A stretch of DNA of 64,000 bases from Sphingomonadales bacterium (lineage in GTDB: Bacteria > Pseudomonadota > Alphaproteobacteria > Sphingomonadales > Sphingomonadaceae), in contig JAIXWO010000022.1 in NCBI GenBank assembly GCA_027491235.1, positions 124,001 through 188,000 on the forward strand, in the 5' to 3' direction. Below the pieces are notes generated by a model. That model ran no database searches. It worked only from the letters and a program-made list of their open reading frames with translations, and had not been told where the DNA came from. A program made the translations under genes and the position numbers. The stretch's first letter is position 1. The number at the start of each line of letters is the position of its first letter. This document shows positions 1-64,000 of the stretch, piece after piece.

Positions 1-286
1 TGTAAAGCTGACGCGGAGAGCGAACTTGGACGTCTGCAACATCCTGATTGGAAATCAAGACATCCGAGATGGGGACAGGAAGCGTGACAAGCTGGCCACG
101 GCCCTTGGAGAGTGAAATCTCCGTCGAGGCGCGCTGTGTAACAGGCGAACTCGGACCCGATACCTGGACGGCGCGGACGGTCTGGCGCTTTGGCGCGGCC
201 GCCGGGGCGGAGGTCGTCACGAGGGCCACTGAGATGGCGCTCGCCGCGAGGAGCGCTTTGCGCCCGTAATTGGTGTTGGTGCTCAT
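1..286 (-). CDS. cpaC: Flp pilus secretin CpaC/RcpA, N-terminal part (cut by window edge)
   Basis: The first 95 codons of a minus-strand gene run off the left edge. The protein opens MSTNTNYGRKALLAAS, a basic plus hydrophobic stretch ending around APAAAPKR, which is a Sec signal peptide. It continues into ISLSKGRGQLVTLPVP and DVLISNQDVADVQV, the pattern of the N-terminal domain of CpaC-type secretins that precedes the BON and secretin-pore domains. The secretin forms the outer-membrane channel of the Flp (tight adherence) pilus. The start lies 1 nt beyond the cpaB stop, so the two genes are translated from one message in the order cpaA-cpaB-cpaC. The catalytic or pore part is not visible; the call rests on the N-terminal domain and on the neighbours. 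Confidence 0.85.
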   Translation of the reverse strand, partial: MSTNTNYGRKALLAASAISVALVTTSAPAAAPKRQTVRAVQVSGPSSPVTQRASTEISLSKGRGQLVTLPVPISDVLISNQDVADVQVRSPRQLY

Positions 287-287
287 G

Positions 288-1301
288 TTACTTGCCCCCA
301 AACGTGACTTCTGTGGGTGTCGAACTGCGCCAGACTTTGACAACCGGGCCGCGGTTTGCAGGATCGACAGATGCTCCGGCCGATGGCGTGCCGCCATTGG
401 ATGAAGCTGTGCTGGTCTGGGCACGCGGAACCGAACGACGCTGGAAGCGCGAGACGTCGGCACCCGTCACAAAGGTCGGGTCGGTATCGACCGGACGCGA
501 TGCGATGGCGAGCAGCATCTGCTTTTCCGTCTTCGGGTCAGCGCCTTCGGGAACCCGCACGTCGCCAGATGCAATCGCACGTTCCAGTTCCGACGCATTG
601 TCGGCAATAGAGCGCAAGGACAGCGAGAGCTGACCGATGGACTGGGCCACGGCAATCTTTTCCGCGATACGCGGCGTGACTTCGAGGGTCACGTTGGACG
701 ATACCTTCACTTCGGTATTGCCATCCTTATCTTCGGAAACGGTCCGCTGGTCCGTCGCCAGAACGCGGACGTTGCGAATGATCGTTTCAGAGGCGCGCAG
801 AGCCGGGCCGTCACTGCCGTCCACCGATTGTGTCAGCACCATATCGACGCGGTCACCCGGGAAGACGAAGCCGGCAACGCCGCTTTGCGCGGACACCGAA
901 ACGGTCACGGCGCGCATGCCTGGGCCGAGCGCTGCGGCGAGAAAGCCACGGTCACCCGATTTGACGAGTGCGCCTTGTGTGATCGGCTGCCCGGCGGAGA
1001 TCGCATTGCGAACGACTGTGCCGTGCAGCTGGTTCAGATCGACGTTCTGACCCTCAACGAAATAGGCGTTTTCCACCAATTCCTTGGGCCAAGGCTGATA
1101 GCGAAAGCTGTCAGGGCCGATGATAGTGCCAACGGGCAAGGCGCGGGTCGCGACCAAAATCTTTGGCCCAACGGGCTGCGGCGCGGCTGCAGCTTGCACT
1201 TGCGGTGCCGGAGACCCCGCAAACATGTTCTTCGCCATAAAGGCTGTGACACCCGCTATGATGAGCGCCCCAACCAGGAGTGCGATTTTCTTAGGATCCA
1301 T
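288..1301 (-). CDS. cpaB: Flp pilus assembly protein CpaB
   Basis: A 337-residue protein with one N-terminal membrane segment (LLVGALIIAGVTAFMAK) followed by an SAF domain (ILVATRALPVGTIIGPDSF, about residues 50-110) and a RcpC/CpaB-type domain (GMRAVTVSVSAQSGVAGFVF, then PGDRVDMVLTQ). This is the standard CpaB layout; the protein is a periplasmic, inner-membrane-anchored component of the Flp pilus that works with the CpaC secretin. I chose the ATG at 1301 (MDPKKIALL) because an AAGGGG ribosome-binding sequence lies about 10 nt upstream; an ATG at 1310 would add three residues but sits almost on top of that site. The tail (about residues 295-337) is low-complexity, rich in Ser, Thr and Gly. 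Confidence 0.92.
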   Translation of the reverse strand: MDPKKIALLVGALIIAGVTAFMAKNMFAGSPAPQVQAAAAPQPVGPKILVATRALPVGTIIGPDSFRYQPWPKELVENAYFVEGQNVDLNQLHGTVVRNAISAGQPITQGALVKSGDRGFLAAALGPGMRAVTVSVSAQSGVAGFVFPGDRVDMVLTQSVDGSDGPALRASETIIRNVRVLATDQRTVSEDKDGNTEVKVSSNVTLEVTPRIAEKIAVAQSIGQLSLSLRSIADNASELERAIASGDVRVPEGADPKTEKQMLLAIASRPVDTDPTFVTGADVSRFQRRSVPRAQTSTASSNGGTPSAGASVDPANRGPVVKVWRSSTPTEVTFGGK

Positions 1302-1350
1302 GACGCGCATTCCCCTTGCCGCGTGGGTTAATCATTCAAGGTAAGAGTGA

Positions 1351-1824
1351 TCACCCAAAATGGTTAAAATATCGTTCGTGAATGGCCCATATGCCTGCCA
1401 TGGAAATGGCGACCCCATAGGGAACTTCGATTTTATTGCCGGATTTCCGGGCCTTTTCGCGCATCCACATGCCAAGCGTGATGATCCCGCCGAGTATCGA
1501 CATAACCATCAAGAGTTGCAGGAAAACGATTGCCGGGAACCAGAGCGCGAGTGCAGCGATCAATTTTACATCGCCACCGCCCATCGCATTGAGCGCAAAG
1601 AAGATCGAAAACAGAGCCAAGAAGCCGATGGCGACGCCGATTTGGATGGCGATATCCGGCCATACCGACATATCTGTGGCTGCCCACATAAGCGGTGCGC
1701 ACGCAGCGATGGTGATGACGAGCCAATTCGGAATGGTGCGCGTGCGCACATCGCCAAATGCCGCAAAAGCCAGCATGAGGGCGAGGGCCGCATAGAGCAC
1801 CATGACAAGAGTAAGTCCGTTCAT
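1351..1824 (-). CDS. cpaA: Prepilin peptidase CpaA (type IV, A24 family)
   Basis: A 157-residue polytopic membrane protein with the two aspartates of A24 prepilin peptidases: FGDVRTRTIPN near residue 24 and MGGGDVKLIAALALW near residue 83. It lacks the N-terminal methylase domain of PilD, as is usual for CpaA/TadV-type enzymes of the Flp system. It is expected to cleave the leader of Flp prepilins at the inner membrane. The start ATG is preceded by GGAAGGTG about 5 nt away. It is the first visible gene of a minus-strand cpaA-cpaB-cpaC run, with a 49-nt gap before cpaB; the flp pilin gene itself is not in the window. Confidence 0.93.
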   Translation of the reverse strand: MNGLTLVMVLYAALALMLAFAAFGDVRTRTIPNWLVITIAACAPLMWAATDMSVWPDIAIQIGVAIGFLALFSIFFALNAMGGGDVKLIAALALWFPAIVFLQLLMVMSILGGIITLGMWMREKARKSGNKIEVPYGVAISMAGIWAIHERYFNHFG

Positions 1825-1941
1825 GGCACCTTCCTATAATCACGACGCATTATCAAAGCGTAACTAAGTAAACGAAGACGGTGACGCCTTGTCCCAAAGG
1901 GCAGGGTTGACCGGTCCATGCCGCATCGCCACTGCACGCGC

Positions 1942-3069
1942 ATGGCTTATGATGTCGCCATTATCGGAGCTGGAATTGCCGGAGCGAGCCTTGCGGCCGC
2001 GCTGTCCGTGCACATGTCCGTCATTGTGCTGGAGGCGGAGGATCAGCCCGGATATCACACGACCGGACGCTCTGCTGCTTTCTGGAGCGTGACGTATGGC
2101 GGGCCGGTCGTCCAGCCTTTGTCCTCGGCGTCGGGGCCGTTTCTGGCCCACCCGCCCAAATCATTTTCTGAAACCGGTTTCCTGCTCCAGCGTGGCGCGC
2201 TGATGGTCGGGCGGGCGCAGGATGAGGCTCAGATTGCAAACTTTCTCTCCGCATTCCAAGGTTCAGGCGTTGCCCTTGAGCGGTTGGCGGCAGTCGGTGT
2301 GCAGGCCCATATGCCGGGAGTGCGTGCGGCGTGGGACCGTGCGATCTGGGAACCCAGCACCACGGACATTGATGTTGCACGGCTGCATGCGGCTTATCTG
2401 CGGCAGGCAAAGCAGATGGGTGCCGTGCTAGCGACCAGCCAAAAGGTGCAAGGCATTTCCCGCGGTCAGCAGGGCTGGACATTGTCCTGTTCCAGCGAGG
2501 AAGTGGTTGCCCATCGGATCATCAATGCAGCCGGCGCCTGGGCGGACGATGTCGCGCAGCTTGCAGGTATCGAACCTGTCGGCGTGACGCCCTTTCGTCG
2601 GACGATGGTCCAACTTGAGGTTGCAGCACAGGTGCCTGCGGACCTGCCGCTGGTCGTCGACATCAATGAGCAGTTCTATTTCAAACCCGACGGGCCAAAC
2701 CGCATATGGTTGAGCCCGCATGATGAAACACCGTCACCCCCCTGCGATGCAGCGCCCGAGGAGATGGATGTCGCTCTGGCCATCGCGCGTTTTGAAGAGG
2801 TGATGGACTGGCCGGTTGTCCGTGTTGAGCGGACATGGGCGGGATTGCGGAACTTTGCACCGGACAGGCTGCCGGTTTTCGGCGCAGATCCGAAAGGCGC
2901 GGGCTTTTTCTGGTGCGCAGGGCAGGGTGGCTTCGGCATCCAGACAGCACCTGCCATTGCCGCACTTCTGGCGGCCGAAATTCTCGGCCAGCCGCCAGGC
3001 GCTGACTATGACGCGATTAACCCGGCCGCTTTCGCGCCGGGCCGGAAAAGCTTGAGGTCGCGGGCTTAG
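1942..3069 (+). CDS. FAD-dependent amino-acid oxidase/dehydrogenase (DadA/DAO superfamily)
   Basis: A 375-residue single-domain DAO-fold protein. The N-terminus MAYDVAIIGAGIAGASLAAA holds the GxGxxG dinucleotide-binding motif, and the C-terminus (FWCAGQGGFGIQTAPAIAAL) holds the FAD-contacting glycine-rich motif of glycine oxidase, sarcosine oxidase and D-amino-acid dehydrogenase. A second conserved stretch, RIINAAGAWADDVA, is typical of the family. The substrate cannot be told from the sequence. I chose ATG 1942, since an upstream ATG at 1918 would place eight unlikely residues before the Rossmann strand. It diverges from cpaA, and its stop overlaps the stop of the convergent DUF1508 gene by 4 nt. 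Confidence 0.8.
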   Translation: MAYDVAIIGAGIAGASLAAALSVHMSVIVLEAEDQPGYHTTGRSAAFWSVTYGGPVVQPLSSASGPFLAHPPKSFSETGFLLQRGALMVGRAQDEAQIANFLSAFQGSGVALERLAAVGVQAHMPGVRAAWDRAIWEPSTTDIDVARLHAAYLRQAKQMGAVLATSQKVQGISRGQQGWTLSCSSEEVVAHRIINAAGAWADDVAQLAGIEPVGVTPFRRTMVQLEVAAQVPADLPLVVDINEQFYFKPDGPNRIWLSPHDETPSPPCDAAPEEMDVALAIARFEEVMDWPVVRVERTWAGLRNFAPDRLPVFGADPKGAGFFWCAGQGGFGIQTAPAIAALLAAEILGQPPGADYDAINPAAFAPGRKSLRSRA

Positions 3070-3236
3070 GCCTCGACGATTTCGGCTGATCCAGAGTTTT
3101 GCACATTATCAATGCATTTCAGGCAGGCGGCCTTGGAACTATAGCCCTCACTTGCTGTGGCGAGGACGTTCCCATTCTGATGGCGCAGGCGCCAGCGGAA
3201 CTCCCCCTTGGCATCCTTGTAGACTTCGAACGTCAT
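3066..3236 (-). CDS. Small DUF1508 (YegP-like) protein
   Basis: A 56-residue gene. The translation starts MTFEVYKDAKGEFRWRLRH and continues NGNVLATASEGYSSKAACLK, which is the single YegP/DUF1508 repeat (F-E-(V/I)-Y-x-D-x-x-G-x-(F/Y)-R-W-R-L-x-x-x-N-G-x-x-(L/I)-A-x-S-x-x-G-Y). The family's biochemical role is not established. A good ribosome-binding site (GGGGAG, about 7 nt before ATG) supports translation. It lies 33 nt downstream of rnhA on the same strand, so it is probably the last gene of ispH-thrB-rnhA, and its stop shares the tetranucleotide TTAG with the stop of the convergent oxidoreductase. Confidence 0.85.
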   Translation of the reverse strand: MTFEVYKDAKGEFRWRLRHQNGNVLATASEGYSSKAACLKCIDNVQNSGSAEIVEA

Positions 3237-3269
3237 CTCGTTCTCCCCATCCGCTTGGTGGTGGAGCGA

Positions 3270-3728
3270 TTATGCGCCGCTTTTTGCCGCATTCAAGGCG
3301 GCGTCGCTGGCTAGTTTGTCCGCGCGTTCATTGTCTGGGTCGCCATTATGGCCCTTCACCCAGCGCCAATCGATGGTGTGCGGCGCACTGGCTTCGACAA
3401 GCTCTTGCCATAGTTCAGCATTTTTGACTGGCTTCTTGTCGGCGGTGCGCCAGCCATTCTTGCGCCAGCCGTGAATCCACTTCGTAATTCCGTCGCGCAC
3501 ATAGACGCTGTCGGTCTCCAAAATGACCTCGCAGGGCCGCTTTAACGCCTGAAGTCCGCGAATCGCCGCCGTCAATTCCATCCGGTTGTTGGTCGTCAGC
3601 GCCTCGCCACCCGATAAATCCCGCTCGCTGCCATTGGCGGCGCGCAGGACGACACCCCAGCCTCCGGGGCCGGGATTGCCTTTGCAGGCGCCGTCGGTCG
3701 ACATCTTGATACGGGGCAGGTCGGTCAC
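3270..3728 (-). CDS. rnhA: Ribonuclease HI
   Basis: A 152-residue RNase HI that degrades the RNA strand of RNA-DNA hybrids. The catalytic carboxylates are visible: the Asp of [17 protein letters not shown], the Glu of [12 protein letters not shown], the Asp of [12 protein letters not shown] and the Asp of NERADKLA near the C-terminus; the histidine of [11 protein letters not shown] is the flap His. Length matches the bacterial family (about 150). The start is a GTG whose bases overlap the thrB stop (GTGA), so rnhA is translationally coupled to thrB, an arrangement common in sphingomonads. Confidence 0.97.
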
Positions 3729-4660
3729 TGGGCGGCGTAATGTTCAAGCCGGCTAAGGAAGGCCATCGGGTCCTTGCGCGTCACAAATGCGTCAGCCGGC
3801 GTGTTGAGCCAATCCCAAGCGCGGGTCAGCAGGAAGCGCAGGCAGGCCCCGCGCGCGAGAATGAAAAAGGCGGCGCGTTCGGCCCCGGTCCGCCCGAAGC
3901 TCTCATCATATCCACTGACAAGCGCTGCGCCGACGTCTGCCAGATAGGCGTTTTCCGCGTCAAAGCTCCACGACACATGGGTCACAGCCAGATCCCAAGC
4001 GCGGATTTCTGTGCAGGCGAAGTAGAAGTCGATGACCGCGCAGACAGTGTCGCCCGCCATCAGGACATTGTCGGGGAAGAGATCCGCATGGATCACGCTT
4101 TTGTCGAGATCGGCGGGCCAGTTGGCACGAAGGAAGGCGCATTCTTCGGCCACCCGCTGTTTGAGGCCCGGCTGGATTTTGTCCAGATCATCCCCGCAGC
4201 GCGCCGCCAGCTCAAGCCAACCGTCCAGCCCGAGCGTATTGGGGCGGTTGAGCGTGAAGTCCTTCAGCGCCCCATGCAGCTGGCCCAGCGCCCGTCCGGT
4301 CGACAAAGCCTGCGCCTGTGTCGGGTGGGTCACGCTCAAGCCGGGCATGAACTCCATCATCGCCATCGACTTGCCCTTGTGGCTGATCGTGGCGGCACCT
4401 CCAGCCGTCTTAAGGGACGCGGGCACGGGGCATCCCTTGGCCACCAGATGATCGATCATCGCCATGAAAAAGGGTAGGTCTGCCGTGTCGACCCGTTTTT
4501 CATAGACGGTGAAGATGAAGCGGCCCTTGGTCGTTTCGACCAGATAGTTGCTGTTCTCAACGCCTTCGGCGATGCCCTTAGCGGAAATCAGTTTGCCTGC
4601 ATCAAATTGCAGGACGAGTTCGGCCATCTCCTCAGCCGGGATCTGGGTGTAGACAGCCAT
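3725..4660 (-). CDS. thrB: Homoserine kinase (APH-fold ThrB)
   Basis: A 311-residue enzyme of the aminoglycoside-phosphotransferase fold, the homoserine kinase type found in alphaproteobacteria and pseudomonads rather than the GHMP type of E. coli. It phosphorylates homoserine on the way to threonine. The N-terminus [12 protein letters not shown] and [15 protein letters not shown] is characteristic; the catalytic loop is [12 protein letters not shown] (His-x-Asp with the downstream Asn) and the metal-binding Asp is in CAVIDFYFA. It sits 5 nt after ispH and overlaps rnhA. Confidence 0.95.
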
Positions 4661-4665
4661 GGCGA

Positions 4666-5613
4666 TTAGTCCGCCAGTTCGCGCGGCAGTTTGAAGACCA
4701 TGTTTTCGGTCGCGGTGGTGACTTCCTCTTCGACGACGTTGAAGCGCTCCTGCAGCGCCGTCACGATTTCGCGCACCAGAATTTCAGGGGCAGAGGCGCC
4801 TGCGGTCAGCCCGACCCGGGTCGCATCGCCCAGCCAGTCAAAATCGATCTCATGCGCGCGCTGGACGAGCAGGGCAGGCACGCCCATCCGCTCGCCGACT
4901 TCGGCAAGGCGCATCGAATTAGAAGAATTGGGCGCCCCGATCACGATCAGGCGCTCAACCGATTGGCAGATGGCCTTCACGGCGTCCTGCCGGTTGGATG
5001 TGGCATAGCAGATGTCGTCGCCCCGGGGACCGGTAATTTCGGGGAAACGCGCCTTGAGCGCGCCGATCACCGCCGCTGTGTCGTCGACCGAAAGGGTGGT
5101 CTGCGTTAGAAAACCGAGCGTGCTGCCATCTAGGTCTGGCAGTTTCGCAACATCCTCGACGGTTTCGACGAGGGTCATGTTTCCGTCAGGTACCTGCCCG
5201 AACGTGCCGATGACTTCTGGATGCCCCGCATGGCCAATGAACAGGATGTGCTTGCCCTGATCAACAAGGCGTTCGACCTGACGGTGCACCTTGGAGACGA
5301 GCGGGCAGGTCGCGTCCAGCCATTCGAGGCCGCGGGCGTCGGCGGTGGCCGGGACGATCTTGGGCACGCCGTGCGCTGAAAAGATGACGGGAACGCCGTC
5401 TGGAACTTCGTCCAATTCCTCCACAAAGACCGCGCCTTTGGCCTTCAGGCTTTCGACGACATACTTATTGTGGACGATCTCATGCCGGACATAAACGGGC
5501 GCGCCATATTTCTCGATCGACTTTTCGACGATCACAATGGCGCGGTCGACACCGGCGCAAAAGCCGCGCGGGGCGGCGATCATAAGGGTCAGGGTGGGCT
5601 TCGTATCGCTCAT
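4666..5613 (-). CDS. ispH: 4-hydroxy-3-methylbut-2-enyl diphosphate reductase
   Basis: A 315-residue IspH, the last step of the methylerythritol phosphate pathway to IPP and DMAPP. The three iron-sulphur-cluster cysteines are in [24 protein letters not shown] and [12 protein letters not shown]; the conserved [11 protein letters not shown] is present. The reading frame stays open far upstream to about 6411, but that extension lies antisense to the lipoprotein gene. The family N-terminus ([19 protein letters not shown]) fixes the start at 5613. First gene of ispH-thrB-rnhA-DUF1508. Confidence 0.97.
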
Positions 5614-5697
5614 CTTATCGCAGCCCCTACGCGATTGCTTGCAGGCGGGAAAGCGGGTTCCTATACGGGCGGTCCTAATTCTTCGGGGATACCGCCT

Positions 5698-6342
5698 GTG
5701 ACCTTCCGTAAATCGTTGTTGCTCTCCGGCCTTGCCGCCGTTTCCCTCGCTGGTTGCGCCAAGGATGGGGACTTCGATTCGAGCGGCGGCATCGCCGTGA
5801 CCCGTTCTTCCTGTCCGGCTGTGGCGGTGCCTGTTTACACTGGTGATCTGACGCTTTTTGATCCGGCAACCAGCCGGGATGCGCGCGCGATTGACGTCGT
5901 GGCGACGCTCACCAACGTCCGCTCGACCTGTGCGGAACAGGGCGAAGACATTGTGACCAACGCGACATTCGATGTCGTTGCCATCCGCCGCGACAGCGCG
6001 GGCGCGCGTCAGGTGGAACTGCCTTACTTCGTGTCCGTGGTGCAGGGTGGCCGTGCTGTGGTGTCCAAGCGCGTCAACCGTGTCACGATCAACTTCGCCG
6101 ACGGTCAGACCCGTGCCTCGGGCAAGGGCACAGCGGCAGGCTTCATCAACCGGGCGGCAGCGACCCTGCCACCCGAAATTCAGGAACGCCTGACGCGCAA
6201 GCGCAAGGCGGGGGACATGGACGCAGCGGTTGATCCCCTGGCTGTTCCCGAAGTTCGCGCAGCGGTGCAGCGGGCGAGCTTTGAGATGCTGATTGGCTTC
6301 CAGATGACGGACGCTCAATTGCAGTATAACGCAACCCGCTAA
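5698..6342 (+). CDS. Predicted lipoprotein of unknown function
   Basis: A 214-residue exported protein. The N-terminus [20 protein letters not shown] is a lipoprotein signal peptide with the lipobox LAGC, so the mature protein should be anchored by its Cys at about residue 20. The rest has no motif I recognise; it has beta-type alternation and a C-terminal helix-like region ([13 protein letters not shown]). I chose a GTG start at 5698 with a GGGGAT ribosome-binding sequence 8-9 nt upstream; the open frame runs further 5', across the divergent ispH start. Its stop overlaps the ATG of the MOSC gene (TAATG), so the two are probably co-translated. No enzymatic function is proposed. Confidence 0.75.
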
Positions 6343-6986
6343 TGCAGGTCTCCATCCGGACCCTGCTTTCGGGACGGGTCCAGCCCTTTGCGCGCGGTGA
6401 AGGCAGCGCAATTTCCAAAGCGCCTCTCACCGGCAAAGTCTGCATTACCCGTTCGGGCGTCGTCGGTGATGAGCAGGCGGACGCTGTTCATCATGGCGGG
6501 CCGGATAAGGCGCTGCACCATTATCCCTTCGACCATTATGAACGCTGGCGTCGCGACGCTGTCCACGCCGATCTGCGGGATGCAGGCACGTTCGGTGAGA
6601 ATGTCTCGACGCTTGGCTTGACCGAAGACGATGTGTGCATCGGCGACAGGTTCCGGTTCGGGACTGTCCTCGTCGAGGTCAGCCAGGCGCGCAAGCCTTG
6701 CTGGAAGCAGGGCGACAGGCTCGATTGGACCCAATTGCCGTCGCTGATGGTCCGCGAAGGGCGCTCGGGCTGGTATTACCGCGTGATTGAAGAAGGCGAC
6801 GCCGAAGCGGGCGATGCGCTGACGCTTGTCGACAGGATGTTGCCCGAATGGACGGTTCGGCGCGTGTTTGACCTGATCGTTGCGGGCAAGAACAAGAATG
6901 ACAAGGCTGCCTTCCGCGCGCTGGCAGAAATGGACGTTCTGTTCGACGGATGGCGAAAAATTGCGGCCGAGCGTCTGCGCGATTGA
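6342..6986 (+). CDS. MOSC domain protein (YiiM-like)
   Basis: A 214-residue MOSC-domain protein followed by a 3-alpha tail, the layout of E. coli YiiM. MOSC proteins are related to the C-terminal domain of molybdenum-cofactor sulfurase; YiiM-type members take part in molybdenum-cofactor-dependent reduction of N-hydroxylated compounds. Visible signature elements are [26 protein letters not shown] and QARKPCWK, the last holding the conserved Cys. The start codon overlaps the lipoprotein stop. A perfect inverted repeat and then the glycine riboswitch follow directly, so this gene ends its transcription unit. Confidence 0.88.
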
Positions 6987-7001
6987 CTCTATGGGCGCGA
7001 C

Positions 7002-7018
7002 CGGTCATCTGATGACCG
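7002..7018. repeat. Inverted repeat between MOSC gene and glycine riboswitch
   Basis: The sequence CGGTCAT-ctg-ATGACCG is a perfect 7-nt inverted repeat, 16 nt after the MOSC stop and immediately before the riboswitch. No T-run follows, so it is not a classical intrinsic terminator. It may be an operator near the gcv promoter or part of a weak terminator. What is seen is only the symmetry; function is inferred from position. Confidence 0.35.
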
Positions 7019-7019
7019 T

Positions 7020-7212
7020 CGCTGACAGCGCGGGAGAGAGGTTCGTTTAACGGACCCGCCGAAGGAGCAACCGCCCCGGAATCTCTCAGGCAAAAGGACC
7101 GCGCTGACATATGTGACACTCTGGAAAGAGTTCCAGCGAAAGCTGGAGCCGCCGAAGGGGTAACTCTGGATTTGATCCGGAGGAAAGCTCTCAGGTTCCC
7201 GTGACAGAGGGG
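7020..7212 (+). ncRNA. Tandem glycine riboswitch upstream of gcvT
   Basis: Two glycine aptamers are seen in a row. Aptamer 1 (about 7021-7108) has the hallmarks CGGGAGAG, CCGCCGAAGGAGCAA and CTCTCAGGCAAAAGGACCG. Aptamer 2 (about 7113-7212) has GAAAGAGTTCCAG, CCGCCGAAGGGGTAA and GCTCTCAGG, closing with GTGACAGAGGGGG. The tandem form with a short linker is the classical arrangement in front of glycine-cleavage operons, where glycine binding turns expression on. Between it and gcvT lies a further hairpin (GGTGC ... GCACC, 7217-7243) and the ribosome-binding sequence GTGGAG, so control may act on translation or on early termination. This is the 287-nt stretch between the MOSC gene and gcvT. Confidence 0.95.
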
Positions 7213-7272
7213 GTCTGGTGCATCGCCGATAGGGCAACGCACCGGTCACCTGAACACGTGGAGTCCTGATTA

Positions 7273-8412
7273 GTGAGCGACACAAACGAAATCGAAGAAA
7301 GCACAACAGATGCGCCTTTGGCGTTACCGTTGGACGCATGGCATCGCGCCCGCGGGGCCCGCATGGTCGCGTTTGCGGGTTATGTCATGCCAATTCAATA
7401 TGATGGCATCATGGCCGAGCATCTTTGGACGCGCGAAAGTGCAGGCCTGTTTGATGTCTCGCACATGGGGCAGCTCATCCTGTCGGGTGAGGGCGTCGAT
7501 GCGGCACTCGAAACACTAGTGCCCGGTGACATTGCCGCGCTGGCCGAGGGCAAGCAGCGTTACTCCCTCCTCCTCAGTGAAGATGGCGGCATCCTTGATG
7601 ACCTGATGATCACCCGCGCGCCGATGGGGCTCTACGTCGTCGTCAACGGCGCGGTGAAGTGGGACGATATCGCCCATCTGCGCGAACATCTGCCCGATGA
7701 GATCAACATCTCGCATCTGGAAGACCGCGCGTTGCTCGCGCTGCAAGGGCCGAAAGCCGTCGACGCGCTCAAGCGGATCGTGCCCGGCGTGGACACACTC
7801 TTCTTCATGGAGGCCGGGTCCTTTTTCTGGGGGCTGGAGCCGCTCTGGATCAGCCGCTCGGGCTATACGGGCGAAGACGGGTTTGAGATTTCGATCCCTG
7901 CCGAGCATGTTGCTGAGTTTGCCGACCTTCTCTGCGCGCAGCCCGAAGTGAAGCCCATCGGCCTTGGCGCGCGCGATTCGCTGCGGCTGGAGGCCGGCCT
8001 GCCGCTCTACGGGCACGATCTTGACCCCGCGACCGACCCGATTGAGGGCGATCTTTCGTTTGCGATCTCCAAGCGTCGCCGCACGGAAGGCGGCTTTCCG
8101 GGAAGCGGCCGCATCTTGAAGGCATTGGCTAATGGCGCCGCGCGCAAGCGCGTTGGCCTCTTGATCGAGGGCAAGATGCCGGTGCGCGAAGGTGCGCTGC
8201 TCTTTGCCGGCGCCGATGTCGTCGGCGAAGTCACGTCGGGCGGCTTTGCCCCTACCGTCAACGCCCCCATTGCCATGGGCTTCGTGGCTGCGCCGCACAG
8301 CGCGTCCGGCACAAATCTCGAAGCTGAAGTCCGCGGAAAGCGTGTGCCGGTCACCGTCACGACGCTTCCCTTCGTTCCCCACCACTATCACCGCAAAGGA
8401 GCTGCCCAATGA
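7273..8412 (+). CDS. gcvT: Glycine cleavage system T protein (aminomethyltransferase)
   Basis: A 379-residue tetrahydrofolate-dependent aminomethyltransferase. It takes the aminomethyl group from the H-protein lipoate and releases ammonia and methylene-THF. Seen are the family N-terminus ([16 protein letters not shown]), the FDVSHMGQ motif, [11 protein letters not shown] and [18 protein letters not shown]. The start is a GTG at 7273, eight bases after GGAG, and translation begins with about 15 residues of polar leader before the conserved fold. First gene after the tandem glycine riboswitch; its end overlaps gcvH by 4 nt (ATGA). Confidence 0.97.
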
Positions 8413-8780
8413 CCCGTTATTTCACCGATGAACATGAATGGATCGATGTTGACGGCGACAGCGCGACGGTTGGCATTACCGATTATGCGCAGGGCCAACT
8501 GGGCGACATCGTGTTCGTCGAAACCCCCGATGCGGGCAAGTCCCTCACTAAGGGTGGCGATGCCGCCGTCGTGGAATCGGTGAAGGCGGCCTCCGACGTC
8601 TATGCACCTGTCTCCGGCACGGTGACCGAAGGCAATCCCGCGCTCGCCGATGATCCCGCGCTCGTGAATTCAGACCCGGAAGGCGAGGGCTGGTTCTTCA
8701 AGCTCATGCTTGCCGACCCGTCCGAACTCGACGGCCTGATGGACGCAGCCGCCTACAAGGCGTTCGTCGCGGGGCTCTGA
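8409..8780 (+). CDS. gcvH: Glycine cleavage system H protein (lipoyl carrier)
   Basis: A 123-residue lipoyl-domain protein. The lipoylated lysine is in [17 protein letters not shown], and the N-terminus ([19 protein letters not shown]) is the standard GcvH start. It shuttles the aminomethyl group between the P, T and L proteins in the cytoplasm. The start overlaps the gcvT stop, and gcvPA follows after 28 nt. Length is normal for the family (about 120-130). Confidence 0.98.
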
Positions 8781-8808
8781 GCCCGACAGCAAACTGGAGA
8801 CACATCCG

Positions 8809-10167
8809 ATGCGCTACCTCCCCTTGACCGATACCGACCGGCACTCAATGCTGGCGACCATCGGCGCCAAATCGATTGACGATCTGTTCGTTGATGTCCC
8901 CGCCGAAGCGCGGTTGCCCGGCCCGATTGCGGGCCTGCCCAACCATGCGAGTGAAATGGCCGTCGAACGCCACTTCTCAAACCTTGCGCGCCAGAACATG
9001 GCGGCGAGCCACCATCCCTTCTTCCTGGGGGCAGGGGCGTACAAGCACCATGTCCCTGCGACGGTGGATCACATCATCCAGCGCGGCGAATTCCTGACCG
9101 CCTACACGCCCTATCAGCCAGAAATCGCGCAGGGCACACTGCAGATGCTGTTCGAGTTCCAGACGCAGGTCGCGCGGCTGTTCGGCTGCGATGTGGCGAA
9201 TGCGTCGATGTATGACGGTTCTACCGCCTGCTGGGAGGCGATCTCCATGGCGGGCCGCGTGACCAAGCGGAAAAAGGCAGTCCTCTCCTCGGGCCTCCAC
9301 CCCCATTATGTGAGCGTCGCCAAGACGATGGCGCACTTTACGGGTGATACGCTCGATACCGCGCTGCCTTCCTTGGCAGCAGTAACCGACGCGGATCGCC
9401 TGCTGGCTGCGATAGACGACGAAACAAGCTGTGTCGTTGTGCAATATCCCGACATTCTTGGCCGCATCGCGGATCTGGGCGAGATCGCGGCCAAGGCCCA
9501 TGCGCATGGCGCGTTGTTGATCGCGGTCGTCACTGAGCCGGTCGCGCTGGGTGCGATCCGGTCGCCGGGTGAGATGGGCGCAGACATCGTCGTTGGCGAA
9601 GGCCAGTCGATCGGCGTCGGGCTGCAATTCGGCGGACCCTATGTCGGGCTGTTTGCCTGCAAGGAAAAGTTCGTCCGACAGATGCCCGGCCGCCTGTGTG
9701 GCGAAACGGTCGATGCGACGGGCAAGCGCGGCTTTGTGCTAACGCTCTCCACGCGCGAACAGCACATCCGGCGCGAGAAGGCGACGTCGAACATCTGCAC
9801 CAATGCCGGGCTTTGCGCGCTGGCGTTCAGCATCCACATGACGTTGCTGGGGGAGCGGGGCCTGCGCGATCTGGCCACGCTCAATCACGCCAATGCCGTG
9901 CGCGCCGCGGAGCGGCTGAGCGCGGTGCCCGGCGTCACGCTGTTGAATGACAGCTTCTTCAACGAGTTCACGTTGAAGCTCTCCAAGCCTGCCCGTCCGG
10001 TCGTCCATGCGCTGGCCGCACAAGGCATTTTGGGTGGCGTCTCATTGGGGCGTCTCTTCCCGGATGCGTCGGAACTCGAAAACGGGCTGGTCATCGCCGT
10101 CACCGAAACCGTGACAGAGGACGATATCGAAGCCCTTGCAGCAGCTCTACAGGAGGCCTTGGCATGA
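8809..10167 (+). CDS. gcvPA: Glycine dehydrogenase (decarboxylating) subunit 1
   Basis: A 452-residue N-terminal half of the P protein in the two-subunit form. It resembles the PLP fold but lacks the PLP lysine, which is carried by subunit 2. Seen are the family N-terminus ([15 protein letters not shown]), [16 protein letters not shown], the [18 protein letters not shown] motif and [19 protein letters not shown]. The alpha2-beta2 enzyme decarboxylates glycine and loads the H-protein. It overlaps gcvPB by the 4 nt ATGA, which fits equal production of both subunits. Confidence 0.97.
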
Positions 10168-11732
10168 CGATCAACCAAAGCGGATGGCGCCCCGAAATGG
10201 GTGCGAACTCAGACAGCGACGTCGCCACCTACACCGGCAACCGCGCGCTGATGCTGGAAGAGGCGCTGATCTTTGAGATTGGCACGACGGACACGACCGG
10301 TGTCGATATTGCGCCTGCGCCGAAGGTCGCGTCGCGGCTCGGCGGGCTGGGCCGCAATACGGGCATCGGCCTGCCCGGCCTGTCGGAGCCGGAGACGGTG
10401 CGCCACTATACCCGCCTCAGCCGCCAGAATTACGCCATCGACCTTGGCCTGTTCCCGCTCGGCTCGTGCACGATGAAGCACAATCCGCGCCTCAACGAAA
10501 AGGTCGCGCGGATGGCGGGTTTTGCCGACGTCCACCCGCTCCAGCCGCAGGAAACGGTGCAAGGTGCGCTCGCTGTCATTCAGGAACTGGCGGTGTGGCT
10601 GATCGAGCTGACCGGCATGTATGGCGTCGCGATGGCGCCCAAGGCGGGTGCGCATGGCGAGCTGTGCGGCATCCTGTGCATCAAGGCCGCACTTGAAGCA
10701 CGCGGGGAGGATCGTCCCGTCATCCTCGTGCCGGAATCGGCGCATGGGACGAACCCGGCGACGGCGGCCTTTGCGGGTTTCCGGGTCGAGAACATACCGG
10801 CGACCGCTGAAGGGCGCGTAGATCTGGCCGCACTCAAGGCGCGCCTCGGGCCAGACGTCGCGGGCGTGATGATCACCAACCCCAATACCTGCGGCCTGTT
10901 TGAGCGCGACATGAAGGCAATCTCGGACGCGGTGCATGCGGCGGGCGGCTATGTCTATTGCGATGGCGCAAACTTCAACGCCATCGTCGGGCGTGTGCGG
11001 CCGGGCGATCTCGGCATCGATGCGATGCACATCAACCTGCACAAGACCTTCTCCACCCCGCACGGCGGCGGCGGTCCCGGCTCCGGCCCGGTCGTCCTGT
11101 CCGAAGCTCTGGCACCATTCGGGCCGATCCCCTTCGTCTCGCTGATGAAGGACGGCACGTATAAGCTGGTGGAAGAAGAGAGCGCAGGCGAGCTGCATCC
11201 GCAGACCTTCGGCCGCATGGCGGCGTTCCATGGCCAGATGGGGATGTTCACGCGCGCGCTCTCCTACATCCTGAGCCATGGCGCGGATGGCCTGCGTCAG
11301 GTGGCGGAGGACGCGGTACTCAACGCCAATTACATCCTGCGCAGTCTGGAAGATGTGCTGGAGGCCCCGTTCGCGGCGTCTGGCCCGTGCATGCACGAGG
11401 CGCTGTTCTCCGACAACGGACTGGCGGAAGGCTTCTCCACGCTCGATATCGCCAAGGGGCTGATCGACGAGGGCTTCCACCCGATGACGGTCTACTTCCC
11501 GCTCGTCGTCCATGGCGCGATGCTGGTGGAGCCGACCGAAACCGAGTCCAAGGCGACGCTCGACCAGTTCATTGGTGCGTTGCGCTCGGTCGCACGCCGT
11601 GCGCGGCAGGGGGATGCGGCGCTGAAGTCCGCCCCGCACTTCGCGCCGCGCCATCGGCTCGATGAAACTTTGGCCGCCCGCAAACCGGTGCTTGTCTGGA
11701 AGGAGGCAGAGCTGGCACAAGCCGCCGAATGA
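10164..11732 (+). CDS. gcvPB: Glycine dehydrogenase (decarboxylating) subunit 2
   Basis: A 522-residue C-terminal half of the P protein. The PLP-binding lysine is in [19 protein letters not shown]. Conserved stretches also include [27 protein letters not shown] and [13 protein letters not shown]. With gcvPA it forms the glycine decarboxylase of the cleavage system. Its ATG lies inside the gcvPA stop, and its own stop overlaps the start of the DUF938 gene, so the whole gcvT-H-PA-PB-DUF938 set is likely one message. The dihydrolipoamide dehydrogenase (L protein) is not in the window. Confidence 0.97.
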
Positions 11733-12364
11733 CGACACCACAGCCATTCATCATCGACGCAGGGGAGGTGGAGAAACGCCACGCCCCTGCCACTGTCCGC
11801 AATCGTGACGCCATTTCGGACGTGCTCGAGACGGTTTTGCCCGCGTCCGGCACAGTTCTGGAGGTCGCAAGCGGGACGGGCGAGCATGTCATCCATTTCG
11901 CACACCGCTTCCCGGATATTGTCTGGCAGCCAAGTGACTATTCGGGTGCGGCGCTCCCTTCCATTGCGGCTTGGATGGCCGAAGCCGGGGTCACGAATGT
12001 GCAGCCTGCTGTCCAGCTGGATGCCTCCTTGCCGGACTGGCCTGTGCGACAGGCGGACGCCATCTTGTGCATCAACATGATCCATATCGCGCCATGGGTG
12101 GCGACCATCGGCCTGATGGCAGGCGCCGGGCGTCTGCTGCCTAAGGGTGCGCCTCTCTATCTCTACGGGCCCTATCTGCGCGACGGGGTGGAAACGGCGC
12201 CCAGCAATCTTGCCTTTGATCAGTCTTTAAAGGAGCGCGATCCTGACTGGGGCCTGCGTGATCTGTCCGCGGTGACCGCGCTCGCGGCAGGGCAGGGCCT
12301 GCATCTTGACCGGGTGATTGAGATGCCCGCCAACAACCTGTCGGTCATCTTCCGCAAGGGCTGA
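11729..12364 (+). CDS. DUF938 SAM-dependent methyltransferase-like protein
   Basis: A 211-residue protein with the DUF938 signature: DAGEVEKRHAPATVRNRD at the N-terminus, the Rossmann glycine motif VLEVASGTGEHVIHFA and the following WQPSDYS. The fold is that of SAM-dependent methyltransferases; the substrate is unknown. The ATG overlaps the gcvPB stop (ATGA), which puts it under the glycine riboswitch. Whether it shares a job with glycine cleavage or just hitchhikes is not shown by the sequence. Confidence 0.85.
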   Translation: MTTPQPFIIDAGEVEKRHAPATVRNRDAISDVLETVLPASGTVLEVASGTGEHVIHFAHRFPDIVWQPSDYSGAALPSIAAWMAEAGVTNVQPAVQLDASLPDWPVRQADAILCINMIHIAPWVATIGLMAGAGRLLPKGAPLYLYGPYLRDGVETAPSNLAFDQSLKERDPDWGLRDLSAVTALAAGQGLHLDRVIEMPANNLSVIFRKG

Positions 12365-12447
12365 CGCAATTGGCAGCTTTACGTCTGCGACAAGGGCCCC
12401 ATAACTCTCCGTCATAAATAGAATCATGATGAGAGAGGGGTTCCCGC

Positions 12448-14004
12448 ATGGCCGACCTTGCCGACCTGCTGACGTTCGACGAGTTTTTGACCTATTGGGG
12501 GGCGGAACGCCGCGACCAATTGGCGATGCGCGAGGAAGACCGGTTCTGGAGCTATAGCCAGCTGGAAGACCGCACAGCGCGGGTCGCCTCCATGCTGCTC
12601 GCCGTCGGCCTGAAAAAGGGCGACCGGATCTGCTGGATCGGCAAGAACTCCGACATCTACTTCACGCTCTTTTACGGTGCGGCGCGCATCGGTGTCGTCA
12701 TGGCCCCCATCGGCTGGCGGCTTGCCGCGCCCGAATGGGCTTATATCGTCAACGATACCCATGCGAAGATCGTCTTCACCGGCCCCGGTTTTGAAGGGGC
12801 GGAAGAGGCGCTTAAGGCGCATCTCACCAACAATCCACGTTTCATCGGCGAGCAGGAAGCGCGCAAGCTGGTTGAGACGACCGAACGGGTGGATTTCGTG
12901 CCCGCCGGTCCGGACGATGCGGTGCTGCAGCTCTACACCTCCGGCACCACCGGCAACCCCAAGGGCGTCGAACTGTCCAACCGCAACCTGTTCGCCCTGC
13001 GCAAGGGGACGGCGGATGCCGGTCTCGCCTACACACAGTGGGAAGATGACGAAGTCGTCCTCGTCGCTATGCCGTGCGCGCATATTGGCGGCACGGGCCT
13101 TGGTGTGATGGCGCTGGCCAGCGGTCTGCCGGGCTATGTGCTGGCGGAATTCACGCCCGACGGGCTGTTTGATGCCATCGAAACCGGCGGGGTCACCCGC
13201 TTCTTCATCGTGCCCGCCGCGCTGCACATCCTGCTGCAGCACCCGCGCTGCGCGACCGTCGATTACAGCCGCCTGAAGTATATTCTCTATGGTGCTGCAC
13301 CAATCCCGCTCGAACTGCTGCGCGAATGCATCAAGACGTTCGGCTGTGAGTTCATCCAGAATTACGGGATGACCGAAACGACCGGCACCATCGTCATGCT
13401 GCCGCCGGAAGATCATGACCCCAACGGCAACCCGCGCATGCGCTCGGCCGGAAAGCCGCTTCCCGGCGTCGAGCTCAAGATTGTGGATACAGATGGCAAT
13501 ATCCTGCCGCAGGGCGAAGTGGGTGAGGTCGTCACCCGCTCCAGCAACAACATGCTCGGCTATTGGAACCTGCCCGATGCGACCAAGAAAACGCTCACGG
13601 GCGATGGCTGGGTCTATACCGGCGATGCGGGGTATCTGGATGAAGACGGCTATCTCTTCATCCATGACCGCGTGAAGGACATGATCATTTCGGGCGGCGA
13701 GAACGTCTATCCGGCCGAAGTCGAAAGTGCGATTTATGGGCACCCGGCGGTGCTCGAAGTCGCGGTGATTGGCGTGCCCGATGACAAATGGGGCGAAGCG
13801 GTCAAGGCCGTCTGCGTGCCCAAGCCGGGCACCACAATTGATCCCGACGACGTCATTTCCTGGGCGCGCGAACGGATTGCCGGGTTCAAGGCCCCCAAGA
13901 CCATCGACATCATCGACGCGCTGCCCCGCAATGCGAGCGGCAAAATCCTGCGCAAGGATCTGCGGGCGCCCTATTGGGCAGGTCGTGACCGGCAGGTGAA
14001 CTAG
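12448..14004 (+). CDS. AMP-binding acyl-CoA synthetase
   Basis: A 518-residue member of the ANL superfamily that activates a carboxylic acid to its CoA thioester via an acyl-adenylate. Motifs seen in order: P-loop LQLYTSGTTGNPKGVELSN (about residue 160), YGMTETTG (about 310), TGDAGYLDEDGYLF (about 390), the hinge DRVKDMIISGGENVYPAEVE and the catalytic lysine region NASGKILRKDLR near the C-terminus. The pairing with an acyl-CoA dehydrogenase 1 nt downstream suggests a fatty- or branched-acid degradation step. Chain length is not predictable. It starts with a GAGAGGGG-type ribosome-binding site before MADLADLL. Confidence 0.9.
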   Translation: MADLADLLTFDEFLTYWGAERRDQLAMREEDRFWSYSQLEDRTARVASMLLAVGLKKGDRICWIGKNSDIYFTLFYGAARIGVVMAPIGWRLAAPEWAYIVNDTHAKIVFTGPGFEGAEEALKAHLTNNPRFIGEQEARKLVETTERVDFVPAGPDDAVLQLYTSGTTGNPKGVELSNRNLFALRKGTADAGLAYTQWEDDEVVLVAMPCAHIGGTGLGVMALASGLPGYVLAEFTPDGLFDAIETGGVTRFFIVPAALHILLQHPRCATVDYSRLKYILYGAAPIPLELLRECIKTFGCEFIQNYGMTETTGTIVMLPPEDHDPNGNPRMRSAGKPLPGVELKIVDTDGNILPQGEVGEVVTRSSNNMLGYWNLPDATKKTLTGDGWVYTGDAGYLDEDGYLFIHDRVKDMIISGGENVYPAEVESAIYGHPAVLEVAVIGVPDDKWGEAVKAVCVPKPGTTIDPDDVISWARERIAGFKAPKTIDIIDALPRNASGKILRKDLRAPYWAGRDRQVN

Positions 14005-14005
14005 C

Positions 14006-15196
14006 ATGTCGGGATCGCTGGAGGCGTTTCGCGGCGAGGTGCGCGACTGGCTGGCCGCCAATCTGACGGACGAACTGCGCGAGGTCAGCGCCAAGTCCAC
14101 CAGTGTGTTCGTGGACAAGCAGCACACGCTCAAATGGCAGGCCATCCTCCATAAGAGGGGTTGGGTCGCGCCGACATGGCCCGCGCAATATGGCGGCACC
14201 GGCTGGTCGGAGGCGGAGCGCCACGTCTTTTCGTCGGAATGCGCACTGGCCGGCGCCCCGCCGCTCGCGCCCATGGGCCTGCGCATGGTCGCCCCCGTGA
14301 TCATGCAGTACGGTTCGCCGGAACAGAAGGCGTGGTATCTGCCACGCATCCTGTCGGGCGAGGATTATTGGTGTCAGGGCTATTCGGAGCCGGGGTCCGG
14401 GTCCGATCTCGCGTCGCTGTCATTGAAGGCAGAGCGCGACGGGGATCATTATATCCTCAACGGCTCGAAGATATGGACGACGCACGCGCATTTCGCGAAC
14501 AAGATGTTCTGCCTCGTCCGCACCAGCCGCGAAGGTCGCCCGCAGCAGGGCATCACCTTCCTGCTGCTGGATATGGATTTGCCGGGCATCACCGTGCGTC
14601 CGATCCATTCGATCGCCGATGACCACGATTTCAATCAGGTCTTTTTTGAAGACGTTCGCGTGCCCGTGTCTGGTCGTCTTGGTGAAGAAGATCAGGGGTG
14701 GGGCGTTGCCAAATATCTGCTCGAGTTTGAACGCGCGGTCGCGCATTCAGCGGGGTTGAAGGCGGCGCTGTCGGTGGTCATCGCGCATGCCGGGGCGTTG
14801 GCTGACGGCGAGGGTGGCGCAGAGATCAACGCACCATCCATCCGCCGGAAGATTTCGATTCTCGCGGCGCAGATCACAGCAATTGAAGCCAGTGAGGACG
14901 TGGTCATGGCGCAGGTCGCGCGCGGCTTGAACCCCGGCCCTGCCGCGTCGATGCTGAAGATTCAAGGCACGGAAACTGCTCAAAAGGTTCAGGAACTCGC
15001 CGTGGAACTGGCGGGCGACTATGCCGCTGTTAGTCAGATTGCGGCGCGCCAGCCGGGCAGCAACGAAACCCCCGTCGGCTCAGATATAGCCCTCACCGCC
15101 GTTCCGCGTTATTTCAACGGGCGGGCCGCCTCCATTTATGGCGGCTCGAACGAGATACAGCGCGGGATCATTTCCAAACTGGTTCTCGGCCTTTGA
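14006..15196 (+). CDS. Acyl-CoA dehydrogenase family protein
   Basis: A 396-residue flavoprotein of the acyl-CoA dehydrogenase family. Seen are the FAD/substrate-loop motif CQGYSEPGSGSDLASLSLKA, the GSKIWTTHAHFANKMF strand and the C-terminal IYGGSNEIQRGIISKLVLGL. It should introduce a double bond into an acyl-CoA, passing electrons to ETF. An insertion-like segment (about residues 325-375: AAVSQIAARQPGSNETPVGS) before the final motif is seen in the larger FadE-like subfamily. It starts 1 nt after the acyl-CoA synthetase stop, so the two are a unit. Confidence 0.9.
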   Translation: MSGSLEAFRGEVRDWLAANLTDELREVSAKSTSVFVDKQHTLKWQAILHKRGWVAPTWPAQYGGTGWSEAERHVFSSECALAGAPPLAPMGLRMVAPVIMQYGSPEQKAWYLPRILSGEDYWCQGYSEPGSGSDLASLSLKAERDGDHYILNGSKIWTTHAHFANKMFCLVRTSREGRPQQGITFLLLDMDLPGITVRPIHSIADDHDFNQVFFEDVRVPVSGRLGEEDQGWGVAKYLLEFERAVAHSAGLKAALSVVIAHAGALADGEGGAEINAPSIRRKISILAAQITAIEASEDVVMAQVARGLNPGPAASMLKIQGTETAQKVQELAVELAGDYAAVSQIAARQPGSNETPVGSDIALTAVPRYFNGRAASIYGGSNEIQRGIISKLVLGL

Positions 15197-15222
15197 GTGT
15201 GTGACCAGATTTGGAGGGAAGT

Positions 15223-15474
15223 ATGAATCCGCGTGCAATGGTTCAGACAATGATTGCGCTTGCTTCGGCGTCGCTGGGGTTGGTGGCGGCGCTGGCCTGG
15301 AATGAAGCGATCAAGGCGACGTTGGCGTTGCTCGATCTCGGCGACGACCTTGTCGGGCTTTACACTTATGCCATCGTCGCGACGCTCGTCGCGATCCTTG
15401 TGCTCGTATATCTCGGCAAACTTGCCAGCCGTGTTGGCGGCGATGCTGTGATCGAACGCGAAGCTGAAGGCTGA
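15223..15474 (+). CDS. Small two-helix membrane protein (DUF5654-like)
   Basis: An 83-residue protein with two predicted membrane helices (MIALASASLGLVAALAW and LYTYAIVATLVAILVLVYL) separated by a conserved-looking loop NEAIKATLALLD. The pattern resembles the DUF5654 family of unknown function. I chose the ATG at 15223 because GGAGGGA lies directly upstream at good spacing; an in-frame TTG at 15211 falls on that site. It sits 26 nt after the acyl-CoA dehydrogenase, on the same strand. No function is proposed. Confidence 0.7.
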   Translation: MNPRAMVQTMIALASASLGLVAALAWNEAIKATLALLDLGDDLVGLYTYAIVATLVAILVLVYLGKLASRVGGDAVIEREAEG

Positions 15475-15477
15475 TCG

Positions 15478-16116
15478 TTAGAGGGCGTCAGCATAGCTGG
15501 CGCCCTTCTCCCGGCCCCGCGCCTGAAGGAAGGCCGGACGTGCTTTCAGTCGCGCATACCAGTCTTGGGTAAACGGCCCCAATTCTTTGTCGAAGCCGAA
15601 TCCTGCCGCCAGATGCACCGCATAGCCGACGCAAATGTCGGCAGCGGTGAAGCGGCCTGCCGTCAGCCATTCCCGCCCGTCGGACAGCGCTTCCTCTATG
15701 GACTTGGCGCGGCCCATGAAGAAGCCTTTATAATCTTCAACCGCCTGCGGCAGCTTGCGCTCCTCCGGCTCCAGCCGTGTGTAACGCAGCACGATGGTGA
15801 GCGGGAAAGTCAGCGTCGCGTCGCTGCGGTGCATCCAGTTGAGATAGGGCAGATAGTCAGGCTCATCCGGACGGACCTCTAAGTCAGTTCCGGCAGCAAT
15901 TCGCTGACAGATTGCGGCGGACTCCGTCAGCAGATGGCCATCCTCTTCCCAAGCCGGAATGGTGCCGAGCGGATTAATGTCCTTGAACTGTTTCGCGAAC
16001 ACGCGCGGCGGGAACGCCCACATCCGCAGATCAATCTCCATGCCCGCCTCTTCAGCCGCCCAAAGACAGCGGAAGGAGCGCGCACCGGCGCAGTGATGGA
16101 GAACAGGCAGGGTCAT
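15478..16116 (-). CDS. Glutathione S-transferase family protein
   Basis: A 212-residue cytosolic GST-fold protein. The N-terminal thioredoxin-like domain opens MTLPVLHHCAGARSFRCLWA, contains the cis-proline loop NPLGTIPAWEEDG and the glutathione-binding LLTESAAICQRIA; the C-terminal helical domain follows from about residue 90 with FTAADICVGYAV as the N-capping box. The substrate is unknown. Its ATG overlaps the stop of the upstream DMT transporter (ATGA), so the two form a small minus-strand operon. Confidence 0.9.
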   Translation of the reverse strand: MTLPVLHHCAGARSFRCLWAAEEAGMEIDLRMWAFPPRVFAKQFKDINPLGTIPAWEEDGHLLTESAAICQRIAAGTDLEVRPDEPDYLPYLNWMHRSDATLTFPLTIVLRYTRLEPEERKLPQAVEDYKGFFMGRAKSIEEALSDGREWLTAGRFTAADICVGYAVHLAAGFGFDKELGPFTQDWYARLKARPAFLQARGREKGASYADAL

Positions 16117-17072
16117 ACAGTCATCTCTCTTGGTTTTTCGATAGATAGCCGATGCTCGCGCCAGGCGATGTAAAGGCCACTTGCAATGATGATCGGCGCG
16201 CCCATCCATGTCGATGTGCCGGGCAGGACGCTCCAAATTAGCCAGCCATAGGCCGTCGACCAGATCAGGCTGGTATAATCCATGCCCACCACGGTGGAGA
16301 CAGGGGCATAGCGCAGCGATGCGGTGAGGGCGATCTGACCCAGTCCGCCGCAAAGGCCGAGCCCTGCGATCAGCATCCATTGGTAGGGGCTGTGGGATGT
16401 GGTGCCCCAAGCCAAGGCCGCTTCAATTGGCCCGGGCAACGGCGCAAAATGGAGGAGCAAAAGCATCGAGGAGGACAGGAGCGAGAAATAGAAGACGGTC
16501 GTAGGCGGTGCCTCGGTCTTGCCAAGGTCGCGCAATTGCAGGCTGATAATCCCGACCATCAGTGCCGCCGTCAGGCCGACCAACGCACCTTTGAGGGGGA
16601 AGCCACCGCCGCCCGGTTGGATGACGACCAGAACCCCGATGAAGCCGACGATCACAGCCGCCCAGCGGTGGAGGCCCACTTTCTCGCGAAGGAAAAAGGC
16701 AGATAGGATTGTTGCGAAGATCGGGACGGTGAAGCCAAGCGTCGTCGCTTCGGCGAGTGGCAACAGCACGATACTGCCAAAGGTAAAGAACATGCCTGTC
16801 GCGCCGAGGAAGGACCGACGCAAATGCGCCCCAAAGCGTGTGGTCCTCAGGCTGGAAAGTCCGGTGGAAAACAGAACCCAGACGAGCACGACCGGGATGG
16901 CCATGAACTGGCGCCAGAACATGATTTCCGGCAAGTGAATGCCGCTCTCACTCGCCAGCTTGACCACCATCGACATGGTCGACAGCCCGAATATCGCCGC
17001 CAGTCGGAAACCGAGGGCCAGCATGCGCCGGTCATCTATATGGGTTGAATTTGCGGTCACGCGAAATCGCAT
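16113..17072 (-). CDS. EamA/DMT-superfamily transporter
   Basis: A 319-residue inner-membrane protein of the drug/metabolite transporter superfamily with about ten membrane helices in two EamA repeats (the first around residues 15-145, the second about 160-300). Conserved-type stretches include FLGATGMFFTFGSIVLLPLA, FTVPIFATILSAFFLREKVG and ALTASLRYAPVSTVVGMDYT. It is likely an exporter of small metabolites; the substrate cannot be inferred. It overlaps the downstream GST by 4 nt. Confidence 0.88.
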   Translation of the reverse strand: MRFRVTANSTHIDDRRMLALGFRLAAIFGLSTMSMVVKLASESGIHLPEIMFWRQFMAIPVVLVWVLFSTGLSSLRTTRFGAHLRRSFLGATGMFFTFGSIVLLPLAEATTLGFTVPIFATILSAFFLREKVGLHRWAAVIVGFIGVLVVIQPGGGGFPLKGALVGLTAALMVGIISLQLRDLGKTEAPPTTVFYFSLLSSSMLLLLHFAPLPGPIEAALAWGTTSHSPYQWMLIAGLGLCGGLGQIALTASLRYAPVSTVVGMDYTSLIWSTAYGWLIWSVLPGTSTWMGAPIIIASGLYIAWREHRLSIEKPREMTV

Positions 17073-17169
17073 AGGCGACCTCGATTGGGACGCAACAGAT
17101 TTATGAATGAGGGGAAGGGCTGTTCCCTAAGCTTGCGGTTGACTGCCCGCCTCGGCTAACGCGCTCTTC

Positions 17170-18696
17170 ATGAAACACGCCCTCACAGTCACCCGCGCCC
17201 AGAATTTCGCCGCTTGGTATCAGGAGGTCATCTCCGAAGCCGATCTGGCCGAGGAGTCGGGCGTCCGCGGCTGCATGGTCATCCGCCCTTGGGGCTATGG
17301 TATGTGGGAACGCATCCAGAAGCTGATGGATGCCGAAATCAAGCTGGCAGGCGTTGATAACTGCTATTTCCCGCTCTTCATTCCGCTGTCCTTCTTTGAA
17401 AAGGAAGCTGACCATGTGGAAGGCTTTGCCAAGGAAATGGCGGTCGTCACGCACCACCGGCTGATCGGCGATGGCAAGGGCAAGCTGGTTCCCGATCCGG
17501 AATCGAAGTTGGAAGAGCCGCTGGTCGTGCGCCCGACGTCGGAGACGGTCATCGGAGCCGCAATGAGCCGCTGGGTGCAAAGCTGGCGTGACCTGCCGCT
17601 GATGGTCAACCAATGGGCGAATGTCGTTCGATGGGAAATGCGTACGCGCATGTTCCTGCGCACGTCGGAATTCCTCTGGCAGGAAGGGCACACCGCCCAT
17701 GCTGACCGTGACGATGCGATGGCCGAAACCTTGCGTGCGCTCGAAATGTATCGCGCTTTTGCGCAAGGCCCGCTCGCTATGCCCGTGGTTGCGGGTGAGA
17801 AGCCTGAGAATGAACGCTTCCCCGGTGCCGTTGCAACCTATTCGATCGAAGCGATGATGCAGGATGGCAAGGCGCTGCAAGCGGGAACCTCGCATTATCT
17901 GGGCACTGGCTTCGCCGAGGCAGCGGGCATCCGTTATCAGGATAAGGAAGGTGGCCAGCAATATTGCCACACGACAAGCTGGGGTGTCTCCACGCGCCTC
18001 ATCGGCGGCGTCATCATGACGCATGGCGATGATGATGGCCTGCGCTGCCCGCCGCAGATCGCGCCGCAGCAAGTGGTCATCATCCCGATGCTGCGCGACA
18101 ATGATGAAGACGAAGCTGTGCTTGACTATTGCCGCAGCCTGGCGGCCGACTTGCGCAAGCTTTCTGCCTTTGGAGAGCCGGTGCGAGTTCTGCTGGATAC
18201 TAAGGCGACTAAGGCCGCGACCAAGCGCTGGTCCTGGGTCAAAAAGGGCGCACCGATCCTGGTTGAAGTCGGCCCGCGTGATGTGGCGGGCGGCAATGTC
18301 GCCGTCGTACGTCGTGACCGTCTCTACAAGGATGACGGCAAGCTCAACTCCGCCTTCATCGCGCGCGCTGACTTTGTTGCGTCCGTCTCAGATACGCTCG
18401 TCGACATCGAAAAATCGCTGTTTACCGAAGCCAATGATCGGCTGGAGAGCAATATCCGTCGCGATGTGACGGACCTTGCTGCCCATTATAAGGGCGATGA
18501 GGCGAAGTTCGCTGGCTGGGTCGAAGTGCAATGGGCGCGCCCTACGGGCGAGGCGCTCACCAAGATTGTCGAGACGCTCAAGGGATTGAAACTCACGATG
18601 CGCAATGCGCCACTCGGGGCTGCGCCCGTCGATGATACCTGCTTCTTCACCGGAGCGCCTGCGGTCGAACGGATTCTCATCGGACGCACTTATTGA
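17170..18696 (+). CDS. proS: Prolyl-tRNA synthetase, eukaryote/archaeal-like type
   Basis: A 508-residue class II prolyl-tRNA synthetase. Motif 2 is in WEMRTRMFLRTSEFLWQEG, the tRNA/ATP-binding strand SWGVSTRLIGGVIMTHGDD follows, and the anticodon-binding domain begins LRCPPQIAPQQVVIIPM (about residue 290). There is no YbaK-type editing insert between motifs 2 and 3, and the C-terminus ends in a zinc-domain-like tail (residues about 410-508). This is the archaeal/eukaryotic-like (type 3) architecture and not the short alphaproteobacterial type of about 440 residues. The stop overlaps the TTG start of the next gene. Confidence 0.95.
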   Translation: MKHALTVTRAQNFAAWYQEVISEADLAEESGVRGCMVIRPWGYGMWERIQKLMDAEIKLAGVDNCYFPLFIPLSFFEKEADHVEGFAKEMAVVTHHRLIGDGKGKLVPDPESKLEEPLVVRPTSETVIGAAMSRWVQSWRDLPLMVNQWANVVRWEMRTRMFLRTSEFLWQEGHTAHADRDDAMAETLRALEMYRAFAQGPLAMPVVAGEKPENERFPGAVATYSIEAMMQDGKALQAGTSHYLGTGFAEAAGIRYQDKEGGQQYCHTTSWGVSTRLIGGVIMTHGDDDGLRCPPQIAPQQVVIIPMLRDNDEDEAVLDYCRSLAADLRKLSAFGEPVRVLLDTKATKAATKRWSWVKKGAPILVEVGPRDVAGGNVAVVRRDRLYKDDGKLNSAFIARADFVASVSDTLVDIEKSLFTEANDRLESNIRRDVTDLAAHYKGDEAKFAGWVEVQWARPTGEALTKIVETLKGLKLTMRNAPLGAAPVDDTCFFTGAPAVERILIGRTY

Positions 18697-19958
18697 GCAA
18701 CCTTGTCAGCCTCCTTGCGGCAGTGGGCATCGGCCTGCTGATCGGATTGGAGCGGGGCTGGCGGCAGCGCGATGAACATGCAGGCGGACGGATTGCGGGG
18801 ATAAGGACCTATGCGCTGCTGGCGCTGGGTGGTGCCCTGTCCGGTCTTTTGGCGCTGAATGTCTCGATCTGGTCTGGTCTGATCGGCATTGGGGGCATCA
18901 TCGTGGCGCTCTTGCTCGCCCACCGTGCGCGTCTTGCCGAAGCCGATGACAATGTTTCGGCCACCAATGTCGTCGTCAGCATTCTCACCGTATTGCTTGG
19001 GCTTGCGATGACGGCCGGCTTCCTGCGTGAGGCCATTGTCGTAGGCGGCGTGATGACGCTGATCCTCTCCATGCGGGAACAACTTCACGGCTGGCTCCGG
19101 ACGCTGAGTGCGGAAGATGTTCGCGCGGTTGCCATCTACGGCGCGATCACGCTCGTCGTGCTGCCTTTGCTGCCGGACAAGAATATCGGCCCTTATGCCG
19201 CGCTTAACCCGCGCAATCTTTGGCTTGTGGTCGTGTTTGTCACCGGCCTGTCCTTTGCAGGCTATTGGGCGGCAAAGAGGGTGGGCGATGCACAGGGCAC
19301 GATCATCGCCGCGGCCATTGGCGCGACCTATTCTTCAACGGCTGTGACGGCGGAACTCTCCCGCCGGTTGCGCAATGAACAGGAAGAGTCGCTGCCATTG
19401 CGGGCCGGAATTGCCGCTGCGACCGTGATGATGCCCGTCCGTGTGTCGGTGCTTGTTGCGGTCCTCCTCCCGAGTGCTCTGCTGCCTTTCCTCGCGATGG
19501 TGGGTCCTGCCATTGCTGTGGCGCTGCTCTTTGCAGCCTTGCTCTATTGGCGCGCACGGGGCGGTTCCAGCAAAGGGATAACTGCGCACCGCAACCCGTT
19601 TGATCTTTGGCCTGCCATCGGATTTGCCGCGCTGGTCGGCGTCATCGTGATCCTATCGCGCTGGACCATTGACCAATATGGCGGCCGGGGCGTCAGCCTC
19701 CTTATCGGTCTGACCGGACTATATGATGTTGATGCGGCGATCGTCACGGCGGTCAATCTGCCCAAGGGCCTGCTCGACACGTCATCGCTCGCAGCCCTTC
19801 TTGCACTGCCGGTTCTCGTGAATTCAGTCCTCAAGGCCGTTCTGGTGCCTGTGCTGGGAGGATTTTCCGCCGGACTGCGCGCTGCCATTCCCTTGATCGC
19901 CAGCGCGATATTGATTGCCATCGGCATTGCGCTCGTCAACGGGTTCCACTTCGCCTGA
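18693..19958 (+). CDS. MgtC/SapB-family membrane protein (DUF4010)
   Basis: A 421-residue polytopic membrane protein. The N-terminal part (AAVGIGLLIGLERGWRQR, then RIAGIRTYALLALGGALSG) matches the MgtC/SapB domain, and the C-terminal half (from about residue 180) the DUF4010 domain with roughly seven further helices. Its substrate or role is not established. I used a TTG start at 18693 that overlaps the proS stop (TTGA). An alternative start would lose the first conserved helix. Confidence 0.82.
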   Translation: MSNLVSLLAAVGIGLLIGLERGWRQRDEHAGGRIAGIRTYALLALGGALSGLLALNVSIWSGLIGIGGIIVALLLAHRARLAEADDNVSATNVVVSILTVLLGLAMTAGFLREAIVVGGVMTLILSMREQLHGWLRTLSAEDVRAVAIYGAITLVVLPLLPDKNIGPYAALNPRNLWLVVVFVTGLSFAGYWAAKRVGDAQGTIIAAAIGATYSSTAVTAELSRRLRNEQEESLPLRAGIAAATVMMPVRVSVLVAVLLPSALLPFLAMVGPAIAVALLFAALLYWRARGGSSKGITAHRNPFDLWPAIGFAALVGVIVILSRWTIDQYGGRGVSLLIGLTGLYDVDAAIVTAVNLPKGLLDTSSLAALLALPVLVNSVLKAVLVPVLGGFSAGLRAAIPLIASAILIAIGIALVNGFHFA

Positions 19959-20053
19959 TCGGTCGCAAACAGGGTGGCGGAGTGCGTCGGCACCCTCTAG
20001 ACAGGGCGCAATGATGGCGGGCCAGTGACCCGTTTCCGGGGGGAGTTTCTTTG

Positions 20054-21295
20054 ATGCAGCGTATTCTGATCGGGCTGGCCGGTATGGCCCTGATCCTGCT
20101 GATCGCTTTTGCTTTTTCGTCGAACCGTAAGGCGATCCGCCTGCGTGTTGTCAGCGCAGCCTTTGCGCTTCAGGCGGCAATTGCGGTGCTCGTGCTTTAT
20201 GTAGATGCGGGCAAGGCGGCGATCCAGGCGATGTCACACGGTGTCACCAATTTGCTCGGCTATGCGCAGGCGGGCATCGACTTCCTGTTCGGCAATCTCG
20301 CGAAGCCGGAATTAGGTGGATATTCCTTCGCCATTGCAGCACTGCCTGTCATCATCTTCTTCGCCAGCCTTGTGTCGATCCTCTATTATCTCGGCGTCAT
20401 GCAGTTCGTCGTGAAATGGCTCGGCGGCGGCATTCAGAAGATCACCGGCATCAGCAAGGTGGAGTCGCTGGGCGCGGCTGCCAACATCTTTGTCGGGCAA
20501 AGCGAAGCACCTTTGGTGATCCGGCCCTATCTGTCGGCGATGACCCCCGCACAGCTTTTCACGATCATGACGGTCGGCATGGCCGGTGTCGCGGGCACAA
20601 TCCTTGCAGCTTATGCGTCGATGCTCGGGCCAGAGCTTTTGCCCTATCTGCTTGCCGCGAGCTTCATGTCGGCGCCCGGCGGCATCCTGATGGCCAAGAT
20701 CATGCAGCCGGATGACCCTGCTGATGCGGGTAAGGAACCGGTGGTGGAAGGCCCGATCCGTTTTGGAGATGAGCAACCGGCCAATATCATTATGGCAGCG
20801 GCAGAGGGCGCGCAGACGGGCGTGCGTTTGGCCGTGGCCGTTGGGGCCATGGTGCTGGCGTTCGTGGCGCTTGTGGCGCTCGCCAATGGCCTGCTGGCTG
20901 GTGTGGGATCATGGGTCGGCTATCCTGATCTCAGCTTCCAGAAGATCGTCGGCGCAGTGTTCGCGCCCGTCATGTACATGCTCAACGTGCCGGCAAATGA
21001 CGCGATGACGGCCGGCGGCCTGTTTGGCACCAAGCTCGTCCTCAATGAATTCGTTGCCTTCACCCAGTTGGGCCCATTGAAGGAAACATTGGCACCTGCG
21101 ACGGTGGCGATTGTCACCTTTGCGCTGTGTGGCTTTGCCAATTTCAGCTCGATTGCGATCCAGATGGCGGTGACAGGCGGGCTGGCGCCCAATCAGCGCG
21201 CCGTGATCGCGCGGCTTGGGCTGAAGGCGCTGCTTGCGGGGAGCCTTGCGAACCTGATGAGCGCGGCGTTGGCCGGGCTGCTGATTACGGGATGA
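20054..21295 (+). CDS. Concentrative nucleoside transporter (NupC family)
   Basis: A 413-residue inner-membrane protein of the NupC/CNT family, which imports nucleosides by H+ or Na+ symport. Family motifs seen are AANIFVGQSEAPLVIRPYLS (the CNT signature), FTIMTVGMAGVAGTILAAY, SAPGGILMAKIM and the C-terminal ALCGFANFSSIAIQMAVTGG. I chose ATG 20054, with GGGGGGAG 10 nt upstream, over an adjacent TTG. It stands alone between DUF4010 and a convergent phosphatase. Confidence 0.95.
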   Translation: MQRILIGLAGMALILLIAFAFSSNRKAIRLRVVSAAFALQAAIAVLVLYVDAGKAAIQAMSHGVTNLLGYAQAGIDFLFGNLAKPELGGYSFAIAALPVIIFFASLVSILYYLGVMQFVVKWLGGGIQKITGISKVESLGAAANIFVGQSEAPLVIRPYLSAMTPAQLFTIMTVGMAGVAGTILAAYASMLGPELLPYLLAASFMSAPGGILMAKIMQPDDPADAGKEPVVEGPIRFGDEQPANIIMAAAEGAQTGVRLAVAVGAMVLAFVALVALANGLLAGVGSWVGYPDLSFQKIVGAVFAPVMYMLNVPANDAMTAGGLFGTKLVLNEFVAFTQLGPLKETLAPATVAIVTFALCGFANFSSIAIQMAVTGGLAPNQRAVIARLGLKALLAGSLANLMSAALAGLLITG

Positions 21296-21296
21296 C

Positions 21297-22058
21297 CTAA
21301 GTCGACAGATACCAGCGGTCGGTGCCTTCCAGCCCGATCGCGGTTAGTCTTCCGCTGGCATAGGCGCCAGTATCAATGCCGATGCGGTTGGCGCGCTCTT
21401 CCACCTCGTCGCGGATCGTATGGCCGTGGACGACCACAGCGCCGAAATCTGCGGCGGAGTCGATGAAATCACCGCGAATCCAGCGCAGATCTTTTTCATC
21501 CTGATCGTCGAGTGCGATGCCCGGGCGGACGCCCGCATGGGTGAAGAAATAATCGCCCAGTCGATATGCGGGGCGGAAAGCGCGGAGGAAGTCGATATGT
21601 GCCTTGGGCACGACACGCGTTGTGGCCTCGGTCACTTCGCCTAAATCCCAGCTGTCATATTGCTCGGCGGTGACGCCGTAGCTCAGCAGCGTCTCACGCC
21701 CGCCTGCGCGGTGGAAGGTGGCGGCTGTCGGTCGGTCGCCATCCCACACGCGGATCATGAGTTCCTCATGATTGCCTTTGATGAATACCGTCTCCGGCCT
21801 GGCGGCGGCCAACGCGATGGCGCGTTCTATGACCTGGCGGGACGCGGGGCCGCGGTCGGGCAGGTCGCCAAGGAAAAGGATCTGCGTTTCGACCGGCCCG
21901 CGCGCACCGTCGTCCGCTTCGATCTTGTCGATCAACGCGCCAAGCAGATCATCGCGTCCATGAATGTCGCCAATGGCATAGACCCGCTTCCCCGCCGGGA
22001 GTGCGGCAGGCGGCCGGGCAGGGCTTTCCTTGCGGGCGAAGAAACGTTTTAGAACCAT
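21297..22058 (-). CDS. Calcineurin-like serine/threonine phosphatase family protein
   Basis: A 253-residue metallophosphoesterase. The binuclear metal motifs are visible: VYAIGDIHGRDDLL, FLGDLPDRGPASRQVIE and FIKGNHEELMIRVWDGD, with a later His in FTHAGVRPGI and VVHGHTIRD. This is the PrpE / bis(5'-nucleosyl)-tetraphosphatase-like group; the natural substrate (phosphoprotein or dinucleotide) is not resolved. It converges on nupC with 1 nt between stops. Confidence 0.9.
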   Translation of the reverse strand: MVLKRFFARKESPARPPAALPAGKRVYAIGDIHGRDDLLGALIDKIEADDGARGPVETQILFLGDLPDRGPASRQVIERAIALAAARPETVFIKGNHEELMIRVWDGDRPTAATFHRAGGRETLLSYGVTAEQYDSWDLGEVTEATTRVVPKAHIDFLRAFRPAYRLGDYFFTHAGVRPGIALDDQDEKDLRWIRGDFIDSAADFGAVVVHGHTIRDEVEERANRIGIDTGAYASGRLTAIGLEGTDRWYLST

Positions 22059-22101
22059 GGGACGACTGCGATATAGTCGCTTTGGCTCCGAATGCCAGAT
22101 G

Positions 22102-22458
22102 TCAGGCGGGTTCGCGGTCCATCAAATCAGCAATGTCGATGTCCAGCCGTTCGATCAGGTTGCGCATACGCGGCCAGATTCGGTTCAGGAAGATATCGCG
22201 TTCCTGCACCTTCAGCGCCTTTACCGCGCCGGGTGCCACGAACATGCCCACGCCGCGCTTAACGAGGACATGGCCATCATCCTGCAGCGTTTGATAGGCC
22301 TTGGCGACAGTCAGCGGATTGGTGCCGGTCTGCGCCGCAAAGGCCCGGACGGAGGGCAATTGATCACCTTCGCCATACTTGCCCTCAATAATCTCAATGG
22401 CGAGCATCCCCCGCAAACGGAGGTAGACTGGGATTTCGTCGAAACTGGCTGCTGTCAT
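22102..22458 (-). CDS. GntR-family transcriptional regulator, YtrA type
   Basis: A 118-residue regulator made of one winged helix-turn-helix (about residues 10-75; EGDQLPSVRAFAAQTGTNPL then TVAKAYQTLQDDGHVLVKRG) and a short C-terminal helix pair (RIWPRMRNLIERLDI). This small two-helix tail is the YtrA subfamily, whose members usually repress adjacent ABC transporter genes. No ABC transporter is next to it here, so its target is unknown. It precedes the phosphatase by 43 nt on the same strand. Confidence 0.9.
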   Translation of the reverse strand: MTAASFDEIPVYLRLRGMLAIEIIEGKYGEGDQLPSVRAFAAQTGTNPLTVAKAYQTLQDDGHVLVKRGVGMFVAPGAVKALKVQERDIFLNRIWPRMRNLIERLDIDIADLMDREPA

Positions 22459-22507
22459 GCTAGCTTAATACACCAACGCACTCAGGGAGTCACGTCCAAA
22501 AAATGGG

Positions 22508-23083
22508 TTAACCCTGCCAGTGGCTGATGACGTCTGATGGCATGGGGCGGGGTCGCTCCTCTAGATCGCGGGAAGGCGAGCCAATGAAGATGAACCCGGC
22601 AATGCGTTCCTCCGTAGACCCGAAGGCATCACGGACTTGATCTGAATAGGTCGGCCAGCCGGTCAACCAGCCACCGACAAAACCTTGAGCGTGGACCGCA
22701 TTGAGCAACTGCATACAGGCCGCGCCGACGGAGAGCTCCTGCTCCCAAAGCGGTATCTTGCTCGCCTTCGGGCTCGACAGAGCGACGACCAGCGCCGGGG
22801 CCTGATGCGCGAACTGCTCCATGGCTTCGATCTCAAGGCGTCCTGCTTCCGGCTTTTCAGCGCGATAGGCATCGACGAGGAGGGTCGAGAGCCGGTCCCG
22901 CTGGTCCGCACCGACCACCACAAAGCGCCAGGGCGCCAGCTTGCCATGGTCCGGCACGCGGGTTGCGGCGGCAAGAATAGCGCCCATCTGCGCTGCGTCC
23001 GGCCCCGGTGCGACCATGTCACGCGGCTTGCCCGACCGGCGGGAGAGGAGGAGGTTGAGCGGGGAGGAGGTGTCGTTGAACAT
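22508..23083 (-). CDS. Nitroreductase family protein
   Basis: A 191-residue FMN-dependent nitroreductase-fold protein. Seen are the family start LLLSRRSGKPRDMVAPGPD, the FMN-binding RVPDHGKLAPWRFVVV and the C-terminal EERIAGFIFIGSP. It matches the YdjA-like small subgroup. The frame is open further upstream, but the start at 23083 (MFNDTSSPLNLLLSRRSG) is the first to give the family N-terminus, with GGAGG-type sequences upstream. Confidence 0.9.
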   Translation of the reverse strand: MFNDTSSPLNLLLSRRSGKPRDMVAPGPDAAQMGAILAAATRVPDHGKLAPWRFVVVGADQRDRLSTLLVDAYRAEKPEAGRLEIEAMEQFAHQAPALVVALSSPKASKIPLWEQELSVGAACMQLLNAVHAQGFVGGWLTGWPTYSDQVRDAFGSTEERIAGFIFIGSPSRDLEERPRPMPSDVISHWQG

Positions 23084-23124
23084 AGGAGCGCCGCTATCAG
23101 CCGGGGGCGGGTGGGGCAAGCGGG

Positions 23125-23538
23125 CTATTGGTCCGTTCCCTTCGCCTTCCCCCATTGCCGCGCGACGGTGTAGCCGAGATAGCCGGTGCCGAAGAGCGTC
23201 CAGAGCGGTTCGGGGATGCCGCCGAGATAGGCGTTCATGCCTGCGGCGATGTTCTTTGCCATTTCGGGTTGGGTGGCTGCGATCAGGCCCATGGGGATGG
23301 CCCAGAGGATGATGGCGTACATGACATAGAGGAAGCTTGGCCGCGCGCGGCTGGTCCATGGGTCGGTGGACCCGGCTTCGGCGATGATCGCCGACATCTG
23401 CACGCGGACGGCCTCAAGCTCTTGCGATCCTTGCAGTTTGAGCAGCTCCAGCTTCGCCGCATCACGGGCGCGGGGGTCTAGAATGATCTTGTCGATCAGC
23501 TTGGTAAGGGGCGCAATCAGCCCGTCGAGAAGGGACAT
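23125..23538 (-). CDS. Phage/GTA-type holin (3TM holin family)
   Basis: A 137-residue protein that begins MSLLDGLIAPLTKLIDKI, continues with a charged amphipathic helix (LDPRARDAAKLELLKLQG) and has membrane segments about residues 70-90 (FLYVMYAIILWAIPMGLIA) and 105-127 (LWTLFGTGYLGYTVARQW). This matches the 3TM holin family named for gene-transfer-agent release. Holins make the inner-membrane hole that lets an endolysin reach the wall. No endolysin, capsid or other phage gene lies nearby, so it is an orphan copy. I am sure of the family resemblance, much less of a lysis role. Confidence 0.82.
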   Translation of the reverse strand: MSLLDGLIAPLTKLIDKIILDPRARDAAKLELLKLQGSQELEAVRVQMSAIIAEAGSTDPWTSRARPSFLYVMYAIILWAIPMGLIAATQPEMAKNIAAGMNAYLGGIPEPLWTLFGTGYLGYTVARQWGKAKGTDQ

Positions 23539-23630
23539 GGCAACGACTCCGAATCTGGGGGGAAGGATTCAGGTATAACCAAATAGGTTCAAAAAGTCAA
23601 GTTGAACGTAACCAGTGCTAAACACCCCCC

Positions 23631-23698
23631 GTTCGTCCCGAGCGAAGTCGAGGGACACAGGCGCCGCGTCAGGTGTCTCGACTTCGCTCGACAGGAAC
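23631..23698. repeat. REP-like palindromic intergenic repeat
   Basis: An imperfect inverted repeat: the arm GTTCGTCCCGAGCGAAGTCG at 23631 and onward is mirrored by CGACTTCGCTCGACAGGAAC ending at 23698, with a 14-nt centre. The core GAGCGAAGTCGAG is a sequence often repeated between genes in sphingomonads. It fills the gap between the holin and DUF885 genes, both on the minus strand, and could act as a transcript-stabilising or terminating hairpin for the DUF885 mRNA. Confidence 0.75.
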
Positions 23699-23711
23699 CG
23701 GATCAGGTGGC

Positions 23712-25460
23712 CTAAGCCCTTGCCTTCTCCGCCGAAATCCAGCGATCGATCGCCTGTTCCAGCACATCAAGCGGCACCGCACCTTGCGCCAGAACAGCGT
23801 CGTGGAAGCGACGCAGGTCGAACTTCGGGCCGAGTGCCGCGGTTGCCTTAGCGCGCAACTCCCGCAGCTTGATCTCGCCGATCTTGTAGCCGAGCGCCTG
23901 TCCGGGCCAGGAAATGTAGCGGTTGACCTCCGCCTCAATATTCGCGGCGGAAAGCGCGCTGTTGTCGGTCATGAACTTGATCGCCTGCGCCTTGGTCCAT
24001 CCCTTGGAATGCATGCCGGTGTCGACGACGAGACGACAGGCGCGCCACATTTCGTAGGACAGGCGGCCCATCATCTTTTCGGGCGTGTCGTACAGGCTCA
24101 TTTCTTCGCCCAGATACTCGGAATAGAGGCCCCAGCCTTCGCCATAGGCGGTGAACCATGCCGCGTGCTTGCGGAAATCGGGCATGTCGATTTCTTGCTG
24201 CAACGCGCCTTGGAAATGGTGGCCGGGCACCGCTTCATGCGCGGTCAACGCGGGCAGCTCGTAGATGGGCCGCTGGTCCAGCTTGGATGTGTTGACGTAG
24301 TAGAACCCCGCAATGCCAGAGGCGAGTGAGCCGGGGCTGTAATAGGCCGTGGTCGTCGTTTCCGCCGTTTCCTTGGGGATTTCCTTCAAGCCGTAGGTGA
24401 GGCGTGGCAGCTTTCCGAAATATTGCGGCAACATGCCGTCGATCAGTTTCGCCTGACGCGCGGCGGCCTCCATCAGCTCTTCGGGGGATTTGGCGTAGTA
24501 AGTCGGGTCACTGCGCAGCTTGGCGATGAAGCTCTGCCGGTCGGCATAGCCCGCTTGCTTGGCCACTGTGTCCATCCGGGTGAGGATGCGCGCAACTTCA
24601 CTCAACCCAATGTCATGGATTTGCGCGGGTGTCAGGTCCGTCGTCGTGTGGGACCGGGCTTGGAAGGCGTAATAGTCTTTGCCACCAGGTTGATAAGACA
24701 CGCCCACCTTTGCGGCGCATTTTGGCTTATACTCCTTCACGTAAAAGTCCGAGAATTGCTGATAGGCCGGCGTCAGAACGTCGCGGATGATGCGCAGGCC
24801 TTCTGCTTTCATCGCGGCCCAATCAGCGTCGCTGACATCATTGGGTTTGTTGCGCTTGAAGGGCTCGTAAAAACGCGTGTCCTCAGGCTTTCCGGCAATG
24901 GCGCCGGTGATGGTCGTCTCAAACCCGTTCATCGCCTCACAGGGCTGGACAAAACCCTTGGCAATCGCCTGCCGCGTGATGGAAATGATGTCGGCATTGA
25001 TCTTCGGAAACTGCGGAAGGCGCGTCAGATAGCTGCGGTAATCCGCTGCGGTGTAGAGCGGCACATAAGACCCGAGATCGGCAAAGCCCTGATGCGGGCT
25101 GGAATAGGTCGTGAACAGCATGAGCCGCTGGCCGAAGCGGTTGCTCTCAATCTGCTCGCTCAGGATGCGGGAGAGAACGCCCTTATTGGCCCGGTCGGCA
25201 TCGGTCAGTCCGGCATCGGGGATCGCCTTTAACCGATCGAGGAGAGCTTGCGCTTCCGCTGCGGATTTGTCGCGGGCGGCAAGGCTATAGTCAGAGAGCT
25301 TATCATCATAGTCACGCACGCCAAGCGAGGACGCCGCCGTCGGGTTCTCCTTCAGGAACCAGGCCCAATGATCGGCGATGACTGTCTTTAGATCGTCCGA
25401 TGGGGCCGCGAGTGCCGGGCTTGAAACCGTCAGTAACAGGGCAAGGGCAAATTTCCGCAT
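23712..25460 (-). CDS. DUF885 family zinc metallopeptidase, exported
   Basis: A 582-residue protein with a Sec signal peptide (MRKFALALLLTVSSPALAAP) and the DUF885 domain over its whole length. The metal site motif is ALTAHEAVPGHHFQGALQ at about residue 400; the family is thought to contain periplasmic peptidases. The C-terminal GQALGYKIGEIKLRELRAKA is conserved in it. The open frame begins further 5' at 25523, but the signal peptide and a GGAGAACATC ribosome-binding context fix the start at 25460. It faces away from the prolyl oligopeptidase, with a shared 113-nt promoter region. Confidence 0.9.
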   Translation of the reverse strand: MRKFALALLLTVSSPALAAPSDDLKTVIADHWAWFLKENPTAASSLGVRDYDDKLSDYSLAARDKSAAEAQALLDRLKAIPDAGLTDADRANKGVLSRILSEQIESNRFGQRLMLFTTYSSPHQGFADLGSYVPLYTAADYRSYLTRLPQFPKINADIISITRQAIAKGFVQPCEAMNGFETTITGAIAGKPEDTRFYEPFKRNKPNDVSDADWAAMKAEGLRIIRDVLTPAYQQFSDFYVKEYKPKCAAKVGVSYQPGGKDYYAFQARSHTTTDLTPAQIHDIGLSEVARILTRMDTVAKQAGYADRQSFIAKLRSDPTYYAKSPEELMEAAARQAKLIDGMLPQYFGKLPRLTYGLKEIPKETAETTTTAYYSPGSLASGIAGFYYVNTSKLDQRPIYELPALTAHEAVPGHHFQGALQQEIDMPDFRKHAAWFTAYGEGWGLYSEYLGEEMSLYDTPEKMMGRLSYEMWRACRLVVDTGMHSKGWTKAQAIKFMTDNSALSAANIEAEVNRYISWPGQALGYKIGEIKLRELRAKATAALGPKFDLRRFHDAVLAQGAVPLDVLEQAIDRWISAEKARA

Positions 25461-25573
25461 GATGTTCTCCTCTGATGTCAACTTCGTCCAAAGCGCGCGC
25501 GCTTGCAATGGCTTGCCTGTCACCTCTACACCGCGCGTAATGATCCATATTGTTGCGTAAGGAGCCTCCGCAG

Positions 25574-27721
25574 ATGCGGCGTATATCGATGATGATACTG
25601 TCTTTAGCGGCGACGGCCGCCAGCGCGGGCACCGTCCCCGGCCAGCCCAAGCCTGATTATCCGCACACCCGCAGCGACGGCATTGTCGAAACCCAGTTCG
25701 GGGAAAAAGTGGCAGACCCCTATCGCTGGCTTGAGAATGACGTGCGCAACGATGCCGAAGTCCGCAACTGGGTTGACCAGCAGAACAAGCTGACAGGATC
25801 GTATTTGGAGACGTTGCCGGGTCGGGACATCTTCGCCTCCCGCCTGAAGCAGCTCTTCAATTTCCAGCGCATGGGCACGCCACGCAAAGCAGGTGAGAAT
25901 TATTTCTACACCCGTAATGATGGATTGCAGAACCAGTCGGTCCTGATGGTGCAGCAGGGGGTGAGCGGGACGCCAAAGCTGCTGATTGATCCCAATGCTT
26001 GGGCCAAAGACGGCGCGACGGCGCTGGCCGAATGGCAGCCGTCTCCCAATGGGCGTTATCTGGCCTATGCCGTGCAGGATGGCGGAACCGACTGGCGTAC
26101 CTTGCGCGTCATCGATGCGGAGACAGGCGCAGCGCTTGAAGATGACATCAAATGGGTCAAATTCTCCAACATTGCCTGGACCAAGGACAATGCGGGTTTC
26201 TTCTATTCGCGCTTTGCAGAGCCGAAAAAGGGCGCCGCCTTCCAGTCGCTGAATACCAACCAGCAGGTCTGGTATCACAAGGTCGGGACGCAGCAGGCCG
26301 AGGATCGGCTTGTCTACCAAACGCCGGACCGGCCGCTGCTCGGCCATTCGGCGGAAGTCACGGATGACGGGCGCTATATCCTCATCACGTCGTCGGGCGG
26401 TACTGATGAGCGCTACGAACTGACCGTGGGTTCGCTCGACGCCAAGCAAGGCCTGAGCAAGGCTGTGAAGTTCAAGAAGCTGGTTGGCGGGCTGGACTAT
26501 GAATGGCAATTGGCGGGCTCGGTTGGGCCGACATTCTATTTCCGCACCAATCGCGCCGCGCCGCGTGGGCAGATTGTGACTCTGAACGTTGAAAAGCCGC
26601 GCCTTGCGCCTGCGACCGTCATTGCAGAGACCGGGGATGCGATGGTCGGCGCCTCGCTCGTCGGCAACCGGCTAATCGTAGCCTATCTGGGCGATGCCCG
26701 GTCCGAAGCTGAATTGCGCGAATTGGACGGGCGTCTGGTGTCGACCATCCCGCTGCCCTCTATCGGAACAGCCGCTGGCTTCGGCGGGTCGGGCGGTGAT
26801 CCCGAAACCTTCTACACCTTCTCCAGCTTTGCGGTGCCGCCTTCGGTCTATCGCTACAACACCGCCACCGGGAAAGCAGAGTTGTTCTTCCAGCCCAAGG
26901 TTGCGTTTGACCCTGCCGACTATGTGACCGATCAGGTCTTCTACACCTCAAAGGACGGCACCCGCATTCCGATGTACATCGTGAAGCGCAAGGATACGCC
27001 CGCCGGCGCGCCCACGATCCTTTATGGATATGGCGGGTTCAACATCTCGCAGACACCCACTTTTGCGCCGACGCGTCTGGCCTGGCTGGAACAGGGCGGG
27101 GTGCTGGCGGTGGCTAATCTGCGTGGCGGTGGTGAGTATGGGAAGGAATGGCACGACGCCGGTCGCCTCGCCCGCAAGCAGAATGTGTTCGATGATTTTA
27201 TCGCAGCGGGCGACTACCTCATCGCCAATAACATCTCGGCCAAGGGCAAGCTGGCCATTGAGGGGCGCTCAAATGGCGGCCTTTTGGTTGGCGTGGTCGT
27301 CAACCAGCGGCCCGATCTGTTTGCAGCCGCCATCCCCGCTGTGGGCGTGATGGATATGCTGCGCTTCAATCGCTTCACCGCCGGTCGCTATTGGGTCGAT
27401 GATTATGGAGATCCAGGCAAGGAGGCGGACTTCAAGGTGCTGCGGTCCTATTCGCCCTATCACAACATTACGCCCGGAAAGGAATATCCCGCCATCCTCG
27501 TGACGACGGCAGACACTGATGACCGCGTCGTGCCGGGCCATAGCTTCAAGTACACAGCGCAGCTGCAGGCATCGGACATCGGCACCAAGCCGCACCTCAT
27601 CCGAATTGAGACGCGGGCAGGGCATGGCTCCGGCAAGCCGACCGACAAGATCATTTCAGAAACGGCCGATCTTTGGTCGTTCGTTGCGAAATGGACCGGG
27701 CTGGAGGTGCGCCCGCGCTAA
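25574..27721 (+). CDS. Prolyl oligopeptidase (S9A), exported
   Basis: A 715-residue serine peptidase that cleaves short peptides after proline. The N-terminal propeller domain runs about residues 80-420 and the alpha/beta-hydrolase domain follows. The catalytic Ser is in IEGRSNGGLLVGVV, the Asp in TTADTDDRVVPGHSFKY and the His in ETRAGHGSGKPTDK. The N-terminus MRRISMMILSLAATAASAG looks like a signal peptide, so it should act in the periplasm. I chose ATG 25574 (AAGGAG 9 nt upstream) over a TTG at 25550. Facing the exported DUF885 peptidase across one promoter region suggests a shared peptide-scavenging role. Confidence 0.95.
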   Translation: MRRISMMILSLAATAASAGTVPGQPKPDYPHTRSDGIVETQFGEKVADPYRWLENDVRNDAEVRNWVDQQNKLTGSYLETLPGRDIFASRLKQLFNFQRMGTPRKAGENYFYTRNDGLQNQSVLMVQQGVSGTPKLLIDPNAWAKDGATALAEWQPSPNGRYLAYAVQDGGTDWRTLRVIDAETGAALEDDIKWVKFSNIAWTKDNAGFFYSRFAEPKKGAAFQSLNTNQQVWYHKVGTQQAEDRLVYQTPDRPLLGHSAEVTDDGRYILITSSGGTDERYELTVGSLDAKQGLSKAVKFKKLVGGLDYEWQLAGSVGPTFYFRTNRAAPRGQIVTLNVEKPRLAPATVIAETGDAMVGASLVGNRLIVAYLGDARSEAELRELDGRLVSTIPLPSIGTAAGFGGSGGDPETFYTFSSFAVPPSVYRYNTATGKAELFFQPKVAFDPADYVTDQVFYTSKDGTRIPMYIVKRKDTPAGAPTILYGYGGFNISQTPTFAPTRLAWLEQGGVLAVANLRGGGEYGKEWHDAGRLARKQNVFDDFIAAGDYLIANNISAKGKLAIEGRSNGGLLVGVVVNQRPDLFAAAIPAVGVMDMLRFNRFTAGRYWVDDYGDPGKEADFKVLRSYSPYHNITPGKEYPAILVTTADTDDRVVPGHSFKYTAQLQASDIGTKPHLIRIETRAGHGSGKPTDKIISETADLWSFVAKWTGLEVRPR

Positions 27722-27847
27722 GCGCCTCTTGGCCGGAGGAAATTCCTGAACCTGCGACTACAAACCGGTTCAGCAAGTTGTCATCGCGCGATTCGCATAG
27801 TCGTTTCTGCCGACGCTTGATTGTCGGCCATGTGATGGAGACGATGT

Positions 27848-28426
27848 ATGAAGATGCTCTCAAAGACCGCGCTGATGGCGACGTCGGGCGCAATGTTGGT
27901 AACGGCCCTGCCGGCCGATGCCCGGTCCTATCGCCGCCACCACGATGGCATCAGCGCAGGGGACGTGATTGCAGGCGCGCTCATCATTGGGGGGATTGCC
28001 GCTGTCGCTTCTGCGGCGTCCTCGCGAAATCGCTATGACGATCGCTACCGGGATCGTGGTCGGGGTTGGGGTGATGACCGATATGACGACCGGGGTGGCT
28101 ATTACGAGAATGGCTATTCCAGCCGCAGTGCTGTTGAACAGTGCGTTCAGGCCGCCCGCAGCGAAGCCAACCGTTATGGCGGCTGGGCACGGGTGACCGA
28201 TGTGACGCGGATCGACCGCATCCGTGGCGGCTATGAAGTTCGTGGGCGCTTGGTTGTTGAGGATCGCGGCTATCGCAACCGCAACTGGAGCAATGGCTGG
28301 GATCGCAATGATCGCTGGGGCAACCGCTATGACCGTTACAATGATGGCTATGACAAGGGGCGCTTCAGCTGCGTGACGCGCTTTGGCCGCGTGGCGGATG
28401 TCGACCTCTCGGGCTTGCGTGGCTGA
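27848..28426 (+). CDS. Exported Arg/Asp/Tyr/Gly-rich protein of unknown function
   Basis: A 192-residue protein with a signal peptide (MKMLSKTALMATSGAMLVTALPADA; only the first 20 or so residues are hydrophobic-core) and a short glycine/alanine-rich membrane-like stretch (GALIIGGIAAVASAA). A low-complexity RYDDRYRDRGRGWGDDRYDD segment follows at about residues 60-85. A globular-looking part (about 95-140: VEQCVQAARSEANRYGG ... VTDVTRIDRIRGGYEVRGRL) has one Cys near each end (C99, and C in FSCVTRFGRV). Similar proteins are common in sphingomonads but have no known function. It stands alone and is followed by an intrinsic terminator. Confidence 0.75.
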   Translation: MKMLSKTALMATSGAMLVTALPADARSYRRHHDGISAGDVIAGALIIGGIAAVASAASSRNRYDDRYRDRGRGWGDDRYDDRGGYYENGYSSRSAVEQCVQAARSEANRYGGWARVTDVTRIDRIRGGYEVRGRLVVEDRGYRNRNWSNGWDRNDRWGNRYDRYNDGYDKGRFSCVTRFGRVADVDLSGLRG

Positions 28427-28432
28427 TATGTG

Positions 28433-28463
28433 AAGGACCGGTCTGAAAGGGCCGGTCCTTTCC
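28433..28463 (+). terminator. Intrinsic terminator
   Basis: AAGGACCGG (28433-28441) pairs with CCGGTCCTT (28452-28460), giving a 9-bp perfect stem with a 10-nt loop, followed by TTTCC. It lies 7 nt after the stop of the Arg/Asp-rich protein gene and before guaA, so it separates the two transcription units. Confidence 0.8.
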
Positions 28464-28518
28464 GCTTTAGGGGCCCGACAAACTGGACAGCGGGCGGCGC
28501 GCTCTTTATCGGCCCGTC

Positions 28519-30090
28519 ATGACCGTCCAGCACTCCGATTCCATCCTCATCGTCGATTTTGGCAGCCAAGTGACCCAGCTGATCGCACGCCGCGTGCGCG
28601 AAGCGGGCGTTTACAGCGAAATCGCGCCGTTCACTTCTGCTGAAGCCTCCTTCCACCGGATGCAGCCCAAGGGCATCATCCTGTCAGGCTCACCTGCCAG
28701 TGTGCCGGAGGACGGCAGCCCGCGCGCGCCTCAAGTGCTGTTTGACAGCGGCGTTCCCATTCTCGGCATTTGCTATGGCCAGCAGGTCATGTCGCATCAG
28801 TTGGGCGGCGAAGTGCGGCCCGGCCATGAAACGGGGGATGGCGGAGAATTTGGCCGCGCTTTCCTGACCGTGACGGAAAACTGCGCGCTGTTCGACGGCC
28901 TTTGGGCGGTGGGAGAACGGCATCAGGTTTGGATGAGCCATGGCGACAAGGTGACGCGCTTTGCCCCCGGCTTTAACATTGTCGCCATCAGCGACGGCGC
29001 CCCCTTTGCCGTGATCGCCGACGAAGAGCGAAAATATTTCGGCACCCAGTTCCACCCGGAAGTCGTCCACACACCCGATGGTGCAAAGCTGATCGCCAAT
29101 TTCGCGCACAAGGTTTGCGGTCTTTCCGGTGACTGGACCATGGCGGAATTCCGCGCGACCAAAATTGCGGAAATCCGCAAGCAAGTTGGCAGCGGACGTG
29201 TGATCTGTGGCTTGTCCGGCGGCGTGGATTCCTCCGTGGCCGCTATCCTTATCCATGAAGCCATTGGCGACCAGCTCACCTGTGTGTTTGTCGATCACGG
29301 GCTGCTGCGCAAGGATGAGCGCGGGCAGGTAGAGACCATGTTCCGCGATCATTACAACATCCCGCTCGTTGTCGTGGACGCAGAAGCGCGCTTCATGGCG
29401 GGCTTGGCCGGACTGACCGACCCGGAAAAGAAGCGCAAATTCATTGGTGCCGAATTCATCAATGTGTTTGAGGAAGAGGCCAAGAAGATCGGTGGGGCTG
29501 ATTTCCTCGCACAAGGGACGCTCTACCCTGACGTCATTGAATCGGTGTCGTTCACGGGTGGCCCGAGCGTTACGATCAAGAGCCATCACAATGTTGGCGG
29601 CTTGCCCGAACGTATGAACATGAAACTCGTTGAACCGCTGCGTGAGCTCTTCAAGGATGAAGTCCGCGTGCTGGGCCGTGAACTGGGCCTGCCGGATATC
29701 TTCGTGGGGCGTCATCCCTTCCCCGGACCCGGCCTTGCCATCCGCATCCCCGGCGAAGTGACGAAGGAACGCTGCGACATTCTGCGCAAGGCGGACGCCA
29801 TCTACCTTGAAGAAATCCGCAATGCGGGCCTCTATGACGCGATCTGGCAAGCGTTCGCGGTGCTTCTGCCCGTGCGGACAGTCGGCGTCATGGGTGACCA
29901 TCGCACCTACGATAACGTCTGCGCCTTGCGGGCTGTGACCAGCACGGATGGGATGACGGCGGATATCTATCCGTTCGACAGCCACTTCCTCAGCAGCGTC
30001 GCGACCCGCATCGTCAACGAGGTGCAGGGCATCAACCGCGTGGTGTATGATTATACGTCAAAGCCGCCCGGCACCATTGAGTGGGAGTGA
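28519..30090 (+). CDS. guaA: GMP synthase (glutamine-hydrolysing)
   Basis: A 523-residue two-domain enzyme that converts XMP to GMP. The N-terminal class I amidotransferase has its Cys in [16 protein letters not shown] and its His-x-Glu in THFHPEV-type [12 protein letters not shown]. The ATP pyrophosphatase has the PP-loop [13 protein letters not shown], and the dimerisation domain ends [10 protein letters not shown]. The start ATG is the first residue of a family-typical N-terminus and has no strong ribosome-binding site, so it may be nearly leaderless. Its stop overlaps the GTG start of a GNAT gene. Confidence 0.98.
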
Positions 30091-30503
30091 CGGGCATCGC
30101 CGAGACTGCGGTTTCGGCTGATACCGAAGCGCTTGTCGCGCTGTGGGATTTATGCGGTCTAACACGTCCTTGGAATGACCCGCGCGCGGATATTGCGCTT
30201 GCTTTGGAAACACCGACGTCGGACATTCTCATCATTCGGCGTGAGGCGGAGATCGTTGCCTCGGCGGTGGTCGGTTTCGATGGGCATCGTGGCTGGGTCT
30301 ATTATCTAGCTGTCGCTCCAAAATACCGCAAAGCTGGGCTTGGAAGGACAATGATGGCTGCTTGCGAGAGCTGGCTGCGAGAACGGGGCAGCCCGAAAAT
30401 TCAATTTATGGTCCGGGATGACAATGCGGCAGCGCTCGGTTTTTATGAGAGCCTTGGCTATGAGCGTCAGGCGGTGGTCACGTTGGGCCGCCGTTTGGAT
30501 TGA
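30087..30503 (+). CDS. GNAT acetyltransferase, YpeA-like
   Basis: A 138-residue single-domain N-acetyltransferase. The N-terminal [19 protein letters not shown] matches the YpeA family, and the acetyl-CoA loop is [15 protein letters not shown], followed by the C-terminal [13 protein letters not shown]. Substrate unknown. The GTG at 30087 overlaps the guaA stop as GTGA; another GTG at 30081 would add two residues. Its 3' end overlaps the convergent hydroxylase gene by 37 nt. Confidence 0.88.
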
Positions 30504-31321
30504 CGCTCCGCGCGCCTCTCCACTTCCTCCCGGATTAATCGACCCCAACCAATCACTGGCCAGATCAAGAGCCTCGGCAGATTGGTCGACGGAATGTCCA
30601 TCTCGCGTGATCCCATCGGTGCAGTGCAGGGACCGGGATTGATATAGGTGCCAAACATGACATCCCAGATGGGGAGAATATTGGCGAGATTCTTCCCGTA
30701 AGCGATGGGCACATCCGCATGGTGCCAGCGGTGGAAGCGCGGCGAGGCGAGCACATGGCGGAAGGGCCCGTGGGTCCAGTCAAGGTCCAGATGGACATAG
30801 CAATTGTGCAGCGTCACGAGAAACCAAAGCCCAACGGCCGGAAGGGCGGGCACATTCATCCATGAGATCAGCAGGATATAGGACGCCTGCATCACGACCT
30901 TTTCCAGGCCATGGGCCCTAAATGTCGTGAGGCCGTCGACATGTGTATCCGAATGATGGACGGCATGGACGGGAAACGCCCAGCGCAAATGCATGAAGCG
31001 GTGGTTCCAGTAATCGCAAAAGTCGTGGCAGGTAAGCGTGATCAGCATTACGAGTGCGACGGGCATGCCTGTCCACACGGAGGCGGGCAGGCGCGGGATG
31101 CCGAGGCTGTCATAGGCGCCTCGAATTGCGGCGAGGATTTCGTTCACATATCCGGCGAACAGCAACGGGCCGATGAACCACAGGCCGATCGAGACAAGAG
31201 TGTTCGGCAGGGCCCCTTCCGGACTTGGACCCCTTTTGCTGAACTGGACGAGTACCGATGCCGCGAGCGCAACCAGCACGGGCAGAACGGGCATTGCCAG
31301 CAGGGGGTCTAGATCGGGCAC
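30467..31321 (-). CDS. Sterol desaturase / fatty acid hydroxylase family membrane protein
   Basis: A membrane di-iron hydroxylase-type protein (about 284 residues from the start used here). The eight-histidine motif is clear: CHDFCDYWNHRFMH, then FPVHAVHHSD, then SPRFHRWHHAD. About four membrane helices surround these boxes. The substrate could be a lipid head or acyl chain; sphingomonads have several such enzymes for sphingolipids, hopanoids and carotenoids. The start is uncertain: the frame is open to a GTG at 31465, but the first 48 residues from there are proline-rich and unlike the family. I use the GTG at 31321, which has an AGGTAGAGAG sequence upstream; an ATG at 31294 is also possible. 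Confidence 0.82.
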   Translation of the reverse strand: MPDLDPLLAMPVLPVLVALAASVLVQFSKRGPSPEGALPNTLVSIGLWFIGPLLFAGYVNEILAAIRGAYDSLGIPRLPASVWTGMPVALVMLITLTCHDFCDYWNHRFMHLRWAFPVHAVHHSDTHVDGLTTFRAHGLEKVVMQASYILLISWMNVPALPAVGLWFLVTLHNCYVHLDLDWTHGPFRHVLASPRFHRWHHADVPIAYGKNLANILPIWDVMFGTYINPGPCTAPMGSREMDIPSTNLPRLLIWPVIGWGRLIREEVERRAERQSKRRPNVTTA

Positions 31322-31517
31322 GCTCTCTACCTGGAAGAATAAAGCCAATATGGTTGCTTTAGCGCGCGTCTTCTTAACGTCTGGTATCGGAGGGCAGGTT
31401 TCCCCGCGCGGATTTGGGCGCGAGAGGGGAGCCGGGCCGAATATGGATGTAAATGCGGCGACCACCAGCTAGGGTCATAGGATCAGTTTACTCATGAAAC
31501 CCATGTGAAGGGGCGAT

Positions 31518-31865
31518 ATGCCAATTACACTCTACGGAATTCCGAATTGCGACACGGTCAAAAAGGCCCGCACATGGTTGACCACCAAAGGTCTGGAGCA
31601 TGAATTTCACGATTTTAAAAAATCCTGGGTCGATGAAGCGCACCTGTCGCGCTGGTGTGATGTGCTGGGCTGGGAAAAGGTCCTCAACAAAGCGGGCACA
31701 ACTTTCAAGAAGTTGGCAGATAGCGACAAGACCAATCTGAATCAGACCAAGGCCATTGCGCTGATGCTGGCTCAGCCATCGATGATCAAGCGGCCGATTG
31801 TGGAGCATTCCGGCGGATTGCTGATCGGATTTAAGGCGGAAGAGTGGAGCGCAGCGCTCAGCTAG
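31518..31865 (+). CDS. ArsC/Spx-family protein (YffB-like)
   Basis: A 115-residue protein of the arsenate reductase-like thioredoxin fold. The N-terminus MPITLYGIPNCDTVKKARTWL matches the YffB group, with a single active-site type Cys at residue 11; the C-terminus LIKRPIVEH-type (MIKRPIVEHSGGLLIGF) holds the family Arg-Pro. The CxxC of Spx is absent. YffB members bind glutathione, but an arsenate-reducing role is not established. It has an AAGGGG ribosome-binding site. Confidence 0.85.
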   Translation: MPITLYGIPNCDTVKKARTWLTTKGLEHEFHDFKKSWVDEAHLSRWCDVLGWEKVLNKAGTTFKKLADSDKTNLNQTKAIALMLAQPSMIKRPIVEHSGGLLIGFKAEEWSAALS

Positions 31866-31896
31866 ACCGCGCCAGAGCGCTTTCGTTTAGCCAGAC

Positions 31897-32994
31897 TCAG
31901 ATGCGACGAAGGCGCTCTTCAAAAGGCTCGGCAAGTTTGCCGGACAATTTCCACAAACCGATGGTCATCGACGCGCCGACGATGCCGTCGGTGGCATAAT
32001 GCCAGCCCAGATACACAGAGCCGATCCAGATGAGGACGGCATAGGCCGTCATGAGCCAGCCAAGCCAGCGATGAAGGGCAAAGCCGCCAATCGCGAACAA
32101 GGTCGCCATAGCGACATGGACAGATGGCATCGCAGAAATGCCGAAGCCGGGCACATAGTTGCCCTGAATATAGCGATTGAGCAGGGCCACATGCCCCATC
32201 GGCGTCGCCAGCTTGCTGCCGGCCAGTTCGGCCAGTTGGCCAAGCTCAACTATACGGTCGTGGAGCATGGAGAAGCTTTGATCTGGTCCGACAAGGTGAG
32301 GATAATACATGGGCCCAGCTGAGGCGAGCAGCCAGGCTGCGACGCCGCCAATGAACAACCAGACGCCGATCCAGCAACCGATAAGGCGGGCGCGAATGAC
32401 CGGGTCCTTCACCACGGCCGCCCAGACGACCGGGCAGGCCATCAGGATCACAGCCCAAATGGTGTAGGCGCGGTCGACCACAATGGTGAACCAAACCGAA
32501 CCAAAAAGATCATGCAGGATGACCCAGGGGTCTTGCCCGGCAAAGAGGAAACGATCGATTGCCGCCAGAGCGGGATCGAACGGAAAGCCCTGTGCCTTCA
32601 AAATGTACTGCTTGAACATGCCATAGACGGGGATGGCCAGGCTGGTCGCCATCGCCGTGCCCAGCATCCAAGGCAGGCGGGCATGAACCGCTTTTTCATC
32701 GATACGGAGAAAACGCTCAACGCCTGTTACCAACACCCACACGATTGAACCGCTGACCATCGGCAGAAAGGCATAGGCTGAAATGCCCACGCCGATAGCG
32801 GGCAGCGGCACCGGGGTCAGAATGAACAGCAGAATGCCGGCCAGCGCCACGAAACTGAGCAGGGACAGCAGGAAGCTCGCCTCAAGCGCAGGAACCGTCA
32901 GGAACGCGCGAAGTAAGCGGGCTGCAGAAAATCGGGGAAGGGCGGCTTCAACCTGCACTTCAGGCAGAATAGAAGAACGATGCAAATCCGTCAT
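31897..32994 (-). CDS. PAP2-superfamily membrane phosphatase/phosphotransferase
   Basis: A 365-residue inner-membrane protein with about six to eight helices. The C-terminal catalytic motifs are GISAMPSVHVAMATLFA (about residue 280) and YLGWHYATDGIVGA (about 335), which contain the Ser-x-His and the His-x3-Asp of PAP2 enzymes. This resembles the PAP2_3/inositolphosphotransferase-like group, which includes lipid-head-group transferases. The lipid substrate is unknown. It faces panB across a 195-nt region. Confidence 0.82.
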   Translation of the reverse strand: MTDLHRSSILPEVQVEAALPRFSAARLLRAFLTVPALEASFLLSLLSFVALAGILLFILTPVPLPAIGVGISAYAFLPMVSGSIVWVLVTGVERFLRIDEKAVHARLPWMLGTAMATSLAIPVYGMFKQYILKAQGFPFDPALAAIDRFLFAGQDPWVILHDLFGSVWFTIVVDRAYTIWAVILMACPVVWAAVVKDPVIRARLIGCWIGVWLFIGGVAAWLLASAGPMYYPHLVGPDQSFSMLHDRIVELGQLAELAGSKLATPMGHVALLNRYIQGNYVPGFGISAMPSVHVAMATLFAIGGFALHRWLGWLMTAYAVLIWIGSVYLGWHYATDGIVGASMTIGLWKLSGKLAEPFEERLRRI

Positions 32995-33087
32995 TTTCGC
33001 GGAAAGAGCCCCCTGAGATCCCGTAAAACGTTCGGTGATTGGTTGATTGTGACAGTCTTGTTACGGCCCCGTATCGATTTTGCTGCA

Positions 33088-33109
33088 TTGCGGCAAGGAT
33101 TTGTCGCAA
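33088..33109. promoter_or_regulatory. 22-nt near-palindrome between the PAP2 gene and panB
   Basis: The sequence TTGCGGCAAGGATTTGTCGCAA is nearly symmetric: the arms TTGCGGCAA and TTGTCGCAA differ by one transition. It lies between the divergent PAP2 gene and panB, about 80 nt before the panB start, where a regulator could act on both. No regulator is known for it; this is only position plus symmetry. Confidence 0.35.
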
Positions 33110-33189
33110 AATTGTCACAAGAAGACCGGCGGCGGCGCAATTTGAAGAGAGCGCTTCAATCTGACGCTTCACCCGCGTAAGGAGCAGTG

Positions 33190-34053
33190 ATGTCTACGAC
33201 CTCCACAACCCTGACGCTTGATACCTCCACCAGTCGCGCGAACCCGACGCCGACGCCGATGAAGCGGCTCACCGTGCCGACGATACGGCAACGCAAGGGC
33301 GGGGAGCCTTTGGTCATGCTGACGGCCTACACCGTGCGCATGGCGCAGATCCTCGATCCGCACTGTGATCTGCTGTTGGTCGGAGATTCGCTCGGTCAGG
33401 TCATTTACGGTCTGCCGCACACAGTTGCCGTGACGATGGAAATGATGGCGCTTCATGGCGCAGCGGTGGTGCGCGGCAGCTATCATGCCGCCGTCATCGT
33501 CGACATGCCGTTTGGCAGCTACGAAGCTTCACCGGAACAGGCGTTCAAGAATGCGTCTGAATTGCTCAAGCAGACGGGTGCTGCGGGCATCAAGATTGAG
33601 GGCGGCAAGGTGTTGGCGCCGACGGTTGAATTTCTGACGTCACGCGGCATTCCCGTGATGTCGCACGTCGGCCTCACGCCTCAGGCGGTGAACATTCTCG
33701 GAGGCTATGGCGTGCGCGGCAAAAGCGATGAGGAAGCCAAGGCCATCGTCGAAGATGCGATTGCCATGTCGGACGCTGGCGCTTTCGCCATGGTGATTGA
33801 AGGCGTTCTGGAGCCGATTGCGATCGAGATTACCCAGAAGGTCAAATGCCCGACCATCGGCATTGGCGCCTCTGCGCACTGCGACGGTCAGGTATTGGTG
33901 ACCGAAGATATGCTTGGCCTGTTCGAACGAACGCCGAAGTTCGTGAAGCGCTATGGCGGCATGCACAGCTTTGTTGCCGAAGCGGTGGAGCAATATGCCA
34001 AGGAAGTGCGCAGCCGCAGCTTCCCTGGGGCGGAACAAATCTACAAGGCCTGA
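33190..34053 (+). CDS. panB: 3-methyl-2-oxobutanoate hydroxymethyltransferase
   Basis: A 287-residue ketopantoate hydroxymethyltransferase, the first committed step of pantothenate (and so CoA) synthesis. Seen are MLTAYTVRMAQ, LLVGDSLGQVIYG (metal-binding Asp), VVDMPFGSYE-type VIVDMPFGSYEASPE, GAAGIKIEGGK and the C-terminal GLFERTPKFVKRYGG. The first 25 residues are polar Thr/Ser-rich and variable. ATG 33190 follows AGGAG by 5 nt; a GTG one codon earlier is less likely. A downstream CoA gene, coaBC, is also in this window but far away. Confidence 0.97.
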   Translation: MSTTSTTLTLDTSTSRANPTPTPMKRLTVPTIRQRKGGEPLVMLTAYTVRMAQILDPHCDLLLVGDSLGQVIYGLPHTVAVTMEMMALHGAAVVRGSYHAAVIVDMPFGSYEASPEQAFKNASELLKQTGAAGIKIEGGKVLAPTVEFLTSRGIPVMSHVGLTPQAVNILGGYGVRGKSDEEAKAIVEDAIAMSDAGAFAMVIEGVLEPIAIEITQKVKCPTIGIGASAHCDGQVLVTEDMLGLFERTPKFVKRYGGMHSFVAEAVEQYAKEVRSRSFPGAEQIYKA

Positions 34054-34127
34054 CCTGCGCGTAGGCGCTTCCCCTCTGCCCGGTGCGCGGCTAAGGGAGG
34101 CTACGCTTTGCTCTTGGGAGATACGTT

Positions 34128-34832
34128 TTGGCGCTGCCGCCCATCAATACGACCGAAGACAGCTTCCTGCGGGAAGTCGATGAGGAGCTTCGCCGCGATC
34201 AGCTGACAGGGTTCTGGAAGCGTTATGGTCGCTGGATCATCGCTGGCATCGGCCTCGGGCTGGCAGCGTTGGCGGGATGGCTCGTCTGGCAGGATCGACA
34301 GTTTAAGGCGGCCAGCTTGGAAAGCGAACAGCTGGACGATGCGCTGCGCAAGGCAACGACGGGCAATGATGCGGGGACGCGCAAGGCGCTGGCGCCGCTC
34401 ATGGCATCCCCGAATGAAGGCTCTCGTGCGACGGCAATGCTGATAGACGCGGCGCTTCTGCTTCAGAAGCGCGATCTTGATGGCGCGGCCAAGCTTTATG
34501 GTCAGATTGCCAAGGATAAGGACATTCCCGAACCCTGGCGTGATCTCGCCCTCGTCCGACAGACCTCGGTGCAATATGACCGTTTGGCGCCGGATGAAGT
34601 TATTACGCGTCTTTCCCCGCTGGCCATTAAGGGGAATCCCTGGTTTGGCAGTGCCGGTGAAATGGTGGCGATCGCTTATTTGAAAAAGAACCGCGTTCAG
34701 CCTGCAGCAAAGATGTTTGCGGATATTGCAGCGGATGAAAATGTCCCCGAAACGATCCGTGGTCGCGCAGCCAATATGGCGGCTTCGCTCAACGCACGCG
34801 TGACGGGCGCTGCCAATCAAGGAAAACAATGA
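34128..34832 (+). CDS. YfgM-like tetratricopeptide membrane protein
   Basis: A 234-residue protein with a short cytoplasmic head (EDSFLREVDEELRRDQLTGFW), one membrane helix (WIIAGIGLGLAALAGWLVW, about residues 35-53) and a TPR-like periplasmic part (ARSAA-type repeats around 105-200). This is the arrangement of YfgM, the ancillary subunit of the SecYEG translocon/chaperone network. The TTG start at 34128 has GGGAG 7 nt upstream. It overlaps bamB by 4 nt (ATGA), and the order yfgM-bamB-der is the same as in many proteobacteria. Confidence 0.88.
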   Translation: MALPPINTTEDSFLREVDEELRRDQLTGFWKRYGRWIIAGIGLGLAALAGWLVWQDRQFKAASLESEQLDDALRKATTGNDAGTRKALAPLMASPNEGSRATAMLIDAALLLQKRDLDGAAKLYGQIAKDKDIPEPWRDLALVRQTSVQYDRLAPDEVITRLSPLAIKGNPWFGSAGEMVAIAYLKKNRVQPAAKMFADIAADENVPETIRGRAANMAASLNARVTGAANQGKQ

Positions 34833-36172
34833 TGAAAAGACTGTCGGGCAAATTCGGCAGGGTGCTGATCTTGGCGCCTGTCCTGCTGGCGGTTGCCGGT
34901 TGCGGCGTGTTCGGCGGCGGCTCCAAGAAACCGAAGACCCCGGTCTTGGGCCAACGCGTTGCTATCCTGACGTCAGAGGCCGCAGCAGAGCCGGATCCCG
35001 CGCTTGCGGATGTCTCGGTGCTTCTGCCGCCCGCACAGCCCAATGATAGCTGGGCGCAGCCCGGCGGCAATGGCGCCAAGTCGATGGAGCATTTGGCTCT
35101 GCCTCAGGCTCTTGGAAAAGTTTGGTCGGTCTCGATCAGCGGAACCAGCAAGAAGGTGCGTTTGGCGTCGCCTCCCGTTGTCGCGGCAGGCCGTATCTAC
35201 GTCATGGATACGGCGGCCCGTATTCACGCTTTTGATGTGAAATCCGGCAAGGATGTTTGGACTGTCAGCTTCGGTGTCGACGGCAAAGACCGCAAGGCTG
35301 CCTGGGGCGGCGGCGTGAGCGTCGAAGGCGACGTTTTATATGCGACCAACGGTCTTGGCGATGTGGCTGCGCTCAAAGCTTCCGACGGCAGCGTCATCTG
35401 GAAGAAGCGCCCCGGTGGACCGCTGCGCGGCGCACCTTCATTCGGCAATGGCAACGTCTATGCCATGAGTTCCGATAACCAGATCTTCGCCCTCAAGGCG
35501 AGCGACGGTTCGGTGGAATGGACCGAAGCCGGAGCGACGGAATTGACCGGCGTTTTTGGCGTGGCAGCGCCGGCCATTGCGCAGGGCACAGTTGTCGCCG
35601 GCTTCTCGTCAGGTGAACTCAACGCCTATCGTTATGAAAACGGACGCGTCCTTTGGGCGGACGCCCTGACCCGCACCAGCATTTCGACATCGGTGTCTGC
35701 TCTGTCTGATATTGACGCGAGCCCGGTCATTGATCGCGGTCGTGTGTTTGCGGTGGGTAAGGGTGGCCGCATGGTCAGCCTTGAACTGGTCACGGGCCAG
35801 CGCCTTTGGGAAATCAACGTCGGCGGCATTTCAACGCCTTGGGTGGCTGGCGAATGGGTATTTGTGGTGACTGACGATGCCCGCCTGCTGTGCATCGCGC
35901 GCGGTAGCGGCAAGGTGCGTTGGGCCACCCAGCTTCCTCGCTATCGCAAGGAAGCAAAGAAGAAGGACCCGATCAGCTGGTCGGGGCCAGTTCTCGCAGG
36001 CGACCGCTTGATTCTTGCCAGCTCACAAGGGCAGTTGGTCAATGTGTCGCCCGCAGATGGAACGGTGCAGTCAACGACGAAGGCGGGTGGACCCGTGCTG
36101 CTGTCACCCTTGGTAGCGGACGGTACGCTGTTCATTCTTACAAATGACGGTCGCCTGACCGCCTGGCGTTAA
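34829..36172 (+). CDS. bamB: Outer membrane protein assembly factor BamB
   Basis: A 447-residue lipoprotein of the BAM complex. The signal peptide ends in the lipobox LLAVAGC (Cys about residue 27). Several PQQ-type beta-propeller blades are seen, for example RIYVMDTAARIHAFDVKSGK, ALKASDGSVIWKKRPGGP, AVGKGGRMVSLELVTGQRLW and ILTNDGRLTAWR at the very end. It supports folding of beta-barrel proteins into the outer membrane. The ATG overlaps the yfgM-like stop. Confidence 0.95.
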   Translation: MMKRLSGKFGRVLILAPVLLAVAGCGVFGGGSKKPKTPVLGQRVAILTSEAAAEPDPALADVSVLLPPAQPNDSWAQPGGNGAKSMEHLALPQALGKVWSVSISGTSKKVRLASPPVVAAGRIYVMDTAARIHAFDVKSGKDVWTVSFGVDGKDRKAAWGGGVSVEGDVLYATNGLGDVAALKASDGSVIWKKRPGGPLRGAPSFGNGNVYAMSSDNQIFALKASDGSVEWTEAGATELTGVFGVAAPAIAQGTVVAGFSSGELNAYRYENGRVLWADALTRTSISTSVSALSDIDASPVIDRGRVFAVGKGGRMVSLELVTGQRLWEINVGGISTPWVAGEWVFVVTDDARLLCIARGSGKVRWATQLPRYRKEAKKKDPISWSGPVLAGDRLILASSQGQLVNVSPADGTVQSTTKAGGPVLLSPLVADGTLFILTNDGRLTAWR

Positions 36173-36185
36173 GGGAGCTTTGGAG

Positions 36186-37547
36186 ATGGCCTCCGCGCTC
36201 CCCGTGGTCGCCATCATCGGGCGGCCTAATGTCGGCAAATCAACATTGTTCAACCGGTTGGTTGGCAAGCGCATCGCGCTGGTCGATGACCGTCCCGGCG
36301 TTACGCGTGACCGGCGCGAAGGCGATGCCAATCTGATCGGCCTCGAATTCCGCGTCGTTGATACGGCCGGTTTTGAAGATGAGGATGAACAGACTCTCCC
36401 CGGCCGGATGCGGATGCAGACCGAGTCGGCGGCACGCCATGCCGATGTCGCGCTGTTCGTGCTCGACGCGCGCGCTGGGGTCACCCCGCTGGATTCGGAA
36501 ATTGCCAACTGGCTGCGCAGCCTGTCGACGCCGGTCATCATCCTCGCCAACAAGTGCGAAGGTCGCGCGGGAGAGTCGGGCGTTCTGGAATGCTACAACC
36601 TTGGCTTGGGCGATCCCATTCCGTTCAGCGCCGAACATGGGGAAGGCATGGATGATCTGTTCCAGGCGCTTTTGCCGCACATCGAAAAGGACGAGGACGA
36701 GTTTGCCGTCGAGGTGGAAGAGGATGAAGACGAAAACGGCCCACTGAAGCTGGCCATCGTTGGTCGTCCGAACGCTGGCAAGTCTACGCTCGTCAACAAA
36801 TTGCTGGGCGAAGACCGCATGATCACCGGCCCCGAAGCCGGCATCACACGCGACTCGATCAGCATTGACTGGGAATGGAAAGACAAGCCAGTCCGCCTCA
36901 TCGATACGGCGGGCCTCCGCCGCAAGGCGAAGGTGGAAGACAAGCTGGAACGCCTGTCCGCAGCCGATACCCAGCGCGCAATCGATTTTGCGGAAGTCGT
37001 CGTCCTTTTGCTCGATGCGACGCGCGGGTTGGAAGCGCAGGATCTTCGCATCGCAGATCAGATTTTCTCTGAAGGCCGTGCCATGATTGTTGTCCTCAAC
37101 AAATGGGACACGGTCGAACAGGGCAGCGCGCTTTTCCAAGGTATACGCAAGGCGCTTGATGAGGGGTTCGCCCAAGTGAGGGGCGTGCCGCTGATCACAA
37201 TTTCAGCTGCGACCGGAAAAGGCATCGACCAGATTCTCGAAGTGGCGTTTGAAGTGCGAGAGGCTTGGAGCCAGCGTGTGTCGACCGGCCAGCTCAACCG
37301 CTGGTTTGAGCGGGCGGTTGAAAAGAACCCACCGCCAGCACCGGGCGGCAAACGCGCTAAGCTGCGCTACATCACGCAGATCAAGACGCGCCCGCCGAGC
37401 TTTGTCGTATTTGGGAATCGGGTTGAAGACCTGCCGGAAAGCTATCGCCGCTATCTCGTGAATGGCATCCGCAGTGAGCTGGGCTTCGGCGCTGTTCCTG
37501 TCCGGCTGACGCTGCGTGGTGGGAAAAACCCCTACCACACCAAGTAA
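36186..37547 (+). CDS. der: Ribosome-associated GTPase Der (EngA)
   Basis: A 453-residue protein with two tandem GTPase domains and a KH-like C-terminal domain, required for 50S subunit maturation. Domain 1: GRPNVGKSTLFNRL, VDTAGFEDED, LANKCEGR. Domain 2 (from about residue 195): GRPNAGKSTLVNKL, DTAGLRRKAKVED, VLNKWDTVEQG and SAATGKGIDQ. A short acidic linker (DEDEFAVEVEEDEDENG) joins them. I chose ATG 36186 with AGGGAG 8 nt upstream; a TTG at 36180 lies on the spacer. Last gene of yfgM-bamB-der. Confidence 0.98.
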   Translation: MASALPVVAIIGRPNVGKSTLFNRLVGKRIALVDDRPGVTRDRREGDANLIGLEFRVVDTAGFEDEDEQTLPGRMRMQTESAARHADVALFVLDARAGVTPLDSEIANWLRSLSTPVIILANKCEGRAGESGVLECYNLGLGDPIPFSAEHGEGMDDLFQALLPHIEKDEDEFAVEVEEDEDENGPLKLAIVGRPNAGKSTLVNKLLGEDRMITGPEAGITRDSISIDWEWKDKPVRLIDTAGLRRKAKVEDKLERLSAADTQRAIDFAEVVVLLLDATRGLEAQDLRIADQIFSEGRAMIVVLNKWDTVEQGSALFQGIRKALDEGFAQVRGVPLITISAATGKGIDQILEVAFEVREAWSQRVSTGQLNRWFERAVEKNPPPAPGGKRAKLRYITQIKTRPPSFVVFGNRVEDLPESYRRYLVNGIRSELGFGAVPVRLTLRGGKNPYHTK

Positions 37548-37559
37548 GCGCATCGTGCG

Positions 37560-38126
37560 CTACGGCGTCAGTTCAATGTCCCAATACAGCCAGTCCCGCC
37601 AGGTTTCGTGCAGGTAGTTGGGCGGATAGCTGCGCCCATGTTCCTGAAGTTCCCAGGTCGTCGGGCAATGCGCTGTATGCATCAAGCGCATACCAGCTTC
37701 ACGCGGCGTGCGACCGCCTTTGCGCAGGTTGCAGGGCGAACAGGCTGTCGCGACATTCTCCCACGTCGTTCGGCCACCTTGGGCACGAGGAACAATGTGG
37801 TCGAACGTCAGATCCTTGGGAGAACCGCAATATTGGCAGAGGAAGCGGTCACGCAGGAAAAGGTTGAATCGGGTAAAGGCTGGATGGGCCGACGGCCGCA
37901 CATATTGCTTGAGCGCGATGACAGAGGGCAGCTGCAACCGCGCAGTGGGACTTCGCACTTCCCGCTCATAGTGCGCAACGACATCGACGCGATCGAGGAA
38001 CATGGCCTTAACGGCGGTTTGCCATGGCCACAGCGACAGCGGGTAGTAAGATAAAGGCGTAAAATCTGCATTCAGAACGAGCGCCGGGCAACTGTCCGGA
38101 TGACGGATGAGATCGGGATGATACAT
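37560..38126 (-). CDS. HNH endonuclease family protein
   Basis: A 188-residue protein with an N-terminal region typical of alphaproteobacteria (PDSCPALVLNADFTPLSYYP) and a C-terminal HNH nuclease domain. The zinc-binding CQYCGSPKDLTFDHIVPRAQ and the metal-binding region TTWENVATACSPCNLRKGGR are visible, with the HNH His in FDHIVP. Members of this group occur in most alphaproteobacteria; the role is unclear and no specific DNA target is known. The start is the ATG at 38126 or a GTG at 38135 that has AGGGGA just upstream; the frame is open to 38177. It converges with der. Confidence 0.85.
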   Translation of the reverse strand: MYHPDLIRHPDSCPALVLNADFTPLSYYPLSLWPWQTAVKAMFLDRVDVVAHYEREVRSPTARLQLPSVIALKQYVRPSAHPAFTRFNLFLRDRFLCQYCGSPKDLTFDHIVPRAQGGRTTWENVATACSPCNLRKGGRTPREAGMRLMHTAHCPTTWELQEHGRSYPPNYLHETWRDWLYWDIELTP

Positions 38127-38219
38127 GGTTGTCACGTTCCCCTTCTTGCGCACTTTCCTTGCAGGTAAAGCTTGCATGATTATGACTGCATCTACAACAT
38201 CTTGGGGTCAAGGGGGCAA

Positions 38220-39065
38220 ATGATCACGAAATCTGCATCCCGCTTTGCGCCAAGCCCAACCGGGCGCTTGCACCTAGGCCATGCCTATTCTGCCTTCCGC
38301 GCGCACGACCTTGCCCAAGCCGGGCATGGGCGCTTTCTTCTGCGGATCGAAGATATCGATCAGACCCGGTGCCGACCCGAACATGTGGACGGCATCTATG
38401 AGGATTTGCGCTGGCTAGGGTTGAACTGGGACAGGGACGTCATGTTCCAGTCGGACAGGCATTCCGCTTATGCCGCGGCTCTCGACCGAATCGTGGCGCA
38501 AGGACTGGCATATCGGTGCTGGTGCACGCGCGCTGAGGTGGCTGCCAATATCGATGCGCCACAGAGTGATGCGCAGCCGGTCTATCCCGGCACGTGCAAG
38601 GGGCGTGATGATCCGGGGGACGGACGTCCTTACAGCTGGCGGCTTGATGTGGCGGAGGCAGTGCGCCGATCAGGCTATCTCACATGGACCGATGCAGATG
38701 CAGGTGAGGTCCAAGCAACGCCAGAAAGGCTTGGTGACGTTGTGATCGCCCGGAAGGATGCGCCGGCTGCTTATCATCTCGCCGTCGTTGTGGACGATGA
38801 CTGGCAAGGCGTCACCGATGTGGTGCGTGGGCGCGATCTCTTCGACTCAACGCACATCCATCGGTTGATCCAGAACATTTTGGATATCCGCCCGCCCGCC
38901 TATCATCACCATAAGCTGATTTTGGATGCGGCAGGCTCCCGCCTCGCTAAGCGTAAACATGCGCCAACGCTCTCGGCCATGCGGGCAGATGGCATCGATC
39001 CGGAGGCACTTGTTGCCGGATTGCGGGCAGGTGTCCTTCCGGACGGGTTTTGCTTTTCGGACTAA
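38220..39065 (+). CDS. gluQ: Glutamyl-Q tRNA(Asp) synthetase
   Basis: A 281-residue paralogue of glutamyl-tRNA synthetase lacking the anticodon-binding domain. It adds glutamate to queuosine at position 34 of tRNA-Asp. The class I motif is in PTGRLHLGHAYSAF, the KMSKS equivalent is AGSRLAKRKHAPTL, and the family zinc site is CWCTRAEVAANIDAP with PGTCKG. The start ATG is at 38220, after AGGGGGCAA; the frame opens further upstream without a family-like N-terminus. Confidence 0.95.
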   Translation: MITKSASRFAPSPTGRLHLGHAYSAFRAHDLAQAGHGRFLLRIEDIDQTRCRPEHVDGIYEDLRWLGLNWDRDVMFQSDRHSAYAAALDRIVAQGLAYRCWCTRAEVAANIDAPQSDAQPVYPGTCKGRDDPGDGRPYSWRLDVAEAVRRSGYLTWTDADAGEVQATPERLGDVVIARKDAPAAYHLAVVVDDDWQGVTDVVRGRDLFDSTHIHRLIQNILDIRPPAYHHHKLILDAAGSRLAKRKHAPTLSAMRADGIDPEALVAGLRAGVLPDGFCFSD

Positions 39066-39142
39066 AGGCGCAATGGCGTGCTGTCAGGTCACATGCATGA
39101 AATGCTTTGCCCGCTGACAAGGCCAGTCTATGAGTAATCAAT

Positions 39143-39376
39143 ATGGGAAATACATTTCTGATCCTGCTTCTCGTTGCGGCCATGATCGCCACTGTGGTGG
39201 CGCTGGTGCGTGGCGTGGTTGCCTTTTTGAAAACCACTGAGGAAGATCTGAAGGGGGATGGAGTCGGCCCCAGCGCGTCAAGCGTGAAGCAGAACAAGGC
39301 GATGATGCACCGCGTGATCTTTCAGGCGGTGGCTATCCTGATTGTGGTGGTCCTTCTCGCCTCATCGCGAGGCTAA
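39143..39376 (+). CDS. Twin transmembrane protein (HIG1-domain-like)
   Basis: A 77-residue protein with two membrane helices (MGNTFLILLLVAAMIATVVA and VIFQAVAILIVVVLLASS) joined by a charged loop with EEDLKGDGVGPSASSVKQNK and the RVIFQAVAI arginine. This helix-loop-helix resembles the HIG1/twin-TM family, some of which associate with respiratory chain complexes. It lies 3 nt upstream of the cobalamin adenosyltransferase gene, an order I associate with sphingomonads. Function is not established. Confidence 0.75.
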   Translation: MGNTFLILLLVAAMIATVVALVRGVVAFLKTTEEDLKGDGVGPSASSVKQNKAMMHRVIFQAVAILIVVVLLASSRG

Positions 39377-39379
39377 CCC

Positions 39380-39946
39380 TTGGTCAAACTAACCAAAATC
39401 TACACGAGAACCGGCGACGACGGTACGACCGGCCTTGTCGACGGGAGCCGGACACCTAAGGACTCGGACCGCATCGCCGCGATTGGCGATGTGGATGAGT
39501 TGAACAGCCTGATGGGGGTTGCCGCTCAACATGCAGTGGGGACAGATCTTGATCGTCTCCGCATGATCCAGAACGATTTGTTTGATCTGGGTGCCGATTT
39601 GGCAACGCCCGGAGAGGATTTTACGCCGTCGGAAATGGTGCTGCGGATCGTGGCCAGCCAGACTGCGCGGCTCGAGCATGAAATTGACGCGATGAATGAG
39701 GCGATGGCGCCGTTATCCAGCTTCATTCTGCCGGGCGGATCTCCGCTTGCCTGCGCACTTCATGTGGCACGCTCTGTTGCCCGTCGTGCTGAACGTGCGA
39801 TGGTGCATGCCAATCGTGCCGCGCCTCTCAATCCTGAAGCGCAGCGTTACATCAACCGTCTTTCGGATTGGCTCTTCGTGGCCGCGCGCCATGCCAACGA
39901 CCAAGGGGCGACGGATATTCTCTGGAAACCGGGCGCTTCGCGCTAG
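39380..39946 (+). CDS. Cob(I)alamin adenosyltransferase, PduO type
   Basis: A 188-residue ATP:cob(I)alamin adenosyltransferase of the PduO/MMAB family, making adenosylcobalamin. The N-terminal ATP motif is YTRTGDDGTTGLVDGSR, then VDELNSLMGVAAQH, and the C-terminal RYINRLSDWLFVAAR with an Arg-Ala motif (ARSVARRAERAM) is present. The start is a TTG at 39380. It converges on the DUF1176 gene. Confidence 0.94.
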   Translation: MVKLTKIYTRTGDDGTTGLVDGSRTPKDSDRIAAIGDVDELNSLMGVAAQHAVGTDLDRLRMIQNDLFDLGADLATPGEDFTPSEMVLRIVASQTARLEHEIDAMNEAMAPLSSFILPGGSPLACALHVARSVARRAERAMVHANRAAPLNPEAQRYINRLSDWLFVAARHANDQGATDILWKPGASR

Positions 39947-39953
39947 ACGCCGC

Positions 39954-40973
39954 TTATTTGCGGGTCTGGGTAGTGGCTTGCCAGACAGGGATCCAGTCGA
40001 TCACACCCCGGCAATCTTCCATCGCAATCTTGGACAAGAGCCGAAATTTTGACCCGTCCCATGTATAGGTCTCAGCACTGCCGCAATCACCGAGGCCACG
40101 TCCCTTGGCATAGCTGCTCAGTTGGCCTGTAGCGGCATCCCAGTCCGCATTGACGAGCATCGGTGGTCCGCCCGCTTCGGTAAAGCCCGGGGCGAAATCG
40201 AAGGAGGCGATCTTCATCCGCCGTCCGATGCTGCGGTTGACCAGCACGGGCACGGACATGAAGTTATAGGCGCCGGATCCGCAGGGGACCAAAGCCAACC
40301 AAGTCGACCCGCTGAGGTGATAGGCCTCATGCACATCTGAAACGCCCGGTTCAGCATCGCATGATGTGCGTGCCTGAAGCGCCGCAATGTCCTTCGCCGA
40401 TAACTTGAAGCGTGGGCCGTTCGGGCGGGCTCTGCTGGGAATGAGGGGAATGGAGGGCGGCGCTGCCAATGCGGTGGCCGGACGGTTCCCAAGGGAGATC
40501 ATCGCGGTCTCAGACTTTGCCCGACCTTGACGGTCATCCATGTAAAGAAGTGCCGCCACCACGCCTCGAAGCGATGCCCCGCCGAGCGATGCGCCTGCTG
40601 CGTCGCGGAGTTCGACAGTTTTCGCCGCCTTCAACTTTGCAATGGCATCGGCTGGAAGATTGAGTTCAAAGGGTGCGTCCTGACCCTTTAAGCTGGCCGA
40701 ACCGATGACCATGGTGCCATCGGCAACCAGACTGAGGTCTCCCGATTTCCGGTCTTCGATATTGGCAATGCTCAAGCGTGGGGCGTCTTGGCGACCGCCT
40801 CCACGAACGATGGAAACGGTGAGCTGATTCTCGCCTGATTCCATTTCCATCAAGGATACAGCCGTGCATCGACGGACATTGTCGCAACCGACGGCCCAGT
40901 CTTCAAAACTCTTCAGTTCGCCGGGCTTTGGCAGCATCGCTGCCGCCGCGGCCAGCACGTAGAATGCCAGCAT
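39954..40973 (-). CDS. DUF1176 domain protein, probably exported
   Basis: A 339-residue protein with a hydrophobic N-terminus (MLAFYVLAAAAAMLPKPGEL) and the DUF1176 domain. Conserved-looking points are FEDWAVGCDNVRRCTAVSL near the start and FDFAPGFTEAGGPPMLVNAD and ETYTWDGSKFRLL near the end; Cys pairs (VGCDNVRRC) suggest a periplasmic disulfide. Function unknown. It diverges from hbd. Confidence 0.85.
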   Translation of the reverse strand: MLAFYVLAAAAAMLPKPGELKSFEDWAVGCDNVRRCTAVSLMEMESGENQLTVSIVRGGGRQDAPRLSIANIEDRKSGDLSLVADGTMVIGSASLKGQDAPFELNLPADAIAKLKAAKTVELRDAAGASLGGASLRGVVAALLYMDDRQGRAKSETAMISLGNRPATALAAPPSIPLIPSRARPNGPRFKLSAKDIAALQARTSCDAEPGVSDVHEAYHLSGSTWLALVPCGSGAYNFMSVPVLVNRSIGRRMKIASFDFAPGFTEAGGPPMLVNADWDAATGQLSSYAKGRGLGDCGSAETYTWDGSKFRLLSKIAMEDCRGVIDWIPVWQATTQTRK

Positions 40974-41052
40974 TGGATTGTTCTAGCCGATCCCTCTTTG
41001 AGTCGATAGAGGCAGCGCAAATAACGACAATCAGACTTCCCAGGGGTTCGAC

Positions 41053-41922
41053 ATGAAAATCATTGGCATCATTGGCGCCGGTCAGATGGGCGCAGGCATT
41101 GCGCAGGTTTCGGCCCAAGCTGGGTATGACGTTCTTCTTTCGGATGTAGACATCACGCGGGCAGAGGCGGGCAAAGCGACCGTTGCCAAAGGTCTGCAAA
41201 GGCTGGTTGATCGTGAAAAGATCGACGCCGCGACCCGTGAGGCGGTTCTCTCCCGCATAACTCCTGTCGCCGGAAGCGCCTCCTTTGCCAGTGCAGACCT
41301 GGTCATCGAAGCAGCCACAGAACGCGAAGACATTAAACGCGCTATTTTCAATGATGTGGGCAAGGTCCTGCGCGAAGACGCGATCCTCGCCTCCAACACG
41401 TCGTCCATCCCCATCACCCGTATGGCACAGGCCTCGCCTGATCCTGAGCGCTTTATCGGCATTCACTTCTTCAATCCCGTCCCTGTGATGGGGCTGATTG
41501 AGGTCATTCCCGGTCTGGCGACGTCCAAAGCAACGGTTGAGACGGTCAGCGCCTTTTGCGACAGCCTGAAGAAGGAAATCGTTTATGCAGAGGATGAGCC
41601 CGGTTTCGTTGTAAACCGCATTCTCCTGCCGATGATTAACGAAGCGGTGTTCGTTCTGGGGCAGGGCACCGCGAACATCCAGGATATCGACAAGGGCTGC
41701 CGCATCGGCCTCAACCACCCGATGGGCCCGCTGGAACTGGCGGACTTTGTGGGTCTCGACACCTGTCTCGATATCGTGATGGTTCTCTACAACACGACCG
41801 GCGACAGCAAGTACCGTCCGGCGCCGCTGCTGGTGAAATATGTCGAGGCCGGCTGGCTCGGCCGCAAAACGGGCCGGGGCTTTTATGATTATTCAGGGCC
41901 AGTGCCGGTTCCGACGCGCTGA
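41053..41922 (+). CDS. 3-hydroxybutyryl-CoA dehydrogenase
   Basis: A 289-residue NAD-dependent 3-hydroxyacyl-CoA dehydrogenase. The Rossmann motif is [15 protein letters not shown], and the catalytic His is in [19 protein letters not shown] with the partner Glu. The C-terminal domain has [20 protein letters not shown] and the dimer contact [12 protein letters not shown]. The length fits the short-chain (Hbd) type. This fits a fatty-acid or butanoate pathway with the enoyl-CoA hydratase at 44.3 kb, though they are not adjacent. The start follows GGGGTTCGAC. Confidence 0.95.
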
Positions 41923-41976
41923 TTTGACAAGGGGCCAAACGCCGTCGACACGGACAACTGACCAAGGGGGGGAACC

Positions 41977-42624
41977 ATGTCGCGATCACTGTTTATCTAC
42001 TCGCTCATTTATGGCGGACTTGTCGTTTTGGCGGGCGTGCTTGGCACGAAGATCGCGGAGATCGGTCCCCTTCACGTCGAGTCGGGTATTTTCGCCTTTT
42101 TGCTGCTCGTTGTGCTCTCGAGCGCCGTTGCCGAATTGCATGGCAAGGAGACGGCAGACCGACTCGTGCGGTACGGCTTCATCCCCTTGATACTGTCGAT
42201 GGCGCTGATCTGGATCGTCATCCGACTTCCGTCCGCACCATTCTGGAATTCGCAGGAGCAGTTTCAGGCCATTCTCGGCCAAGGCGCGCGGTTGCAATTG
42301 GCCGGCCTGATTTCATATGGCATTTCCCAAACCCTCAACATTTACGTGTTCACAAAGTTGAAGGGGGACGGGGCCGGTCGTGCCGCATGGCTGCGCGGCC
42401 TGATCGCCGGGTTGCTGTCGCAGGCGCTCGATACTGTCCTTTTCATCACGATTGCCTTCTACGGGGTCGTCGATGCCGTTACTGGACAGGCGATCCCCAT
42501 TGTCGACTTGATGACCGGGCAGATCATCGCCAAGCTGACGTTGGTCACCGTGTTCGTGCCGCTCCTGATCGTCTTGTGCGTCCGTTTTGGCCGCAAACTT
42601 GACCTGACGCCCGTCAACGCATAG
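41977..42624 (+). CDS. Queuosine precursor transporter (YhhQ family)
   Basis: A 215-residue membrane protein with about six helices of the YhhQ/VUT-1 family, which takes up the queuosine precursors preQ0 or preQ1. The family signatures GVLGTKIAEIG, AELHGKETADRLVRYGF and VFTKLKGDGAGRAAWLRGL are seen. It lies between hbd and argB on the plus strand, with GGGGGG upstream. Its presence with gluQ in the same window points to use of queuosine. Confidence 0.88.
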   Translation: MSRSLFIYSLIYGGLVVLAGVLGTKIAEIGPLHVESGIFAFLLLVVLSSAVAELHGKETADRLVRYGFIPLILSMALIWIVIRLPSAPFWNSQEQFQAILGQGARLQLAGLISYGISQTLNIYVFTKLKGDGAGRAAWLRGLIAGLLSQALDTVLFITIAFYGVVDAVTGQAIPIVDLMTGQIIAKLTLVTVFVPLLIVLCVRFGRKLDLTPVNA

Positions 42625-42637
42625 CGCCCGCGCCATC

Positions 42638-43537
42638 ATGAGCAGACACGCACCCAACCAGACGGCGCTCGCCAAAGCCGAAATTCTCACCGAGGCGCTG
42701 CCCTATATCCAGCGTTATGCGGGCCAGACGTTCGTCGTGAAATATGGCGGCCATGCGATGGGGGATCCGGAAGCGGCGCGCAATTTTGCGGAGGACATCG
42801 TCCTTCTGAAAGCTGTCGGTATCAATCCTGTCGTTGTGCATGGCGGCGGGCCGCAGATTGGCCGGATGCTCAAGCAACTTGGCATCGAATCGACCTTTGT
42901 TGGTGGCCTACGCGTGACCGATAAGGAAACCGCCTATGTTGCGGAGATGGTGCTATCGGGCGCCATTAATAAGGAAATTGTTAGCTGGATCATGCAGGCC
43001 GGTGGCCAAGCGGTCGGGCTGTCTGGCAAAGATGCCGGCCTTGTCACCGCGCGCAAGATTGAAGGCCGTGAGCCCGATCCCAATCGGGGCATCGAACGCA
43101 ATGTCGATATCGGATTTGTCGGGGAGCCGATTGCGGTCAACCCGAAGATCCTCGAGACGCTGACGCATAATGGCGTCATTCCTGTCGTCGCGCCTATTGC
43201 GCCTGACGCGAATGGCGAAACCTTCAACATCAACGCCGACACAATGGCCGGAGCGATCGCCACACACGTTGGTGCTGCACGTCTGTTCCTCCTGACCGAC
43301 GTCGCCGGTGTTCTCGATAAGGACGGCAATTTGCTGACCGACCTTGATCCGGCGCGGATTGCGCAGCTTCAGGCGGATGGCACCGTATCCGGCGGTATGA
43401 TCCCTAAGCTGGAAACCTGCATCACGGCTGTTGAAGGTGGCGTGGATGCCGCTGTCATTCTTGACGGTCGCGTCCCGCATGTGACGCTGCTTGAAATCTT
43501 CACCCGAGGCGGGGCCGGGACGCTCGTCCACAAATAG
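42638..43537 (+). CDS. argB: N-acetylglutamate kinase
   Basis: A 299-residue amino-acid kinase that phosphorylates N-acetylglutamate in arginine synthesis. Seen are VVKYGGHAMGDPEAA, VVHGGGPQIGRMLKQLG, GLSGKDAGLVTARK and the C-terminal GGMIPKLETCITAVEGGVD. It has the N-terminal helix (NQTALAKAEILTEALPYIQR) found in arginine-sensitive hexameric enzymes, so feedback by arginine is likely. It follows the yhhQ-type gene by 13 nt. Confidence 0.97.
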   Translation: MSRHAPNQTALAKAEILTEALPYIQRYAGQTFVVKYGGHAMGDPEAARNFAEDIVLLKAVGINPVVVHGGGPQIGRMLKQLGIESTFVGGLRVTDKETAYVAEMVLSGAINKEIVSWIMQAGGQAVGLSGKDAGLVTARKIEGREPDPNRGIERNVDIGFVGEPIAVNPKILETLTHNGVIPVVAPIAPDANGETFNINADTMAGAIATHVGAARLFLLTDVAGVLDKDGNLLTDLDPARIAQLQADGTVSGGMIPKLETCITAVEGGVDAAVILDGRVPHVTLLEIFTRGGAGTLVHK

Positions 43538-43540
43538 GTG

Positions 43541-44230
43541 TCAGGCCGGGTCCGGCAGAGACCAGTCAATCGGCGCCTGTCCGTTGGCAGACAAAAACGT
43601 GTTTGCCTGCGAAAAGTGCCGACACCCCAGAAACCCGTTATGCGCGGAAAGCGGGGAGGGGTGTGCGGCCTTCAGCACCAGATGCCGCGTTCCATCAACA
43701 AATGCCGCCTTCTTCTGGGCATAGGCCCCCCAGAGCATGAACACGACGGGGTCGACCTTGGCATTCACCGTCCGGATGATCTCATCGGTAAACTGTTCCC
43801 AGCCTTTGCGCTGATGTGATGCGGCCTGAGCCATTTCGACCGTCAGCACACTGTTGAGGAGCAAGGCGCCCTGCTTTGCCCAACGTTCCAGAAAGCCATG
43901 CTTGGGCCGGGGAAGGCCAAGATCGCTTTCAAGTTCCTTGTAGATATTCACAAGCGATGGCGGCGGCCGAATGCCGGGTTGGACGCTGAAGCACAGGCCG
44001 TGGGCCTGTCCCTCTCCATGATAGGGGTCTTGCCCCAGAATAACGACGCGGACCTTGTCCAGCGGGGTCAGATCCAACGCGCGGAACCATTCGTCCTGCT
44101 TAGGAAAGATCTGTTTTCCGGCGCGTTGCTCCGAAGCGAGGAAGGACCACAGCGCCTGCATCCTTGGGCTGGCAAGGTCTTCTGCCAAATGCGCATCCCA
44201 GCTTTCGGGGAGTTTGATCGGATCGGTCAT
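43541..44230 (-). CDS. ung: Uracil-DNA glycosylase (family 1)
   Basis: A 229-residue uracil-DNA glycosylase that starts base-excision repair of uracil in DNA. The catalytic Asp is in [20 protein letters not shown] and the minor-groove loop with the His is [19 protein letters not shown]. Both motifs are intact. It converges on argB with 3 nt between the stops. Length matches the family (about 225). Confidence 0.97.
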
Positions 44231-44334
44231 AAGCTATCGGACGTGGGGCGGTCGCAGTCTGGAGTCAACATATCTACCAGTTGCAGCATGGGCGCATCCC
44301 CGCCATGAAACGTCGGAAGCAAAGAGAGGATGAC

Positions 44335-45243
44335 ATGGCCGATTACAACACAATCAAGGTCGATATCTCCGAAGGTATCCTGACCCTCACGATGAACCGT
44401 CCGGAAAAGATGAACGCGTTCACCAGCGAAATGATGCAGGAGATGATTTCTGCATTTGACGTGGCAGACGCAGACGATTCTGTTCGGGCTGTGATCGTGA
44501 CAGGCTCTGGGGATCGTGCGTTTTGCGCCGGCGCCGACCTGTCAGCAGGTGCGAAGACCTTTGACTATGCCGACCGTGATGATCGCGACACGAATGCGGG
44601 CGCCGTCAACGCGGATGGGTCGATCGACCTGAGCCATGAAGATGCCCGCGATGGTGGCGGGCGGCTCACCCTGCGTATCTTCAACTGCAAGAAGCCGGTT
44701 ATCGGTGCGATTAACGGTGCAGCCGTCGGCATCGGTGTTACCATGCAATTGCCGATGGATTTCCGTCTGGCCAGCAGCAGCGCCCGCTTCGGCTTTGTGT
44801 TTGCACGTCGGGGTATTGTGCCCGAAGCCGCCTCCAGCTGGTTCCTGCCGCGTCTGGTCGGCATCAGTCAGGCGCTTGAGTGGTGCTATTCCGGCCGTGT
44901 CTTCGGCGCTGAGGAAGCATTGAAAGGTGGGCTCGTCCACTCGATCCATGCACCTGAAGATTTGTTGGCAGCGGCGCGGGCCTTTGCGCACGAACTCACG
45001 GCGGAAAGCGCGCCAGTTTCTATTGCGCTGACGCGTCAGATGATGTGGCGCATGCTTGGCGCTGCGCACCCGATGGAGGCGCATAAGCTCGACAGCCGGG
45101 CGATTTGGGCGCGTGGGGCCGCGGGCGATGCCAAGGAAGGGGTGTCCTCCTTCCTTGAAAAACGCCCTGCCGTGTATCCAGATAAGGTCAGCGAGAACTT
45201 CCCGCACTTCTCACCCTGGATGGACGAACCCAGCTACAGCTGA
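44335..45243 (+). CDS. Enoyl-CoA hydratase/isomerase family protein
   Basis: A 302-residue crotonase-fold protein. The oxyanion-hole loop is RAFCAGADLSAGAKTF, with a second glycine in NGAAVGIGVTMQLPMDFR, and the catalytic-type Glu is in RRGIVPEAASSWFLPR. An insert of about 25 residues (DYADRDDRDTNAGAVNADGS) between the first and second halves is larger than usual. It could be a hydratase of a fatty or other acyl-CoA; the second catalytic Glu is less clear. I chose ATG 44335 (AGAGAGGA upstream). Confidence 0.88.
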   Translation: MADYNTIKVDISEGILTLTMNRPEKMNAFTSEMMQEMISAFDVADADDSVRAVIVTGSGDRAFCAGADLSAGAKTFDYADRDDRDTNAGAVNADGSIDLSHEDARDGGGRLTLRIFNCKKPVIGAINGAAVGIGVTMQLPMDFRLASSSARFGFVFARRGIVPEAASSWFLPRLVGISQALEWCYSGRVFGAEEALKGGLVHSIHAPEDLLAAARAFAHELTAESAPVSIALTRQMMWRMLGAAHPMEAHKLDSRAIWARGAAGDAKEGVSSFLEKRPAVYPDKVSENFPHFSPWMDEPSYS

Positions 45244-45267
45244 GCTCGTCCCGCTGGGGAGAGGAGG

Positions 45268-45564
45268 TCAGCGGCAGCGGCGCTTCCGGTCGAGCTCACG
45301 CCCGACCAAGGCGCCCGCTGCGGCACCCAATATAGTGCCTGTCCCACGTTCGCCGCGGGTATCGATCGCGCGCCCGAGTAATGCACCTCCGGCGGCCCCG
45401 ACGACAAGGCCAACCGTGCCATCCGATTTGCGGCAGTATATGCGCCCATCATCCCCACGCCATTCGCGGTAACGGTGCCCATCACGGGCTTCTGCAGGCG
45501 TCGCAATGGCCAATGTCGGCAGTGTCATAGCCGCGGCCGAAAATGTCAGAAATATCTTACGCAT
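45268..45564 (-). CDS. Exported glycine-zipper protein
   Basis: A 98-residue protein with a signal peptide (MRKIFLTFSAAAMTLPTLAIA) and a C-terminal pair of glycine-zipper segments (GLVVGAAGGALLGRAI and GTILGAAAGALVGREL). The mid part has Tyr/Arg-rich WRGDDGRIYCRKSDG with one Cys and a final RRCR. The glycine-zipper 2TM domain may span or sit in a membrane. No function is assigned. It converges on the enoyl-CoA hydratase gene. Confidence 0.8.
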   Translation of the reverse strand: MRKIFLTFSAAAMTLPTLAIATPAEARDGHRYREWRGDDGRIYCRKSDGTVGLVVGAAGGALLGRAIDTRGERGTGTILGAAAGALVGRELDRKRRCR

Positions 45565-45657
45565 ACCAAAGCTCCTTTGCCTCTTTTTTCAAGGACTAGA
45601 GCCATCATGGCGCAGATTATCTGAACCCACGGCAACGAACACGCTGATTCGTCGCGT

Positions 45658-46458
45658 TTATTGATCGCGTCGGGGTGGCCAGGGAATGAAGGAAGATGTG
45701 CGGCGCAGATAGGCGTCATAGTCCGGCCGGTTCTTCTTCAGGCGATGCTCCAGCATCGGCACGCCAGACACGCGCGTCAGCAGGAAGGTCAGGATCAGCG
45801 GCCCAATAATGGAATAGAGGCCCGCCGTTGTTTCCGCCGCGACCAGCCAAATGCCCCACCAGGTGCAGACATCGCCGAAGTAATTGGGATGGCGGGTGTA
45901 ACGCCATAGTCCCGTATCCAGAACTTTTCCGGCGTTGGCGGCATTGCCGCGGAATGCCGTGAGCTGCGCGTCGCCGATTGTTTCAAAAGCGATACCGGTG
46001 AGGGCGAGGGCAATCCCAATCCAGCCAAGGACGCCAATGGACGCCGGTTCCGCGGAAATCTGCCCCAATTGCGCGGGCAGGCAGACGAGAATGAGCAGTA
46101 CGCATTGCATGGCGAACACTTGCAGGAAGGAGGCTTTGGCAAAGCTCCAGCCCTTCTTGTCCATCAGGCGGCCGAGGATGGCGGCGTAACGGGGATCAAC
46201 CCCATGCCCACGCCAGCGTACGAAGAGGTGGAACGAAAGCCTGAGACCCCATAGGGCGGTCAGCGCCAGCAGGACGCCGCTGCGGACCGGCGAACCATCG
46301 GTCAGCAACGCTGTGGTGCCCGCGAGGATCACCATGCCCAATGGCCAAAAGGCATCAATGACGGACACGTCGCGGATGCGGACGCAATAGGCCCATAGCG
46401 CGGTCATGATGACGGCCAATATGACGAAGTTGGTCATGAGCAATTGGGGTGCGGTCAT
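45658..46458 (-). CDS. DUF1295 membrane protein (steroid 5-alpha-reductase-like)
   Basis: A 266-residue membrane protein with about six helices of the DUF1295 family, related to 3-oxo-5-alpha-steroid 4-dehydrogenase and isoprenylcysteine methyltransferase. The family C-terminus is clear: LWRYTRHPNYFGDVCTWWGI and LEHRLKKNRPDYDAYLRRT. The substrate is unknown. The first Met may be at 46458 or 46437. Confidence 0.88.
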   Translation of the reverse strand: MTAPQLLMTNFVILAVIMTALWAYCVRIRDVSVIDAFWPLGMVILAGTTALLTDGSPVRSGVLLALTALWGLRLSFHLFVRWRGHGVDPRYAAILGRLMDKKGWSFAKASFLQVFAMQCVLLILVCLPAQLGQISAEPASIGVLGWIGIALALTGIAFETIGDAQLTAFRGNAANAGKVLDTGLWRYTRHPNYFGDVCTWWGIWLVAAETTAGLYSIIGPLILTFLLTRVSGVPMLEHRLKKNRPDYDAYLRRTSSFIPWPPRRDQ

Positions 46459-46569
46459 TTCGTTTCTCCTCGGACACGCCTTTTTCTATGTTTTGAATCG
46501 CGCGCCGTTTCATCCACGATATCCCCGTTATCCACAGGTGCAACCATGCCATTTTGGTTTGACCGACTC

Positions 46570-46913
46570 AGCCGATCATGAGAGCCTTCACTCATAGCCG
46601 GAACAAACAGTTCCTTGAGAAATCAGGAACTTGAAGTGAAGGCTTCGCCCAAGCAGACAGGTGGCCGAGCGCAAGCGATGCAAACCGGAAGCAAGGGCAG
46701 GGTGTTCGCAAAGAGCTCCGTAACTCTGGCGCAAGCCATGTAGAAGCGGGATATCGGAGGGAACCCCGAGCGAACAGGAGGCCGCAAGGCAAATGTTCGC
46801 AAGCACGCAAAGGCGGTGCAGCAAGAAGCGGACCGGTCGCAAGACCAGAAGCAGGAAGCCAAACCAACGAGCGTAGTGAGGGCCGGCGGCAACGCTGGCC
46901 CTCATTTGCTTTT
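46570..46913 (+). ncRNA. Candidate structured non-coding RNA with multiple GCAA tetraloops
   Basis: The 520-nt stretch between DUF1295 and the GGDEF-EAL gene holds no convincing gene but is full of plus-strand hairpins. AGCCTTCACT (46583) pairs with AGTGAAGGCT (46635-46644), enclosing AGTTCCT/AGGAACT (46609-46615 with 46625-46631). GGC-GCAA-GCC is at 46728-46737. GCGAACA (46770) pairs with TGTTCGC (46794-46800), enclosing GCC-GCAA-GGC (46781-46790). GGTC-GCAA-GACC is at 46835-46846. An 11-bp stem closed by GCAA (46878-46903) is followed by ATTTGCTTTT, an intrinsic terminator. GNRA loops stabilise RNA only in this strand. The RNA family is not recognised; its 5' end is inferred. One alternative to test is an orphan HEARO/omegaRNA-like element. 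Confidence 0.75.
46878..46913 (+). terminator. Intrinsic terminator of the structured RNA
   Basis: GAGGGCCGGCG (46878-46888) pairs with CGCTGGCCCTC (46893-46903), including one G-T wobble, around a GCAA loop and before ATTTGCTTTT. It lies 66 nt upstream of the GGDEF-EAL start and ends the candidate RNA, which is why the RNA is unlikely to be just a 5' leader of that gene. Confidence 0.8.
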
Positions 46914-46979
46914 ACCGCCCGCGACTCTGTCCGCGCCCTGCGTATTTCCCGCAGGATTGTGCAAACGGGACGTTAACCA

Positions 46980-48464
46980 TTGTTGGTTACCTGCGGTTTT
47001 GTGACAGATCTCAGCGTCCTTCTTTCTGCCGTTTCTCCCATGGCCCTTGCTGTCCCGTTGCTGGCATCGGGTGTGGGTCTTCTGGCGATACGGCTGCGCA
47101 GCACGGCAAAGGAACTCGCGCGGCAGGGGGCCGAGGCCTCCTATCTCGCCCATCACGACATGCTGACCACGCTGCCAAATCGGAGCAAGCTGGAGGCCGA
47201 ACTGTTCGCGCTGGCGCAGCGCGGCACCAAATCGGGCGAGCGGCTGTCGGCCGCTGTCATAAATCTCGACCGGTTTAAGGACTTTAACGACACGCTTGGC
47301 CACCATGCGGGGGACAGCATTCTTCAGGGCGTCGCTTGTCGTCTGCGGAGTTGCTTGCCTGAGACGGATTTCGTGGCGCGGCTTGGTTCGGATGAATTTG
47401 CCGTCCTGCGGCATTGCGCAGCCCTTTCCGATGCAGACAGTCTCTCGCTCCAAATCATCGCAGCCTTCGCCGAGCCCTTTGACGTTAACGGCCATGCTTT
47501 TGACCTTTCGGCTTCGGTAGGTGTGGCGACGGCAACGTCAAATCGGGCGATGGAAGACCTGATCCGCGATGCTGACATTGCCATGCACGAGGCGAAAATC
47601 CGCAATCGCGGTGGTGTCATCCGCTTTGCCCCTGCCATGGCTGCGCAGATCGAAAGCCGCCGTGCGCTGGAAACGGATCTGCGACAGGCGATCTCCAGGG
47701 GGGAGCTTGTTCTCCATTATCAGCCGATCATTGATGCAGAGACAGGTCTGATCAGTTCGGTGGAAGCCCTGTTGCGCTGGACGTCGCCCAAGCATGGCAA
47801 TGTCCCGCCGGACATCTTCGTGCCGCTGGCTGAGAATTGCGGGCTGATGGCCGATATTGGACGGTATGTGATCGATCAGGCAGTGCAGGACAGCCGCCGC
47901 TGGCCGGGCATTACGACGGCGATCAACATTTCCGTCGTCCAGCTTAAATCCGCGTCGGTGCTGCAGGATCTTCTGGAGCCGACCCGCATTCACGGTGTGT
48001 CGCCAACCAACATCACACTGGAAATCACCGAGTCCATTCTTATGACGAATGATCCGCGCACATTGCGGACACTCGACATTCTGAAAGACCATGGCTTTGG
48101 CCTGTCGCTTGATGATTTCGGTACGGGCTATGCCAGCCTTGCCTACATCCGGGATTTTCCGTTCGATAAGCTCAAGATCGACCGCAGCTATGTGGCCGCG
48201 GTGGATAACAATGCGCGGGGAGCAGAAATGATCCGCGCCATCGTGGGCTTTGGCCGCATCCTTGGGCGCGAAATCATTGCGGAAGGGGTTGAGACCGAAG
48301 CCGAACTCGCCGTGATGAAAGACGTCGGTGTCTCCCACCTTCAGGGCTTTCTCTTTTCCCGTCCGATGGCCGCCGCCCATATCGAAGCGCTTGTTGCGGC
48401 GAGCGAAAGCCTGACGGACCTCCGCCCGACAGGTGTCCGCCCCGTTCTGCGCCGTGTGTCTTAG
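46980..48464 (+). CDS. GGDEF-EAL protein (c-di-GMP signalling)
   Basis: A 494-residue protein with one N-terminal membrane helix (PMALAVPLLASGVGLLAI), a GGDEF domain (about 60-220) and an EAL domain (about 230-480). The GGDEF signature is altered to FVARLGSDEFAVLR (GSDEF), and the DxxF/GD-type region reads LDRFKDFNDTLGHHAGD. The EAL domain appears intact: VEALLRW, INISVVQL, LEITES, LDDFGTGYASL, KLKIDRSYV and IAEGVETEAE. I expect phosphodiesterase activity, with cyclase activity uncertain. Start TTG 46980; GTG 47001 is an alternative. Its stop overlaps the convergent aldehyde dehydrogenase stop by 4 nt. Confidence 0.9.
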   Translation: MLVTCGFVTDLSVLLSAVSPMALAVPLLASGVGLLAIRLRSTAKELARQGAEASYLAHHDMLTTLPNRSKLEAELFALAQRGTKSGERLSAAVINLDRFKDFNDTLGHHAGDSILQGVACRLRSCLPETDFVARLGSDEFAVLRHCAALSDADSLSLQIIAAFAEPFDVNGHAFDLSASVGVATATSNRAMEDLIRDADIAMHEAKIRNRGGVIRFAPAMAAQIESRRALETDLRQAISRGELVLHYQPIIDAETGLISSVEALLRWTSPKHGNVPPDIFVPLAENCGLMADIGRYVIDQAVQDSRRWPGITTAINISVVQLKSASVLQDLLEPTRIHGVSPTNITLEITESILMTNDPRTLRTLDILKDHGFGLSLDDFGTGYASLAYIRDFPFDKLKIDRSYVAAVDNNARGAEMIRAIVGFGRILGREIIAEGVETEAELAVMKDVGVSHLQGFLFSRPMAAAHIEALVAASESLTDLRPTGVRPVLRRVS

Positions 48465-49891
48465 GCCTTAAAGTCGCGCGCAATGGAGGACTTGGTCGTC
48501 TTCCCATAGGGCGGCATCAGGCCGGCAAGCTTGGACACGTTGATTTTTGGCTGATGAAAGACGCTCTTGGCGTGGCTGAAGGTCTTGAAACCGTCCAGTC
48601 CATGATAGGACCCCATGCCCGATGGGCCAACACCGCCGAACGGCAGATCTTCCATCGAGACATGGAAGATAACATCGTTGACGGTGACGCCGCCCGAGAT
48701 GGTGCGGTCCAGTACAGCGCGCTTCTCGCCGTCATCTTCGCCGAAATAATAGAGGCCCAAAGGACGGTCATGCGCGTTCACATAAGCGATGGCTTCTTCG
48801 ACACGCTCATAGGTCTTGATCGGCAGGACAGGGCCAAAGATTTCCTCCTGCATCACCTTCATGTCGTCAGTTGGGTTACGGACGAGATAGAGCGGCATCT
48901 TGTTGCCGTTGGATGCGGAGAAGTCCTCATTGGACGGGTTTACCTCGACGATTTCCCCGCCCTTTTCCCGCGCGTCATCGAGATAGCTGTTGAGCCGGTC
49001 GCGGTGACGCGCGTTGATAACGGAGGTGTAGTCCGGATTGTCGAGCAGCGTCGGATACATGACCGACACGCTCTTTTGCAGCCCCGCAACAATCTCATTC
49101 TCTTGTTCCTTGGGCACCATCAGATAATCGGGCGCGAGGCAGATTTGCCCAGCATTCAACATCTTGCCGAGCGCAATGCGCTGTGTGGCGGCTTCGATAT
49201 TGGCAGACCGGCCAAGGATCGTGGGGGATTTGCCGCCCAGTTCCAGCGTCACCGGCGTCAGATTGTCCGCCGCTGCATGGAGGATGTGCTTGCCCACCCC
49301 GGTCGCGCCGGTGAAGAGAATGTGATCAAACGGCAGGGCGGCAAAAGCCTGTCCCACTTCGGGGCCGCCCGAGAAGAAGGCGGCTTCTTCTTCTGAGAAA
49401 TATTGCGGGCCGACGGTCTCAAACAGTTCGGCCACCGTCGGCGTATATTCCGACGATTTGACCATGACGCGGTTGCCGGCGGCAAAGGCGCCAGTCAGCG
49501 GGCCCATCGTCAGCTGCACCGGGAAGTTCCAGGGCGAGATGATCCCAATCACGCCCTTGGGCTGAAATTCGACAGCCGCCTTTGCACCGAGCAGGCCAAG
49601 CGGAAATTCTGCCTTCCGCTTTTCCGGCTTCATCCATTGGTCGACCTGCTTGATCGTTGCCTTAAGGACGCGGATGGAGGTGGTGATGTCAGTCATCATC
49701 GACTGTTCATGGCTGCGATGGCCAAAGTCTTCTGACATGGCTTTGCAAAAGGCATCCCCATGATCGACGAGCAGCGCAATGGCGCGCTTCAAACGATCCT
49801 TGCGGACAGCGGCGGACACCGGCAGTTCGGCGGTAAAGGCAGCGCGCTGCGCGTTGAGCACGGCGAACATCTGATCACGGGTAACGGCCAT
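48461..49891 (-). CDS. Coniferyl-aldehyde dehydrogenase-like ALDH
   Basis: A 476-residue aldehyde dehydrogenase. The catalytic Cys is in NAGQICLAPDYLMVP, the general-base Glu in VTLELGGKSP, and NAD binding is in FTGATGVGKHI. The sequence without the usual longer N-terminus, together with ISPWNFPVQLTMGPL and GMGSYHGLDGFKTFSH, places it in the coniferyl-aldehyde/long-chain ALDH group. Substrate is uncertain. It converges on the GGDEF-EAL gene. Confidence 0.85.
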   Translation of the reverse strand: MAVTRDQMFAVLNAQRAAFTAELPVSAAVRKDRLKRAIALLVDHGDAFCKAMSEDFGHRSHEQSMMTDITTSIRVLKATIKQVDQWMKPEKRKAEFPLGLLGAKAAVEFQPKGVIGIISPWNFPVQLTMGPLTGAFAAGNRVMVKSSEYTPTVAELFETVGPQYFSEEEAAFFSGGPEVGQAFAALPFDHILFTGATGVGKHILHAAADNLTPVTLELGGKSPTILGRSANIEAATQRIALGKMLNAGQICLAPDYLMVPKEQENEIVAGLQKSVSVMYPTLLDNPDYTSVINARHRDRLNSYLDDAREKGGEIVEVNPSNEDFSASNGNKMPLYLVRNPTDDMKVMQEEIFGPVLPIKTYERVEEAIAYVNAHDRPLGLYYFGEDDGEKRAVLDRTISGGVTVNDVIFHVSMEDLPFGGVGPSGMGSYHGLDGFKTFSHAKSVFHQPKINVSKLAGLMPPYGKTTKSSIARDFKA

Positions 49892-50209
49892 TTTTCAAAA
49901 TCCTCTCAGTCTATTTTGAGATCATGATGGCGGGGCAGGGGGAGGCGCGCAATAGGTCAGTTGCGATTTAAGACGTGCTTTGTCTGTCTTGTGCGGATGA
50001 CCGCCAAAATGCAGTCCGTCCAAGGCGTTAGAGCCTTCCTTGAAATGAGGGGAAGCCAAATGCATTTCCTTGCTGTATAGAGGCGCAAGATCTGGTTGCC
50101 ACGTGGTTGGCTCTGGACGGTTTTTCCGCCTGGTTGGGGTGTCTGTTGGGGGGTCGGCAAGGGCTGATCGTCGGTAGGATGCGACAGCCACACTGATATT
50201 GCGAGACAC
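49892..50209 (+). other. Intergenic region without a clear gene (DEAD-box leader)
   Basis: These 318 nt lie between the divergent aldehyde dehydrogenase and DEAD-box genes. Open frames on the minus strand (up to 95 codons) are Pro/Lys-rich with no signal or motif, and one has a ribosome-binding sequence too close to its ATG, so I did not call a gene. A short hairpin AAGGC-gttaga-GCCTT (about 50020-50036) and repeated GGTTG words are present. A long leader would fit cold-regulated DEAD-box genes, but that is inference. Confidence 0.5.
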
Positions 50210-52060
50210 ATGCCCTTTTCAAAACTCCCGCCCGCGCTGTCCGAAGCGCTGAGCGCTCATGGCTATACATCCCTGACGCCCGTCCAAACCGCCGTTATCG
50301 AAGACGAAGCACGCGGTCGGGACATGGTCGTGTCCGCCCAGACGGGCTCCGGTAAAACGGTCGCCTTCGGGCTTGCCTTGGCCGATGACTTGCTGACCGA
50401 AGAACGCGGTCTGCCTGTCGCCGAAAAGCCGTTGGCGCTGATCATTGCGCCGACGCGTGAACTGGCCTTGCAGGTCAGCCGTGAACTGATGTGGCTCTAT
50501 GCCAAAGCCGGTGCGCGTATCGCGACCTGTGTCGGCGGCATGGACGCTTCCAAGGAACGCCGGTCGCTGCACCATGGCGCGCATATCGTTGTCGGAACAC
50601 CGGGCCGTCTGCGCGACCATCTGGAACGTGGCGCACTCGACCTTTCGTGCCTGAAGGGCGTTGTCCTCGATGAAGCCGATGAAATGCTCGACATGGGCTT
50701 TCGCGATGACCTTGAAGAAATTCTCGATGCCAGCCCGGCGGAGCGCCGCACGCTCCTGTTTTCCGCAACAATGCCAAAGCCGATTGTGTCGCTGGCGAAG
50801 CGCTATCAGCGCGATGCCCTGCGCATCTCGACCGTCGGCGAAGACCGTGGCCATGGCGACATCAGCTATCAGGTCGCGACTGTTGCTCCGGCTGAAATTG
50901 AACAGGCTGTTGTAAACCTGCTGCGCTTCCACGAAGCCGAAACGGCTATGCTGTTCTGTGCCACGCGTGACAATGTCCGTCGGCTGCACGCAACGCTGCA
51001 GGAACGTGGTTTTGCCGTTGTGGCCCTGTCGGGCGAACACAGCCAGAGCGAGCGCAACAATGCGCTGCAGGCTCTGCGCGATCGTCGCGCGCGGGTTTGC
51101 GTCGCCACTGACGTCGCGGCGCGCGGCATTGATCTTCCAACGCTCAGCCTCGTGGTCCATGTCGAAATCCCTCGGGATGCAGAAGCCCTGCAGCACCGGT
51201 CCGGCCGCACGGGCCGTGCGGGCAAGAAGGGCGTTGCCGTCCTGATCGTGCCCTATCCGCGCCGTCGCCGCGTTGAATCGATGCTGCGTGGCGCGCGCAT
51301 CAATGCAGAGTGGATCGAGACGCCGACGCCTGAGGATATTCGCCTTAAGGACCGCGAACGCCTGATGGCTGCTCTTCTGGCGCCGGCCGAGGTTGATGAT
51401 GAGGACCGGACGTTGGCATCGCAGTTGCTTGGCCAGCGGAGCGCCGAGGACATCGCTGCTGCCTATGTGCAGATGCACCGCGCTGCCATGCCGCAGGCTG
51501 AAGAGCTGATTGTCGGCGGTGGTAACGCACGCGCCGATGGCAAGCCGGACCATCACCGTGACGGATTTGAAGATGTCGTCTGGTTCCGTATGGATATCGG
51601 CCGCCGCCAAAACGCCGACCCGCGCTGGATTCTGCCGGTGCTCTGCCGCCGCGGCCACATCACCAAGAACGAAATCGGTGCGATCCGTATTGCTGCCAAT
51701 GAAACGCACTTCCAGGTGCCGCGCCGAATTGCCGACAAGTTCATGAGCGCACTGGCCCGCACCGCCAATGACGGTGAAGAGGAAAGCGGCATCCGCATTG
51801 AACCGTCGGAAGGCACACCGCGCGAAGCCGCCCGCGAACATAAGAAGCGTGGCGACGGCCCTCGTGGTCCGCGTCCCGAAGGTGATCGTGGCCCGCGTCC
51901 AGACCGTGGCCCGCGCCCGGAAGGCAATTTTGCCCCCCGGCCTGATCGTGGCCCTCGTCCCGAGGGAGATCGTGGACCACGCCCTGACCGTGGTCCGCGC
52001 GCTGCGCCGGCTCAAGCCCGTCCGTTCCGTAAGGGGCCGCCAAAGGGTCGACGCCCCTAA
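50210..52060 (+). CDS. DEAD-box RNA helicase with Pro/Arg/Gly-rich tail
   Basis: A 616-residue DEAD-box RNA helicase. Motifs in order: Q region YTSLTPVQTAV, I AQTGSGKTVAF, Ia APTRELALQ, Ib GTPGRL, II VLDEADEMLDMGF, III LLFSATMPK, V ATDVAARGIDLPTL and VI HRSGRTGRAGKKG. A DbpA-like RNA-binding domain is likely at about residues 450-520 (FEDVVWFRMDIGRRQNADPR). The tail from about 545 is a low-complexity repeat of GPRPE/GDRGPRPDR. It should remodel RNA in ribosome assembly or decay. The tail resembles RGG-type RNA-binding regions. Confidence 0.95.
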   Translation: MPFSKLPPALSEALSAHGYTSLTPVQTAVIEDEARGRDMVVSAQTGSGKTVAFGLALADDLLTEERGLPVAEKPLALIIAPTRELALQVSRELMWLYAKAGARIATCVGGMDASKERRSLHHGAHIVVGTPGRLRDHLERGALDLSCLKGVVLDEADEMLDMGFRDDLEEILDASPAERRTLLFSATMPKPIVSLAKRYQRDALRISTVGEDRGHGDISYQVATVAPAEIEQAVVNLLRFHEAETAMLFCATRDNVRRLHATLQERGFAVVALSGEHSQSERNNALQALRDRRARVCVATDVAARGIDLPTLSLVVHVEIPRDAEALQHRSGRTGRAGKKGVAVLIVPYPRRRRVESMLRGARINAEWIETPTPEDIRLKDRERLMAALLAPAEVDDEDRTLASQLLGQRSAEDIAAAYVQMHRAAMPQAEELIVGGGNARADGKPDHHRDGFEDVVWFRMDIGRRQNADPRWILPVLCRRGHITKNEIGAIRIAANETHFQVPRRIADKFMSALARTANDGEEESGIRIEPSEGTPREAAREHKKRGDGPRGPRPEGDRGPRPDRGPRPEGNFAPRPDRGPRPEGDRGPRPDRGPRAAPAQARPFRKGPPKGRRP

Positions 52061-52194
52061 GCTTCGGAAATCCAGCATTCCCGGTTTCACTGCGAGCAAT
52101 CTGGCCAATGTGGGCCGAAATTGTGCAGGCCGGGGGTGCATCGCTGCCAAAGCTGTGCAATTCGGGTGGAAAGCTGAACCCGGAGAGGACACCC

Positions 52195-53037
52195 ATGGCC
52201 AAGGATAACAAGATTACTTTTTATGATCTCGCGCTTTCAACCGGCGCGACGATCAGCCCCTTTGTCTGGGCGACCAAATATGCGCTGAAGCACAAGGGGT
52301 TTGATCTGGATGTCGTCCCCGGCGGGTTTACCGGCATTCTGGAACGCACCGGTGGCAAGACGGAGCGTCTGCCTGCCATTGTTGATGACGGGAATTGGGT
52401 GCTCGATAGCTGGGGCATCATTGAATATCTGGACGAAACCTATCCAGACCGGCCCGCGCTCATCCCCCATGAAAGTGTGGCGGCCACGGTGAAGGCGCTC
52501 GACAACTGGTTCTGGAATGCCGCGGTGGGCCCGTGGATGTTCTGCTTCTGCCAAGACTATCGCGATCTCTCTTTGCCGCAGGATCACGAATATGTGACGC
52601 ACAGCCGCGAGAAGATGCTCGGCCGTAAACTGGAAGAGGTGCAGGCCGGTCGCGAAGACCGTTTGCCGGGTATTTCGAAAGCGCTGGAACCACTGCGCGC
52701 GGCCCTAGCCCAGCATCAATGGCTCGGAGGGTCATCCCCCAACTATGCCGATTACCGCATCATGGGCGGTATCCTGTTCACGGCCTCGGTCTGCAAGACG
52801 CCGGTATTGGCGGAGGATGATCCCTTGCGCGACTGGATTGAGCGGTGCCTTGATCTGTTTGACGGGCTGGGCCGTCATCCAGGCCTCTTTCCGCTCTTCG
52901 GCCTGAAGCAGCGCGACGGCGATCCCGATCTATTCAACCGCGCAGCGGGGCAGGGCGGTATCTATAAGCGCAACACAGGGCCTGATTCGACCCGTGCGGA
53001 GACGCAACGCATCACTGAGGGCATGAAGAAGGCTTAG
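52195..53037 (+). CDS. Glutathione S-transferase family protein
   Basis: A 280-residue GST-fold protein. The N-terminal thioredoxin-like domain includes ITFYDLALSTGATISPFVWA, the cis-Pro loop ERLPAIVDDGNWVLDSWGI and the family IIEYLDETYPDRPALI; the C-terminal domain is helical with NYADYRIMGGILFTA. ATG 52195 has GGAGAGG upstream; the open frame starts earlier at 52108 without a family-like beginning. It ends convergent with the SH3 gene, sharing a TTAG stop overlap. Substrate unknown. Confidence 0.88.
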   Translation: MAKDNKITFYDLALSTGATISPFVWATKYALKHKGFDLDVVPGGFTGILERTGGKTERLPAIVDDGNWVLDSWGIIEYLDETYPDRPALIPHESVAATVKALDNWFWNAAVGPWMFCFCQDYRDLSLPQDHEYVTHSREKMLGRKLEEVQAGREDRLPGISKALEPLRAALAQHQWLGGSSPNYADYRIMGGILFTASVCKTPVLAEDDPLRDWIERCLDLFDGLGRHPGLFPLFGLKQRDGDPDLFNRAAGQGGIYKRNTGPDSTRAETQRITEGMKKA

Positions 53038-53489
53038 TTCGCGCCCCAGATATGGGCTGCTTCGATATAGCCGAGGCGGCCCGTCACATCGAATTTGCAC
53101 CAGCCATTGGCGCAATCGCTGATCTTGCCGACAACGCCGGGCTCGGCGCGCCAGACGATGCGGGCGTCTGCATTCGGTTTTTCCCGCATGGGGCGCACTT
53201 CATCGCGCACGATGGCCGTCCGCTTGTCAGACAGCAGATTGGCCTGCATCCAGCCTTGTGTGCCATCGGGGTCTTCAATCTTGCGCCAATTGGGGTAGGT
53301 CGCGAGCACCTTCACGGGGAGGCCCGCGCGCTGATACATCCAGCTGGCGGGGAATTGCTGCCCGGGGCCCGTGCGCATCCGCGCCTTACCGGCATTGATC
53401 GAGCTCCAATAAGGCACCTTTTTCTGGGCGGAGATTGCCGTAGGGGCAATCATCAGGGCGGCCATAATCAAGACGCAACAAAAACGCAT
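53034..53489 (-). CDS. Exported bacterial SH3-like domain protein
   Basis: A 151-residue protein with a signal peptide (MRFCCVLIMAALMIAPTAIS) and two bacterial SH3-type repeats: the first has KARMRTGPGQQFPASWMYQR and WRKIEDPDGTQGWMQ, the second has MREKPNADARIVW and WCKFDVTGRLGYIEAAHIWG. This is the SH3_4/DUF1058 kind found in alphaproteobacterial envelope proteins. I chose ATG 53489; earlier Met codons at 53519 and 53531 give charged residues before the signal peptide. It diverges from the hydroxyacid dehydrogenase. Confidence 0.88.
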   Translation of the reverse strand: MRFCCVLIMAALMIAPTAISAQKKVPYWSSINAGKARMRTGPGQQFPASWMYQRAGLPVKVLATYPNWRKIEDPDGTQGWMQANLLSDKRTAIVRDEVRPMREKPNADARIVWRAEPGVVGKISDCANGWCKFDVTGRLGYIEAAHIWGAN

Positions 53490-53590
53490 AATCCCAAACT
53501 TCTCCCAAGACGGCTTCATTCTTTGCCGCAACTTTTGGCGCGCTTCAACTCCGCTTGCAGTCGCATGTTTCGCAGCCTAGCGATAGGCGC

Positions 53591-54586
53591 ATGACAGCCC
53601 CAGATCGCCCCGCCCGCCCGAAAGTTGTTGTCACCCGCGAACTGACCGATGGCGTCATGCACCGCATGCGGGAGCTTTTCGACGCGACGTTGAACCGGGA
53701 AGACCGTGCCCTGAGTCGCTCCGAGCTTGATGCTGCGGTCGCGGACACAGATGTGCTCGTGCCCACCATCACCGATCGGATCGATGCAGATCTGTTGGCG
53801 AAGGCGTCACCGCGGCTGAAACTCATCGCCAATTTCGGTGTCGGTGTGGATCACATTGATCTTCACGCCGCGCGCGAACGCAAGATCCTCGTCACCAACA
53901 CACCGGGCGTTCTGACCGAGGACACCGCAGATATGACGATGGCGTTGATCCTGTCTGTCCCGCGTCGGTTGGGCGAGGGTGAGAAGCTCATCCGTGCCGG
54001 CCAATGGGACGGCTGGAAGCCAAGCGGGATGCTGGGCCACCGTGTGAACGGCAAGACACTCGGCATCATCGGCATGGGTCGCATTGGCCGGGCGATTGCA
54101 CGGCGCGCCAACGGCTTTGGCATCCGTGTGATCTATCACAACCGCCACCGCCTGCCTGAAGGGGTGGAGGCAGAGCTCGGCGCGCGCTTCGCTGATCTCG
54201 ACACGCTGTTCGGCCAGTCGGATATTGTTTCGGTCAATTGTCCGCATACGCCGGAGACGCATCATCTGGTGAACGCGCATCGCCTGTCGCAGATGCGCCC
54301 CGACGCCTATTTCGTAAATACAGCGCGCGGCGATATCGTCGACGAGAATGCCCTGATTGAAGCACTGGAACAGGGCCGCATCGCAGGTGCCGGGCTGGAC
54401 GTCTATGTGGGTGAGCCCGCTGTCGATCCGCGCTTGCTGAAGCTTTCAAACACGGTGCTGCTGCCGCACATGGGTTCTGCCACCTATGAAGGTCGCGCCG
54501 CGATGGGCGAGAAGGTTATCGCCAACATCCGCGCCTGGACCGACGGACACCGCCCGCCGGATCAGGTACTTGAAGGCTGGGATTGA
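53591..54586 (+). CDS. D-2-hydroxyacid dehydrogenase (glyoxylate/hydroxypyruvate reductase-like)
   Basis: A 331-residue NAD(P)-dependent D-2-hydroxyacid dehydrogenase. The Rossmann motif is LGIIGMGRIGRAIARRA, the catalytic Arg is in YFVNTARGDIVDE, the Glu in YVGEPAVDPR and the His in LLPHMGSATYEGR. NFGVGVDHIDLHAA is the hinge motif. It best fits the glyoxylate/hydroxypyruvate reductase subgroup. I chose ATG 53591. It converges on purQ. Confidence 0.88.
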   Translation: MTAPDRPARPKVVVTRELTDGVMHRMRELFDATLNREDRALSRSELDAAVADTDVLVPTITDRIDADLLAKASPRLKLIANFGVGVDHIDLHAARERKILVTNTPGVLTEDTADMTMALILSVPRRLGEGEKLIRAGQWDGWKPSGMLGHRVNGKTLGIIGMGRIGRAIARRANGFGIRVIYHNRHRLPEGVEAELGARFADLDTLFGQSDIVSVNCPHTPETHHLVNAHRLSQMRPDAYFVNTARGDIVDENALIEALEQGRIAGAGLDVYVGEPAVDPRLLKLSNTVLLPHMGSATYEGRAAMGEKVIANIRAWTDGHRPPDQVLEGWD

Positions 54587-54589
54587 GGC

Positions 54590-55249
54590 CTAAGCGCTCG
54601 CCAGCGCGTCAAACAGTTTCTTGCCGTCGAGTCCGCCATGGGCGGCTTCGCTCATGCGTTCTGGGTGCGGCATCATGCCGAGCACATTGCCGCCTTCGTT
54701 GAGGACGCCTGCAATATTGCGCGCCGAGCCATTCACTTCTTCGGCATAGCGGAACGCCACGCGGCCTTCGCCTTCCAGCCGGTCAAGTGTCGCTGCATCG
54801 GCAAAGTAATTGCCATCATGGTGTGCGACGGGAATGAGGATTTCCTCGTCCGCCTTATATCGGCTGGTGAAGGCGGACTGGCTGTTGGCCACGGTCAGCT
54901 TCACATCGCGACAGACGAACTGGATGCCCGCATTGCGCATCAGCGCACCGGGCAGGAGGCCGGTTTCGGTCAACACCTGAAAGCCGTTGCAGATGCCAAG
55001 AACATAGATGCCTTTGGCGGCCGCATCAGACACAGCGCGCATGACCGGAGATTGTGCTGCCATCGCGCCGGAGCGGAGATAGTCACCATAGGAAAAGCCG
55101 CCCGGTACGCCGATCAGGTCAATGCCGTCGGGCAGTTCGGTTTCGCGGTGCCACACCATGTGCGGCTTCTTGCCCGTCGCCTGTTCAAACGCGACAGCCA
55201 GGTCACGGTCACAGTTTGATCCGGGGAAGACGATGACGGCAGTGTTCAT
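54590..55249 (-). CDS. purQ: Phosphoribosylformylglycinamidine synthase subunit PurQ
   Basis: A 219-residue glutamine amidotransferase subunit of FGAM synthase. It supplies ammonia to PurL. The nucleophile Cys is in [16 protein letters not shown] and the His-x-Glu in [12 protein letters not shown]. The N-terminus [20 protein letters not shown] is standard. It follows purS with 2 nt between. PurL is not in the window. Confidence 0.97.
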
Positions 55250-55251
55250 GG

Positions 55252-55482
55252 TCAGGCGCGCTCGATCCGGTAGTTTTCGATGACGGTATTGGCGAGGAGC
55301 TTCTTGCACATCTCCTCAATGTCCGCGTCGCTGGTGCCGTCGGCGAGATCCAGTTCGATCATCTTACCGGCACGGACATCATTGACGCCGCCAAAGCCCA
55401 ATCCTTCGAGCGCATGGTGGATCGCCTTGCCCTGCGGGTCCAGAACACCGTTCTTGAGTGTGATCGTGACGCGGGCTTTCAT
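55252..55482 (-). CDS. purS: Phosphoribosylformylglycinamidine synthase subunit PurS
   Basis: A 76-residue subunit that bridges PurL and PurQ. The sequence [20 protein letters not shown] and [20 protein letters not shown] are typical, as is the C-terminal [11 protein letters not shown]. The frame is open to 55611, but the family start fixes 55482. It lies 2 nt upstream of purQ. Confidence 0.96.
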
Positions 55483-55622
55483 CGCAGGCGAGTCCTTCAG
55501 CAATAGGGAATGGCCGCGCCTATGCCCGTATGGGCTGATTTGGGCAAGTTCATGTTTTCTTATCCTTGCTCTGAGAAGATGAAATTCTGCGTTCACCTCA
55601 TGAATCTGCAAAGGCGATTGTG

Positions 55623-55772
55623 ATGGGTGGTTTGGCTCTGGTGATGTTTCTCGCCCTGTTCGGTTATGGCGATAGGTTGTTGGGATGGAGCGATGTGTCT
55701 GGCAACGTCCAGCTCGGGCTCTTCCTCGCCTTCATTCTCGGCATCATCTGCGGATACCGGACCGCGAAATAA
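55623..55772 (+). CDS. Small two-helix membrane protein (49 aa)
   Basis: A 49-residue open frame. It has two hydrophobic stretches (MGGLALVMFLALFGYGDRLL, and LGLFLAFILGIICGYR) with a Gly-Asp-Arg turn and a final TAK. A weak AAAGG lies about 10 nt upstream; GTG 55620 is an alternative start. It lies between purS (divergent) and thiF (convergent, 1 nt between stops). The hydrophobicity and position suggest it is real, but similar proteins are not known to me. Confidence 0.6.
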   Translation: MGGLALVMFLALFGYGDRLLGWSDVSGNVQLGLFLAFILGIICGYRTAK

Positions 55773-55773
55773 C

Positions 55774-56538
55774 TTAGTCGGCTGTAACGCTGCAAGTTGA
55801 ACAAGCTGGGTCCTTGGGCAGGCGGATGGCGCGCATTGTGAGGTCCAGTCCATCGATCACGTGCAGCTTTCCAGCCTGATCCGAGCCAAAGCCGGTTACG
55901 ACTCGAAGCGCCTCCATGGCCGCCATCGACCCCATCATCCCGACCATCGCGCCGAGCACACCAAGGTCTGCACAATTATCGCAATCTTCGGCGTCATGCG
56001 CATCACCCACGAAACAGCGATAACAAGGCTTGTCGGCTTCCCAGCCCCTGAAGGTGCCCAGCTGCCCGTGAAATTGCCCGATGGCCGCAGAGACGAGCGG
56101 GACGCGCGCTGCGTTGGCCGCATCAGCCACAGCAAGGCGCGTCTTGAAATTGTCGGACCCGTCGAGCACGACATCCATGTTGCGCAGCAAGTCTGGAGCA
56201 TTTTCGGATGAAATACGTTCGTTGACTGCCGTCACGGACACATTCGGGTTGATGGCGCGGACCTGCTTGGCCGCTAATTCGGCCTTGGAACCGCCCACAT
56301 CCTCCGTCGTAAAGAGCACCTGCCGCTGAAGATTGGAGAGCGAGACGACGTCATCATCCACAATCGTCAATGCGCCGACCCCGGCTGCCGCCAGATATTG
56401 GATCGCAGGAGAACCGATCCCTCCCGCGCCGATGACAAGCATCTTCGCCGCACGGATTTTCATCTGGCCCGGGCCTCCAACGTCGCGCAGGACGATGTGG
56501 CGGGCGTAGCGATCCAGTTCTTCGTCAGACAGGCTCAT
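55774..56538 (-). CDS. ThiF/MoeB/HesA-family adenylyltransferase
   Basis: A 254-residue E1-like adenylyltransferase that activates the C-terminus of a ubiquitin-like sulfur carrier (ThiS or MoaD). The nucleotide-binding motif is [20 protein letters not shown], the [11 protein letters not shown] region follows, and two zinc-type Cys pairs are seen ([17 protein letters not shown] and the final CSTCSV). There is no rhodanese domain, so it is the short MoeB/ThiF type. Its ATG overlaps the dut stop (ATGA). Confidence 0.9.
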
Positions 56539-56996
56539 ACGCCGGTGGAGCCGAAGCCTCCCGCGCCGCGGGTCGTTTCATCCAGACTGTCGACCAGCGC
56601 GAACGCGGCCTTCTGGACGGGGGCAGGCACCAATTGGGCGATGCGGTCGCCGCGACGGATGGGGAAGGGATCGCTGCCGAGATTTGCGAGGATGACCTTC
56701 ACTTCGCCGCGATAATCGCTGTCGATTGTTCCCGGCGTGTTGAGGCAGGTGATGCCATGCTTGAGCGCAAGGCCGGAGCGCGGGCGGACCTGCACCTCAT
56801 AGCCTTCAGGGATGGCCATCGCGAAACCGGTGGCGACAGCGTGCCGCGCGCCAGGGGCGAGATCGAGATCTTCGGCCGCCACGACATCCATGCCAGCGGC
56901 ACCCGTTGTCGCATAGGCCGGTACGGGCAGGCCTTCGCCGTGCGGCAGGCGCTGGAGGGCAATCGAAATCTCAGGCGCTATTTCAGGCAAGGGCAT
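56535..56996 (-). CDS. dut: dUTP diphosphatase
   Basis: A 153-residue trimeric dUTPase that removes dUTP and makes dUMP. Motifs seen: [50 protein letters not shown] and the C-terminal [11 protein letters not shown]. The start used is ATG 56996, which overlaps the coaBC end by 14 nt; an upstream Met would run deeper into coaBC. Last-but-one gene of the ubiE-to-thiF run. Confidence 0.97.
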
Positions 56997-58161
56997 CAGC
57001 AATCCTTTGGGCGAGCGCACGGGCGATCGCGGTCTTGTCCATCCGGTCCCAGCTTTCGGCTCCGGCGTCGGTGATCAGATGCACGCGGTTCTGTTCGCCG
57101 CCCATTTTGTCGATGGAAACGTCATTGGCGACAATCCAGTCGCAGCCCTTGCGCAGCCGCTTGGCCGTGGCGTGCTCGACGGCGGTTTCGGTTTCGGCGG
57201 CAAAACCGATGACCAGCTTCGGGCGGTTGGGCGCCGTGCACAGATTGGCGAGAATATCCGGGTTCTTCTGCCAGTTGAGGGCAGGGGGGCCGGCTTCCTT
57301 CTTCAGCTTGGACGGTGCCTCATCCACGCGCCAGTCGGCAACAGCAGCGACCATGATCGCGGCGTCGGCGGGGAGGGCGTTGGTGACTTCGGCTTCCATC
57401 TGCCGGGCAGTTTCCACGTCGATGCGGGTCACGCCAGTGGGCGTCGGCAGGCTAACGGGGCCTGCGATCAGCGTTACCTTTGCTCCGGCGTCTGCAAGGG
57501 CACCCGCGATAGCAAAGCCCTGCTTGCCCGAGGAGCGGTTGGCAATGACGCGGACGGGGTCAATGGGTTCGTGCGTCGGACCAGCGGTGACGATGATGTG
57601 CTTGCCCTCCAGCGGACGAGCAGGGTTGAGCGCGTGCGCAATCGCTGCTGCAATGGCCTCTGGTTCGGGCAGGCGGCCGGGGCCGAACTCGCCGCACGCC
57701 ATAGGGCCTTGATCGGGCTCCAGCACCGTGATGCCGTCGCCCCGAAGCGTGGCGATATTGCGCTGCGTGGCCGGATGTTGCCACATCCGCACGTTCATGG
57801 CGGGAGCACATAGCACCGGTTTGTCGGTCGCGAGCAGCAACGTCGTCGCCAAATCATCCGCGATCCCAGCCGCCATCCGCGCCATCAGATCAGCGGTCGA
57901 AGGCGCCACAACGACGAGGTCAGCCTGACGTGAGAGCTGGATATGCCCCATCTCCGCCTCATCCTTCAGGTCGAACAGGTCGGTGTAGACCTTGTCTTCG
58001 CTGAGCGCGGCAAGGCTCATCGGCGTCACGAATTTCTGGCCCGAGGCAGTCACGACGCACCGCACCGACGCGCCCTGTTTGCGCAGCAAGCGGACAAGCT
58101 CGCACGACTTGTACGCCGCGATACCGCCGCCGATGATCAGGAGAATGCGTTTGCCGTTCAT
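56983..58161 (-). CDS. coaBC: Bifunctional phosphopantothenoylcysteine decarboxylase/phosphopantothenate-cysteine ligase
   Basis: A 392-residue fusion that makes 4'-phosphopantetheine from phosphopantothenate in CoA synthesis. The CoaC half has [18 protein letters not shown] and the FMN/active-site [17 protein letters not shown]; the CoaB half begins about residue 190 with [33 protein letters not shown] and [20 protein letters not shown]. It starts 2 nt after ccdB and overlaps dut. Confidence 0.97.
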
Positions 58162-58163
58162 GC

Positions 58164-58460
58164 TCAGAAGCCGCTCATCAGCATATCGAGCGCGGACAAT
58201 ATCCGCATGTCCTCACGCGCAAGCGACGTAACCGGAGCCCCAAGTTCCTTTGCTGAAACGGCCGCAATGAATTGGGGATAGAGAACATAGCCTTCCCCAT
58301 TGATCTGAAGCATCGGGTTGAGCCCATCGCTGACTCTTGGTTCGATCTCTGGCGGGAAGAGGGGGGCAACGACCCGTGTATGCAGAGATGCGAGCATATC
58401 TGCCTGACAGTCGAGGACAAGGGTGCCATCGCCGGTCCGGTGCACGTCAAAACGCGCCAT
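58164..58460 (-). CDS. ccdB: CcdB-family toxin
   Basis: A 98-residue CcdB-type toxin. It begins MARFDVHRTGDGTLVLDCQA and ends with ILSALDMLMSGF, the C-terminal tail that in CcdB contacts GyrA. CcdB proteins poison DNA gyrase. The ATG overlaps the ccdA stop (TGATG), the classical TA coupling. Only 2 nt separate its stop from coaBC. No frameshift is seen, so it may be active. Confidence 0.88.
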   Translation of the reverse strand: MARFDVHRTGDGTLVLDCQADMLASLHTRVVAPLFPPEIEPRVSDGLNPMLQINGEGYVLYPQFIAAVSAKELGAPVTSLAREDMRILSALDMLMSGF

Positions 58461-58705
58461 CAAAACATCCTGTACTTCGCCAAGGGAAGTCCGTTGCGCG
58501 CAACATAGTCGTTGGACCAGTCAATCGCTGCCCGGTTCTCTTCCAGCCACTTGGCCTCGCGCGCCTGCCGGACCGCGTCGGCGAGGCCCGCCTCGCACGC
58601 TTGAGAAAGACTGATGCCGAGGTCTTTTGCCTGAGCAACAAGGTCCTCACGCAGGGAGACATTGGTGGCCCGTTTGGGCGCCGGCGGTGAAAAAGGCTTG
58701 TTCAT
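58460..58705 (-). CDS. ccdA: CcdA-family antitoxin
   Basis: An 81-residue antitoxin. The N-terminal ribbon-helix-helix part reads RATNVSLREDLVAQAKDLGI, followed by SLSQACEAGLADAVRQ, and the C-terminal part (EENRAAIDWSNDYVARNGL, then PLAKYRMF) is the toxin-binding tail of CcdA. ATG 58705 has AAGGAG 8 nt upstream; a TTG two codons earlier is less likely. It neutralises CcdB and probably represses its own promoter. Confidence 0.9.
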   Translation of the reverse strand: MNKPFSPPAPKRATNVSLREDLVAQAKDLGISLSQACEAGLADAVRQAREAKWLEENRAAIDWSNDYVARNGLPLAKYRMF

Positions 58706-58717
58706 GGCCAAAGCTCC

Positions 58718-58739
58718 TTATGCGCAGAGATTATGCGCA
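58718..58739. promoter_or_regulatory. Direct repeats in the ccdAB promoter (likely operator)
   Basis: TTATGCGCA occurs twice, at 58718-58726 and 58731-58739, 13 nt apart, in the 47-nt gap between the ubiB stop and ccdA. On the coding strand the region also contains CATAAT, which could be a -10 element. Ribbon-helix-helix antitoxins usually bind such repeats. This would give ccdAB, and possibly coaBC, its own promoter. Confidence 0.55.
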
Positions 58740-58752
58740 TAGATCATGCGGG

Positions 58753-60297
58753 TCAACCGAGCCGCAGAGCGGCCGCCGCACCAGCGACTGCCGCGACCAA
58801 CGCCGTCAGCGCATAGCGCCACTTGGCAGATTGCGGCCCGCGTTCCCACACCAGCTTCACATCAGGCAGCGGCGGGGCAGGCGGGGCACCACCGGGCTTT
58901 GGAAGCTGGGCATCCAGGCGGCGGATGATGTCCGGGATCAGCCCTAACGTCTGCGCCTGCTTCTTCAGGCCTTCTGCCAGCATCGCTTCCGGCCCCAATT
59001 CGTCGCGGATCCATCCGCCGACATAGGGTGCGGCGACATCCCACATGTTGATATTGGGGTCGAGCTGTGTGGCAATGCCCTCAACCATGACCATCGTCTT
59101 TTGCAGCAGCAGGAGATGCGGCTGCGTTTCCATGTCGAAATCGCGGGTGATGGCGAACAGACCATCGAGCATCTGGCCGACCGAAAGTTCGCTCACCGGC
59201 TTGCCGCGCATCGGTTCGCCCACGGCGCGCAAAGCAGTCGCGAACTCGTCGACATTGTGATGCGCGGGCACATATTGCGCTTCGAAATGGATTTCCGCGA
59301 CGCGGCGGTAATTGCCTGTCGTCAGCCCGTAGAGAATTTCCGCCAGCCAGACGCGCGCCTGCCGGTTGATGCGGCCCATAATGCCGAAGTCGATGGCGGC
59401 AATCGTGCCATCCGCCTGCACGAACAGGTTTCCCTGATGCATGTCCGCGTGGAAGAACCCTTCGGCAATCGCCTGCCGCAGGAAGGTGAGGACGAGGCGA
59501 CGGGCGAGGGCGGGCATATCATGCCCGGCCGCGACCAGCGCGTCGCGGTCGGAGATCTTGATGCCGTCAATCCAGGCCATCGTCATCACGCGACCGGTGG
59601 TGCGGTCCCAGTCGATCTCCGGCACGTAATAGCGGTCTTCGCCGCGCATCGTCTCAGCGAGTTCGGATGAAGAGGCCGCCTCGCGCCGCAGGTCGAGTTC
59701 GCGCAGCGTCCAGCGCTTGAAATTGGCGATCACCATGCGCGGGCGGAGCCGTTTCGCCTCGCCGCCGATCGCCTCAAGGTGTGCCGCTGCCCATTCATAG
59801 GTGTCGATGTCAGACAGGAACTGTTTGTCGATGCCGGGGCGCAGCGCCTTGATCGCAACATCACGGCCATCGGTCGTCACGCCCCTGTGGACCTGCGCGA
59901 TAGAGGCGGAGCCGACGGCCTCTTCATCGACCGACTGGAAGAGTGCCTCCAGCGGTCGGCCGAATTGCGCCTCAATATGCGGGCGCAGAGCGGAAAAGGG
60001 CAAAGGCGGCAACTGGTCCTGCAAGCTCAACAGATTGCGCGCCGCTTCCTCGCCGACCAGATCAGGCCGGGTTGCCAGCGTCTGGCCGAGCTTCACCGCC
60101 GCCGGGCCAATCGCCTTGAAGGCCGTCGCATAATCGGGCGTCTTTGGCTGGAACGTGCCGAACCGCGCAATGCGGCACAGGCGCTTGACCGGCGCGGGCG
60201 TGTTCACGCCCTGCTCAATCAGTTGCAGCGCGCCGTGCTTCGCCAGCGTCCGCCCCCATTTCAGGAGGCGCAGCGTATGTCGTGTGGCGGAGGTCAA
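58753..60297 (-). CDS. ubiB: UbiB: ABC1/ADCK-family ubiquinone biosynthesis protein
   Basis: A 514-residue UbiB of the atypical kinase (ABC1/ADCK) family needed for ubiquinone synthesis. The invariant KxGQ is in GPAAVKLGQTLATRPDL, the nucleotide site includes GSASIAQVHRGV, VAIKALRPGI and the DFG equivalent AIDFGIMGRI, with catalytic FFHADMHQGNLF. A C-terminal hydrophobic segment (ALTALVAAVAGAAAA) anchors it in the membrane. The start overlaps the ubiE stop. Confidence 0.96.
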   Translation of the reverse strand: MTSATRHTLRLLKWGRTLAKHGALQLIEQGVNTPAPVKRLCRIARFGTFQPKTPDYATAFKAIGPAAVKLGQTLATRPDLVGEEAARNLLSLQDQLPPLPFSALRPHIEAQFGRPLEALFQSVDEEAVGSASIAQVHRGVTTDGRDVAIKALRPGIDKQFLSDIDTYEWAAAHLEAIGGEAKRLRPRMVIANFKRWTLRELDLRREAASSSELAETMRGEDRYYVPEIDWDRTTGRVMTMAWIDGIKISDRDALVAAGHDMPALARRLVLTFLRQAIAEGFFHADMHQGNLFVQADGTIAAIDFGIMGRINRQARVWLAEILYGLTTGNYRRVAEIHFEAQYVPAHHNVDEFATALRAVGEPMRGKPVSELSVGQMLDGLFAITRDFDMETQPHLLLLQKTMVMVEGIATQLDPNINMWDVAAPYVGGWIRDELGPEAMLAEGLKKQAQTLGLIPDIIRRLDAQLPKPGGAPPAPPLPDVKLVWERGPQSAKWRYALTALVAAVAGAAAALRLG

Positions 60298-61025
60298 ATC
60301 TTCCAGCCGCTGTGGATGGCCACAAGCCCGCCGAGGATCGGTTCATGCCGCGTCTGGACGAAGCCAGCTTCCCCAATCATCGCCTCGAACGCCGGCATGG
60401 TCGGAAATTTGCGGATCGATTCGATCAGATAGCGGTAGCTGTCCTCATCATCGGCGATCATCTTGCCCAGCTTGGGCACCAGCTTGTGCGAGTAGAAATC
60501 GTACACATCTGAAAAGCCCGGCCAGGTCGTGGTCGAGAATTCGAGGCAGTAGAACCGCCCGCCGCGCTTCAGCACGCGGTGCGCCTCCGCCAGCGCCTTG
60601 TCGATCCGCGTCACATTCCGAATGCCAAAGGCGATGGTGTAGGCATCGAAGCTGTTCGAATCGAACGTCAGCGTTTCCGCATTCTGTTCAGACCAGCTGA
60701 GGCCGCCAATCTCCCGCTCGGCCGCGCGTTCCATGCCGACGCCCAGCATATCGGGGTTGATGTCTGACACGGTGACAAGCGCACCCAGCGCTTGCATGCG
60801 AAAGGCAATGTCGCCCGTGCCGCCCGCCATATCGAGGATCATCTCCCCCGGCTTCGGCTTCACCCGACGCACGAAGCGATCCTTCCACAGCCGGTGCATC
60901 CCGCCCGACATTGCGTCGTTCATGACATCATAGCGGCGCGCCACATTGGAAAAGACCGCGCCCACGCGCTGCGTCTTTTCTTCCGGGCTTACATCTTCAT
61001 ATCCGAAGGAGACTGTTTCGCTCAT
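60294..61025 (-). CDS. ubiE: Ubiquinone/menaquinone C-methyltransferase
   Basis: A 243-residue SAM-dependent methyltransferase that C-methylates demethoxyubiquinol. Motifs seen: YDVMNDAMSGGMHRLWKDR, the SAM site ILDMAGGTGDIAF, and GIRNVTRIDKALAEAHRVLK. ATG 61025 (MSETVSFGYEDV) is the family start; a Met three codons earlier is also open. It is first in the minus-strand run and faces mutM across the accessory islet. Confidence 0.97.
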   Translation of the reverse strand: MSETVSFGYEDVSPEEKTQRVGAVFSNVARRYDVMNDAMSGGMHRLWKDRFVRRVKPKPGEMILDMAGGTGDIAFRMQALGALVTVSDINPDMLGVGMERAAEREIGGLSWSEQNAETLTFDSNSFDAYTIAFGIRNVTRIDKALAEAHRVLKRGGRFYCLEFSTTTWPGFSDVYDFYSHKLVPKLGKMIADDEDSYRYLIESIRKFPTMPAFEAMIGEAGFVQTRHEPILGGLVAIHSGWKI

Positions 61026-61643
61026 GCCGCGCATCTAGCGGGGGCGGGCGTTGGCTGCCAGTGGAAATGCGTGGGGGGTGGGTGCCCTTTGGGTCACGCG
61101 GAGGTTTTAAATCCTCCCCCATCGGGGGAGGGGGACCAGCACAGCTGGTGGAGGGGGAGCGGGGCGAGGCGCACTACTGGAGACTGCGGCGTGCGCCCGG
61201 TGCCCCCTCCGTCATCCCTTCGGGCTGCCACCTCCCCCGATGGGGAGGATTTGGAACTCCGCCGTAGCGCGGCAGAGGCCAACCGACCCCAAATCCGTAG
61301 GACATTCCAAGCCCACCCCGACTCCCCAGAAATCCGTGTATCACCCCCCTCGGAAGGTTTGGAAGTGGAGGAAGTTGAGGGCACGACCCCCCTCAATTGA
61401 AGGGTGTCTGTAGGACAGGCATAACTTTGAGAGAAAAAGCCGTGCCGCGCGCGTTTTCATGGCTGATCGTCTGGCATAAAATGGGGGCTGTAGGAAAGGG
61501 GAAAAGTTTGAATGCGTCGATGGTCAACCGCTAGGGCAATGCCGCAACTGCAAACGGGGACATTCTATGGGGTGTCCCAACTGCCGGAATACTGAGACGC
61601 CTGGGTTTGGGAGTTCAGTAAACTTTCACCGCAATTTCCGGCC
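61026..61643. other. Accessory intergenic region between ubiE and the unknown gene
   Basis: About 620 nt without a convincing gene. The first half (61099-61262) is a large palindromic repeat element, listed separately. The second half (61270-61640) has patchy GC, short hairpins such as GGGACA...TGTCCC (61558-61580), and no open frame with motifs. I see no tRNA, integrase or attachment site. Open frames over the repeat (for example 61094-61396) are side effects of its composition. Confidence 0.6.
61099..61262. repeat. Composite palindromic repeat element (BIME/MITE-like)
   Basis: A large inverted repeat. The left arm (61099-61131: GCGGAGGTTTTAAATCCTCC plus CCCATCGGGGGAGG) is mirrored by the right arm (61231-61262: CCTCCCCCGATGGGGAGGAT plus TTGGAACTCCGC). 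Inside is a second palindrome, CCAGC-aca-GCTGG at 61136-61148. Such CTCCCC(C)GAT(G)GGGGAG elements are frequent between genes in sphingomonads and rhodobacters and behave as dispersed repeats. Confidence 0.75.
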
Positions 61644-62504
61644 TTAGCCGTCGAGTAGATCGCCGCCATCATCGCCCTCAATGACGCCGTGGACCTCAGT
61701 GATGCGGTAAGCTATCGGGCGACCGGACGGGCTGAGCTCCATGTTTACGCTCACGTCGAAAAGGGCGCGGAATACATTGCCCTCCAGCTGAATTTTTTCG
61801 TGCCTCATGCGCTGTTCTGCAAGCTCAGAAGCGTATAGGATTGGCATCGCGCGAGCGGCTATGCTCTCGATAACACCGCGTTCCCCGCCCTTCTTCCCTG
61901 GCTTGCTTGCCTCAACGCTGGGGCGAACAAATCGCAATAAAACCCGCTCTCGGTTTTCGTCTGAATTCGCCTCTAGTTCGCGTCGATGATCAGAAATCTC
62001 ATCGATTGCAGTGCGCGCTTCAGAAGTAGTGAATTGGAAAAAAGCCCTGACTTTTCGTTCGCCATCTTCAAAGCCCGCTGCCTCCAATCGGGCGCTGGCG
62101 TTGGGGTCATTAGCAATAGCTTCTGCTGTTTTCAGAAAATCTGAAAGATCTCCCTTTGACACGCCATCAGCGCGGCCACCCTTACGAAAATACTTGGAAA
62201 ATCTACCGCCAAAATCTTGAATGAACGTTGTAAAGATTTGGATTTTATCCATTGCGTCAAGGGCATACGCTCCAATGCCAACAAGACCTACGCCTCCAAC
62301 CCAAGCGACTAAATCCGCCTCTATACATCCAGCGCGGACCTCATTGACGAAGAACTCGCTTTCACCCTTAAGGTGTGGGTGCTCGCGGGTAATGAATTTT
62401 TCGAATTGTGTCCCGACGCCAACGAACTGGGAAACAAAATCCGAAAGTGCAATAGGTTGACTATTGTCTAGCTTTAGCCGGATGTGAGCTCTATCTTCTC
62501 CCAT
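61644..62504 (-). CDS. Unrecognised accessory protein with one membrane segment
   Basis: A protein of about 286 residues that I do not recognise. It has an N-terminal region with beta-type pattern (HIRLKLDNSQPIALSDFVSQ), one hydrophobic helix (LVAWVGGVGLVGIGAYALDA at about residue 70), a charged helical middle (SKGDLSDFLKTAEAIANDPN, then RRELEANSDENRERVLLRFV) and a C-terminal beta-rich part (LFDVSVNMELSPSGRPI). The start is ATG 62504 or TTG 62531, neither with a good ribosome-binding site. Its base composition is visibly less GC-rich than its neighbours, which suggests transfer. It separates ubiE from mutM. Confidence 0.6.
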   Translation of the reverse strand: MGEDRAHIRLKLDNSQPIALSDFVSQFVGVGTQFEKFITREHPHLKGESEFFVNEVRAGCIEADLVAWVGGVGLVGIGAYALDAMDKIQIFTTFIQDFGGRFSKYFRKGGRADGVSKGDLSDFLKTAEAIANDPNASARLEAAGFEDGERKVRAFFQFTTSEARTAIDEISDHRRELEANSDENRERVLLRFVRPSVEASKPGKKGGERGVIESIAARAMPILYASELAEQRMRHEKIQLEGNVFRALFDVSVNMELSPSGRPIAYRITEVHGVIEGDDGGDLLDG

Positions 62505-62649
62505 AGCATCGTTGTAAGAAAAATTTCTCAAGGTACAACTATTAATTGGAGCGGCACTATGCGCTTCGTACCCCTTGGCGCGTTTGTTTCATAAGCCCTT
62601 AGATATCCCCCCACTGGCCATTCCCCCAACCCTCCGCTAACGCCGCCGC

Positions 62650-63462
62650 ATGCCAGAACTCCCAGAAGTCGAAACCACTGTGCGTGGTCTGCGCCAAGTC
62701 CTTGAGGGGCAGCGGCTGACGCATGTTGAGGCGCGGCGGGCGGATTTGCGGTGGCCTTTTCCGGTCGATCTGCGGCAGCGGATGCAAGGCGCGACGGTCA
62801 CGAGCCTTGGGCGGCGCGCGAAATACGGGCTGATCCATACCGACCGGGGCGATACGATGGTGTTCCACCTCGGCATGTCGGGCCGCTGGCGGATTGATCC
62901 GGACGAAATCGGCAAGCACGGGCATCTGGTGGTGGAGACGGCGGGTGGAACGCAGTTGGTGCTCGATGATCCGCGGCGCTTTGGGTCGGTTGATCTGGTG
63001 CGCACCGATGCGGTCGACCTCTATCGCGGCTTTGTCCGCATGGGGCCGGAGCCGTTGGAAGATCAATTTACGGCCCGTGTTCTCGCCAAGGCGCTGGAAG
63101 GGCGGGCGGCGCCCATCAAGGCGATGCTGCTCGATCAGCGCATCGTGGCGGGTCTCGGCAATATCTATGTGTGTGAGGCGCTGAACATGGCGGGCATCGC
63201 GCCGGGCCGGGCCGGGGGCCAGATAGCGACCGCGCGGCTGGAGAAGTTGGTGGTGGCGATCAAAGAGGTGTTGGCGGCGGCGATTGAGGCGGGTGGCTCT
63301 ACCCTGCGGGATTATGCGCGGCCGGATGGCGAGCTCGGCTATTTCTTCAAGCAATGGCGCGTTTATGGGCGCGAGGGCGAGGCGTGCGTCTGCGGTTCGG
63401 TCGTCCAGCGGCGGGTGGATAGTGGCCGATCCACCTTTTACTGCGCGAAATGCCAGCGCTGA
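62650..63462 (+). CDS. mutM: Formamidopyrimidine-DNA glycosylase
   Basis: A 270-residue Fpg/MutM that removes 8-oxoguanine and related lesions. The catalytic Pro and Glu follow the start Met in MPELPEVETTVRGL, the beta-turn Lys is in GRRAKYGLIHTDRG, and the C-terminal zinc finger has CVCGSVVQRR and CAKCQR. The Met must be the true start, since Pro-2 is the nucleophile. It precedes rpsT by 100 nt. Confidence 0.98.
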   Translation: MPELPEVETTVRGLRQVLEGQRLTHVEARRADLRWPFPVDLRQRMQGATVTSLGRRAKYGLIHTDRGDTMVFHLGMSGRWRIDPDEIGKHGHLVVETAGGTQLVLDDPRRFGSVDLVRTDAVDLYRGFVRMGPEPLEDQFTARVLAKALEGRAAPIKAMLLDQRIVAGLGNIYVCEALNMAGIAPGRAGGQIATARLEKLVVAIKEVLAAAIEAGGSTLRDYARPDGELGYFFKQWRVYGREGEACVCGSVVQRRVDSGRSTFYCAKCQR

Positions 63463-63465
63463 TGG

Positions 63466-63494
63466 TTGACCTGCCCGACAGACACCGATAAAGG
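63466..63494 (+). promoter_or_regulatory. Putative promoter of rpsT
   Basis: TTGACC at 63466-63471 followed after 17 nt by TAAAGG at 63489-63494 gives a sigma-70-type spacing, about 70 nt before the rpsT start. The -10 is a weak match, as is usual in this class. Called from sequence only. Confidence 0.4.
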
Positions 63495-63562
63495 GCCGCC
63501 TTCACGCAGGTGCGGATGATTCCGCGCCGCTTTTGTTTCGGACAGATTTGAGGTCATACGAT

Positions 63563-63826
63563 ATGGCGAATACGCCGCAAGCCAAGAAGCGCATCCGTCG
63601 CAACGCTCGTCGTGCGGTGGTCAACCATAACCGTATCAGCCGCATCCGCACCTTCGTAAAGAAGGTTGAAGCTGCGATCGAAGCGGGCGACAAGACCGAA
63701 GCCGCAACCGCGCTTCAGGCCGCCCAGCCGGAAATGGCGCGTGGCATTGCAACAGGTGTTCTCCACAAGAATACGGTCGCGCGGAAGTTTTCGCGCTTGA
63801 CCAAGAAGGTTGCTGCGCTGGCCTAA
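63563..63826 (+). CDS. rpsT: 30S ribosomal protein S20
   Basis: An 87-residue basic protein of the small ribosomal subunit. [20 protein letters not shown] and [17 protein letters not shown] are the S20 signature, and [20 protein letters not shown] closes it. The start ATG is at 63563; an upstream in-frame Met would add ten residues not found in S20. A GAGGT sequence lies about 10 nt upstream. An intrinsic terminator follows. Confidence 0.97.
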
Positions 63827-63849
63827 GCCTTCGACCTCGATCGAATTTG

Positions 63850-63882
63850 AGCCTGTCGGAACCATTCCGGCAGGCTTTTTTC
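63850..63882 (+). terminator. Intrinsic terminator after rpsT
   Basis: AGCCTGTCGGAA (63850-63861) pairs with TTCCGGCAGGCT (63866-63877), with one G-T wobble, around CCAT, and is followed by a run of T. It is 24 nt after the rpsT stop. Confidence 0.85.
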
Positions 63883-63899
63883 GTTGTGCGGTGCGGCAA

Positions 63900-64000
63900 T
63901 TCCCAAGATTGGCTTCTAACCGCGATTCGTTCGTTTTCATTCTGGTTTATTTCAAATTTAATCATTTAAAAACAATGATTTAGTCCAAAATTTACAAATT
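63900..64000. other. AT-rich window end
   Basis: The last 100 nt are much richer in A and T than the rest (for example TTTAATCATTTAAAAACAAT). No coding frame and no consensus DnaA box (TTATCCACA) are seen. In sphingomonads dnaA often follows mutM-rpsT, so this could be a dnaA promoter or origin-flanking region; that is inference from gene order. Confidence 0.4.

What the first reader, a model, noticed from the sequence alone, without database searches (positions are those of the whole stretch)
46570..46913. Unannotated structured RNA with repeated GCAA-capped hairpins and its own terminator
Four perfect stems are each capped by GCAA (46728-46737, 46781-46790, 46835-46846, 46878-46903), plus a 10-bp outer stem at 46583-46644 and a 7-bp stem 46770-46800, all on one strand and ending in a T-tract. 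GNRA loops are a mark of selected RNA structure, and there is no gene here. TGTTCGC occurs twice (46703 and 46794), and both copies can pair with GCGAACA at 46770, so alternative folds are possible. GGAAC/GTTCC also occurs in a mutually exclusive three-copy arrangement at 46600-46631. I cannot match it to tmRNA, RNase P RNA, SRP RNA or 6S RNA.
Basis: seen in the sequence. Interest (0 to 1): 0.8.

Follow-up and report, generated by a model that had tools for sequence, protein, structure and literature searches.

The report
Unknown structured RNA gene in sphingomonads
A stretch of DNA that no RNA database names looks like a gene for a large folded RNA shared by many sphingomonad bacteria, driven by what resembles a DNA-replication control promoter, so it may be an undescribed part of how these bacteria time their cell cycle.

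Summary
Window 46594-46915 (+) is best read as a gene for a ~320-nt structured noncoding RNA, with a conserved promoter at 46511-46587 and an intrinsic terminator at 46876-46913. No Rfam family matches the region or 17 related loci at gathering thresholds. Promoter models led to 91 related places in 86 genomes and 17 Sphingomonadaceae genera; a core model added eight genera, one without a terminator. Features not used to find 67 of these places support an RNA gene: a terminator in 62 of 67 against 8 of 252 control positions; 165 GNRA-capped hairpins, 28 expected, 6 antisense; few U; covariation in two genera. The promoter carries DnaA-box-like 9-mers and a GANTC (CcrM) site. A like module precedes dnaB in a distant relative. 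Neighbouring genes vary and none of the fetched stretches holds hemE or DUF299, so it is neither a leader nor, probably, oriC. Function is unknown: I favour a replication-timed RNA that binds protein; antisense action is the main rival. No expression data were available.

The parts
46511..46537 (+). Three head-to-tail 9-mers (CATCCACGA TATCCCCGT TATCCACAG) resembling a DnaA-box array; the last one overlaps TTATCCACA
   Evidence: 12 homologous promoters align with no internal gaps; a DnaA-type box with at least 8 of 9 matches in 62 of 67 places (most were found with a model that includes it)
46559..46564 (+). Inferred -35 element TTGACC
   Evidence: Position conserved; 17 bp from the inferred -10; not tested experimentally
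46565..46569 (+). GACTC, a GANTC (CcrM methylation) site in the promoter spacer
   Evidence: Invariant in alignment A2 (12 of 12) and in A9 (60 chosen sequences); GANTC in 65 of 67 places
46582..46587 (+). Inferred weak -10 element GAGCCT
   Evidence: Six bases before the position equal to the conserved 5' end of homologues; inference
46594..46915 (+). The structured noncoding RNA, inferred transcript of about 320 nt
   Evidence: Start inferred from the conserved 5' sequence; end from the terminator; fold z -5.9 on a slightly larger stretch; GNRA enrichment
46636..46709 (+).
   Evidence: 8 of 13 pairs have at least one change on both sides that keeps the pair, across 7 sequences
46728..46737 (+). 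GCAA-capped hairpin
46770..46800 (+). 7-bp helix GCGAACA/TGTTCGC enclosing the GCAA hairpin 46781-46790
   Evidence: 3 of 7 pairs change on both sides; 95.9% of cells paired
46835..46846 (+). GCAA-capped hairpin GGTC-GCAA-GACC
   Evidence: 2 of 4 pairs change on both sides
46876..46913 (+). Intrinsic terminator: G+C-rich hairpin with GCAA loop, then a T-rich tract
   Evidence: A terminator follows the promoter in 62 of 67 places against 8 of 252 control positions

Best explanation
This is a gene for a structured noncoding RNA of a family found in many Sphingomonadaceae genera (about 280-810 nt; ~320 nt here). Shown by comparison: a conserved promoter with DnaA-box-like repeats and a GANTC site, an intrinsic terminator, sense-strand selection for GNRA and UUCG hairpins, and covarying helices within genera. 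Inferred: DnaA and GcrA/CcrM time its transcription to chromosome replication, because a like module stands before dnaB in a distant relative. Also inferred, and weakest: the RNA is stable and acts by binding protein as a scaffold or sponge through its many capped hairpins and U-poor, GGA-rich linkers, rather than by translation or as a leader. My estimates are about 0.93 that it is a real RNA gene family, 0.75 that its transcription is tied to replication or the cell cycle, and 0.4 that it works by protein binding. The confidence below is for the first two together.
For: Homologues at 91 places in 86 genomes of 17 genera, extended to eight more genera. Terminator in 62 of 67 places against 8 of 252 control positions. 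GNRA hairpins 165 observed, 28 expected, 6 antisense; UUCG hairpins 45 observed, 1.7 expected. U fraction 0.11 in bodies against 0.18 in flanks, lower in 65 of 67. Covariation: g1 alignment 26 of 76 pairs with changes on both sides, 0 of 500 shuffles as high, slid versions 2-7; g77 alignment 25 of 80 pairs, 0 of 500 shuffles, slid versions 4-10. GANTC in 65 of 67. GcrA gene in 38 of 38 genomes searched. The array with GACTC stands before dnaB in L159. In genus g77 the 6 promoters without GANTC all have a -10 matching 4 of 6 of TATAAT, mean 2.8 for the 15 with GANTC. Neighbouring genes differ between genera and lie on either strand.
Against: No transcript was seen: no RNA-seq was available. The places were chosen by the promoter, so its conservation in them is partly built in. 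The body diverges so fast that I could align it only within genera, and a 5'-stem test across 67 places gave little over background (0.48 against 0.37 at one threshold). Covariation was weak in three other alignments, and in the g1 alignment one measure, further pair types, was reached by 11 of 500 shuffles. Folding energy of bodies is only modestly below shuffles (median z -1.7 sense, -1.3 antisense). No binding protein is known, and CsrA, the obvious GGA binder, was found in 0 of 21 genomes. DnaA and CcrM binding are read from sequence alone. The -10/GANTC trend ignores shared ancestry. Several genera and the other families of the order gave no confirmed copy.
Confidence: 0.72

Rival explanations
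1. A replication-timed trans-acting antisense RNA that pairs with mRNAs of cell-cycle regulators, as CcnA does in Caulobacter and EcpR1 in Sinorhizobium, with unpaired linkers as seeds.
For: Same kind of setting; CcnA is reported to act on ctrA and gcrA mRNAs (PMC8959179, passages); EcpR1 modulates cell-cycle regulation (PMC4414408, abstract start only). Some widespread 7-mers in the bodies, such as CAGGCGA and AAGCGGA (13 of 17 genera each), are not explained by tetraloops.
Against: Most of the widest k-mers are tetraloop-related or CCGGAAG-like, though I did not test which are unpaired and ran no target prediction. Length and hairpin arrays are unlike a short seed RNA. CcnA lies in oriC; the stretches tested here hold no hemE or DUF299.
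Confidence: 0.25
2. A DnaA-titrating or replication-control DNA site (datA-like or origin-like), in which the act of transcription matters and the RNA is a by-product.
For: DnaA-box-like array at the promoter.
Against: Strong sense-strand enrichment of tetraloop hairpins and covarying helices show selection on the RNA. None of the 87 fetched stretches (2.5-10 kb) that hold the 91 places contains hemE or DUF299; that these two flank oriC is recalled. The places added by the core model were not tested for this.
Confidence: 0.08
3. A cis-regulatory leader or riboswitch of the downstream GGDEF-EAL gene (46980-48464).
For: It lies upstream of that gene on the same strand in the window, and this gene is found in 5 g1 stretches.
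Against: The GGDEF-EAL gene is in only 5 of 87 RNA stretches, all in g1, where 9 were held. The nearest downstream ORF is on the minus strand at 29 of 67 places, plus at 37, none at 1 (rough ORF caller). A terminator precedes the gene.
Confidence: 0.02
4. A relic of a mobile element: IscB/TnpB omega RNA (HEARO) or a degraded gene.
For: A sub-threshold resemblance to Transposase-2 RNA (17.4 bits, gathering 42.7).
Against: No Rfam match at gathering; the window neighbours are glycine-zipper, DUF1295, GGDEF-EAL, enoyl-CoA hydratase and Aldedh proteins; one full-length copy in the genome; no plasmid match for the window RNA; no viral-contig match for one core-promoter pattern that fits other members, not the window itself; shared neighbours within genera.
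Confidence: 0.02
5. A small-protein mRNA or a minus-strand gene.
For: A 105-aa minus-strand ORF spans the RNA; it stays open in G206 and over its middle in G050.
Against: No Pfam match. No third-position excess of substitutions in its frame: 13, 15, 16 against G050 and 29, 34, 28 against G185. One-base gaps against G050 and G185. Long antisense ORFs recur in other members with different sequences, as expected if U-poor RNA leaves few antisense stop codons.
Confidence: 0.02

Closest known systems
CcnA (Caulobacter cell-cycle noncoding RNA)
   Same: Alphaproteobacterial noncoding RNA tied to cell-cycle control (PMC8959179, passages)
   Different: CcnA lies in the origin and is presumed to be CtrA-activated; the stretches tested here hold no hemE or DUF299, and the promoter shows DnaA-box and GANTC signals. 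No sequence comparison with CcnA was made
EcpR1 (Sinorhizobium)
   Same: Alphaproteobacterial RNA acting on the cell cycle (PMC4414408, abstract start only)
   Different: EcpR1 is described as a trans-encoded small RNA; no sequence link was tested
CsrB/RsmZ sponge RNAs
   Same: Hairpin arrays and many GGA motifs (likeness recalled; CGGAAG 153 observed, 38 expected)
   Different: The binding protein CsrA was found in 0 of 21 relatives
Large structured RNAs of unknown or partly known role (OLE, GOLLD, ROOL, raiA)
   Same: Several hundred nt, several domains, own gene (recalled)
   Different: Those families keep more sequence conservation (recalled); here sequence diverges fast while promoter, terminator and hairpin style persist
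DnaA/GANTC replication promoter such as the one before dnaB in L159
   Same: Like array and GACTC placement
   Different: Here the module drives a noncoding RNA

Membership tests
Any Rfam 15 family (tmRNA, RNase P, SRP, 6S, HEARO and others) | Score above the curated gathering threshold | tested here: not met
   Window: only a glycine riboswitch at 7021-7111; three matches in the region, all below threshold; 17 homologous loci: only a serC leader elsewhere in L087
IscB/TnpB omega RNA (HEARO) | Linked IscB or TnpB gene | tested here: not met
   For the window only: five neighbours are other families. The other loci were not scanned for it
CsrB/RsmZ | CsrA protein in the same genome | tested here: not met
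   0 of 21 genomes; 3 of 14 named control genomes positive, E. coli among them
CcnA | Location at the replication origin | tested here: not met
   hemE and DUF299 (Pfam Kinase-PPPase) absent from the 87 RNA stretches; found in L162, L179, L180, L185 and L187, which are not RNA loci. Stretches are 2.5-10 kb
CcnA | Pairs with ctrA and gcrA mRNA | not tested
   No target prediction was run
cis-regulatory leader | Constant downstream gene on the same strand | tested here: not met
   Nearest downstream ORF plus at 37, minus at 29, none at 1 of 67 places (rough ORF caller)
GcrA/CcrM-controlled promoter | Conserved GANTC in the promoter | tested here: met
   65 of 67 places; invariant in 12 of 12; places were chosen with a model that includes it. 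Conservation of GANTC as an indicator of methylation control: PMC3973325 passages
GcrA/CcrM-controlled promoter | Transcription depends on GcrA and methylation | not testable with these tools
   GcrA present in 38 of 38 genomes; CcrM was not searched
DnaA-controlled promoter | DnaA binds the array | not testable with these tools
   Sequence only: box with at least 8 of 9 in 62 of 67
Structured RNA family | Covarying helices in homologues | tested here: met
   within two genera; weak in three other alignments; not shown across genera

The most novel reading that the evidence does not exclude
Many Sphingomonadaceae carry a large RNA that is fired together with the replication machinery (a promoter like that of dnaB in a relative, with DnaA boxes and a GANTC site) and serves as an RNA component of replication or cell-cycle control, for example a scaffold or sponge made anew each round. 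Its sequence is nearly free to drift as long as the chain of capped hairpins is kept.
Probability: 0.4. Interest if true: 0.9.

Novelty: new variant of a known kind. Interest (0 to 1): 0.75.

Why it matters
A 300-800 nt RNA gene seen in at least two dozen genera of one bacterial family has no Rfam match, and my paper searches found no description of it. Its promoter suggests a direct link between DnaA/CcrM control and a noncoding RNA, which can be tested in culturable species. It also shows that a fast-diverging RNA can be traced by promoter and terminator where plain sequence search fails, so other such families may be hidden.

Tried and rejected
Sequence search alone: blastn over 199 family genomes matched 16; only 3 (the own genome, G050, G185) matched the body. 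The other 13 were short and, when read, were other terminators or unrelated DNA, except L012, which later proved to be the terminator of a true member. Promoter patterns were too strict: 8 of 397 family genomes exact and 6 of 397 order genomes with up to 3 mismatches. Model R2 in 38 genomes of seemingly empty genera and families gave weak matches, several of them dnaB or hemE/DUF299 promoters; the core model R3 then found the RNA in several of those genera. A 5'-stem test over 67 places was inconclusive. A test for compensating -35/-10 spacing gave correlation -0.12 over 52 usable of 60 sequences, so I do not claim it. A first regex script failed to find most promoters, and a few rows had the GACTC misplaced; both were redone with the places.

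Rows dropped before counts: of the 64 matches I left out L142 by eye; later showed a dnaB gene there. The 67 places are the other 63 plus L025, L026, L027 and L030. From (120 genomes at E of 0.05 or better) I fetched 60 regions, all around matches at 6e-4 or better; 13 further places at 6e-4 or better, and the weaker ones, were not fetched, and many of these match only the box array. From I read 18 of the 30 loci returned: 14 have a terminator and at least two capped hairpins, L203 has two hairpins but no terminator found, and L201, L202 and L207 I judge false; 16 of the 39 genomes had no match at E of 1 or better. Alignment A9 holds 60 sequences: 58 of the 91 places, picked for diversity and mostly with GACTC, plus L175 and L176.

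Full report
WHAT IS THERE. The interval lies between a DUF1295 gene (45658-46458, minus) and a GGDEF-EAL gene (46980-48464, plus). Over 46594-46915 there are 5 GNRA-capped hairpins with at least 3 bp, against a mean of 0.27 in 2000 dinucleotide shuffles and 0 on the minus strand. Over 46575-46915 the plus strand folds at z -5.9 and the minus strand at -2.7. Rfam has no match here at gathering thresholds; the sub-threshold ones are a 41-nt ctRNA_p42d fit to the terminator, Transposase-2, and freshwater-2 on the other strand. The genome holds one full-length copy.

HOW IT WAS TRACED. The body diverges fast: 86% identity in G050, 72% in G185, and no body match beyond the genus. The promoter does not. 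Within the genus, matches to the diverged members G201 and G203 covered only the promoter and the terminator, and those to G127 and G207 only the promoter. Twelve promoters from five genera align with no internal gaps over 78 positions. A sequence-only model (R1) gave matches at E of 0.05 or better in 120 of 298 family genomes; the weaker ones are not all this gene. I fetched 60 regions; R1 found 64 matches in them. A second model (R2) gave 55 of 247 order genomes at E of 0.001 or better, those listed all in the window's family. More stretches were fetched from two genera. In all I examined 91 places from 86 genomes in 17 genera, in 87 stretches. A core model (R3) then placed the RNA in genera g2, g5, g15, g43, g68, g73, g76 and g96: of 18 loci read, 14 have a terminator and at least two capped hairpins, one (g43) has two hairpins without a terminator, and three I judge false. 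16 of the 39 genomes in that search had no match at all, and I confirmed no copy in g42 or g78 or in the families f2-f8 of the order; some weak matches there were not read. In 115 genomes drawn from the class, the six matches besides the window's own genome (E up to 0.01) are weak. I read four: two lie before dnaB, one beside DUF299 and one before a short gene I did not identify.

EVIDENCE NOT USED IN THE CHOICE OF PLACES. An intrinsic terminator follows the promoter at 62 of 67 places, 282-810 nt (median 339.5) after the GACTC-based start; the same finder hits 8 of 252 random positions in the same stretches. Bodies of the 67 hold 165 GNRA hairpins on the sense strand, with 28 expected and 6 antisense, and 45 UUCG hairpins with 1.7 expected. 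GNRA and UUCG hairpins together run at 2.5 per 300 nt against 0.25 in control stretches. U is 0.11 of bodies and 0.18 of flanks, lower in 65 of 67. Sense folding energy is only modestly low (median z -1.7, antisense -1.3). None of 17 homologous loci has an Rfam match at the RNA.

STRUCTURE. In the g1 alignment (7 sequences) the RNAalifold structure has 93.4% of cells paired and 26 of 76 pairs with changes on both sides; none of 500 shuffles reached either figure, and slid versions gave 2-7 pairs. One measure, further pair types, was reached by 11 of 500 shuffles. The helix 46770-46776/46794-46800 is among the supported ones, while the first TGTTCGC copy is not conserved in G050. In genus g77 (11 of its 21 sequences; structure) 25 of 80 pairs change on both sides, 95.6% of cells pair and no shuffle reached any of the five measures. 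There the RNA has a 5' domain closed by GAUCGGG/UCCGAUC and a central domain closed by GCGCCG with CGGCGC just before the terminator. The shuffle control does not remove relatedness, and the structures come from the same alignments. Other alignments gave fewer double changes: 9 of 80 pairs with a slightly unfavourable covariation term in g74, 4 of 109 in g85, and 17 of 130 in a second g77 group. A 5'-stem test over 67 places showed little above background, so a common fold across genera is not shown.

PROMOTER. Upstream of the start lie three head-to-tail 9-mers resembling DnaA boxes, then, 21 bp further, a -35-like element, a GACTC site and a weak -10. GANTC is present at 65 of 67 places and a DnaA-type box (8 of 9 or better) at 62 of 67; both figures are inflated by the way the places were found. 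A like module, GACTC included, stands before dnaB in a distant alphaproteobacterium (L159), and DnaA-box parts before dnaB in others and beside hemE/DUF299. GcrA is present in 38 of 38 genomes searched; CcrM was not searched. In genus g77 the six promoters without GANTC all carry CATAAC, CATAAA or CATATT as -10 (4 of 6 TATAAT matches), against a mean of 2.8 in the 15 with GANTC (rank test P 0.005, not corrected for ancestry; five of those 15 also have the better -10). This fits an activator-dependent promoter that turned constitutive, but it may reflect few events. In Caulobacter, conserved GANTC in promoters marks genes affected by CcrM (PMC3973325, passages).

CONTEXT. The nearest downstream ORF is on the plus strand at 37, the minus strand at 29 and absent at 1 of 67 places (rough ORF caller). 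A glycine-zipper gene (45268-45564 in the window) is found in 20 of 87 RNA stretches over five genera, and a UvrD-like gene (my reading of the sequence, not run against Pfam) in 20 of the 21 of g77, which points to vertical descent with changing neighbours. None of the 87 stretches holds hemE or DUF299; that these mark the origin is recalled. There is no match of the window RNA in plasmids and none in viral contigs of one core-promoter pattern that fits other members but not the window itself. CsrA is absent in 21 of 21 genomes searched. Substitutions show no codon periodicity in the antisense ORF.

FUNCTION. Shown by comparison: a transcription-unit architecture and selection on the RNA. Inferred: transcription, start site, and timing by DnaA and GcrA/CcrM. 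Proposed: a stable RNA that binds protein through many capped hairpins and U-poor linkers rich in CCGGAAG-like motifs (CCGGAAG 69 observed, 10 expected). The main rival is antisense action on cell-cycle mRNAs as for CcnA (PMC8959179, passages).

LITERATURE. Searches returned no description of such an RNA. A 50-genome ncRNA survey (PMC11109978) does not contain in its main text the six sphingomonad or alphaproteobacterial words I looked for. Passages of PMC2864571, PMC4741004, PMC7566282 and PMC7987155 were read without finding it. Supplementary files and subscription papers were not searched, so earlier notice is possible.

Noticed in passing
window 7021-7111 (+): Glycine riboswitch, the only Rfam match in the window at gathering threshold (76.5 bits).
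   Followed up: no
L159 from about 1763 (G692), L160 (G648), L173 (G121): The DnaA-box array, in L159 together with a GACTC site in like position, stands just upstream of dnaB helicase genes: a possible conserved replication promoter type in Alphaproteobacteria.
   Followed up: partly
L084, L085, L086 (genus g22); L087 (G186): Two copies of the RNA promoter per genome: tandem copies about 440-480 bp apart in three g22 genomes, and two on opposite strands about 2.8 kb apart in G186.
   Followed up: no
L112, L152, L154-L158 in genus g77: Promoters that lost or moved GANTC carry a better -10 element, a possible natural switch from activated to constitutive transcription.
   Followed up: partly
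window 46588-46905 (-): A 105-aa antisense ORF spans the RNA; long antisense ORFs recur in homologues, as expected from U-poor RNA, and could mislead gene callers.
   Followed up: yes
L122, from about 4500; same stretch in L033: In G207 a DUF2497 protein (recalled as the PopZ family) is encoded convergently just downstream of the RNA.
   Followed up: no
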